Shown here piece by piece: positions 1 to 39,332 of a DNA stretch of 39,332 bases. The notes beneath the pieces were generated by a model. The model saw nothing but the letters and a program-made list of their open reading frames with translations. It ran no database searches and had not been told where the DNA came from. A program made the translations under genes and the position numbers. The stretch is from NCBI GenBank assembly GCA_903929475.1, contig CAIYUV010000041.1:1-39332 (forward strand), given 5' to 3'. Origin of the DNA: an uncultured Spartobacteria bacterium (lineage in GTDB: Bacteria > Verrucomicrobiota > Verrucomicrobiia > Chthoniobacterales > Chthoniobacteraceae). The stretch's first letter is position 1. Each line of letters starts with the position of its first letter.

Positions 1-27
1 GCCTTGGCGGCTTGGCGCGAGGCCCAT

Positions 28-109
28 CCCGTCAATCCTGCAAATCCTGTGAATCCTGTCCAAAAAGAGAGACAGGAGTTTCGGGATTTTATGGATGAAC
101 GGGATTGCG
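28..109. repeat. Palindromic interspersed repeat, copy 1
   Basis: An imperfect palindrome of about 82 bp. The outer arms read CCCGTCAATCC and GGATGAACGGGAT. The inner arms are AATCCTGTC (52-60) and GACAGGAGT (71-79), around a short A-rich loop. Related copies lie at 6121-6157 (right arm only) and 6642-6724. The repeated AATCCTG words give the copy a modular look. It resembles small non-autonomous palindromic elements (REP or MITE type), but no transposase is visible here. Confidence 0.7.
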
Positions 110-273
110 CGTTGCGGCGGCGGGCGCGGGCCGGCCTTTAGGTGATTCATAGCCTTCCCGCGCTTGTGGTGAACCGGTGATGCGGCATTTTCCACCATGA
201 AGGGCAGGAAGGGCTTGAAGGGGGTGAAAGGGGCGGTCTTCAGAGAAAAGGGCCATTTTTCCAGTTTTTATTG

Positions 274-483
274 GATTGCGTCCCACAGGCGGGAGATTGC
301 GTGACACACATGGGGGACTGCGTGCCACAGGCGGGGGACTGCGTGCCACAGGCGGGGGACTACGTGCCACACGTGGGGGACTGCGTGCCACACGTGGGGG
401 ACTGCGTCGCTGAGGGCGGGGACTGCGTCGCTGAGGGCGGGGACTGTGTCGCTGAGGGCGGGGGTTGTGTCGGGGGAGGTTGA
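274..483. repeat. Tandem array A, 21-bp unit, about 10 units
   Basis: Ten consecutive 21-bp units start at 274, 295, 316, 337, 358, 379, 400, 421, 442 and 463. Most begin GACTGCGTG or GACTGCGTC and end in a G-run. Three sub-types follow one another: CCACAGGC, CCACACGT and CGCTGAGGGC cores. The phase is exact, with no indel. Because 21 is a multiple of three, several frames stay open across the array, so open frames here are not evidence of a gene. I see no coding signal. The array lies downstream of the minus-strand SGNH hydrolase gene at 1150-1863. Confidence 0.9.
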
Positions 484-543
484 AGCCGGCTTTCGCGCTT
501 TGGACTTCGGTTTTCGGGCCTCTCGGCGGTAGCCTTCGCTGAA

Positions 544-963
544 AAAGGGGCGCTCTTCTCTGTTGGAGGGCTTTCCCCACTTCTTGCGGGGGCGTCCCCG
601 TTTGAAAAGGGGGCTCCCCCTTTTCAAATGGTTGCGTCCAAACTTCCGGCGGGGTCGTCCAAACTCCGCGCGGGGGCGTCCACTTTGGAAAAGGGGGCGT
701 CCCCTTTGCTTGCGGGGGCGTCCCCTTTGGTCGCGGGGTGGCCCCCTTGGGGCGCGGGGGCGTCCACTTTGATTCGGGGGTGCCCCCTTTTGCTGCGGGG
801 GCTCCCCCTTTTCTCGCGGGTGCGTCCAAACTCCGCGCGGGGTCGCTACCTTTTCGCGCGGGGGCGTCCCCTTTTGGCGCGGGGGCGTCCAAGAACGGCG
901 CGGGGAAGCCCCCTTTTGGCGCGCGGTCGTCAAATCTTGGCGTGGGTAAGCCCCCATCTCTCG
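544..963. repeat. Tandem array B, degenerate 21-bp unit, about 20 units
   Basis: About twenty degenerate 21-bp units run without phase slip. Starts can be placed every 21 bases at 544, 565, 586, 607, 628, 649, 670 and on to 943. The common core is GCGGGGGCGTCC followed by a variable half such as CCTTTTG, ACTTTGG or AAACTCC. GC-rich and T-rich halves alternate once per unit. Long open frames cross the array on both strands and in several phases, as expected for any stop-free 21-bp unit. None shows a convincing start or known domain, so I do not call a gene. Confidence 0.88.
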
Positions 964-1149
964 CCAGTTCATCCACACGGATGTGCCGAGAAGGAGCGAG
1001 GGAATGAAGGTTTGGCGCGATGGTCGGGGGGAATGCGTGCTAGGGGGCGCGGGCGAGGTAGCCTTCATGTAGATGACGGGGAAATGCGCCGTCATCGTTT
1101 CAGCGATTGACTTTGCGGCGCTGGGAAAGCGGGGCGTTGCCGGCGGGGG
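964..1149. other. Non-coding spacer with a hairpin at 1072-1096
   Basis: Between array B and the stop codon of the SGNH hydrolase gene there is no supported gene. An 8-bp stem, GATGACGG (1072-1079) with CCGTCATC (1089-1096), encloses a 9-base loop. It lies about 55 bases past the stop of the minus-strand gene. No T-run follows on the minus strand, so it is a weak terminator candidate at best. Confidence 0.4.
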
Positions 1150-1863
1150 TTACTTTGCCCAGCTTTTCTGGGCGATTTCGATTTGGGCGGGGGTGAGGCC
1201 CATCCCACGGAGCACGCCGGTGGCCATCATTTCGTTGCCAAGGGTGCCCATGTGGACGCCGTCGTAGGTGTAGTATTTGTCCTTCCTCTCGGCTCCGAGC
1301 TTGGCGAGCCCGGCCTGCATGTCGGCGTTGAGATCCGCGAGGAGGCAGTTCTTTTCCTTGGCCAGCGTGCGGAGAAAATCATTGTAGGCGACGAGCTTTT
1401 GGTTGTTCTCGTTGGACTGGTCTTCGTTGATCATGGTGGAGGTGAGGATGACCACTTTGATGTAGGCGGCCTGCGCTTTGTCCACGATTTTGGTGATGTT
1501 CTCCTTGTATTTGTCGAGCGGCACTCCGTTGACCCCGTGCCAGACATCGTTGACGCCGCAACTCAGTGTCATCCACTCGGGTTTCTTGCTGATGACGTCG
1601 CGGTCCACGCGGGCGAGCATGTCGTTGGATTTGTGCCCGCTTCTCCCCGCGGGGATGGCGATGGCCTTCACCCCGTTGGCTTCGAGTCCCTTCATCACCA
1701 ACGTCACATAGCCATGCGGCCCCACTCCCAGCTCGGTGATGGAGTCTCCGAGAAAGGCAATCTTTTGACCTTCTGAGACGGGAAACTGTGGCGGTGTGAT
1801 GGGGCTTCCCGTCGCCAGCCCCATGGCGAGGACGGCGAGAACGGTTTGCAGGATGATTTTCAT
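1150..1863 (-). CDS. Secreted SGNH/GDSL-family hydrolase
   Basis: A 237-residue exported protein. Residues 1-20 form a typical signal peptide with a hydrophobic core. All four SGNH blocks are visible. GDSIT (39-43) carries the likely nucleophile Ser41. AGRSGH (72-77) is the oxyanion Gly block. GVND (103-106) holds Asn105. DGVH (201-204) supplies the Asp/His pair. The family hydrolyses esters, often acetyl groups on carbohydrates, or acts as a lipase or esterase; the substrate cannot be told from sequence. The length fits a single-domain family member. The ATG start is chosen because the signal peptide begins there. It is divergent from the CotH-family gene and has no obvious operon partner. 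Confidence 0.88.
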   Translation of the reverse strand: MKIILQTVLAVLAMGLATGSPITPPQFPVSEGQKIAFLGDSITELGVGPHGYVTLVMKGLEANGVKAIAIPAGRSGHKSNDMLARVDRDVISKKPEWMTLSCGVNDVWHGVNGVPLDKYKENITKIVDKAQAAYIKVVILTSTMINEDQSNENNQKLVAYNDFLRTLAKEKNCLLADLNADMQAGLAKLGAERKDKYYTYDGVHMGTLGNEMMATGVLRGMGLTPAQIEIAQKSWAK

Positions 1864-2179
1864 GGCGTTGATGATTTTCGGAAAAAGGATTACTCGTCAG
1901 CCTGGCCATTGCCAAGCAGCACAACGGCCCGGCTGCTACACGACTCCCACATTGTTTGAAAGAACTCATGCTCTTGGCGGACTATGCAGCCCATCGTTGG
2001 CATTTGCCGGCAAACGAAAATGCGCTCGTCACTCCCGCCTTCACGCCCGACATTTCCACCCACAAACGATGAAGCATTTTCACCCGGAAAAGAAACGTGG
2101 GGACACAAAGCATGTGCTTTTTCCAAGCGCGCAAAATGAAACATCAGCGGCGCCCGCCGTTGTTGTCCCCTCCGCTTTT
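1864..2179. other. Divergent intergenic region between SGNH and CotH-family genes
   Basis: 316 bp separate the starts of two divergent genes, so promoters for both should lie here. I see no strong sigma-70 pair, operator palindrome or small gene. An open frame of the CotH-type gene runs backward through it, but the added N-terminal residues are not protein-like and would precede a clear signal peptide. Confidence 0.4.
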
Positions 2180-3364
2180 ATGAGCACGCTCTATCGCAGG
2201 CTTTGTCTGATTGTTTTTTCAATGTTGTTCGCTGCGTCATTGACCAGCATCTCATTCGCAGGGAAGGCGGACGAATCCAGCGCGGCTTTCTTTAAGGACA
2301 AAAATATCCCCCACCTCGAAATCACTTTGGAAGCGCCAGCGGATGGTGGCAGCCCGTTCGCCGCCCTGTCCAAAGCTCCGCGCAAATACGTCAAGGCCAC
2401 GCTCACTGAGGGCGGCACTGTTTATCCGGATGTCGGCGTTCATCTGCGGGGCGGGGCGAGCTTTCGCAAGATAGACGCGAAGGCCGGTCTCACGTTCAAC
2501 ATGAGTAAATTCGAAGCGGGGAAAACCTTTCATGGCATGGATAAATTTCACCTGTGCAACTCCGTGCAGGATTCCTCCTACCTCTGCGAGTTGCTTGGGA
2601 GCGAATTGTTCCTTTCGGCAGGCGTTCCGGTTGCGCGGATTCATCACGTGACTGTGAGCATCAACGGGCAGATGCGCGGCCTCTATTATTTGAAGGAGGG
2701 CTACGACAAATATTTTTTGAAACGCCATTTCAAAAACGCCGACGGCAACTTCTATGACGGCGGTTTCCTGCACGATGTGAATCTGGGCATCACACTGGTG
2801 CGAACCAAGGCGGACGTGAAAAACTGGAACGATCTCCGCGCGCTGAACGCCGCCTCGCACGAGCGGGACTTGGAAAAGCGATTTGAGAAGTTCGAGAAGC
2901 TCCTCGACATGGATGAGTTCATCAGCGCCGCCGTCGTGTCGGCCATCATCTGGGACTGGGACGGCTATATGTTCAACGCCAACAATTATCGGCTCTACCA
3001 CAACCCGAAGCTGGACAAGGTCACCTTCATTCCCTCGGGCTTCGATCAAATCTTCGGCAACTCCGGCAACCTGCTCAACCGCACCATCGGGCCACCCACG
3101 CAAGGCCTCGTCGCTCGTGCCGTCTTCCAAACTCCCGAGGGGCGCGCGCGATATTTCAAACGCATGGCGGAAATCAACAAAACGATGATGGACCCCGAAA
3201 AATGGAGCAAACGGATTGATGAACTTGCCGCCTGCGTCGAACCGGAACTCACGAAAGTGGATCCGAAAGCCGGTGCGGATTACGCAAACCAACTCAAACG
3301 CATCCGCGAGTTTTTCGCAGACCGGCAAAAGGGCGTTGAACAACAACTCGAAACTGCAAAGTAA
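2180..3364 (+). CDS. Exported CotH-family protein (CotH kinase-like fold)
   Basis: A 394-residue protein with an N-terminal signal peptide (about residues 1-25, core LIVFSMLFAASL). It resembles the CotH family, named from Bacillus spore-coat protein H, a secreted atypical protein kinase. Supporting segments are a VHLRGG-type block near residue 90, GLYYLKEGYDK in the middle and an acidic catalytic-type stretch DWDGYMFNANNY followed by GFDQIFG. Outside spore formers, these proteins are common in surface-decorating or polymer-associated loci. The substrate is unknown. The ATG at 2180 is preferred over an in-frame extension to 1796 because it places a signal peptide first. The gene converges on gyrA with a 153-bp gap, in which I see no clear terminator. 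Confidence 0.8.
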   Translation: MSTLYRRLCLIVFSMLFAASLTSISFAGKADESSAAFFKDKNIPHLEITLEAPADGGSPFAALSKAPRKYVKATLTEGGTVYPDVGVHLRGGASFRKIDAKAGLTFNMSKFEAGKTFHGMDKFHLCNSVQDSSYLCELLGSELFLSAGVPVARIHHVTVSINGQMRGLYYLKEGYDKYFLKRHFKNADGNFYDGGFLHDVNLGITLVRTKADVKNWNDLRALNAASHERDLEKRFEKFEKLLDMDEFISAAVVSAIIWDWDGYMFNANNYRLYHNPKLDKVTFIPSGFDQIFGNSGNLLNRTIGPPTQGLVARAVFQTPEGRARYFKRMAEINKTMMDPEKWSKRIDELAACVEPELTKVDPKAGADYANQLKRIREFFADRQKGVEQQLETAK

Positions 3365-3517
3365 CTGAAGCTGTCCCAAACGGCACCCAATGATACTCCG
3401 ACATCGTCATGATGTATTTCCTGTCTTGTCCGTGTTCTTCGTGAGCGTGACCAATCGGCACGATTCCACAGAGCGAAGCAGACAGCAGCCTCATATTGTG
3501 CTCTCGTGGTCCCAGCG

Positions 3518-6085
3518 CTAAGCCTCGGCCTCGGGGGTTGGTTCTTCCTCGGCGTCGGCGACGACGGGGGCGATGGCTTGGAGTTTCTCGGCGCCTTTGA
3601 GGTCCATGAGTTTCACGCCCATCGTGTTTCTTCCGCATTCGCGGATTTCACTCACACGGGTGCGCACCATCTGGCCTTTGTTGGTGATGAGCATCAGTTC
3701 GTCGCTCTCACGCACGGTGAGCGCGCCGACGACGTTGCCGGTCTTGTCGCCGGTCTTCATCGTGATGATGCCCTTGCCGCCGCGCGACTGCACGCGGTAG
3801 TCCTCGAACGGCGTGCGCTTGCCGATGCCGTTCTCGCCCGCGACGAGCAGGCGGGATTCGTTGTCCACGAGCGCCGCGCCGATGACGAAGTCGCCTTTGT
3901 CGGGCCGAATTCCCCAAACACCGATGCTGTTGCGGCCCTGGTCGCGCATTTCTTCCTCGTTGAAACGTATGCTCATGCCGTCGTGGGTCACGAGCACGAT
4001 TTCGTTCGTGCCGTTCGTCAGCTTGCAATCAATCAGCTCGTCATCCTTCTCGATCTGGATCGCGATGATGCCGCCTTTGCGGATGTTTTTGAAATCGCCA
4101 AGGTTTGTCTTTTTCACGATGCCGCTCTTCGTCGCGAAGACGATGAAGAGCTTGTCCGACCACGTCTCCTCGTCGGTCTTCTGGCCTTGCACGCGGATGG
4201 TGGCGGCGATCTTTTCCTCACCGCGAAGTTCCAGCAGGTTCGCGATGCTGCGGCCTTTGCTGGCACGGCTGCCCTCGGGAATTTCATACACGCGCTCGAC
4301 GTAGCAGCGTCCGCTCTTGGTGAAAAAGACGAGGTAGTCGTGCGTGGTGGCGGTGAAGAGATGCTCGACGAAATCGTCGTCGTCCTCCTCGGTCGCGCCT
4401 TCGCGGGTGATCATTCCCTTCACGCCCTTGCCCCCGCGGCGCTGCGCGCGATACGCGGAGACTGCGGTGCGTTTGATGAAGCCGCCGTGCGTGATGGTGA
4501 TGATGCAGCCTTCGTTGGCGATGAGGTCCTCGATGTTGATTTCGCCTTCGTCGGGGACGATCTGTGTCTTGCGCTCGTTGCCGTATTTTTCGCGGATGAC
4601 GGCGAGTTCCTCTTTGATGATGGTGAAGACGCGCGCTTCCTTCGCGAGAATGTCGAGCAGGTCTTTGATCGTCTCCAGCAGCGCGTCGTATTCGGTCTTG
4701 ATGGCTTCGCGTTCGAGGCCGGTCAATTGGTAGAGGCGCAGGTCGAGGATGGCGTTGCTCTGCCGCTCGTTGAATTTGTATTTGCCGTCCACCATGCGCG
4801 CGCCGTCGCGGATGAGGATGCCGATTTTCTCCACGCTGCTCTTGGTCCATGCCAGTGCCATGAGTTTCGCTCGGGCGTCGTCGCGGTCCTGCGAGTCGCG
4901 GATGATTTTGATGAAGTCATCGAGGTTGTTCAGCGCGATGAGCAGGGCTTCGAGACGCTCGGCGTGTGACTCCGCTTCGCGCAGGAGGAAGCGCGTGCGA
5001 CGCAGCACGACATCACGACGATGCTCAATGTAGCAACCGATGGCGTCCTTGAGCGAAAGCAGCTTCGGCTTGCCGCGATCAATCGCGAGCATCGCGGCGG
5101 AGAATGACGATTCGAGCGCGGTGTGCTTGAAGAGGTTATTGATAACAACCTTCGGGTTCGCGTCGCGCTTGAGGTCAATGACTACGCGCGTCTGCTCGTC
5201 CGATTCATCGCGGATCGCGCTGATGTCGGTGATGACTTTTTCATTCACCAGATCGGCAATGCGCTCGACGAGCACCGCGCGGTTCACGTTGTAGGGAATC
5301 TCGGAAATGATGAGCTGTTCGCGTCCGCCTTTCACCTCGGCGACGCCGATTTTTCCGCGCACACGCACCGCGCCTTTGCCGGTGTGAAAATACGATTTAA
5401 TCCCCGAGGAACCGAGGATTTCGCAGCCCGTCGGGAAGTCCGGACCTTTGACGAATTTCATCAGTCCTTCGATGGTGATGTCCGGGTCGTCAATCTGCGC
5501 GCACACGCCGTCAATTACTTCGGTGAGATTGTGCGGGGGCATGTTCGTCGCCATGCCGACGGCGATGCCGGTGCCGCCATTCACGAGGAGATTTGGGAAG
5601 GCTGCCGGAAGCACTGTCGGTTCCTGCCGCGTCTCGTCGTAGTTGGGCACGAAGTCCACGGTGTCCTTGTCCATGTCCTCCATCAGCGCCGCGCCGAGGT
5701 GCTGCAAACGCGCCTCGGTGTAACGCATGGAAGCTGGCGGGTCGCCCTCGACGCTGCCAAAGTTCCCCTGCCCCTCGATGAGCATTTCGCGCATCGCCCA
5801 ATGCTGCGCCATGTGGACGAGCGTCGGGTAAATCGCCTGGTCGCCGTGCGGATGGTAGTTACCCATCGTCTCGCCGACGATCTTCGCGCACTTGAGCGGC
5901 TTGCGCGAAGGCCCCACGCCCAGTTCGGACATGGCGAAAAGAATGCGCCGTTGCGAAGGTTTCAACCCATCGCGGGCATCGGGCAGCGCGCGGGAAATGA
6001 TGACGGACATCGAGTAGTCGAGAAACGACTTCGACATCTCCTCGGCGACATTGATTGGCAGGACTTTTTCGTTTTGGTGATACAT
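3518..6085 (-). CDS. gyrA: DNA gyrase subunit A
   Basis: 855 residues, the usual GyrA length. GyrA cleaves and religates DNA in the A2B2 gyrase, which introduces negative supercoils using ATP hydrolysed by GyrB. The catalytic tyrosine is Tyr122 in ASMRYTEARL. The breakage-reunion core (about 1-490) is followed by the beta-pinwheel C-terminal domain. This carries the GyrA-box (QRRGGKG), needed for DNA wrapping, and a second box-like QSRGGKG repeat. The tail is acidic (EEEPTPEAEA). In the quinolone region the sequence is HPHGDQAIYP, so the positions equal to E. coli Ser83 and Asp87 are Gln83 and Pro87. It lies downstream of gyrB on the same strand, with mrr-like and GxxExxY genes between. No Shine-Dalgarno sequence is seen before the ATG. 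Confidence 0.98.
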   Translation of the reverse strand: MYHQNEKVLPINVAEEMSKSFLDYSMSVIISRALPDARDGLKPSQRRILFAMSELGVGPSRKPLKCAKIVGETMGNYHPHGDQAIYPTLVHMAQHWAMREMLIEGQGNFGSVEGDPPASMRYTEARLQHLGAALMEDMDKDTVDFVPNYDETRQEPTVLPAAFPNLLVNGGTGIAVGMATNMPPHNLTEVIDGVCAQIDDPDITIEGLMKFVKGPDFPTGCEILGSSGIKSYFHTGKGAVRVRGKIGVAEVKGGREQLIISEIPYNVNRAVLVERIADLVNEKVITDISAIRDESDEQTRVVIDLKRDANPKVVINNLFKHTALESSFSAAMLAIDRGKPKLLSLKDAIGCYIEHRRDVVLRRTRFLLREAESHAERLEALLIALNNLDDFIKIIRDSQDRDDARAKLMALAWTKSSVEKIGILIRDGARMVDGKYKFNERQSNAILDLRLYQLTGLEREAIKTEYDALLETIKDLLDILAKEARVFTIIKEELAVIREKYGNERKTQIVPDEGEINIEDLIANEGCIITITHGGFIKRTAVSAYRAQRRGGKGVKGMITREGATEEDDDDFVEHLFTATTHDYLVFFTKSGRCYVERVYEIPEGSRASKGRSIANLLELRGEEKIAATIRVQGQKTDEETWSDKLFIVFATKSGIVKKTNLGDFKNIRKGGIIAIQIEKDDELIDCKLTNGTNEIVLVTHDGMSIRFNEEEMRDQGRNSIGVWGIRPDKGDFVIGAALVDNESRLLVAGENGIGKRTPFEDYRVQSRGGKGIITMKTGDKTGNVVGALTVRESDELMLITNKGQMVRTRVSEIRECGRNTMGVKLMDLKGAEKLQAIAPVVADAEEEPTPEAEA

Positions 6086-6120
6086 CGGTGGTTAGAGTTG
6101 TTGGGAAAACTGGTCCGTTT

Positions 6121-6157
6121 TAGACAGGATTATCAGGATTTTATGGATTAACGGGAT
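6121..6157. repeat. Palindromic interspersed repeat, copy 2 (right arm only)
   Basis: This stretch holds GACAGGATT (6123-6131), then CAGGATT, then a GGATTAACGGGAT arm. It matches the right half of the copies at 28-109 and 6642-6724. The left arm is missing, replaced by the gyrA leader. It lies 24 bp beyond the end of the GxxExxY gene and just upstream of the gyrA start. Confidence 0.65.
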
Positions 6158-6181
6158 CGGGGTTCGGCGGGCAAAGGCGAT

Positions 6182-6592
6182 TCATTCGCTGAGATCTGGC
6201 GGCGGTTTTGGTGTTGTGCGGCGGTGCTTGCGTTTGAATTCCAAACTGCGTGATCCAAAGTTCAAAAGTAGTCCGAAATCCTGACCTATTGCAGTGAGGT
6301 AATTCACCGTCTGCACCTCGTGCTCCTTGGTAAGTAGTGAAACTGCCTTCAACTCGAGTATCAGCCAGTCCTCGACAAATAAATCTGCCGAGAACTCGCC
6401 GACGATCACTCCATCGTAGCGCACTTTGAGCGGCTTCTCGATTTCCACGCTTAATCCTTCCTTGTGCAGTTCGTGGACGAGCGCGTTGCGATACACAAAT
6501 TCGACAAAACCCGGCCCCAACTCGCGATGCACCTTCATCGCCATACCGATGATCAACTTCGTCAATTCGTTCTGCTGTGCATCCAAATCCAT
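6182..6592 (-). CDS. GxxExxY-family protein (PD-(D/E)XK-like)
   Basis: A 136-residue protein of the widespread GxxExxY family. The signature is complete at residues 28-34: Gly28, Glu31 and Tyr34 in GFVEFVY. A PD-(D/E)XK nuclease-like set follows: Asp70, then Glu80-x-Lys82 in LILELKAV. Family members are usually small stand-alone genes of unproven function; a nuclease or DNA-linked role is inferred from the fold only. The gene lies between two copies of the palindromic repeat, 24 bp from the one at 6157 and 49 bp from the one at 6642. This suggests it travels with that repeat. It sits within the gyrB-mrr-gyrA strand order. The C-terminal tail is basic and proline-rich. Confidence 0.85.
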   Translation of the reverse strand: MDLDAQQNELTKLIIGMAMKVHRELGPGFVEFVYRNALVHELHKEGLSVEIEKPLKVRYDGVIVGEFSADLFVEDWLILELKAVSLLTKEHEVQTVNYLTAIGQDFGLLLNFGSRSLEFKRKHRRTTPKPPPDLSE

Positions 6593-6641
6593 AGCTCAAT
6601 GCTCCCCTCATCTAAATTGCAGCCCTCCCTCAAGCTCCCAT

Positions 6642-6724
6642 CCCGTAAATCCACTAAATCCAGATAATCCTGTCCTAAAAAGAGAGACAAGATTTTCAAG
6701 ATTCGGTGGATTCACGGAATTGCG
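6642..6724. repeat. Palindromic interspersed repeat, copy 3
   Basis: A full-length copy of about 83 bp. It has outer arms CCCGTAAATCC and GGATTCACGGAAT and inner arms AATCCTGTC (6666-6674) and GACAAGATT (6686-6694) around an A-rich loop. It is close in sequence and layout to copy 1 (28-109). It lies between the mrr-like and GxxExxY genes. Confidence 0.7.
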
Positions 6725-6811
6725 CCCCGGCAGGCCGCTCATGGCTGCCGTTGATGCCTTAGTGAAATTATACAATATCATCTTTTTGTTCCAGTTGTAG
6801 GCCATTCCTCT

Positions 6812-7669
6812 TTACACAGATGCGAACCAGTCTTCGCTCACGGTAACACGCTCAACTAACTGGTTAGCTACCCCTAGTTTTAGATCTTTTAGTTTTAAAG
6901 CCAAACTATCGCCATCTACCAAGTCAATCGGCGGTGCCCCGTCGCGCGTTGCCTCCTTTAGTGCCTCGCGCGAAAAAGTGCCTGTAGTGATAAATAACCC
7001 CTTATCAGCGCGCCCTACCATGGCTCCGCGAAAATCACGAATCTGCGCAGGAGAAATGGTTCCCTTGTATCTCTTGCACTGAAAGACAACGTGAAAACTC
7101 ATAAAACCGTGTAGGCGAGCTATACCCTTGCCATCTATTCCTCCGTCGCCCGTTCGACCAGTAACCTCAACTTGGATAAACCCAGATTCCCTCAGAAGTC
7201 GTTGGATCAATCGCTCGAACGCGGCTGGCTCGAGTTTAGTCGTCAATATTGTATGGAGTTTTGTCTGCCATTCGGTTCCGAGTTCATCACCTGTATCAGC
7301 AACCAATGCTGACTCCCCGTTTGGCTTCTTGCGATCTTGGCGTAAGCCATGAACAAACTGCACAATTTTTTTAGATTCAATTCTTCCACTTTCACCTTGT
7401 TTAGTAAGTGACCAAATTCCTCGTGCCGAGTTTTCAATTAAGCCGAATTTGCGGAGGTATGTCCGAGCCCACGCTAGACGGTATTCGAGTTCTGTCCGAC
7501 TATCAGTTTCTGAATTATGCATTACCTCAGTTATCGATGCAGGGAGTTTCAATTGCTCGACAACAACCGTTGCTATCTCATCAACAGAACCAGAGCCACC
7601 AAGCTTACGGAGCGCTTCCACAACTGGTGCGATCAGAAAGTCGTAAGTAGGTATCTGCTTTAGAGACAT
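6812..7669 (-). CDS. Mrr-type restriction endonuclease (type IV-like)
   Basis: A 285-residue protein with the two-part Mrr layout. An N-terminal winged-helix DNA-binding part (about 1-95) is followed by an Mrr catalytic domain of the PD-(D/E)XK class (about 145-260). Visible active-site candidates are Glu152 (FERLIQ), Asp175/Asp179 in GDGGIDG and the Gln197-x-Lys199 pair in FQCKRYK; the QxK form is usual for Mrr. Family members cut DNA with foreign methylation. The ATG follows the gyrB stop after one base, so the two are probably co-transcribed and perhaps coupled. Base composition is clearly lower in GC than gyrB: hand counts of two 60-base lines gave 38 percent against 62 percent in a gyrB line. 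Recent acquisition is likely. No partner modification gene is visible, as expected for a type IV enzyme. Confidence 0.85.
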   Translation of the reverse strand: MSLKQIPTYDFLIAPVVEALRKLGGSGSVDEIATVVVEQLKLPASITEVMHNSETDSRTELEYRLAWARTYLRKFGLIENSARGIWSLTKQGESGRIESKKIVQFVHGLRQDRKKPNGESALVADTGDELGTEWQTKLHTILTTKLEPAAFERLIQRLLRESGFIQVEVTGRTGDGGIDGKGIARLHGFMSFHVVFQCKRYKGTISPAQIRDFRGAMVGRADKGLFITTGTFSREALKEATRDGAPPIDLVDGDSLALKLKDLKLGVANQLVERVTVSEDWFASV

Positions 7670-7670
7670 A

Positions 7671-10545
<2,875 letters not shown>

Positions 10546-11532
10546 TTACGGGAGCAACTCACTCACCATTGCGCGCTCTTCCTTCAACTCATTCAGCGTC
10601 GCGTCAATTTTTGCGCGGCTGAATTCGCTGAGCGGCACGCCCTGCACAATTTCCCATTTCCCCTGCCCTGCGGTGCGGATTGGGAAAGAGGTCATTATTC
10701 CTTTCTCGCATCCGTAATCGCCGGGCGAGCAAACGGCCACGCTGTTCCAGTCGCCAGCAGGCGTCGGCGTCGTCAGCGAACGCACAGTGTCCACCACCGC
10801 ATTCGCCGCACTCGCCGCACTGCTCAGGCCGCGCGCCTTGATGATTGCCGCGCCGCGCTGCTGCACAGTCGTGAGAAATTCGCCCTGTAACCACGCGGAG
10901 TCGGTGATCACTTCTGTCGCTGGCTTGCCATTGATTTTTGCGTTCGCAAAATCGGGATACATCGTCGCGCTGTGATTGCCCCAGATTGCGAGATTGCTCA
11001 CCGCAGTCACGTCCACGCCCGCCTTTTTCGCGAGTTGCGACTTCGCGCGATTTTCGTCGAGGCGGGTCATCGCAAACCAACGGTCGCTAGGAATTCCGCG
11101 CGCATTGCTCATTGCAATCAAGCAGTTCGTGTTGCAGGGATTTCCCACGACAAGAACGCGCGCATCGCCAGCCGCGTTTTTTTCAATCGCCTTGCCCTGA
11201 CCGATGAAAATCCTGCCGTTGATGCCGAGCAAATCCTTGCGCTCCATACCGGCTTTGCGCGGCACGCTGCCCACGAGCAGCGCCCAATTTACGCCCGAAA
11301 ATCCCTCATCTAAACTCGCTGTCGGCACCACGCCTTTGAGCAATGGGAATGCGCAATCATCCAATTCCATCACGACGCCGCCGAGCGCTGGCAGAGCAGG
11401 CTCGATTTCGATCAGATGCAAAATCACCGGCTGCTCCGGCCCAAACATCGCGCCTGAAGCGATACGAAAAAGAAGTGAGTAGCCGATTTGACCTGCGGCT
11501 CCGGTGACTGCGACGCGAATAGGTGTTTTCAT
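10546..11532 (-). CDS. mdh: Malate dehydrogenase
   Basis: 328 residues, the usual length for the cytosolic-type (MDH group 2) enzyme that interconverts malate and oxaloacetate with NAD in the TCA cycle. The nucleotide-binding loop is [11 protein letters not shown] (10-20). The substrate arginines are Arg92 and Arg98 in the mobile loop [11 protein letters not shown]. Asp159 in TRLDENR and the catalytic His187 in WGNHSATM complete the site. The start at 11532 is chosen because [11 protein letters not shown] fits the family; an in-frame extension of 15 residues upstream is not conserved in character. It lies downstream of rplK, behind a terminator, so it is probably transcribed on its own. Confidence 0.96.
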
Positions 11533-11601
11533 AGGTTTTAAAAAGGGCGCGAAGGACAGCATTTCACTCGCCTCCACGCAAGCGCGGCGTCACTTCGATT
11601 C

Positions 11602-11645
11602 AAAAAACGAAGAAGCCCGGATGAGGCTTCCCTCGTCCGGGCTTC
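11602..11645 (-). terminator. Intrinsic terminator after rplK
   Basis: On the minus strand a long stem, with GAAGCCCGGA(C/T)GAGG pairing with CCTCATCCGGGCTTC, is followed by TTCGTTTTTTG. It begins 22 bases past the rplK stop codon. Strong GC stem plus U-tract makes it a good rho-independent terminator. Confidence 0.85.
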
Positions 11646-11667
11646 AAATCTTTGGTGCTCCCGTTGA

Positions 11668-12093
11668 TTACGCTTCGACTTCCACGCCCATTTGGCGGGC
11701 GGTGCCGGCGATGATCTTCATCGCTGCGGCTTCGTCGCGAGCGTTGAGGTCGGGCATCTTTTGCTTGGCGATGTCGAGGAGCTGCTTCTTGGACAGCTTG
11801 CCGACTTTCACCTTGTTCGGTTCCTTGCTGCCGCTGGCGAGCTTGAGTGCTTTTTTGATGAGCGAACTCGACGGTGGCTGCTTGGTGATGAATGTGAAGC
11901 TCTTGTCTTTATAGACGGTGATGACGACCGGCAGAATGTCGCCAGACTGCTTTGCGGTCCGTGCGTTGAATTCTTTACAGAAGGCCATGATGTTCACGCC
12001 TTGCTGACCGAGTGCCGGGCCGACTGGCGGAGCGGGATTCGCTGCGCCTGCGGGGATTTGGAGTTTAATTTGTCCTACGATTTCTTTTGCCAT
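11668..12093 (-). CDS. rplK: 50S ribosomal protein L11 (uL11)
   Basis: 141 residues, the standard L11 length. It forms the ribosomal stalk base and part of the GTPase-associated centre on 23S rRNA, where it contacts translation factors and thiopeptides. The proline-rich N-terminal domain ([24 protein letters not shown]) and the RNA-binding C-terminal domain with KMPDLNA and [10 protein letters not shown] are clear. It is last in the secE-nusG-rplK run, 65 bases after nusG. It is followed by a terminator instead of rplA, which normally comes next. No Shine-Dalgarno sequence is seen before the ATG. Confidence 0.98.
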
Positions 12094-12158
12094 GATGAGT
12101 TAGTTTTGTCGGGCGCGAGAGGCTTCGCGCCCTGTGGGTTGAGTTAGTGCGTAAAGGG

Positions 12159-12728
12159 TTAGACGTTGCGTTCGACCTGCCAGTATTCGAGGTCCACAGG
12201 GGTCTCGCGACCGAAGATGCTGACGATGACGATGAGTTTGCCGCGCTCGGGATCGATTTCCTGCACGACACCGGTCTGACTTTGGAATGGGCCGTCGGAA
12301 ACCTTGATGATTTCGCCAACGGTGAATTCGATTTTTGGACGCGCTTTTTCGTCGCTCGCACGGACCTGGGCGAGCATCTCGTCCACTTCCTTTTGGAGCA
12401 TCGGCATCGGCTTGTCCTTGGTGCCCGCGAATCCGAGCACGCCGGGTGTGTCCTTGATGAAATACCAAGTCTTGTCCACGAGTTGCTTATTTTCATCAAT
12501 GAGCCACATATTCACGATGATGTAGCCGGGGAAAAATTTGCGGGTGGTCTCGGTTTTCTTGCCGCGTTTCACTTCGCTCACGCGCTCGGTGGGAAGGACG
12601 ATTTCGTAGATGTAATCGCTGAGTTCCTCGGTCTTGATGCGTTTGACGAGGCTGTCGTGGACTTTGTTTTCCTGTCCGGACATTACGTGGACAACGAACC
12701 ACTGTTTGCGTTTTTGTTCTTCAGTCAT
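12159..12728 (-). CDS. nusG: Transcription termination/antitermination protein NusG
   Basis: 189 residues, normal for NusG. It binds RNA polymerase and links it to Rho or to the ribosome. The NGN domain starts with KQWFVVHVMSGQENKV and includes RKFFPGYIIVNM and GVLGFAGTKDKPMPM. The KOW domain at the C-terminus contains FTVGEIIKVSDGPF and GKLIVIVSIFGRETPVDLE. It lies three bases after secE and upstream of rplK, the classic order. No Shine-Dalgarno sequence is visible. Confidence 0.98.
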   Translation of the reverse strand: MTEEQKRKQWFVVHVMSGQENKVHDSLVKRIKTEELSDYIYEIVLPTERVSEVKRGKKTETTRKFFPGYIIVNMWLIDENKQLVDKTWYFIKDTPGVLGFAGTKDKPMPMLQKEVDEMLAQVRASDEKARPKIEFTVGEIIKVSDGPFQSQTGVVQEIDPERGKLIVIVSIFGRETPVDLEYWQVERNV

Positions 12729-12731
12729 GGA

Positions 12732-13034
12732 TTAGGAAAAAAGTGCTTTGTTGACGAACAGCAGGGCGAAATCCGCTATGGCCACGAAGGCGGAAAGGAG
12801 GATCATCGCGATAATCACGACGACCGTGGAATCAATGAGCTCCTTGTATTTTGCACCAAAGGCTTTTTCCTTCGGATCCCACGGCCATGTTGCTTTTTGC
12901 AGCTCGGTTTTCACCTCGAGGGTGAAGCTTGCAACGCGCGCGCGATGTTTGAAAAGCAACACCAACAGCACGACCACGAACGCCCACACGATGATCGAAA
13001 GAAGGATGCTGTCGTTGATGAGAAAAAATTTCAT
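12732..13034 (-). CDS. secE: Preprotein translocase subunit SecE
   Basis: 100 residues. SecE clamps SecY in the inner-membrane translocon. The conserved amphipathic block VKTELQKATWP (about 41-51) is diagnostic. It is followed by a C-terminal membrane helix (about 70-95). An extra N-terminal helix (about 9-28) gives a two-helix form, longer than the single-helix SecE. The start at 13034 is chosen because an open extension runs upstream into the tRNA-Trp gene, which rules it out. It lies 24 bases after tRNA-Trp. Confidence 0.94.
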   Translation of the reverse strand: MKFFLINDSILLSIIVWAFVVVLLVLLFKHRARVASFTLEVKTELQKATWPWDPKEKAFGAKYKELIDSTVVVIIAMILLSAFVAIADFALLFVNKALFS

Positions 13035-13058
13035 TGATTGATTCAAGCGGTTTCCGGC

Positions 13059-13134
13059 TGGCACGGCGGGAGGGACTCGAACCCCCAACAGGCGGTTTTG
13101 GAGACCGCTACTCTACCAATTGAGTTACCGCCGT
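13059..13134 (-). tRNA. tRNA-Trp (CCA anticodon)
   Basis: A 76-nt cloverleaf on the minus strand. The acceptor stem is ACGGCGG with CCGCCGT. The anticodon stem-loop GCGGT-CTCCAAA-ACCGC gives anticodon CCA. The T arm has GGGGTTCGAGTCCC. The 3' CCA is encoded after discriminator G. It lies between tuf and secE, as in many bacteria. Confidence 0.96.
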
Positions 13135-13147
13135 ATCTTGGTTTTTA

Positions 13148-13195
13148 GCCGAAAGCGCGGGGAGGAGTAATACTCCACCCCGCGCCGTTTTCGGC
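13148..13195 (-). promoter_or_regulatory. Long stem-loop between tuf and tRNA-Trp
   Basis: A 48-base near-perfect hairpin. The outer stem is GCCGAAA with TTTCGGC. The inner stem is GCGCGGGG(T)GGAGTA with TACTCC(T)CCCCGCGC. It starts about 10 bases past the tuf stop and ends 13 bases before tRNA-Trp. There is no U-tract after it on the minus strand, so an RNA-processing or partial-termination role is more likely than full termination. Confidence 0.6.
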
Positions 13196-13205
13196 AAATG
13201 GTTGT

Positions 13206-14405
13206 TTAGGCAACGATGTCGGTCACGCGGCCTGCACCGACGGTCTTGCCGCCTTCGCGGATTGCGAAGCGCATGGTTTTTTCCATGGCGACGGGGCTCA
13301 TGAGTTCAACTTCGATGCTGACGTTGTCGCCGGGCATCACCATTTCCACGCCGGTCGGGAGCGTGACCGAGCCGGTCACGTCCGTGGTGCGGAAATAGAA
13401 TTGCGGACGGTAGTTCGAGAAGAACGGCGTGTGACGGCCACCCTCGTCCTTTGACAGAACGTAAATCTCGGCTTTGAACTTCTTGTGCGGCTTCACCGAG
13501 CCGGGCTTAGCCAAGACTTGGCCACGCTCGACGTCGGTTTTCTTGATGCCGCGGAGAAGAACACCAACGTTCTCGCCAGCGCGGGCTTCGTCGAGAAGCT
13601 TGCGGAACATTTCGATGTCCGTGACGATGGTCTTCTGCGTGTCGCGAAGGCCGATGATTTCGACTTCCTCAGTTTTCTTGAGGATGCCGCGCTCGACACG
13701 ACCGGTGACGACAGTGCCGCGACCTTCAATGTTGAACACGTCTTCGACGGGCATGAGGAATGGCTGATCAATCGGACGTTCGGGAAGTGGGATGAATTCA
13801 TCCACAGCCTTGAGCAGATTGGTGATGCACTGCGCGTCGGCATGGCCTGCGTCGCCGCAAGCGAGGGCCTTCGAGGCCGAGCCTTTGACGATTGGCGTGG
13901 TGTCGCCGGGGAATTCGTATTTGCTGAGCAAATCGCGGATTTCCATCTCGACGAGGTCGAGAAGTTCAGCGTCTTCGACGAGGTCAACCTTGTTCAGGAA
14001 GACGACGATCGCAGGCACGCCGACCTGACGGGCAAGAAGGATATGCTCACGAGTCTGCGGCATTGGGCCGTCAGCAGCGGAGACGACGAGGATAGCTCCG
14101 TCCATCTGTGCAGCACCGGTGATCATGTTTTTCACGTAGTCGGCATGTCCGGGGCAATCAACGTGCGCGTAGTGGCGGTTGTCGCTGCTGTATTCGACGT
14201 GCGAGACGGCGATAGTAACGGTCTTCGTGTCGTCACGAACGGTGCCGCCCTTGGTGATGTCCGCGTAGCTGATGGGCTGTGCGAGACCCTTGAGGGACTG
14301 GACGTGAACGATGGACGCTGTGAGTGTGGATTTGCCGTGGTCAACGTGCCCGATGGTGCCGACGTTAACGTGGGGTTTATCGCGTTTGAATGCTTCCTTT
14401 GCCAT
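13206..14405 (-). CDS. tuf: Elongation factor Tu with unusual switch I
   Basis: 399 residues, close to standard EF-Tu (about 394). It delivers aminoacyl-tRNA to the ribosome as a GTPase. The P-loop GHVDHGKST (19-27), DCPGH (83-87, catalytic His87), and NKVD are present. Domains II and III are highly conserved ([40 protein letters not shown]). The effector loop departs from the normal EEKARGITIN pattern. Residues 53-68 contain [12 protein letters not shown], keeping the Mg-binding threonine (Thr64) but lacking the usual Arg-Gly. The P-loop also has Ser26 where most EF-Tu have Thr. It lies 78 bases after tRNA-Thr and before tRNA-Trp-secE-nusG, the tufB-type context. No Shine-Dalgarno sequence is visible. 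Confidence 0.96.
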
Positions 14406-14483
14406 GATGGATGAGTTGTGTGTGTGTTGTGTTTAGTTGAAATTGACGCTCTTTCGCGCGGCCATTCGCCGCTGCCGTCAGCA

Positions 14484-14559
<76 letters not shown>

Positions 14560-14692
14560 ACTGTGCCAAAGAACGACCGGCTTGCGCCGGCGCTTCCCAT
14601 CAAAAGAACGAAAACCCCTGCCCCATGCGGCGGCCATTGTGGTGCCGAATTGAGCAGGGAAAATTCGCGCTCTTTTTGAAAAGCGGGCGCGC

Positions 14693-14720
14693 AAACTAGC
14701 AACCGCCACGGGGGTGTCAA
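14693..14720 (-). promoter_or_regulatory. Candidate sigma-70 promoter of the tRNA-Thr/tuf transcript
   Basis: On the minus strand a perfect -35 box TTGACA (14715-14720) is followed after 16 bases by TAGTTT (14693-14698), a modest -10 box. Transcription would start near 14686, about 127 bases before tRNA-Thr. It is the only strong -35 match I noticed between the TPR gene and tRNA-Thr. Confidence 0.5.
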
Positions 14721-14748
14721 AACGAATTTCCGCTTTTTTAAGGGCCGT

Positions 14749-16665
14749 TCAGGCGCCCTGCTTCTTTTTGGCGGCCTCGATTTTCTCTCGCAGCTTGTCA
14801 GCGTTGTCGGGTTCCAGCTTGAGAGCACGCTGCCAGTGGTTCAGTGCCTCGCGCAAATTGCCCAGTTGCTCGTAGGTGTCGCCGAGGTGCTCCAACACGG
14901 TGGGATCCTCCTCTTTCATCTTGCCGAGCGCATTGAGCAGTTCGCGCTTGGCTTCCTCGAATTTTCCGATCTTGAAAAAATACCAGCCGAGTGAATCGAG
15001 ATAGGCTGGATTGTCGTCGTCCAGTTCAATGGCCTTTTTAATAAACGCGCCCGCCTCTTCGAGATTGAGGCCGCGCTCGACCCACATATAGCCGAGGTCG
15101 TTGTAAGCACCGGGCGCGTCCGGATTGCTCTCGATGCTTTTCTTCAAAAGCTCGACGGCCTTGTCAAACTGCCCGGCGCGCTCGGCGGCAAAGGCCCACA
15201 TTTCAAAAAGACTGGCGCCCAAAAGCGACTCGTTGCGACCGCGCGATTCCTCGGCGGCCTTTTCAAACATCGCAAGCGCATCCGCGTGGCGTTTTGCCGA
15301 ACTGAGCGCCGAGGCAAGTTGCGCAGTAATCTCGGCGCGATTTGGGAATTTTTTTCGCGCCTTTGTCAGCGTGGCGACAGCGTCATCGAATTTTTTTGCG
15401 CGGATTTGCGCGTAGGCGAGACGGATGTGATTGGTGGGACTGCTCACGTCGAGCACGAGAGACTGCTTGTATTGCTCAAGCGCCTTGTCCACCTGCCCAG
15501 CCTGCTCGTATAGCTCGGCAAGAAATTCATACAGGTCGCTCCGCATGGAAACAGACGGGTCGCGCGCGAGGCGTTCGAGCAACGGCAGTGCCTCCGCCTT
15601 GCGGTCGTTGGCGATCAATGCGCGGATGTGTTTTTCGCGGAGATTCTTCATCGCCTCGTCGGTAGGCGCCTGATTCAACTTCACCGCCTGCGCGTAAAAA
15701 TCGAGCGCCTCCTTTTGTTTTCGCGCAAGCGTGAAAAAATCACCGGTCTGCGCAAGAACGCTGGCGTCGTCGGGCTTCAATTCCACGGCCTTGCGAAACG
15801 CAGTTTCCATCTGCCGCAATTCCTCCGGCGATGCAGTGCCGTCATCCTTCAAAAAAACCTTCCTTAAAAATCCACCAAGCTGCAGCCAGTATTCCGCGCT
15901 CTTCGCCGGGCTCTTGACCGCCTTCTCAATGACGTCCGCCGCTTTCTTTTTGTCACCCGCTGCATCGTGCAATTCATACACTGCCGCCCACGACGGGAAA
16001 TAATCCGGCGCGATCTCCGTTGCCTTTTGTGCGGCAGAAAGCGCGAGGTCGTGCTTGTTCAAGTTCTTCTCATAAACTTGCGAAAGATAGATGTGCGTCT
16101 TCGGCTCCTTCGGCGCAACGGCGATGCTGTCTTTGAGAATCCGAATGGCCTCGCCCGGTTCGTTGCGTTTCGCGAGTTCAAAAGCAACCTTCACCGCCAG
16201 GTCCGCATTCGCAGGATCGAGCGAACTCGCGCGCTTCCACGCATCAAGCGCCGCATCCGGGTCGCCCTTTGCACTCGCAATCTGGCCGCGCACAAACTCC
16301 GCCATCGCGTTTGCACGGTTTTCCGACTCGGGCGCGAGCTGCAAGTCCGCCTCCGCCTTTCGATACTCGGACGGCCACGCATCTGCATACTTCGGCCCCG
16401 CTGAAATTGTCGCCTCAAGTTTGTTCTCAGCAGGGAGTGCAGGCTTTTGCGTCAGCGGCCTGACTGTCGCCGGCCCCTCGTATAAATCCTCGGTCGCCGG
16501 CGGATGCTGCGTCCGGGCAGCAGGAACCTCCACAGATTTTGCGTCGGATTTTTTGGCTGCCGATTTAGGTGCGGCACGAAGAGATGTTAGCGCAATGCAC
16601 AGCACTGCGGATAAAAACGCGCTCCGCAGCCAGCGGGATATGGCGGGCAGGCGAAACCTCTTCAT
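14749..16665 (-). CDS. Exported tetratricopeptide-repeat protein
   Basis: 638 residues. An N-terminal signal peptide (core FLSAVLCIALTSL, cut near residue 31) is followed by a low-complexity Ala/Lys/Pro segment. Many TPR units then run to the C-terminus. Examples are DAWKRASSLDPANADLAVKV, LSAAQKATEIAPDYFPSWA, ALEQYKQSLVLDVSSPTN and REALNHWQRALKLEPDNAD. TPRs form a superhelix for protein binding, so a periplasmic scaffold role is likely. No enzymatic domain is seen. It follows the 34-residue basic protein gene by 17 bases on the same strand. It ends well before the tRNA-Thr promoter region. Confidence 0.88.
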   Translation of the reverse strand: MKRFRLPAISRWLRSAFLSAVLCIALTSLRAAPKSAAKKSDAKSVEVPAARTQHPPATEDLYEGPATVRPLTQKPALPAENKLEATISAGPKYADAWPSEYRKAEADLQLAPESENRANAMAEFVRGQIASAKGDPDAALDAWKRASSLDPANADLAVKVAFELAKRNEPGEAIRILKDSIAVAPKEPKTHIYLSQVYEKNLNKHDLALSAAQKATEIAPDYFPSWAAVYELHDAAGDKKKAADVIEKAVKSPAKSAEYWLQLGGFLRKVFLKDDGTASPEELRQMETAFRKAVELKPDDASVLAQTGDFFTLARKQKEALDFYAQAVKLNQAPTDEAMKNLREKHIRALIANDRKAEALPLLERLARDPSVSMRSDLYEFLAELYEQAGQVDKALEQYKQSLVLDVSSPTNHIRLAYAQIRAKKFDDAVATLTKARKKFPNRAEITAQLASALSSAKRHADALAMFEKAAEESRGRNESLLGASLFEMWAFAAERAGQFDKAVELLKKSIESNPDAPGAYNDLGYMWVERGLNLEEAGAFIKKAIELDDDNPAYLDSLGWYFFKIGKFEEAKRELLNALGKMKEEDPTVLEHLGDTYEQLGNLREALNHWQRALKLEPDNADKLREKIEAAKKKQGA

Positions 16666-16682
16666 GGCGCACAGACTAGCGC

Positions 16683-16787
16683 CTAGCTCTTGTAGCGCAA
16701 ACGCTTCTTGTGGCGGTTGAGTTTCATCCGCTTTTTACGTTTGTGCCGATTGATTTTCGATTTGCGGCGCTTCTTGATGGAGCCCAT
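16683..16787 (-). CDS. 34-residue basic protein, AURKAIP1/COX24-domain type
   Basis: A very short gene, ATG at 16785-16787 and TAG at 16683-16685. The protein starts MGSIKKRRKSKINRHKRKK and continues RMKLNRHKKRLRYKS. About half the residues are Lys or Arg. The pattern KKRRK-KINRHKRKKR-NRHKKR matches the bacterial AURKAIP1/COX24 domain family, whose mitochondrial relative (mS38) is a small-subunit ribosomal protein. A ribosome-associated role in bacteria is inference from that family. It precedes the TPR gene by 17 bases on the same strand. It is easily missed by gene finders because of its size. Confidence 0.85.
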   Translation of the reverse strand: MGSIKKRRKSKINRHKRKKRMKLNRHKKRLRYKS

Positions 16788-16905
16788 TCGTGGTTATTGT
16801 GTTTAAGAGGTTGGTTCTGAGAGCGGCGGAGAAAAGCAGGCTCCTCCGCATCGGGCAATGACTTTCTCACGTAAATAAAATCCGCGTGACGACGGAGCGT
16901 GTGCT

Positions 16906-18297
16906 CTACTTGGCTCCACGGCCAAATAAGACGACTGGGATGGTGCGAAAAAGAATTTTCAGATCCATCCAAAGCGACCAGTTATCAATGTATTCGAGAT
17001 CCAGAGCGACCCACCGGTCGAAGCTCGTGATGTTGCTCCTTCCAGAAATTTGCCAGAGGCAGGTGATGCCCGGTTTCATGCTGAGGCGGCGGCGCTGGGC
17101 GGTGGTCTCAAATTTTTCCACCTCGTAAATCGGCAGCGGGCGCGGACCGACGAGGGACATCTCTCCACGTATTACATTCCAAAGCTGCGGGAGTTCGTCG
17201 AGCGATGATTTGCGCAGGAATTTCCCGATGCGGGTGATGCGCGGATCGCGATCGCTCTTGAAAGCCGGGCCGCTGTTTTGATTCATGCGGGCCAGCTCGT
17301 CGCGCTGCATTTCCGCGTCCGTCACCATCGTGCGGAATTTCAAAATCTGAAATGGGCGCCCATTTTTCCCGCCACGCGCCTGCCGGAAAATGACCGGCCC
17401 CGGCGATGTGAATTTGATGACGAGTGCGATCGCCAGAAAGAGCCATGAGAAGAGGATGATGGCGACAAGAGCGATGGCGCGATCAAACAGGCCCTTGATG
17501 TGCAGCGCCCAGGAAACACTCGGTGCCGCACGGAAGACGAGCATCGGCTTATTGCCAAAGGCATCGAAGTCGGGACGCGCGATTGCCGTGCGGAGAAAGT
17601 CCGCGCTCAGCCATGCTTCAACGCCTTCGATTTCACACACTGCAATGTGTTCCTGTAGTCGGCCGAGTTGTGTGTGATCGCCGACAAAAATGACACGCCC
17701 CACTGCGTGCTCGTGAAGTGCGCTGACGAGTTCGTTGGCGCTCTGCTTCTCAACATTTATCTGCTCGGCGACTTCGATCTCCATCACCTGATCTGCAGTA
17801 AAGGAATTACGGAATGCAATCATGTCCGCATCGGTTCCCGCGAGGATGACAGGCTCACGAAGCGCCCCCGATTTTAGCCGCCTGCGATAGCGAGCGATGG
17901 AGACTCGTTCGCGCAGGAGAATGAGTGTGGCTGCAAACGTGCCAAAGAGCGGCATGACTGCGCGGCTCTCGAGGTTGAGTTTCAAAAAATACGACGAGCC
18001 GGCGATGATGAGGCCGACGACGAGCGCACCGCGGCCAAGCTGTGCGAGCGACTTGGCGAATGTCTTGCGGGCGGGGTGCTCGTAGAATCCCTGAGCTTCA
18101 AAACAAATCGGGCCGAAGGGAACGAGGACAAAAAGAAGCCATTGAAAATCGCGGAATGGAGCGATGGATGTTGCGAACAATTTCCATTCAACACCCATGA
18201 ACCGGAGCGTGTGGGCGCTCCAGAATGCAAAGGCGAGCAAGAGCGCGTCCACGATTTGGAGGAATTGCAAATTGAGTTCCTGGCGGCGTCCGATCAT
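16906..18297 (-). CDS. Polyprenyl-phosphate sugar-1-phosphate transferase (WcaJ/WbaP type)
   Basis: 463 residues from the chosen start. The enzyme moves a sugar phosphate onto undecaprenyl phosphate, the first step in building an exopolysaccharide or O-antigen. The N-terminal part has several membrane helices (such as [17 protein letters not shown]), then a CoA-binding-like region. The C-terminal catalytic domain has an entering helix ([19 protein letters not shown]), [42 protein letters not shown] with VGPRP, and [12 protein letters not shown]. The ATG at 18297 (MIGRRQELN) is preferred. An in-frame ATG at 18384 would overlap the divergent aroD by 14 bases and leave no promoter room. No other polysaccharide genes are adjacent, though an MBOAT/SGNH acylation pair lies 3 kb away. 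Confidence 0.9.
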
Positions 18298-18370
18298 TCT
18301 GCTTGGGATGAAGTCACACAAGATAGCCGCGCAAACCACGCCAAGAGCGAGAAAAATAGCAGGCGTGGCT

Positions 18371-19042
18371 ATGAATCGCGTCAACGTTGTTGCGACGGTT
18401 CACACGCCTGCGGGCCTGCGCATCGCGGCAAAATTGGACAGTTGCGATGTGGATGTTGTGGAAATCCGCCTCGATGCGCTGGTGGATCGCATGGATGAAA
18501 TTGAGAGCACGCTCAACTCGCTCAACTCGCTCAAAGTGCCGACGCTTTTGACGGCGCGTCATCCCGCAGAGGGAGGAATGAATCATCTTACCCTCGCAAA
18601 ACGCCGTTCCCTGCTGCTGCGTTTGCTGCCATTCGCCACGCTGGTGGATGTGGAATTGCGCTCCGTAAAATCGCTTGCGTCAGTAATCGCAGCGGCAAAA
18701 TCGCACGGAGTTCGGGTGGTGGTTTCGGACCATCACTTTCGTAGGACTCCACCACTCGCAAGTTTGTTGAAACGGGAGCGGGCGGCATTTCGCGCCGGGG
18801 CCGATATTTTCAAACTCGCGACGCTCACGGCAACAATCCGCGACTTCACCACATTGCTTGATTTCTTTTCGCAGAATAAAAAGCGTCCGCGCTCCGTGAT
18901 GGGCATGGGCAATTTTGGAAAAATCTCGCGCCTCACACTGGCGAAGGCCGGCTCTGTGTTGAACTATGGCTATCTCGACCACCCCAATGCACCCGGTCAA
19001 TGGGAGGCGCGCGATTTAAAACGCCAGATCTCCCAAGGCTGA
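18371..19042 (+). CDS. aroD: Type I 3-dehydroquinate dehydratase
   Basis: 223 residues, the usual size for class I dehydroquinase, which forms a Schiff base and makes 3-dehydroshikimate in the shikimate pathway. Visible motifs are EIRLDAL (31-37), TARHPAEGG (61-69), the catalytic histidine region VSDHHF (His121), and the Schiff-base Lys148 in DIFKLAT. GMGNFGKISR with LNYGYLD closes the barrel. The start at 18371 is chosen because the barrel's first strand begins immediately (NVVATV). An upstream in-frame extension runs back through the divergent sugar-transferase gene. The stop is 5 bases from the stop of the convergent receiver gene. Confidence 0.92.
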   Translation: MNRVNVVATVHTPAGLRIAAKLDSCDVDVVEIRLDALVDRMDEIESTLNSLNSLKVPTLLTARHPAEGGMNHLTLAKRRSLLLRLLPFATLVDVELRSVKSLASVIAAAKSHGVRVVVSDHHFRRTPPLASLLKRERAAFRAGADIFKLATLTATIRDFTTLLDFFSQNKKRPRSVMGMGNFGKISRLTLAKAGSVLNYGYLDHPNAPGQWEARDLKRQISQG

Positions 19043-19047
19043 AAAAC

Positions 19048-19452
19048 CTACGCCGCCGCCGCCTCGTTGGATTTCGGGGGCGTCACGGGCTGTGTCTGGC
19101 TGAGGACGCGCATGAGCGCCGAGTAAATTTCCGAAGGCCCGAGGCCCTTGCTCACGTAGCCGTTCGCACCCGCCTTGCGCGCCGCCTGCATCGCATCCTC
19201 ATCGTAGCCGAGGCCGGTGAACATCACGATTGGTAGTGCGGGAAATTTTTCACGGATCATGGAAATCAGGCTGATGCCGTCAATTTTCGGCATCCCGATG
19301 TCGAGGATGATGGCGTCACACCCATTCAGATCAAGCCAACTCAAAACCTTGGAGCTATCCGTGAGCGAAGAGCAACCGTGCCCCTTGCTGCGCAGGTAGG
19401 TGGTCAGGAAGCGGTTTAGGAGGCGGTTATCGTCAACAACGAGGAAGTTCAT
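19048..19452 (-). CDS. Single-domain response regulator (receiver only)
   Basis: 134 residues, one CheY-like receiver domain with no output domain. The acidic pair is Asp7/Asp8 in VVDDN, the phospho-acceptor is Asp51 in ILDIGMPKIDG, and the switch Thr79 and Lys102 are present (MFTGLG and VSKGLG). A short Pro/Ala tail follows. Such proteins act by binding partners or passing phosphate in a relay. No histidine kinase is adjacent, so the partner is unknown. The ATG at 19452 is chosen because the receiver's first strand (FLVVDD) starts there; an upstream extension of 16 residues is possible but not protein-like. Confidence 0.9.
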   Translation of the reverse strand: MNFLVVDDNRLLNRFLTTYLRSKGHGCSSLTDSSKVLSWLDLNGCDAIILDIGMPKIDGISLISMIREKFPALPIVMFTGLGYDEDAMQAARKAGANGYVSKGLGPSEIYSALMRVLSQTQPVTPPKSNEAAAA

Positions 19453-19542
19453 GCGTATATGGGCCGTATTCGGGCTGTGAATTAGCACTGCCCGTGCCAC
19501 TACACCGAATCATCCCTGTCCCCCCCCTCTCCGATCCCCAAA

Positions 19543-20118
19543 TCAAGCACCCACAAGGAACACGCCGAACAGGCAAATCAACGCTCCCGCTGTTCGCAAC
19601 CAAGGAGTATGCCCTGCTCTTTCCAGTAACATGCCCAACACTAGCCCCGCTCCCTGCAATATCGCAGTGCATAGGAGAAGCCCTGAACAATAACTCATTT
19701 TACCTGCTGCGACCGGCATTTCAGCGCCATGTGCAACTCCATGCATGAATGCGAATGCGACAACAACCCCGAAGGCGATTATGAGCGGCAGGCGCGCTCC
19801 CGCCGCGACAAGCACTCCAAAAACAAGCACAGAGCCAATTATACTCTGCTCAACGAGCGGCACGGAAAAGCCCGTAAGACCGCAGGCAACGCCGATGCCC
19901 ATAGCCCCCACAAATGCGAAAGGCAAAGCCCACCGGGCACGTCCGCCGAGTTGAGCCGCCCACATCCCCACTGCCAGCAATACCAGAAGATGATCCACGC
20001 CGAGCAGCGGATGTGCAACCCCTCCTGTAAAACCACAAAAATCATGCCCGGGATGCGCGTGAGCCATCGTAGGAAGGCTGAATACGATGGCGATGGATTT
20101 GGCGAAGCGGTTGGTCAT
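19543..20118 (-). CDS. HupE/UreJ-family membrane protein
   Basis: 191 residues, mostly hydrophobic. A signal peptide ends at about AHA, giving a mature N-terminus with HPGHD. The family hallmark HPLLGVDHLLVLLAVG follows, then about five more membrane helices, with a second His pair (MHGVAHG). HupE and UreJ proteins are proposed nickel or cobalt permeases accompanying hydrogenase or urease genes. Neither enzyme is encoded in this window, so the metal and role are open. The ATG at 20118 is used; a TTG six codons upstream is an alternative. It lies downstream of the barrel protein gene, behind a terminator. Confidence 0.82.
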   Translation of the reverse strand: MTNRFAKSIAIVFSLPTMAHAHPGHDFCGFTGGVAHPLLGVDHLLVLLAVGMWAAQLGGRARWALPFAFVGAMGIGVACGLTGFSVPLVEQSIIGSVLVFGVLVAAGARLPLIIAFGVVVAFAFMHGVAHGAEMPVAAGKMSYCSGLLLCTAILQGAGLVLGMLLERAGHTPWLRTAGALICLFGVFLVGA

Positions 20119-20217
20119 AAGTTCGAAAATATCCAACGCTTTACAGCGTCACTTTATTCGAAGCGATAGATTTCCGTTCATTACCTGAATTTTTTAAATT
20201 CCATCAAGCCAGGAAAA

Positions 20218-20252
20218 CAAAAGACCGGGCAGCCATAGCCGCCCGGTCTTTG
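20218..20252 (-). terminator. Intrinsic terminator after the barrel protein gene
   Basis: A strong hairpin: AAGACCGGGC(A/G)GC arms around TATGG. Minus-strand reading continues into a T-rich stretch (TTTTGTTTTCC). It begins about 24 bases past the stop at 20276. The stem is nearly perfect and T-rich on both sides, so it could also act in the other direction. Confidence 0.85.
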
Positions 20253-20275
20253 TTGGAATTTTTACTCTTTGGAGC

Positions 20276-21181
20276 TTAGAAGCGGACGACGAGACCGCCG
20301 CCAAATCCCCACTGATCCTTGTCACCATTGGTGACTGCATTGGTCACGCCCGATGCGGCCGTGTTGTCACCAAGGCGATAGTAGGTTGCATTGGCTTTGA
20401 GAGCCCACTGTCCGAGGCACTCAGGCAGGAAATGGAGCGGAAGTTCCGCAGCCAGACCAGCCGAGAAGTAACCGAAGGCTTCATTGCCGCCGCCGGTAAC
20501 TGGGCTTCCGTAGAAACCGCTGCTGCCAAGGCCGACCGTGATCGGGATGCTGATAGCGGCAGGGCCAGCCTGGAAGCCGGGAGCGATGCCGAGTTCATAA
20601 TAGACGCCTTTGTCGGCACCAGTGCCTGCTTTGCCGTCAAGTTCAAACATCACCGTTGCATGCGGGTGCAGTGCGAAAGCACCGAGAAGGTCGCCGTCAT
20701 CATATGCGAGGTTGATGTTCGCATTGTAGTTGTCGGCAAACACGTCACTTGGGCTCAGGATGGCGAGGAAGCTCGGCGTGATGCTGAACTTGCCGAACTG
20801 GAGTGTAACACCAGCAGAGTAATCGAACTCATACCACTGGCTGGTGGTCGGTCCAGAAAACACGCTCCTGTGATTCTGAACGCTGCTCCATGCACTGAGG
20901 TTCACGGTCGCTTTGGTGAGCGCGCCGCTGCCTTCATAGATCTTGAAATACAGATCGAGGTAAGGCTGAGCAATGAGGCTCTGGTTTTCCTGCGGCACGC
21001 CGCGGGAGATGTAGTTTGACGTGAAGTCCACGCCGAGGTCACCGGTAATGCAGGATTCCTTGACGACTTCTTTAGGCGCCTTGTTGTCCTTGGCTTTAAC
21101 GGGAGTTCCGGCGTAGGCGCTGCTGCCGATGAAGGCCGCTGCGGCGAAAGCCGATAACGTAGCGATTGTGCGTTTGGTCAT
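20276..21181 (-). CDS. Outer-membrane beta-barrel protein
   Basis: 301 residues with a clear signal peptide (cut after SSAYA, near residue 24). The mature protein is made of alternating polar and aromatic strands, such as GDLGVDFTSNYISRGVP, LIAQPYLDLYFKIY, WYEFDYSAGVTLQFGKFSITP and WALKANATYYRLGD. It ends in Phe (GGGLVVRF), as required for barrel assembly by BamA. It resembles putative TorF-like or conserved barrel proteins with a TSNYxxRG N-terminal motif. The substrate is unknown. It is probably well expressed and monocistronic, with its own terminator. Upstream DnaA-box-like repeats are listed separately. Confidence 0.82.
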   Translation of the reverse strand: MTKRTIATLSAFAAAAFIGSSAYAGTPVKAKDNKAPKEVVKESCITGDLGVDFTSNYISRGVPQENQSLIAQPYLDLYFKIYEGSGALTKATVNLSAWSSVQNHRSVFSGPTTSQWYEFDYSAGVTLQFGKFSITPSFLAILSPSDVFADNYNANINLAYDDGDLLGAFALHPHATVMFELDGKAGTGADKGVYYELGIAPGFQAGPAAISIPITVGLGSSGFYGSPVTGGGNEAFGYFSAGLAAELPLHFLPECLGQWALKANATYYRLGDNTAASGVTNAVTNGDKDQWGFGGGLVVRF

Positions 21182-21251
21182 GTTGGTCTTTTGTTTTAGT
21201 TTGGTGGTGTCTTGGTGTTTTAGTTTTGTGCCTGTTACGGCGACGGATTGC

Positions 21252-21281
21252 GTGATAGCAAAAATATGAGCAGGCGTGCAA
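21252..21281 (-). promoter_or_regulatory. Candidate promoter of the barrel protein gene
   Basis: On the minus strand TTGCAC (21276-21281) and TATCAC (21252-21257) are 18 bases apart, ahead of the ATG at 21181. Both boxes are imperfect. The DnaA-box-like repeats lie about 20 bases upstream of the -35 box. Confidence 0.35.
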
Positions 21282-21300
21282 CTGTTTTTTTAACAGGTGA

Positions 21301-21362
21301 TGTGAATAACTGTGAATAACTTCGCTCGATCATTTGTTTTCAGGCCCCGGGGCGGTGAATAA
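21301..21362. promoter_or_regulatory. DnaA-box-like cluster in an AT-rich spacer
   Basis: TGTGAATAA occurs at 21301-21309 and again at 21311-21319, spaced by one base. Its complement TTATTCACA fits the DnaA-box consensus TTATNCACA exactly. A third copy, GGTGAATAA (21354-21362), has one mismatch. All three point the same way. The 299-bp spacer (21182-21480) is visibly rich in A+T and separates two minus-strand genes. I see no gene in this spacer. Confidence 0.5.
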
Positions 21363-21480
21363 CCTTCTGCATTTTCTAGTAAGATAATTACGTCTCCGTA
21401 GCTTTCTACACTTCCACCCGGCCGTAAAATACTCATGTCGCAAAAAACCCACCCATGTTCATTTTTTCAAAAAAGCGGAA

Positions 21481-23220
21481 TTAAAACTGAAAATAGATGA
21501 ATGCTTTGTAGACCACCGGCTTGGCGAATATCGCCAAGGCAGCTCCGGCACCCAGCACGGCAGCGAAACAGAAATCGGGTATTCGACGCCACCAGTGCCC
21601 AAGGAACGAACGCGAATTTACCCAGTGCACAATGGCGAGGACGGCCAGAAGAATCAGAAGACCATTCGGACAAACATCCTTTTTTCGCCCGCCCCCATCC
21701 GAAAAAGCCAGCGACTTCCAGACTGTGAGTGTATTGGAAAAACTTCCTGCGAGGCGTTGAGCGACAATTTTTCCCGGTTGCCCGGCGAGTTGCCAGTCAC
21801 CAGTGAGCGGATCGCGTTTCACATCATCCCTGCGGACAAGAAGCTTCTCACCTCGCCGGTCGTAAAAACCATCGCCAAGCAGGCGGATCGGTTTCTGCGC
21901 GGCGGAATTTTTGGCGATGTCTCCGAGCGTTTCCGTTTCTTTTTCAGACACCACCACTCCCGCGTATGTATCCCCGGCACGAAACGGCACCCATGCGAAC
22001 AGCACCCAAAGGAATGTCAGCGGCACTGCGACCCATTTTACCACCGAAACCATCCGCGCGCTGGCCAGCCTCGTCCATTCGCGATGAAAAATCAGTGCGG
22101 TTCCGTGCAACCCGCCCCATAGCATGAATACCCACGACGCCCCGTGCCACAGGCCGCCCAGCAGCATCGTCAGCATCAAATTTCGATAGGTGAAAAGTTT
22201 CGACCCGCGATTTCCACCCAGCGAAATGTAGAGATAGTCGCGCAGCCACGAACTGAGGCTCATGTGCCAGCGCCGCCAAAAATCCGTGATGCTCGCCGCA
22301 AAGTAGGGAAAATTGAAGTTCACACACAGCTCGTAGCCCAGCAGCCCAGCCACCCCCAATGCCATGTCCGTGTAGCCGCTGAAATCACAATAAATCTGCC
22401 CCGCATAGCAAAGCATCGCCACCCAGGCACTGAGCGTATTGTAGTCCTGCGGCGCGCAAAAATACGCATCAACAATCGCAGCCAGATTGTCACTCACGCA
22501 CGCCTTCTTCACAAACCCGATGAAAAACAGCACCAGACACCCGCGCGCATCCACACGCAACCAATCCGTCCTTTTCAACGTCTGCGGCAGGAAAGTCATC
22601 GCCCGCACAATCGGCCCCGCAACCACCTGCGGGAAAAACGCGATGAAAAACGCCAGGTTCAAAAAACTCCGCTCCGCCCGCAGATGCCTGCGATACACCT
22701 CGATGGAATACGAAAGACTCTGAAACGTGTAAAAACTGATCCCGTATGGCAGGAAAATCTTCAGCGGCTCCCAAGTCGGCGAAAGCCCCAGCCACGCAAA
22801 CACCGCACGCACATTCTCATCGAAAAAACCGTAGTATTTGAAAAATCCGAGCACGCCCAGATTCACCACCAGACTCCCCGTCACCCACAACTTCCGCCCG
22901 CGATCCGTCTTCGCCGCCTCGATCCCCAGCCCCACAAAATAATCCATGAACGTGCTGAACCACAGCAACAGCGGAAACCACCATCCTTCGTGCAACTGCC
23001 CCCACCGCCCAGCCGCGACATTCTGAAAAAACTCCACCGGCTCCCCGATGAAGAAACACGTGTAGAACGCATGACTGCACGCCAGCAGCCAAACCTTCCG
23101 CACCGTGTTCGTGCGCAGCGCCCAGTGCACCAAAAATATCACCGAAAATATCCAGACAAACCGAAGCTCAATAAACAGAATCGGCTGGGCAGGCGGCAGA
23201 CTGGCGAGAGCACTGGGCAT
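21481..23220 (-). CDS. MBOAT-family O-acyltransferase (AlgI-like)
   Basis: 579 residues with about ten membrane helices. It belongs to the membrane-bound O-acyltransferase family that passes acyl groups across the inner membrane to surface polysaccharides, as AlgI does for alginate. The diagnostic features are LPYGISFYTFQSLSYSIEVYR, FIAFFPQVVAGPIVRA, CDFSGYTDMALG, FWRRWHMSLSSWLRDYLYI and the catalytic histidine in LLGGLWHGASWVF. A soluble insert of about 80 residues (SEKETETLG to VWKSLA) precedes the last helices and is unusual. The ATG at 23220 overlaps the TGA of the upstream SGNH gene (TGATG), so the two are coupled. A GTG one codon earlier is also possible. Confidence 0.9.
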   Translation of the reverse strand: MPSALASLPPAQPILFIELRFVWIFSVIFLVHWALRTNTVRKVWLLACSHAFYTCFFIGEPVEFFQNVAAGRWGQLHEGWWFPLLLWFSTFMDYFVGLGIEAAKTDRGRKLWVTGSLVVNLGVLGFFKYYGFFDENVRAVFAWLGLSPTWEPLKIFLPYGISFYTFQSLSYSIEVYRRHLRAERSFLNLAFFIAFFPQVVAGPIVRAMTFLPQTLKRTDWLRVDARGCLVLFFIGFVKKACVSDNLAAIVDAYFCAPQDYNTLSAWVAMLCYAGQIYCDFSGYTDMALGVAGLLGYELCVNFNFPYFAASITDFWRRWHMSLSSWLRDYLYISLGGNRGSKLFTYRNLMLTMLLGGLWHGASWVFMLWGGLHGTALIFHREWTRLASARMVSVVKWVAVPLTFLWVLFAWVPFRAGDTYAGVVVSEKETETLGDIAKNSAAQKPIRLLGDGFYDRRGEKLLVRRDDVKRDPLTGDWQLAGQPGKIVAQRLAGSFSNTLTVWKSLAFSDGGGRKKDVCPNGLLILLAVLAIVHWVNSRSFLGHWWRRIPDFCFAAVLGAGAALAIFAKPVVYKAFIYFQF

Positions 23221-24275
23221 CACTTTTTCGCCGCCTCCGCATTCAGCAGTGACAACAATTCACGCACAACCAGATGCGTGTAGATATGCGAGCCGGCTAC
23301 ATTCGTGTGTGCGCTATCCGCACGGTTTTCATTGCTGAAAAGCTCGGGGTATTTTTCGGGATCGGAAAAGTCCAATAGCGGAGGCATTCCTTCGCCTTGC
23401 TTCGGGGAGAAAAAATTCTCCCCAATGTATGGCGGGAGAACCAGCACCATCCTCCCGCCCGCCTTCTCGATGAGCCGCTGCTTCACTAGCAACTCCGCAA
23501 GGCTCACTGGATCACCTCCATTCGCGCGCACCAGCTTCGCACGCATCGCCGCGATGTCTTTCTCATATACGACAATTTGCTCCTCATTCGCCAGACTCGT
23601 TCCGGAAAATGGTTTGTAGCCATCGTTACGCTTGCCGAGGTCGGATGCGAGCAACCCGTTCCTCGGAGCCATCCCAGTCCATTCAGCCAGCATATCGTGC
23701 CCGCGTCCAAGATTCGAGTTTTGCCACATCCAATACCGGATGTGATCTGGGAAATCCGGCCACTTCTCCAAAACTTTTTTAAACCGCCTCAGCATCCGTT
23801 TGTTTCCATCCCCGATCCACACAGCCCGGAGCAGCGTGCCCATCCGCACATTGTCGTGCCAATACACCATCCGTAATGTATCGCGATCCATGCCGCGCTG
23901 CTGCAGTCGGATGAAGTTGCATTCCACCAGCACCAGACGCACCGGCTTCGTGCGATGCGCAAGAATTTTCTCCAGCAGATAGGTATCCTCCGGTGGTCGC
24001 ATCCCGTCCACGCCGGCATTAAAAGATCGCACCGGATGCCCGGCGGCGGCCATGTCCGTGTCGAACATCTCGGGCAGTATTTGATGATACGTCCGGCTCG
24101 AACCGATGAATAACGTGTCGTAGTCATCCCCGTGTTCCGCCAGCCAGTCCAGTTTCGTCGAAACAATCGGCACCTTTTGCTCTGGCAGCAGCGCCCCGAC
24201 TCCAGCACACACGAGCGTAAACGCCGCAATAAAAGCGGCGAAATTTCCCAGCAATGCGAGCGTCTTGGACAGCAC
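23220..24275 (-). CDS. SGNH-like acyltransferase/esterase partner of MBOAT
   Basis: About 351 residues from the chosen GTG start. A membrane anchor (LSKTLALLGNFAAFIAAFTLV) is followed by a periplasmic SGNH-type domain. Supporting motifs are TLFIGSSRTYHQI with the probable nucleophile serine and, near the C-terminus, ADSAHTNVAG with the Asp-x-x-His pair. Proteins of this kind (AlgJ, AlgX and relatives) complete O-acetylation with the MBOAT partner, whose gene overlaps by one base. The start is uncertain: no ATG lies between the anchor and the SGNH block. The open frame extends upstream antisense to the divergent methyltransferase gene, which is implausible. A TTG slightly upstream is an alternative. 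Confidence 0.75.
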   Translation of the reverse strand: MLSKTLALLGNFAAFIAAFTLVCAGVGALLPEQKVPIVSTKLDWLAEHGDDYDTLFIGSSRTYHQILPEMFDTDMAAAGHPVRSFNAGVDGMRPPEDTYLLEKILAHRTKPVRLVLVECNFIRLQQRGMDRDTLRMVYWHDNVRMGTLLRAVWIGDGNKRMLRRFKKVLEKWPDFPDHIRYWMWQNSNLGRGHDMLAEWTGMAPRNGLLASDLGKRNDGYKPFSGTSLANEEQIVVYEKDIAAMRAKLVRANGGDPVSLAELLVKQRLIEKAGGRMVLVLPPYIGENFFSPKQGEGMPPLLDFSDPEKYPELFSNENRADSAHTNVAGSHIYTHLVVRELLSLLNAEAAKK

Positions 24276-24503
24276 GGGCGCGGACAATAATGGCCAAATC
24301 GAAAATGACGAACGAAGAATCTTCCCGCCAAAACATTTTTCAAAAATCGCTTCGCCTTCTGAAAAACCACTCTGCCTCCGAGCGCCACGCGGAATAGGCT
24401 GAAGCTGTGGAATACCTTCGCTCAGCGGGCGGAAATTCAAAAGGGAGTGGTTCGCGATTGAGAAATATTCTTCGACGAATGAGTATCCCGACTTCGCACT
24501 TTC

Positions 24504-25592
24504 ATGCCACTCACCGCACTCATCGCCGACGAGATCGCCAAAAACGGGCCGGTGCCGTTTGCGCGGTTCATGGGGCTGGCGCTTTATCATCCGGTGCATG
24601 GCTACTACTCGGGCGGGAAGGCGCGCGTGGGGAGAAAAGGGGATTTTTTTACAAATGTGAGCGTGGGTTCGCTCTATGGGCGGCTGCTGGCGGTGCAGTT
24701 TGCGGAGATGTGGGAACGCGCGGGCAGGCCGCCGGATTTCTCCATCGTGGAGCAGGGCGCGCATGGCGGCGACTTCGCGATGGATGTGCTGGGCGCACTT
24801 CGCGGAAGCGAATGTTTCGCGACGGTGACTTATCGCATCGTGGAGCCATCGGCTTCGCTGGCGGCTCAGCAGCGTGCGCGGCTGGCGGAGTTTGGAGGGA
24901 ATGTGGTGTGGTGTGAATCGCTCGATGCGCTCGCTCCTTTCACCGGCGTGCATTTTTCCAATGAACTGCCGGATGCGTTTCCCGTTCACGTGGTGAAATG
25001 GGACGGCAGCGCCTGGTGTGAACGATGCGTCGCCGTGGAGAATGATCGTTTTGTTTTTGTGGATGCGCCGCTTTCCTCACCGGTGCTGACTGCTGCGAGC
25101 GAACAAATCCCGCAGCCTCTCCCGCCGGGCTACACGACGGAAGTGAATCTCGCCGCGCGTGAATGGATCGCCGACGTGACTGCGAAGCTCATGCGCGGCT
25201 GGGTGCTCGCAGTGGATTACGGCCACGAGCGCGCCGACTACTACGCACCGGAGCGCACGGAAGGGACGCTTTCCGCCTACGCAAATCATCGCCGTGAGCC
25301 GGATCCGCTTGCGCGCCCTGGCGGGATCGATCTCACGGCTCACGTGGATTTCACGAGCCTCATCGAGTGCGCGGAGACTGCCGGGATGAAGAGCGCGGGC
25401 TTTACGGATCAGCATCACTTCATGGTGGGTCTGGGCGCGGGACATTTCGCGGATGGCGCGAATTCCGGCGATGTGCGCGCGTTTCAAACGCTCATGCATC
25501 CGCAGATGATGGGGATGGCGTTCAAGGTTGTGTGCTTTGCGAAGGGCGTGGAGCTTTCCCCTCCCCTTTCCGGCTTCCGCTTCGCCCGCTAA
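24504..25592 (+). CDS. MidA/NDUFAF7-type SAM-dependent methyltransferase
   Basis: 362 residues. The family pattern is clear. PVPFARFMGLALYHPVHGYYS near the N-terminus is typical, as is GDFFTNVSVGSLYGRLLA. The SAM-binding motif follows as VEQGAHGGDFAMDVLGALR, then FSNELPDAFPVH. The mitochondrial relative NDUFAF7 methylates an arginine of complex I. The bacterial substrate is unknown. The SAM loop reads EQGAHGG where most members have E-x-G-P-G-x-G, so the second glycine is replaced by His. Its TAA overlaps the bioF TAG in convergent orientation (25589-25592). Confidence 0.88.
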   Translation: MPLTALIADEIAKNGPVPFARFMGLALYHPVHGYYSGGKARVGRKGDFFTNVSVGSLYGRLLAVQFAEMWERAGRPPDFSIVEQGAHGGDFAMDVLGALRGSECFATVTYRIVEPSASLAAQQRARLAEFGGNVVWCESLDALAPFTGVHFSNELPDAFPVHVVKWDGSAWCERCVAVENDRFVFVDAPLSSPVLTAASEQIPQPLPPGYTTEVNLAAREWIADVTAKLMRGWVLAVDYGHERADYYAPERTEGTLSAYANHRREPDPLARPGGIDLTAHVDFTSLIECAETAGMKSAGFTDQHHFMVGLGAGHFADGANSGDVRAFQTLMHPQMMGMAFKVVCFAKGVELSPPLSGFRFAR

Positions 25593-26749
25593 ATCGCGCG
25601 CAGCGCGGCGGCGAGGGCGCTAATTTGCTGCGCAGTGTGGCGGGCGGAAATCGTGACGCGCAGGCGCGCGGCATCGCGCGGGACGGTGGGGTAGCGGATG
25701 GCGGGGACATAAATGCCGCGCTCAGCAAGACGCTCGGCGGCGGCGAGGGCGTGATCGCTTTCACCGAGGATGATGGGGATGATTGCGCTTTGGATTTTGC
25801 GCGCGTCGGCGAAGTGCTGCGGCATTTCATCGGCGAAGTGCGCGAGATTTTTCCAGAGCTGTTCGCGGCGGCGTTCGCCCTCGTCGGTGAGCAACCACTC
25901 GATGGCGGCGGTGGCGGCGGCGGCGAGGGCGGGCGGCGGAGAGGTGCTGTAGATGAAGCTGCGTGCGCGATTCACGAGCAATTCCACGAGCTTGCGTGAA
26001 CCTGCGATGTATCCGCCTGCGACGCCGAGCGCCTTGCTGAGCGTGCCCATCTGGATGTCCACTTCACCTTCGAGTCGGAGCGCGTCGGCGAGGCCGCGTC
26101 CATTACGACCGAGGACGCCGACGGCGTGCGCTTCATCCACGAGCAGCAATGCGCCGAGACGGTTTTTGATTTCGACGATCTCGGCGAGCGGTGAGCGGTC
26201 ACCGTCCATGCTGAAGACGGCTTCGGTGACGACGACGATGCGCCCGTCGGGATGATTCGTGCGCGCCCAGTCGAGATGGCTTTCGAGTTTGCCGAGATGA
26301 TTGTGCGGAAAGACACGAATAGTCGCACCGCTGAGTCGTGCGCCGTCAATGAGCGAAGCGTGGCAGAGCTTGTCCAAAACGATCACATCACCCTCGCGGC
26401 AGAGCGCGCCGAGCGCACCGACCGCCGCTGCGTAGCCGCTGGAGAAACTCAACGCGGCCTCGTTGCCTTTGAATTTTGCGAGTGTCTCCTCCAGCTTCGT
26501 GTGCGGTGCGAGCGTGCCGCAGATGAGACGCGATGCGCCGCTGCCGACGCCGTAGCGATCAATCGCCTCCTTCGCAGCATCACGCAATGCAGGCTCGGTG
26601 GCGAGACCGAGGTAGTCGTTCGATGCAAAGTTGAGCAGCGACTTCCCCGCGTGCTCGATCTCGGGCTGCTGTGGCGAATCAAACGTGCGCAGTTTGCGCA
26701 GAAGCGAGCGCGAGCGGATTTCGCTGAGGTCGTCGTCGAAAGTTGCCAT
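25589..26749 (-). CDS. bioF: 8-amino-7-oxononanoate synthase-like PLP enzyme
   Basis: 386 residues, typical of the alpha-oxoamine synthase family. BioF condenses pimeloyl-ACP or -CoA with alanine in biotin synthesis. FASNDYLGLA (41-50), GVGSGASRLICGT (67-79), DKLCHAS with His130, LLLVDEAHAVGVLG (Asp205, His208) and the PLP lysine Lys239 in GTLSKALG are all present. Glycine C-acetyltransferase (Kbl) is a close paralogue; the SGASRLICGT block fits BioF better, but no other bio gene is in the window. The ATG at 26749 gives the family N-terminus. It lies 23 bases after the D,D-carboxypeptidase gene on the same strand. Confidence 0.88.
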   Translation of the reverse strand: MATFDDDLSEIRSRSLLRKLRTFDSPQQPEIEHAGKSLLNFASNDYLGLATEPALRDAAKEAIDRYGVGSGASRLICGTLAPHTKLEETLAKFKGNEAALSFSSGYAAAVGALGALCREGDVIVLDKLCHASLIDGARLSGATIRVFPHNHLGKLESHLDWARTNHPDGRIVVVTEAVFSMDGDRSPLAEIVEIKNRLGALLLVDEAHAVGVLGRNGRGLADALRLEGEVDIQMGTLSKALGVAGGYIAGSRKLVELLVNRARSFIYSTSPPPALAAAATAAIEWLLTDEGERRREQLWKNLAHFADEMPQHFADARKIQSAIIPIILGESDHALAAAERLAERGIYVPAIRYPTVPRDAARLRVTISARHTAQQISALAAALRAI

Positions 26750-26772
26750 GACCGTGCGAGGCAGGCCGTGGA

Positions 26773-27699
26773 TTAATTCCCGGCGGGCTGCGTCTTCATT
26801 TGGTAGAGCCCCCAATTGAGCATCCGAAAGCTGTCGTTCCAAATATCCTCGCGGTGGCGCTCGCCGAGCACGACGCAGATGACGTGTCTGCCACCTTCGT
26901 TCGCGCTGGAGACGAGGCAGTGGCCAGCCGCCTCCGTGTAGCCGGTCTTCATTCCGTTGCAGCAGCCGAGGCTTTTCAAAAGTTTGTTGGTGTTTTCATA
27001 GACGTAACTTTTTCCAGCGGGCGTCGTCCATGTGAGTGCGCGTGTGGAGATGATTCCACGGATGACGTGATTGCGATAGGCGTGCAGTGCGAGGCGGGCC
27101 ATGTCGCGCGCTGTGCTGTATTGGCCGGGTTCGGTGAGGCCGTTGGGATTTACAAAATGCGAACGCTTCATGCCTATCTCGCGGGCCTTCGCGTTCATCT
27201 TTTCGGCGAAGGCGTCGTAGCTTCCGGCGCTGTCGCGGGCGAGGCAGCGCGCGATATCGTTCTCACTCTTCACCAACATCAGCCGGAGTAGATCGTATCG
27301 CTTGTAAATTTCCCCGGTGTGTAGGCCGAGCTTGGTCTGCTCACACGCGGAGTCAGCGGATTCGGCGCGAACGTTTCCATTGAGATTGCCCTCCTCGGCG
27401 ATGATGAGGCCGGTGAGAAGTTTCTGCGTGCTGGCGACACCTCGCGGCTCGTCGGCATTTTTTTCATAAAGGACGCGGCCTGTAACGGCATCGCAAAGCA
27501 GCGCCGATTGCGCGGAGGTGCCGGGAAAAACGCTCGGGTCGTTCGCATCCGGCACGGTGAACTGGCGTGCAGGTGCGGGCGTCGCGGGTTTTGACGTGGT
27601 CGTGCTGCGCCGGGATTTCGCGGCGGATTTTTTTCCCGCAGAGTGCGCGGGCGAAATGCAGACGATGAGTGCGAAAAGGATCGCGGCGAGACGGCTCAT
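26773..27699 (-). CDS. D-alanyl-D-alanine carboxypeptidase (PBP5/6-type, DacA family)
   Basis: 308 residues with a signal peptide (cut after PAHS, about residue 20) and a Lys/Ser/Thr-rich linker. The three penicillin-binding motifs are in place: Ser90-Thr-Gln-Lys93 (SxxK, acyl-enzyme serine), Ser145-Glu-Asn147 (SxN) and Lys251-Thr-Gly253 (KTG). The enzyme trims the terminal D-Ala of peptidoglycan stem peptides in the periplasm. The C-terminal beta-sandwich and amphipathic anchor of classical PBP5 are missing, so this is a short soluble form. The start is placed at MSRLAAIL, where the signal peptide begins; a long upstream in-frame extension overlaps the TPR gene and is rejected. Confidence 0.92.
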   Translation of the reverse strand: MSRLAAILFALIVCISPAHSAGKKSAAKSRRSTTTSKPATPAPARQFTVPDANDPSVFPGTSAQSALLCDAVTGRVLYEKNADEPRGVASTQKLLTGLIIAEEGNLNGNVRAESADSACEQTKLGLHTGEIYKRYDLLRLMLVKSENDIARCLARDSAGSYDAFAEKMNAKAREIGMKRSHFVNPNGLTEPGQYSTARDMARLALHAYRNHVIRGIISTRALTWTTPAGKSYVYENTNKLLKSLGCCNGMKTGYTEAAGHCLVSSANEGGRHVICVVLGERHREDIWNDSFRMLNWGLYQMKTQPAGN

Positions 27700-27748
27700 G
27701 ATTCGCGCGGTAGCTACGGTGAATGTCGCCGCGAAGCAAGCGCGCGGG

Positions 27749-28471
27749 TCACTCGAATTTTTTTGCGAGCGCGGCGTCGGGCGGTGCGCCGAGTTCGAGC
27801 GCCTTTTCGTAGTGACGCCGCGCAAGCTCGATGGAGGCCGGGACGCGCTGCATATAGAGGACGGCGAGGTTGTAGTGGGCGTCGGCAAATTTCGGATCGA
27901 GTTCGATGGCACGGCGCAACTCATCCTCGCCTGCGGAATACCATCCTTTGCGACCAAGCGTGACGCCGAGGAATTGATGCGCCTGCGGATTCTTTGGCGC
28001 ATAGAGAACGGCCTGTGCGAGGTGGGCGAGTGCGGCGTCGAGCTTCTCCAGTTGATAGGCGTTGATACCGAGGACGAGCCACGCGGCTGCGTTCTCGGGG
28101 TCTTTGCTGATGATTTGTTTGAGGTGGCGATCCGAACTGTCGAATTGTTTCAACCGCTGTTCGACGAGGGCGAGATTGAGGAGCGCCGGGGCGTTGTCCG
28201 GAGCGAGTTGCAGGACTTTTTCGAAGCCGAACTTTGCCGTGACGAGTTCGCCCCTTTGAAATGCTTCAAGCGCGTCATTGTGGAGTTTTTGCGCCTCGTC
28301 TTTTTGCGCAGCATCGGGCGCGGGCTTTGTGTTCGGAACCGCTGGCGCCGCCTTTGCCGGGGGCGGCGTGGTCTTTTGCGATAACTTCCGTTTTTCCACC
28401 GCGGCCGCCGTGCAGCAGAATGCGAAAATGAGCGTCGCTCTAAGGACGAGACCCGGAAATGATGCGATCAT
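27749..28471 (-). CDS. Exported TPR protein
   Basis: 240 residues. A hydrophobic N-terminus (LVLRATLIFAFCCTAAA) acts as a signal sequence and could be a lipoprotein-type signal given the Cys pair. A Pro/Ala/Lys linker follows, then about four TPRs: ALEAFQRGELVTAKFGFEKV, LVEQRLKQFDSSDRHLKQI, INAYQLEKLDAALAHLAQA and LRRAIELDPKFADAHYNLA. It is probably a periplasmic scaffold. Its ATG overlaps the proC stop (ATGA at 28468-28471), so translation is coupled. The D,D-carboxypeptidase gene follows 49 bases later. Confidence 0.85.
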   Translation of the reverse strand: MIASFPGLVLRATLIFAFCCTAAAVEKRKLSQKTTPPPAKAAPAVPNTKPAPDAAQKDEAQKLHNDALEAFQRGELVTAKFGFEKVLQLAPDNAPALLNLALVEQRLKQFDSSDRHLKQIISKDPENAAAWLVLGINAYQLEKLDAALAHLAQAVLYAPKNPQAHQFLGVTLGRKGWYSAGEDELRRAIELDPKFADAHYNLAVLYMQRVPASIELARRHYEKALELGAPPDAALAKKFE

Positions 28472-29316
28472 TTCGCGGAGCCGAGTTCGCGCGCACGTTG
28501 TGTGGCGGCGCGGACGGCGGCGATGAGTGCGGAGCGGATGCCGGCTTTTTCCAATGCCTCAAGCCCCGCGATGGTGGTGCCGCCGGGGCTGGTAACCTGA
28601 TCGCGCAACGCGGCGGGATGCAGGCTGCTTTTCAAAACCATTTCGGCGGAGCCGGCGACGGTTTGCGCGGCGAGCTGAAGCGCGAGATCGCGCGGCAGTC
28701 CCATGAGCACTCCGCCGTCGGCGAGGGCCTCGATGATGGTATAGATGTAGGCGGGGCCGCTGCCGCTGAGACCGGTGACAGCATCGAGCAGTTCCTCTTT
28801 CACCTGCACGGCGAGGCCGACGCTGCCGAAGATTTTTCGGGCGACATCCGCGTCGGCGGCGGTGGCGGTGGTTCCGCAGGAAAATGCGGCGGCGCCTGCG
28901 CCGATGAGGGCGGGCGTGTTCGGCATCACGCGGATGATGCGCAGTCGTTCACTACCGGCGGCCTCGAGTTTTGAAATCGGGAGTCCGGCGACGATGGAGA
29001 TGAGGAGCTTGGTCTGCTTGCCGCCTTCGCTGCGCCACGCCCAGCTCATCGAGCTTTCCATTTGCTGACCGGGAATTTGCTGGATGGCGATGAGCGCGTC
29101 TCCGGGTTTCACAGCGAGAACGATGGCTTCGCTGGCTGCGAAGACTTCGGCGTTGCTCGCGGCGGCGGTGATGCCGGTGTCCTTCGCAAGTTTTTCCGCG
29201 ACGCCCGAAATGGCATCGCTCGCGATGATATCGCTGGGCTGGGAGACGCCCGCCTTGATGACGCCGTGGACGAGTGCAGTGGCCATTTTGCCTGAGCCGA
29301 TAAAGCCGAGTTTCAT
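28468..29316 (-). CDS. proC: Pyrroline-5-carboxylate reductase
   Basis: 282 residues. ProC makes proline from pyrroline-5-carboxylate with NAD(P)H. The N-terminal Rossmann motif is GFIGSGKMATAL (4-15). VLAVKPGD, SIVAGLPISKLE, IRVMPNTPALIGAGAAAF and the ProC signature stretch GLSGSGPAYIYTIIEAL with ALADGGVLMGLPRDLA are present, as is QVTSPGGTTIAGLEALE near the end. There is a small insert (MESSMSWAWRSEGGKQT) between strands in the N-terminal domain, slightly longer than E. coli ProC. It heads a coupled set with the TPR gene. No Shine-Dalgarno sequence is seen. Confidence 0.96.
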   Translation of the reverse strand: MKLGFIGSGKMATALVHGVIKAGVSQPSDIIASDAISGVAEKLAKDTGITAAASNAEVFAASEAIVLAVKPGDALIAIQQIPGQQMESSMSWAWRSEGGKQTKLLISIVAGLPISKLEAAGSERLRIIRVMPNTPALIGAGAAAFSCGTTATAADADVARKIFGSVGLAVQVKEELLDAVTGLSGSGPAYIYTIIEALADGGVLMGLPRDLALQLAAQTVAGSAEMVLKSSLHPAALRDQVTSPGGTTIAGLEALEKAGIRSALIAAVRAATQRARELGSAK

Positions 29317-29370
29317 GCGCGGAGGAGATAGCGGACGCTGCGGGGAATGGAAGCAAATGCCGCCGGAGAA

Positions 29371-32300
29371 TCAGGGCACCCATGCGGTGACGATGCCCTT
29401 CGTATTGTCGGTGAAGACCGCGAGCGCTGCGTAGCCGCTTGCGAAATTCGCGGAGTGGCACTGCCCTATCGAGCCGAGGACGGCACCGAGCATGGTGAAT
29501 GATTTGATGGTCTTCGTCGCCCCGCTCACTTGCACGGTCGCGCCCTTGCGTATAGCGAGGTAGAGCGTGCCATTGCTGCCCTCGGCCCACAGGCCCGTGT
29601 CATTGGCGCCGGTGACGACGCCTTTTTGCGGCTTGAGCGTGGCGACGAATGCGACGCCGTCGTTGCCGCTGCCCGTCCATGCAAAGGATTTAAAGAGATT
29701 GAAAGCGGCTCCGTTTGTGCCGGGTGCTGTAAATCCTTTGCGAGCCAGGATTCCGAGTGATCCGGCCGGATTGACCCGCCAGAGAATTGTGTCACTTGCA
29801 GAAGTTACGCCGCCGAGTTTTGGCAGCAGCTTGCTGATAAATGCGACACGGTTGGAAACTCCACCCACGGAGTCGCTGAAGCTGCCATACGCAGCGCCGC
29901 CGAGGTTCTGTATCGTCCTCCCTTCACGTGCGGTGACGCTGAGCACGCCTGCCGCGCTGCGCGAAAGAATCACGCTGTCGCTGGCGGCGGGCGCGACGAT
30001 TTTCGCCTGCACAGTGATGCTGCCGTCGTCGGAAAACGTGGGCAAATTGAACGACGCGACGGGCGTGCCGATTTCCGGAACGCCGATGCCGGTGCGCAAA
30101 ATCGTGTCCTTGCTTCCATCGCTGTTGACTCGGATGAGGGCCGAGCTTTTGTCGGTGAAACTGACACGTGCGAGCGCGGCGCCGGTATTGTTAAAGCCGC
30201 GCCGCTGATCGAGCGTGCCAGTGCCACCGGGACCGAAGACAACGAAAGTTTTTACCGTTTTCAAAGAACCCGCGACATTGATCTGGCTGCCGTTCCGCAT
30301 GAGAAGCGCGACGCTGCCCGTGCCGTCCTCGCGCCAGAGTGTAAAGCTGCTGGCGGCGGTGACTCCGCCTTTGCCGGGCGCGAGGTTGGTAGTGAAAATC
30401 ACCCGTCCGTCGTCCGGCAGTGCGATGTCGAGGAACTTGGAAAATTGCGCCCCTGCAATGCCCGGGGCATTTCCCTGTGTCCGCGCCACGAGACGCATCG
30501 CGTTTCCGTCGTGCGCCCAGATTCCATCGCCCGTGCCCTTCGGGGCAGCGAGGAGGCTGCCCGCGAAGGCAATGTCACCGACGGAACTGACGATGGGGTT
30601 GCCGAATTTGGAAAAATTCAGCGTGGTTCCCGCTGCGGGGCTTCCTTCGTGGACGAGCATGGCGGGCGCGTCCCCGAAGAAAATGCCACTGTGCATTTTT
30701 TTGTCGGGTGAACGATACGTCGCGCTGAACGCGGTGCGGCCATTCGCAGTGATGGACGGCTGTCCTATATTTTGAAATACCGCGCCCGCAGGTTCGCCGG
30801 GGACCGCGCCATTTTTTGAAACAATGCCATAGGCGGCGGGCTGCGTGATGCGGACGGTGACGTGACCGACGGCTGTGGTGTTCACCGCGTTCTTCACGGT
30901 GTAGGTGAAGGTATCGCTGTCGAAAAAATTCGCGCCGGGTGTGTATGTAACCTGGGTCTTGTCCGCGCTGATGGCGACGGTGCCGCGTGCGCCGTCGGTT
31001 ACGGAAACGATGGTGAGCCGCGGGGCTGCGTCGGGATCGCTGTCATTGGCCAGCACGCTGGCGGCGACGCCGGGGGCGATGGTATCGTCATGGGTGATGA
31101 TCGGATCGGCGACAGGCGCAATGTTGATCGAGACGGTCGAGGGGGAGGAGAAGCCGTAGCCGTCGTAGACATTGAAAGTGAAAGAATCCCCTCCATTATA
31201 ATTAGAGGCAGGCGTGTAGGTGAGATTCGGCGCAGTGCCGCTGAGCATTCCGTGCGCGGGCTGGGTGACGACGCTGAAAGTAAGCGTGTCGTTGTCGCCG
31301 TCCACGCCGCCCAGCGTAATGCTGGTAGGCACATCCTCATCCATGTTGACGGTCTGCGGGGTTGCCGTCGGCGCTATGTTCAGCGTGAGGACGGCGTCAT
31401 TGCTGGTGACGGGCGTGACGCCATTGCTGATGACGACTTTATAAGCGCCGAGATCGCCATTCGTGATGGAAGCGATGTCGTAGGAAGACGAGGTGGCGTT
31501 GTTGATCGGCGCATTGTCCTTGAACCATTGGTAGGTGTAGGCGCCGGGAGTCTGGAGTGCGACGGTGAATGTGACCGGCTGGCCGAGATTGTTGTGCTGG
31601 CTCTTCGGCTGCGTGGCGATGACGGCGGGCGGGAAGTTCGTGATAAATTGCAGCTCGGTGCCAGTGATGGAAAACGCGCCGGTGACTCCGCTGGCGAGAT
31701 TCGTCGCAGTGAAGTCAGCGTCAGAAAAATTCGTCGAGCCGAACGTCGCCAGCGTGTAGGTGCGGCCTGCTTCGCCGCCGCCGCCGAAATCAAAAACCCA
31801 CGTGCCGCTGGCTGGGGATTTTTCAAATAAACCGGAGCCCAGATCGAGCATGTCCGACTGGCCGCTGGCTCCGAGATCAAATTTTGCCACGGCACCACTG
31901 CGCCACAGCAGGCTGCTGGCCGAAAGAATACCGATGTCATTCACGCCCGGCTGAAGATTCGAGCCCGATTCGAGGACGATGGCATCCAGCGAACCGTCAC
32001 CCGCGAGCGTGGATCCGTTTTTTACAATCGTGGCAAATGAAGATGAGTTGTCCGTGGTGACGAGCAGCGTGCCCTCCTCGATGATGGTTGCGCCGAGGTA
32101 GGTGTTGCCGCTGACGCTCGCAAGTTCGAGTGTTCCATCGCCGGTTTTCAGCAGATCATTGTAGGCATTTCCGGAGACGACGCCGGTGATGCGGGCGCTG
32201 TCGGCGGTCGAACCCGGGTTGTCCACGACGCGGATTTCGCGTGCGTTGTAAGTCGTTAAAGCAACGCTCCCGGCGGACACCACGTCCGTGAGTGAAAGAT

Positions 32301-34644
32301 TATCGCTCCATGTGACGCGATGGGTCGCCGTCTTGCTGCCGAAAATGAGCGCGTGCCCGGCGCGGACAAAACCTACGTCCTCCCATTGAATATTCGTCGA
32401 CCCCGGACCGTTGAAGTCGAGCGTCACGTCAGCTCCGTATGCCGCAAGACCGCCGCTGCCCCTGTCCACGCTGACCTGGACGTTTGATGCCGTGGTCGCA
32501 TCGAAGACGACTCCGGACCAGTTGAGTGAGTTCGCGCCGAAGCTGATGCTTCGGCTGAAAGTTCCACCGCCCGCGATTTCGAGCGTGCCTCCGCGCAGAC
32601 GGATTTCATTCGACGGCAAGCTTGCACCGGGTGTCGCACGCACGATGCCTTCGTTGATCACAACAGGATTCGGCAGCGAGGCGTTGCCCGCGTGGGTGAG
32701 CACGAGCGTGCCCGCACCGCTTTTTACGACCGGCTGGCCGGCTGCGTTCTGAACGAGGCTTGCGCTTACGGTGAGGGTTGCCTTTTCCACATGGAAAAAA
32801 CGAGCGCTTCCGCCTGCGATTCCCCCGGTGCTGCTTGCAGCAATCGTGTAATCCGTCGCACCCGCGAGCAGAAAAGCGGTGCAGGCAAGGTCCCCGGCTC
32901 CCGCGATGGTGAGCGACTGACCGGGGGCGCCCGGAACGATGCGTATCGAATTCACCGCGAAAGCCGCCACGGGAGTGGTTGCATTTCCAGTGATCAGCGC
33001 GTTGGCATTGGCATCCAAGCTCGAACTCCACGCGGAAGTTGCCACGGCTTTCACCCCGGATGTGTTGTCGTAAGTGGCGAAGCCGGTGCTGTTGACTGTT
33101 GCCCATCCGGTGGAGGCCGTGCCCGAGGTTGCGTTGAGCAGACCACCCGGATTCAGCGGCACGAAGAAGGCACCGTTGCTCAGAAAAATGTGCGGGTTGT
33201 TGCCTGTATTTCCGAGCGTCAGCGGGTTGCCCGCTCCGTCACAGGCGCTGAAGTCCACGGTCGAGAATTGTTGCAGCGTGCTTTGGTCACGGGAGTAGGA
33301 TTGGAAGCGCAAGTCCGTGGATGCCGTGCCGCCCGCATTGTGCGTGACAGAAATGTTGAGATGCCCCGAGCGCGGGTTGCTCTCCGTTCCGCCGGTCAAT
33401 TTCGCATTCAAAGAGCCGAGTTGCAGACGCCCGGTCACTTCACTCGATCCGGATGTGTTGCCGATAAGATTCAGCGTGCCGCCGCCGATGCTTTCCATCC
33501 CCGAGCTGCTCGGCGACCCGTCGCGCAGACGCCCGCTCCCCGCTACGTTGTTCGCCGTGTTGTCGAGAATGAACGTGCCTCCATTGAAAATGATCGCGCC
33601 ATTCGTCACCTGGCTCGCGATGCTCGCGCTGCCCGCAAGCTTCAGCGTGGCACCGCGCCCGACGGCCACATCCTTGTAAATGCTCACCGTTCCGCTCAGC
33701 GTCTGCGTGCCCGTCCCGCGCACAGCGAGTTTTCCCGAGTCATTCCCCGCGCCGTAAGGCCCCGGCAGCGTCAGCGCACCGTCAAACACTCCGCTCGATT
33801 GCGAATCCGAGAGCGCCGTGATCACAATATCGTAGTTGTCTATCGCCTGCGTGCCCGTGCCCACGGCCGTCGCCAGCACAGTGCCCGACCCGCTCAGCGT
33901 CCCGATGCGCAGCGATGTGTCGTAAGCACCGGTCTGGTCTCCGTTGTCGCGCTTAATCGTCAGCACCGCCCCCGCATTGAGAATCACCGGATTGGCCCGC
34001 AACGCCGTCGAACCAGACTGCGCGTTGTTATTAAAACGCACCGTCCCTCCGACCGCCTGCAAACGCCCGACCCACCGGTTGTCCGAAGAAGCAATCGTCG
34101 CCGGCAGCACCGGCAGCGTCCCGAAACGCAGCGTCGAACTCCCCGTCTTGAAAACATCCCCGAAACTCGTCACACCCCCATTCAGCGTCACCGTCCCCGT
34201 CCCGTTCCCTCCCACCGCCAGCGTCGCATCGTTCCCGAACTCCACCGGCGTGTTCATAGTCACACTCCCCGTGTCATTCACCATAATCTGCGAAATCGCG
34301 CTCATAAAACGCAGCCCGTTCCCCGTAATCAAATGACTGGCCCCCGACGCCCCCGCGTCCGTCGCAGTAATAATGAGCTGATCCAGTTCAAAAGGCACCG
34401 CCGCGACATCATTCGTCGCCGTGTAAGGCAGCGCCACACTCCCGCCAAAAGTCAGTGTATCCATCGCATCCAACCCTCCCGGAGCCGCACCTCCCCAGTT
34501 CGCGCCATTGCTCCACGCCCCCGTCACATTGCCCCACGTATAATTCCCCGCGCGCACCGTGCCGCACAAGGCAAACAACACCACCCCCGTCACAAGCGCC
34601 AGCAGTCGAAAACGGAGAGATTTACAGGAAATCGTGGGAATCAT
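29371..34644 (-). CDS. Giant exported protein with autotransporter-type beta-strand repeats, Ig-like, cadherin-like and propeller-like regions
   Basis: 1757 residues from the chosen ATG. A signal peptide (LLALVTGVVLFALCGTVRAG) comes first. Residues about 30-1000 are a glycine/threonine-rich beta-helix with passenger repeats (for example KTGDGTLELASVSGNTYLGA and VKSGAGTLVLTHAGN). About 1001-1088 is an Ig-like domain (YTYQWFKDNAPINNATSSS). About 1088-1265 holds two cadherin-like/Ig-type repeats (TLTFSVVTQPAHGMLSG, SVLANDSDPDAAPRL). About 1268-1757 has repeated strands of the kind FSKFG-DDGRVIF-GGVTAASSFTLW-LLMRNG, suggesting a propeller. There is no C-terminal translocator barrel or sorting motif. 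It is a likely surface or secreted adhesion or polymer-binding protein. A start at 34758 is possible but lacks a clean signal peptide. Confidence 0.82.
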   Translation of the reverse strand: MIPTISCKSLRFRLLALVTGVVLFALCGTVRAGNYTWGNVTGAWSNGANWGGAAPGGLDAMDTLTFGGSVALPYTATNDVAAVPFELDQLIITATDAGASGASHLITGNGLRFMSAISQIMVNDTGSVTMNTPVEFGNDATLAVGGNGTGTVTLNGGVTSFGDVFKTGSSTLRFGTLPVLPATIASSDNRWVGRLQAVGGTVRFNNNAQSGSTALRANPVILNAGAVLTIKRDNGDQTGAYDTSLRIGTLSGSGTVLATAVGTGTQAIDNYDIVITALSDSQSSGVFDGALTLPGPYGAGNDSGKLAVRGTGTQTLSGTVSIYKDVAVGRGATLKLAGSASIASQVTNGAIIFNGGTFILDNTANNVAGSGRLRDGSPSSSGMESIGGGTLNLIGNTSGSSEVTGRLQLGSLNAKLTGGTESNPRSGHLNISVTHNAGGTASTDLRFQSYSRDQSTLQQFSTVDFSACDGAGNPLTLGNTGNNPHIFLSNGAFFVPLNPGGLLNATSGTASTGWATVNSTGFATYDNTSGVKAVATSAWSSSLDANANALITGNATTPVAAFAVNSIRIVPGAPGQSLTIAGAGDLACTAFLLAGATDYTIAASSTGGIAGGSARFFHVEKATLTVSASLVQNAAGQPVVKSGAGTLVLTHAGNASLPNPVVINEGIVRATPGASLPSNEIRLRGGTLEIAGGGTFSRSISFGANSLNWSGVVFDATTASNVQVSVDRGSGGLAAYGADVTLDFNGPGSTNIQWEDVGFVRAGHALIFGSKTATHRVTWSDNLSLTDVVSAGSVALTTYNAREIRVVDNPGSTADSARITGVVSGNAYNDLLKTGDGTLELASVSGNTYLGATIIEEGTLLVTTDNSSSFATIVKNGSTLAGDGSLDAIVLESGSNLQPGVNDIGILSASSLLWRSGAVAKFDLGASGQSDMLDLGSGLFEKSPASGTWVFDFGGGGEAGRTYTLATFGSTNFSDADFTATNLASGVTGAFSITGTELQFITNFPPAVIATQPKSQHNNLGQPVTFTVALQTPGAYTYQWFKDNAPINNATSSSYDIASITNGDLGAYKVVISNGVTPVTSNDAVLTLNIAPTATPQTVNMDEDVPTSITLGGVDGDNDTLTFSVVTQPAHGMLSGTAPNLTYTPASNYNGGDSFTFNVYDGYGFSSPSTVSINIAPVADPIITHDDTIAPGVAASVLANDSDPDAAPRLTIVSVTDGARGTVAISADKTQVTYTPGANFFDSDTFTYTVKNAVNTTAVGHVTVRITQPAAYGIVSKNGAVPGEPAGAVFQNIGQPSITANGRTAFSATYRSPDKKMHSGIFFGDAPAMLVHEGSPAAGTTLNFSKFGNPIVSSVGDIAFAGSLLAAPKGTGDGIWAHDGNAMRLVARTQGNAPGIAGAQFSKFLDIALPDDGRVIFTTNLAPGKGGVTAASSFTLWREDGTGSVALLMRNGSQINVAGSLKTVKTFVVFGPGGTGTLDQRRGFNNTGAALARVSFTDKSSALIRVNSDGSKDTILRTGIGVPEIGTPVASFNLPTFSDDGSITVQAKIVAPAASDSVILSRSAAGVLSVTAREGRTIQNLGGAAYGSFSDSVGGVSNRVAFISKLLPKLGGVTSASDTILWRVNPAGSLGILARKGFTAPGTNGAAFNLFKSFAWTGSGNDGVAFVATLKPQKGVVTGANDTGLWAEGSNGTLYLAIRKGATVQVSGATKTIKSFTMLGAVLGSIGQCHSANFASGYAALAVFTDNTKGIVTAWVP

Positions 34645-34929
34645 ACGGGAAAAGAACAGCACCAATAGTGCAATATTAAGAATTGGCAGCAAAAAGATGC
34701 CACAAATCTCCATGAAAACATCCTCATCCGCCCCTCGGATGCGGCCGAAGACTGCCACTCGAACCGCTCAACTCTGCGCACCCGCACCTGCGGCGGCGGC
34801 GGTGTGAAAGGCGGAAGGGCACTTGTGAATCGTGATTGGTGACTGGTGAATGGCAGGGAAGCCGCCTCCGGGAAAGAGCCCGTCCATCCCCGTCCATAAA
34901 GACCATCCCGTCCCCAGAGCCACCCCGCC
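34645..34929. other. Leader region upstream of the giant surface-protein gene
   Basis: The sequence between the surface-protein ATG and array C holds no supported gene. It includes a possible N-terminal extension of the surface protein (to 34758) and a run of C/G-poor and C-rich segments. I see no clear promoter pair or terminator. A promoter for the surface-protein gene should be here or within the array. Confidence 0.35.
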
Positions 34930-35202
34930 AGCCGACAGAGAGCCCTCTCTGACGTGAGCGAGACCCTCTCTGACGCGAGCGAGACCTTCTCTGACGCGAG
35001 CGAGACCTTCTCTGACGCGAGCGAGACCTTCTCTGACGTGAGCGAGACCTTCTCTGACGCGAGCGAGACCTTCTCTGATTCGAGCAATGCGACCACTTGT
35101 CAGACCAGTGGGGCCGATTGTCCGGGCAATGGGGCATCTTGTCCGACCAGATGCGCATATTGCCCGGCCAGACGGGCATCTTTCCCGCTTTCACGGGGGG
35201 TG
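34930..35202. repeat. Tandem array C, 21-bp units of two kinds in one phase
   Basis: Thirteen 21-bp units are placed at 34930, 34951, 34972, 34993, 35014, 35035, 35056, 35077, 35098, 35119, 35140, 35161 and 35182. The first seven carry GAGCGAGACC and TTCTCT cores, several identical. The last five have a different core (TGTCCG.CCAG or GGGCA) but keep the same 21-base register. No spacer sequences separate units. The array ends 8 bases from the stop codon of the minus-strand gene 35211-36284 and lies upstream of the surface-protein gene. Open frames through it are a by-product of the period. Confidence 0.9.
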
Positions 35203-35210
35203 CTCCAGAG

Positions 35211-36284
35211 TCAGGGCGCGCTCGTGCGGGGGACGGCGGGAGGGACGGGCGATGGAGCCGCTACTCCAGGGGCGGAGGGCGGGGGCGGGAGTGCCGGGGT
35301 TTTGACGAGTTCCTCAAGCTGGGATGCCCACGATTGTGCCTCGGGGTGATGTGGGAAGGATTTCAGCACGTTGAACATTTCGCCGATGGCACGGTTGCGG
35401 AGGCCGAGAAGCAGAACGTCCTGTGCGCGCGCCCAGAATAGCGCCGGACGTTTCACCTGCGTCCATTCGCGCTGTTCGATTTCGAGTTTGCGCTCTGCGG
35501 CAGCGTCGGTTTCGCGCTTGATCTTCATTTCCCAGTATTCAAGCAGCCGTGGGTCCCTGGTGGCGCGGAATTGTGGAAGAATGACGGCCTGGTAAATCCC
35601 CTCCAGATTTCCCGGCGTCATTTCCCATGCAGAAGGCCCGCCTTTTTTCTTCCCGCTGTCATATTCACTGAGCAATTCGCCGAGCTGCAGCCAGCGGGCT
35701 ACGGGACTTTCCGTGATGGGTGTGCGCAGCAACTGCTCGTGCATTCGCTTCACGGCGGATTCCTCAATGACCTGTTTTTGCATCGGGCCTCCGCGCTCGT
35801 GTTCCTTTTTGATTTGGTCGTCGAGGCGGTCTGCCGCCGCTTGGTCCAATTGGAGTTGCTTGGTGTATTCGATGACTTGCGGCAGCAGTTGCTTCACCTC
35901 GACGCCGTTGGAATGCTGGAGCGCAAGCGTGAGCCATTGCAGATGCAGCTTCACTGCGTTTCCGCACAATTTGTTTCCCAGCGCCTCTCCCTCCGCTTCC
36001 TTCCAGTTGTGCATCGCCGTGCCTTCGTTCTTCACACCGTCGAACTGCACCGCCTTCACGGCCTCTTTCCAAAATGCCACAGCCTTCTCTGCGCTCTGCG
36101 ATGCGGCGGAAACCTGGGCGAGCACCTGACTGCGGTGGTTTTTGATCCCCGTTTCGTTGATTTCACGGATTTGTTTGAGAGACTGCAAAATCTGTCCCGA
36201 ATCCAAGGGCGGGACGTCACTGACTTGCGCGAGAGCCTGTGATGCGAATACGGTGATCGTGGCGAGGAGGATCTTTTTTTTCAT
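35211..36284 (-). CDS. Exported protein of unknown function
   Basis: 357 residues. A signal peptide (ILLATITVFASQALA) is followed by a helical, charged body with leucine- and glutamine-rich helices. Examples are LQSLKQIREINETG, QVIEYTKQLQLDQAAADRL and ERKLEIEQREWTQVK. The last 30 residues are Pro/Ala/Val-rich (LPPPPSAPGVAAPSPVPP) and look like a linker or tail. I do not recognise a domain. The middle holds many Trp-containing helices, so a helical-repeat scaffold is possible. Downstream, the stop codon lies 8 bases from array C. Upstream, the ybeY stop is 63 bases away on the same strand. Confidence 0.65.
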   Translation of the reverse strand: MKKKILLATITVFASQALAQVSDVPPLDSGQILQSLKQIREINETGIKNHRSQVLAQVSAASQSAEKAVAFWKEAVKAVQFDGVKNEGTAMHNWKEAEGEALGNKLCGNAVKLHLQWLTLALQHSNGVEVKQLLPQVIEYTKQLQLDQAAADRLDDQIKKEHERGGPMQKQVIEESAVKRMHEQLLRTPITESPVARWLQLGELLSEYDSGKKKGGPSAWEMTPGNLEGIYQAVILPQFRATRDPRLLEYWEMKIKRETDAAAERKLEIEQREWTQVKRPALFWARAQDVLLLGLRNRAIGEMFNVLKSFPHHPEAQSWASQLEELVKTPALPPPPSAPGVAAPSPVPPAVPRTSAP

Positions 36285-36347
36285 GTCGGGAGTGCGGGTG
36301 TGCTTATTAAATGCCCGGAGTCTTCATTTACAGCACAACTTCTCTTC

Positions 36348-36779
36348 TCACTCGATTTTCATCAAGCAGCGCCACACGCGTGCCTGCACTCGGAACATTT
36401 TCTTTTTCGCCACCGCGCTCGTGTCATCGAAGCCATTGAGATGAAGCAGACCGTGGATGATGTAGAGGACAAGTTCGTGCTCCGCACTGTGGCGGTGCTC
36501 TTTCGCGCAGGCGAACGCGGTTTCGGCGCTCACGACGATTTCGCCGTGGTCGAAGGTGATTACGTCCGTCGCCCCGGGGATTCCCATGAATTCCAAGTGG
36601 ACGCGCGCAATCGTCGCGTCGCTCACGACCGCGACATCCACCAGCGGGAGTTTTCGCAGCAAAAATTTTCCGTCGTCGGAGTGCAGGACACATTTGGCGA
36701 GCGCCACGTTCGCCGCGCGCCTCAGCCATGCGAGGTCGAATCGCACTTTGCGCTGCTTGTTCATCACGGAAATCTCCAT
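36348..36779 (-). CDS. ybeY: Endoribonuclease YbeY (rRNA maturation)
   Basis: 143 residues, slightly short for YbeY (about 155). YbeY is a zinc-dependent RNase for 16S rRNA 3' processing and ribosome quality control. The signature is IIHGLLHLNGFDD: His109 and His113 are two metal ligands, but the third, normally His in HGxLHLxGYDH, is Asp119. TDVITFDHGEIVVS is the typical upstream block. The substitution is listed as a finding. It lies 63 bases upstream of the 35211-36284 gene on the same strand and 113 bases from the divergent DUF1080 gene. Confidence 0.85.
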   Translation of the reverse strand: MEISVMNKQRKVRFDLAWLRRAANVALAKCVLHSDDGKFLLRKLPLVDVAVVSDATIARVHLEFMGIPGATDVITFDHGEIVVSAETAFACAKEHRHSAEHELVLYIIHGLLHLNGFDDTSAVAKKKMFRVQARVWRCLMKIE

Positions 36780-36892
36780 CGCCGCGACTTCACGCCAACA
36801 TGGGCATCAATGCGAGCGCCTTTTCACAAGCAAAGCATGGCATCGCTGACGTGCTTGCCGGAGGGCATTTGGCCCGATACACGGGGCGGCCT

Positions 36893-37843
36893 ATGAAATC
36901 GCTGCTCTCTCTTTCCGCCATCTTCGTGCTTACTTTCGCCGCGCGCGTGCTCGCTGCTGATTCCGCCACCGATCCCGCGAACGCAGGGCCGGACTTCGCG
37001 GTGCAGGGAGAATACGTGGGCGACAATTGCGCGGCGCAGGTCATCGCGCTCGGCGATGGGAAATTTCACATCGTCGGGTGGAAACCCGGTCTTCCCGGTG
37101 CTGTCGCGGAATTTGAAAAAAAAGCCGACGTGGATGCTGCGCGCGAGGGCGACAAAGTGGTCTTTAACAACAACGGCTGGAAGGGCGACATCACCAATGG
37201 CGAAATCCACGGCGTGAACGAGGACGGAAAACCGTGGACGCTGAAAAAGACGGAGCGCAAATCGCCGACGCTCGGCGCAAAGCCGCCGGCGGGAGCAGTG
37301 GTTCTTTTCGACGGAACCAGCGCGGACGAATGGAAGAACGGCAAGATGGACAAGGACAACAATCTCATCTGCGGCGTGCTGAGCAAAAAGGAGTTTGGTG
37401 ATGCGACGCTGCACGTGGAATTTCGCACGCCGTTCATGCCGGCAGCACGCGGGCAGGGCCGCGGCAACAGCGGCGTGTATGTGCAGGATCGCTACGAGTG
37501 CCAGGTGCTCGATTCGTTCGGGCTGAAGGGCGAGAACAACGAGACGGGCGGCATTTATTCCAAGAGCAAGCCGAAGCTGAATGCGTGCTTCCCTCCGCTG
37601 AACTGGCAGACCTACGACATCGAGTTTGAAGCCGCAAAGTGGGATGCGGGAAAGAAATCGAAGAACGCCGTGATGACCGTGCGCCTCAACGGCATCCTCG
37701 TGCAGGACAAAGTGGAGGTGAACGGCCCGACCACCGCCGCAGGTCGCAACGAAGGGCCGGGGCCGGGGCCGATTCAACTTCAGAATCACGGAACGCCGGT
37801 CGTGTTCCGCAACATTTGGATCGTGGAGAAAAAGCAACCATGA
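36893..37843 (+). CDS. DUF1080 / 3-keto-disaccharide hydrolase-type protein
   Basis: 316 residues with a signal peptide (LLSLSAIFVLTFAARVLAA). The DUF1080 domain takes up the C-terminal two thirds. GAVVLFDGTSADEWKNGKMD is the typical entry. DATLHVEFRTPF, RGNSGVYVQDRYECQVLDSFG and GGIYSKSKPKLNACFPPLNWQTYDIEF follow, as do NGPTTAAGRN and PIQLQNHGTPVVFRNIWI. The fold is concanavalin-like. Some members hydrolyse 3-keto-glycosides; the exact substrate is not known here. The N-terminal part (about 40-110) is an extra beta domain. The stop overlaps the yicC start by ATGA. The ATG is set at 36893 by the signal peptide. Confidence 0.88.
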   Translation: MKSLLSLSAIFVLTFAARVLAADSATDPANAGPDFAVQGEYVGDNCAAQVIALGDGKFHIVGWKPGLPGAVAEFEKKADVDAAREGDKVVFNNNGWKGDITNGEIHGVNEDGKPWTLKKTERKSPTLGAKPPAGAVVLFDGTSADEWKNGKMDKDNNLICGVLSKKEFGDATLHVEFRTPFMPAARGQGRGNSGVYVQDRYECQVLDSFGLKGENNETGGIYSKSKPKLNACFPPLNWQTYDIEFEAAKWDAGKKSKNAVMTVRLNGILVQDKVEVNGPTTAAGRNEGPGPGPIQLQNHGTPVVFRNIWIVEKKQP

Positions 37844-38712
37844 GGAGCATGACCGGCTACGGACGCGGTCAGAGCGTCTATCAAGGAGCGAAGTTCACGG
37901 TGGAATTAAATTCCGTGAACCGGAAGCAGAGCGATGTGGTGATCAACATCCCGCGCGAGTTGGCCGAGTTGGAGCCGCGCGTGCGCGATGCGATCAACGC
38001 CGAGGTGACTCGCGGTCGCCTCACAGTCGTCATCGCCTTCCACGCCGGAGCGACGACGCAGAGTCTCGCGCTCGACAGCAAACTTGCCCGCACCTACCTG
38101 CGGGCGATGCTCGATTTAAAAAAAGAACTCGGAGTGGGCGGCGAGATCAACATCGAGACAATCCTCCGCGCGCCCGGTGTGCTGAAGGCCCCCGAGGAAC
38201 AACTTTCCGTGGATTCCGCATGGCCGCACGTGGAGGTCGCGCTTCGCGAGGCGCTCGCCGATTTGCTCAAGATGCGCGAGCACGAAGGCGCGCATCTGGC
38301 AAAGGACCTTGGCAAGCGGCTGAAGATCGTTCGTGATGCTGCAAAGAAGGTGGGCAAACTGCAGCCGGGCGTGCTGAAGCGATACCGGCAGAGTTTGCAG
38401 GAACGCATCCAGCGCGCAGGCCTCGATCTTTCGCTCGATGACGAACGACTCGTGAAGGAAGTCGTCGTCTTCGCCGACAAAAGCGACATCTCCGAGGAAC
38501 TCACGCGGCTCGACAGCCACTTCGAGCAATTCGCAATTCACCTCGGCAAAAACGAGCCGGTGGGACGCACGCTGGAATTCATGTGTCAGGAAATCGGGCG
38601 TGAATTCAACACACTCGGCTCGAAGGCAAATGACGTGGAAATTTCGCAGCTTGTCGTGACGTGCAAGGCCGAGATGGAAAAAATCCGGGAACAAATCCAA
38701 AACATCGAGTGA
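37840..38712 (+). CDS. yicC: YicC/YloC-family endoribonuclease
   Basis: 290 residues. It starts MRSMTGYGRG, the family hallmark, followed by ELNSVNRKQSDVVINIPRELAELEPR. The C-terminal half has DERLVKEVVVFADKSDISEELTRLDSHFEQF and GRTLEFMCQEIGREFNTLGSKAND, which are strongly conserved in the family. E. coli YicC is an RNase involved in small-RNA turnover; family members are also linked to stress survival. The ATG overlaps the DUF1080 stop, and its TGA overlaps the gmk GTG start. The yicC-gmk order is common across bacteria. Confidence 0.94.
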   Translation: MRSMTGYGRGQSVYQGAKFTVELNSVNRKQSDVVINIPRELAELEPRVRDAINAEVTRGRLTVVIAFHAGATTQSLALDSKLARTYLRAMLDLKKELGVGGEINIETILRAPGVLKAPEEQLSVDSAWPHVEVALREALADLLKMREHEGAHLAKDLGKRLKIVRDAAKKVGKLQPGVLKRYRQSLQERIQRAGLDLSLDDERLVKEVVVFADKSDISEELTRLDSHFEQFAIHLGKNEPVGRTLEFMCQEIGREFNTLGSKANDVEISQLVVTCKAEMEKIREQIQNIE

Positions 38713-39314
38713 GCACGCGCCATGGCATCGTCTTTGTGATCTCCGCGCCTTCCGGCGGCGGAAAAAGCACGCTGCTGCGGATGCTCGGCGAAGAACCGGA
38801 CTTCGTTTACTCGGTGAGTTGCACCACGCGCCAGCCGCGCGCGGGCGAGGTGGACGGACGCGACTATCACTTTCTCAGCATCGAGGAGTTTGAGCGTCGC
38901 GTCGCTGCAGGAAAATTTCTCGAACACGCGCTCGTTCACGGCAACCGCTACGGCACGCTGCGCCAGACGGTGCAGGACAGTCTTTCCGCCGGACACGACG
39001 TGCTCATGGATGTGGACATCCAGGGTGCAGTGCAGATCCGCGCCAATGCCGATGCGAGCATGAGCGGGGCACTGGTGGATATTTTCCTCATGCCGCCGAA
39101 CATGGCGGAACTCGAACGCCGCCTGCGTCACCGCAACACGGAAACCGCCGAGCAACTTGCGTTGCGTCTCTCCAATGCCGCCGGCGAAATGACGCAATGG
39201 CGCGGCTATCGCTACACCATCATCAGCGGGTCGCCGATGGATGACTTCGAAAACTTCCGCGCCATCATGCTCGCAGAGCGGATGCGCAGCGAGCGCATGA
39301 ACCTGCCTTTCTGA
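38709..39314 (+). CDS. gmk: Guanylate kinase
   Basis: 201 residues from a GTG start at 38709, which shares bases with the yicC stop (GTGA). The enzyme phosphorylates GMP to GDP with ATP. The P-loop is SAPSGGGKST, then SVSCTTRQPRAGEVDGRDYHFLS, the GMP-binding region with EHALVHGNRYGT, and DVLMDVDIQGAVQIR. VDIFLMPPNMAELERRLRHRNTE and the lid arginines follow. An upstream frame extends into yicC without a better start. The size fits bacterial Gmk. It is probably co-translated with yicC. Confidence 0.95.
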   Translation: MSTRHGIVFVISAPSGGGKSTLLRMLGEEPDFVYSVSCTTRQPRAGEVDGRDYHFLSIEEFERRVAAGKFLEHALVHGNRYGTLRQTVQDSLSAGHDVLMDVDIQGAVQIRANADASMSGALVDIFLMPPNMAELERRLRHRNTETAEQLALRLSNAAGEMTQWRGYRYTIISGSPMDDFENFRAIMLAERMRSERMNLPF

Positions 39315-39322
39315 TCCAAACA

Positions 39323-39332
39323 TGAGCACACC
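39323..39332 (+). CDS. Possible start of a further gene (partial)
   Basis: Nine bases after the gmk stop an ATG opens and the window ends after ten bases. It could be the next gene of the yicC-gmk series, where rpoZ or coaBC often follows. The sequence is too short to identify it or to be sure that it is a start. Confidence 0.25.

Follow-up and report, generated by a model that had tools for sequence, protein, structure and literature searches.

Iteron arrays, which serve plasmid replication and partition, are helically phased direct repeats of ~20-22 bp located beside a gene, with conserved spacing and a sequence specific to each replicon. The arrays analyzed here resemble them in that tandem units of constant length follow one another in helical phase beside a gene. 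They differ in that they are chromosomal, occur in many copies per genome and in some cases stand alone, and in that no Rep or partition protein was found; the F1 protein encoded beside some of them is acidic and carries an FN3-like part.

Dispersed intergenic palindromes, in part linked to a gene family that the genome also carries, likewise characterize the REP/BIME and RAYT system (PMC3733652). The units reported here, however, form regular 21-bp tandem arrays with no fixed tag (GTAG in 1/27 and CGTC in 8/27 of the arrays linked to the F1 and F2 families), F1 lacks a Y1/HUH domain and Y1_Tnp counts track neither F1 nor the arrays. Identity with REP/RAYT was rejected on the evidence of tags and transposase. 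Bacterial minisatellites and VNTRs are also non-coding repeats in tandem, frequently located at the ends of contigs, whereas these arrays present one period over unrelated sequences, dyad symmetry and a link to one gene family. The repeats described in PMC2996958 share the palindromic nature of the units, but are coding.

No named family had been recognized by the first-pass annotation, in agreement with searches of sequence libraries and of the open-access full-text literature, in which no description of such arrays was found. Rfam covariance models matched only two tRNAs in the whole window, and no PADLOC model for anti-phage defence matched the array-linked F1 gene. Judged by these absent matches in the libraries and open-access text searched, the array class appears to be new in kind.

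Composition and setting of arrays A, B and C

The window, that is, the entire stretch of 39,332 nucleotides analyzed here, belongs to a 4.5-Mb draft genome in 295 contigs, which a GyrA comparison groups with metagenome assemblies of Chthoniobacteraceae/Spartobacteria. Among named records, Chthoniobacteraceae bacterium RH-23may17-247 is the nearest, with 99% identity in GyrA and ~92-94% in the DNA of most shared core genes. Matches to the terminal motif described below coincide place by place between this record and the sister species G007, indicating that G007 is the RH-23may17-247 assembly. The arrays and their neighbors are located in the window as follows:

274 to 483, minus strand: array A, period 21, with units of two families (TRF, unit listing)
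548 to 568, minus strand: terminal motif CTCCAACAGAGAAGAGCGCCC, 21 bp long (pattern search of the genome)
589 to 966, minus strand: array B, period 21, sharing the register of the terminal motif (TRF, unit listing)
1150 to 1863, minus strand: SGNH/GDSL hydrolase, exported, with ~184 bp between its 3' end and array B
29371 to 34758, minus strand: large exported cadherin/Ig/PATR autotransporter-like protein, 5' end towards array C at 185 bp
34943 to 35089, minus strand: array C, type-1 part, seven units of period 21, the last a hybrid (TRF, units written out)
35090 to 35194, minus strand: array C, type-2 part, five units in the same 21-bp register (TRF, unit listing, lag-21 identity)
35211 to 36284, minus strand: gene X, exported protein of 357 aa, 3' end towards array C

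Array C (34943-35194) comprises seven near-identical 21-bp units of the CCTTCTCTGACGCGAGCGAGA type, followed in a single register by five units of different sequence, of the GGGCATCTTGTCCGACCAGAT type. TRF returned period 21 at 34938-35085 (7.0 copies, 94% match) and at 35134-35187 (78% match). The hybrid unit at 35069 ends in GAGCAATG and the type-2 unit 42 bp further ends in GGGCAATG, so that the register is common to both parts. Identity at lag 21 was 0.98 over 84 bp and 0.70 for the five divergent units alone, compared with a maximum of 0.49 in 200 shuffles, which places the periodicity of array C far above chance. Two unit sequences in one 21-bp register, as the first-pass annotation had read this array, are thus confirmed by TRF, unit listing and lag-21 identity, and TRF also bears out its observation that all three arrays share period 21 despite their different units. 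In the minus-strand reading, each type-1 unit contains the core-like TCAGAGAAG or a close variant, a sequence that resembles the terminal motif.

The stop of gene X at 35211 lies 16 bases past the last unit of array C. Conservation of array C at the orthologous place was considered and rejected: it was not found after gene X in G007, and in most relatives gene X is followed by a ClpS-like gene (identified by eye from the DNA) that does not follow it in this genome or in G007. A tRNA-like sequence (by eye, with a GAA anticodon) lies directly after gene X in G007 (L036), where this genome has array C.

Arrays A and B, for which TRF gave periods of 21/42/63 at 273-472 and 634-955, respectively, form one composite in which array B is followed by the conserved 21-bp terminal motif (548-568, minus strand) and then by array A. 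This end motif, also written CTCCAACAGAGAAGARCGCCC, is in register with the arrays and has 38 matches in the genome with up to three mismatches, versus none for the reversed pattern. Nearly all these matches present a period-21 array on their 5' side, usually ending 20-60 bp away, and the same arrangement was detected in G007 and at three loci of the more distant G001. Many arrays in this genome are paralogous and share the end motif, which is one-sided, and the blocks of common flank at array loci stop abruptly. At least one orthologous array has retained its position, its size and its sequence from one species to another (93% over 1.6 kb). Synteny with G007 ends just beyond gyrA (window 3523), and the part of the window containing arrays A and B (1-3522) was not found at that place in G007. 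A dispersed element with the core CCGACAGAGAGAACGCGCC...TATACGACTGG, similar to the end motif but with no adjoining array, occurs in G006 and G001 (L228, L231, L232 and L234).

Conservation of period and symmetry across unrelated units

Ungapped self-alignment, run at all lags between 5 and 130, was used to detect tandem arrays in ~1.2 Mb of sequence drawn from seven genomes of the genus (order Chthoniobacterales), and in stretches of eight other genomes. Array frequencies hence refer to sampled stretches of draft assemblies, the split into intergenic and coding arrays rests on gene calls made with a simple hexamer model, and counts of arrays and of F1 copies, being related by duplication, are not fully independent. 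Within the genus sample, 27 of the 37 intergenic arrays had a period of 21, 42, 63 or 84, as did none of the 31 coding arrays. The proposal that these arrays have their period in common, rather than their sequence, is upheld by this result, and the spread over many period lengths that would have made the agreement a coincidence was not observed in these samples.

Neighboring units differ on average at 5.9 of 21 positions (2,064 differences), with no slips; since those units had been gathered in phase, a lag map with no phase assumption provides the fair test for slippage. In this map, 332 windows at motif loci peaked at 21 (212) or 42 (120) and nine elsewhere, and no lag of 20 or 22 bp was detected. 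Turnover of sequence in the absence of such slips is the pattern expected from selection on length. Upstream of an F2 gene in G014 lies an array of period 22 (L216:13258-13459); the period may correspond to a pair of helical turns and not strictly to 21 bp. Two neighboring arrays with different units occur in G003 (L097:8516-8998), the second of which conserves a junction palindrome (AAAGCATGTGCTTT-like) while its spacers vary freely.

Watson-Crick covariation over 293 distinct register-aligned units is concentrated along a single axis (i+j = 12 mod 21) that is locked to the register of the motif; its mean excess is 0.098, versus -0.03 to 0.06 at other axes; a second group of arrays (L132, L137, L144 and L154) favors axis 14. 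The same columns hold different palindromes in each array, such as TGGACGTCCA, GTGGACTTCCAC, AATAACGTTATT and GGAATGTTCC. For the 27 F1/F2-linked arrays, most of which have unrelated units, the combined permutation p-value for palindromy is ~4e-22. About half of the single arrays do not fall below 0.05 individually, and array C, which is not linked to F1 or F2, is one of these (p=0.67). Among the strongest stem pairs of the group A arrays of this genome, G-T and A-C mismatches each occur at about one third of the expected frequency, a depletion absent in the second group, and no excess of G-U is seen on the gene strand of F1-linked arrays. The lack of tolerance for G-U pairs suggests that the symmetry is a property of the DNA. 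The units are non-coding: substitutions are evenly distributed over codon positions (688/691/662) and no common frame is open in all arrays, with some arrays open in one frame.

Orientation relative to flanking genes is mixed. Arrays B and C had been described as lying just past the 3' ends of genes, which holds for C next to gene X, but not for B, located ~184 bp past the SGNH hydrolase stop at 1150. A general preference for the 3' ends of genes encoding exported proteins is contradicted by the survey, in which 5' and 3' ends face arrays in a ratio of ~20:18 and the 26 motif-bearing arrays show mixed orientation.

Association with the F1 and F2 gene families

The one strong positional rule that emerged, opposite to that preference, is the presence of arrays upstream of the start of F1 and F2 genes. 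F1 was first noticed as a recurrent 233-aa gene beside several arrays when the array loci of this genome (G000) and G007 were compared, and protein searches then identified it in 8 of the 9 genus genomes searched. Both families encode proteins of ~210-235 aa with a helical part and an FN3-like part. In all 23 testable genus members of F1, the best periodicity in the 600 bp upstream was a multiple of 21, and the same was true of both F1 genes in a distant subdivision-3 assembly (L298). Considering F1 and F2 together, 27 of 28 genes present an upstream array of such a period and the 28th a 22-bp array, at distances of 50-550 bp, compared with 19 of 768 control genes (2.5%). Sixteen F1 genes, the orthologues among which are not independent, were found by protein search alone, and all have an upstream period-21 array, indicating that the linkage does not stem from the way in which F1 came to light.

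The linkage is asymmetric. Only a minority of the arrays in this genome adjoin F1 or F2 (~5/26 motif loci and 1/11 randomly sampled loci), and none of arrays A, B and C lies beside such a gene. Outside the genus, arrays with period 21n were detected in 4 of 6 F1-rich samples, two of which are the same genome (G016/L252), versus 0 of 30 samples with few or no F1 genes (Fisher p = 0.00025). With the genus included, 32 arrays were found in F1-rich genomes, versus none in 0.83 Mb of F1-free Verrucomicrobiota. An even draw of 195 genomes from the phylum yielded F1 in only four, including this genome and one outside its class, which points to a patchy distribution of the module.

F1 returned no Pfam, PADLOC or PHROG match and no convincing relative in the PDB, and was not found in plasmids, phages, viral contigs or, by sequence, the PDB. 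It presents no recognizable DNA-binding domain and no transposase or nuclease signature. F2 matches the Pfam fn3 domain and was not found in plasmids or viral contigs, and Pfam detected no Rep initiator or partition DNA-binding domain in either family. A low-confidence model of F1 (from a two-sequence alignment, pLDDT 43.5, used solely for the order of secondary structure) predicts five helices followed by seven strands. Paralogues of F1 that are ~70% identical in protein usually have unrelated array units, with the closest pairs retaining related ones. Strict co-evolution of F1 with its own array was rejected, given the weak correlation between their sequences (rho 0.16), which counts against specific recognition by F1. 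Because the protein is also acidic (pI 5.8), F1 itself is a weak candidate for a putative array-binding protein.

Membrane-anchored leucine-rich-repeat proteins, with repeats of 23 aa (69 bp), also recur beside period-21 arrays in this genome and in G007 (L150:667-1641, L135:2-514, L066:1737-3167, L088:383-1219, L331 and L337). Coding repeats of 126 bp, corresponding to 42-residue TPR units similar to kinesin light chain, were observed in this genome at L026:482-945 and L029:3516-4248.

Interpretation of the arrays

Arrays A, B and C are best explained as belonging to a class of tandem, non-coding arrays with a fixed period of 21 bp and a tendency to dyad symmetry in each unit. A length of 21 bp corresponds to two turns of B-DNA. 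We propose, with a probability of roughly 0.45, that these arrays consist of dyad-symmetric DNA sites set out in helical phase, with some arrays tied to F1/F2 and others, A, B and C among them, occurring on their own. Each array would constitute a series of palindromic sites of ~10-12 bp separated by ~9 variable bp, along which dimers of a putative DNA-binding protein could sit on one face of the DNA and build up a nucleoprotein platform. In front of F1 genes, the array might act as an enhancer- or operator-like regulatory element, and elsewhere, as in this window, dispersed copies of it may be present. More broadly, the data lean towards a new bacterial module, shared by distantly related Verrucomicrobiota, in which a helical-plus-FN3-like gene family lies behind a "sequence-free" array conserved only in its two-turn period and dyad symmetry, with stand-alone arrays as well.

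The strongest alternative, although a less likely one, is a selfish or mobile satellite in which array and F1 make up an autonomous unit, with lone arrays (A, B and C, for example) as its non-autonomous copies; the palindromes and the period would be required by the copying machinery, and no host function would be involved. The asymmetry of the linkage, in which an array accompanies almost all F1 genes and an F1 gene only a minority of arrays, fits this alternative, as do the multicopy, patchy distribution of F1, the absence of array C after gene X in G007, and the one-sided end motif and abruptly ending flank blocks. Against it stand the lack of a transposase or nuclease signature in F1, the array conserved between species in place, size and sequence, and the behavior of Y1 transposases, which are absent altogether from a genome with ten F1 genes and an array.

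Ordinary slippage minisatellites that inherited their period from one ancestral array are considerably less plausible. The paralogy of many arrays in this genome, their common end motif and the stability that orthologous arrays can show would agree with such an origin, but complete turnover of sequence with no phase slips requires a constraint on length, symmetry is kept in unrelated units, and period-21 arrays appear again upstream of F1 in the distant subdivision-3 genome; the linkage to F1 would also go unexplained. Transcribed arrays operating as rows of RNA hairpins, in the role of leader, terminator or stabilizer, are less probable still: the units are hairpin-capable and located in the leaders or promoters of F1, yet G-U pairs are tolerated on neither strand, no gene-orientation rule applies, a two-turn period would be no requirement for RNA function and Rfam families in the window are limited to the two tRNAs. 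Coding heptapeptide repeats, for which 21 bp as seven codons and the arrays open in one frame could be invoked, are already refuted for most arrays by the codon-position and reading-frame evidence, and true coding arrays in the genomes sampled use other multiples of 3, never 21.

Under the proposed reading as phased, dyad-symmetric DNA sites, selection would act on spacing and symmetry while leaving the letters free, which is unusual in bacteria and suggests either recognition of DNA geometry or many private pairs of protein and site. The location of these arrays between the genes of a lake bacterium and before nearly every F1 points to an undescribed system of DNA control or mobile elements, and provides the unannotated F1 family with a testable partner. 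The arrays are also a likely reason why assemblies of these genomes are broken into hundreds of contigs, several having a start or an end within such an array. At one contig end (L027:1-121) we observed a perfect heptamer array (ACCAGTC x17), 7 being a divisor of 21, and further 7-bp arrays occur in G024, G003 and elsewhere.
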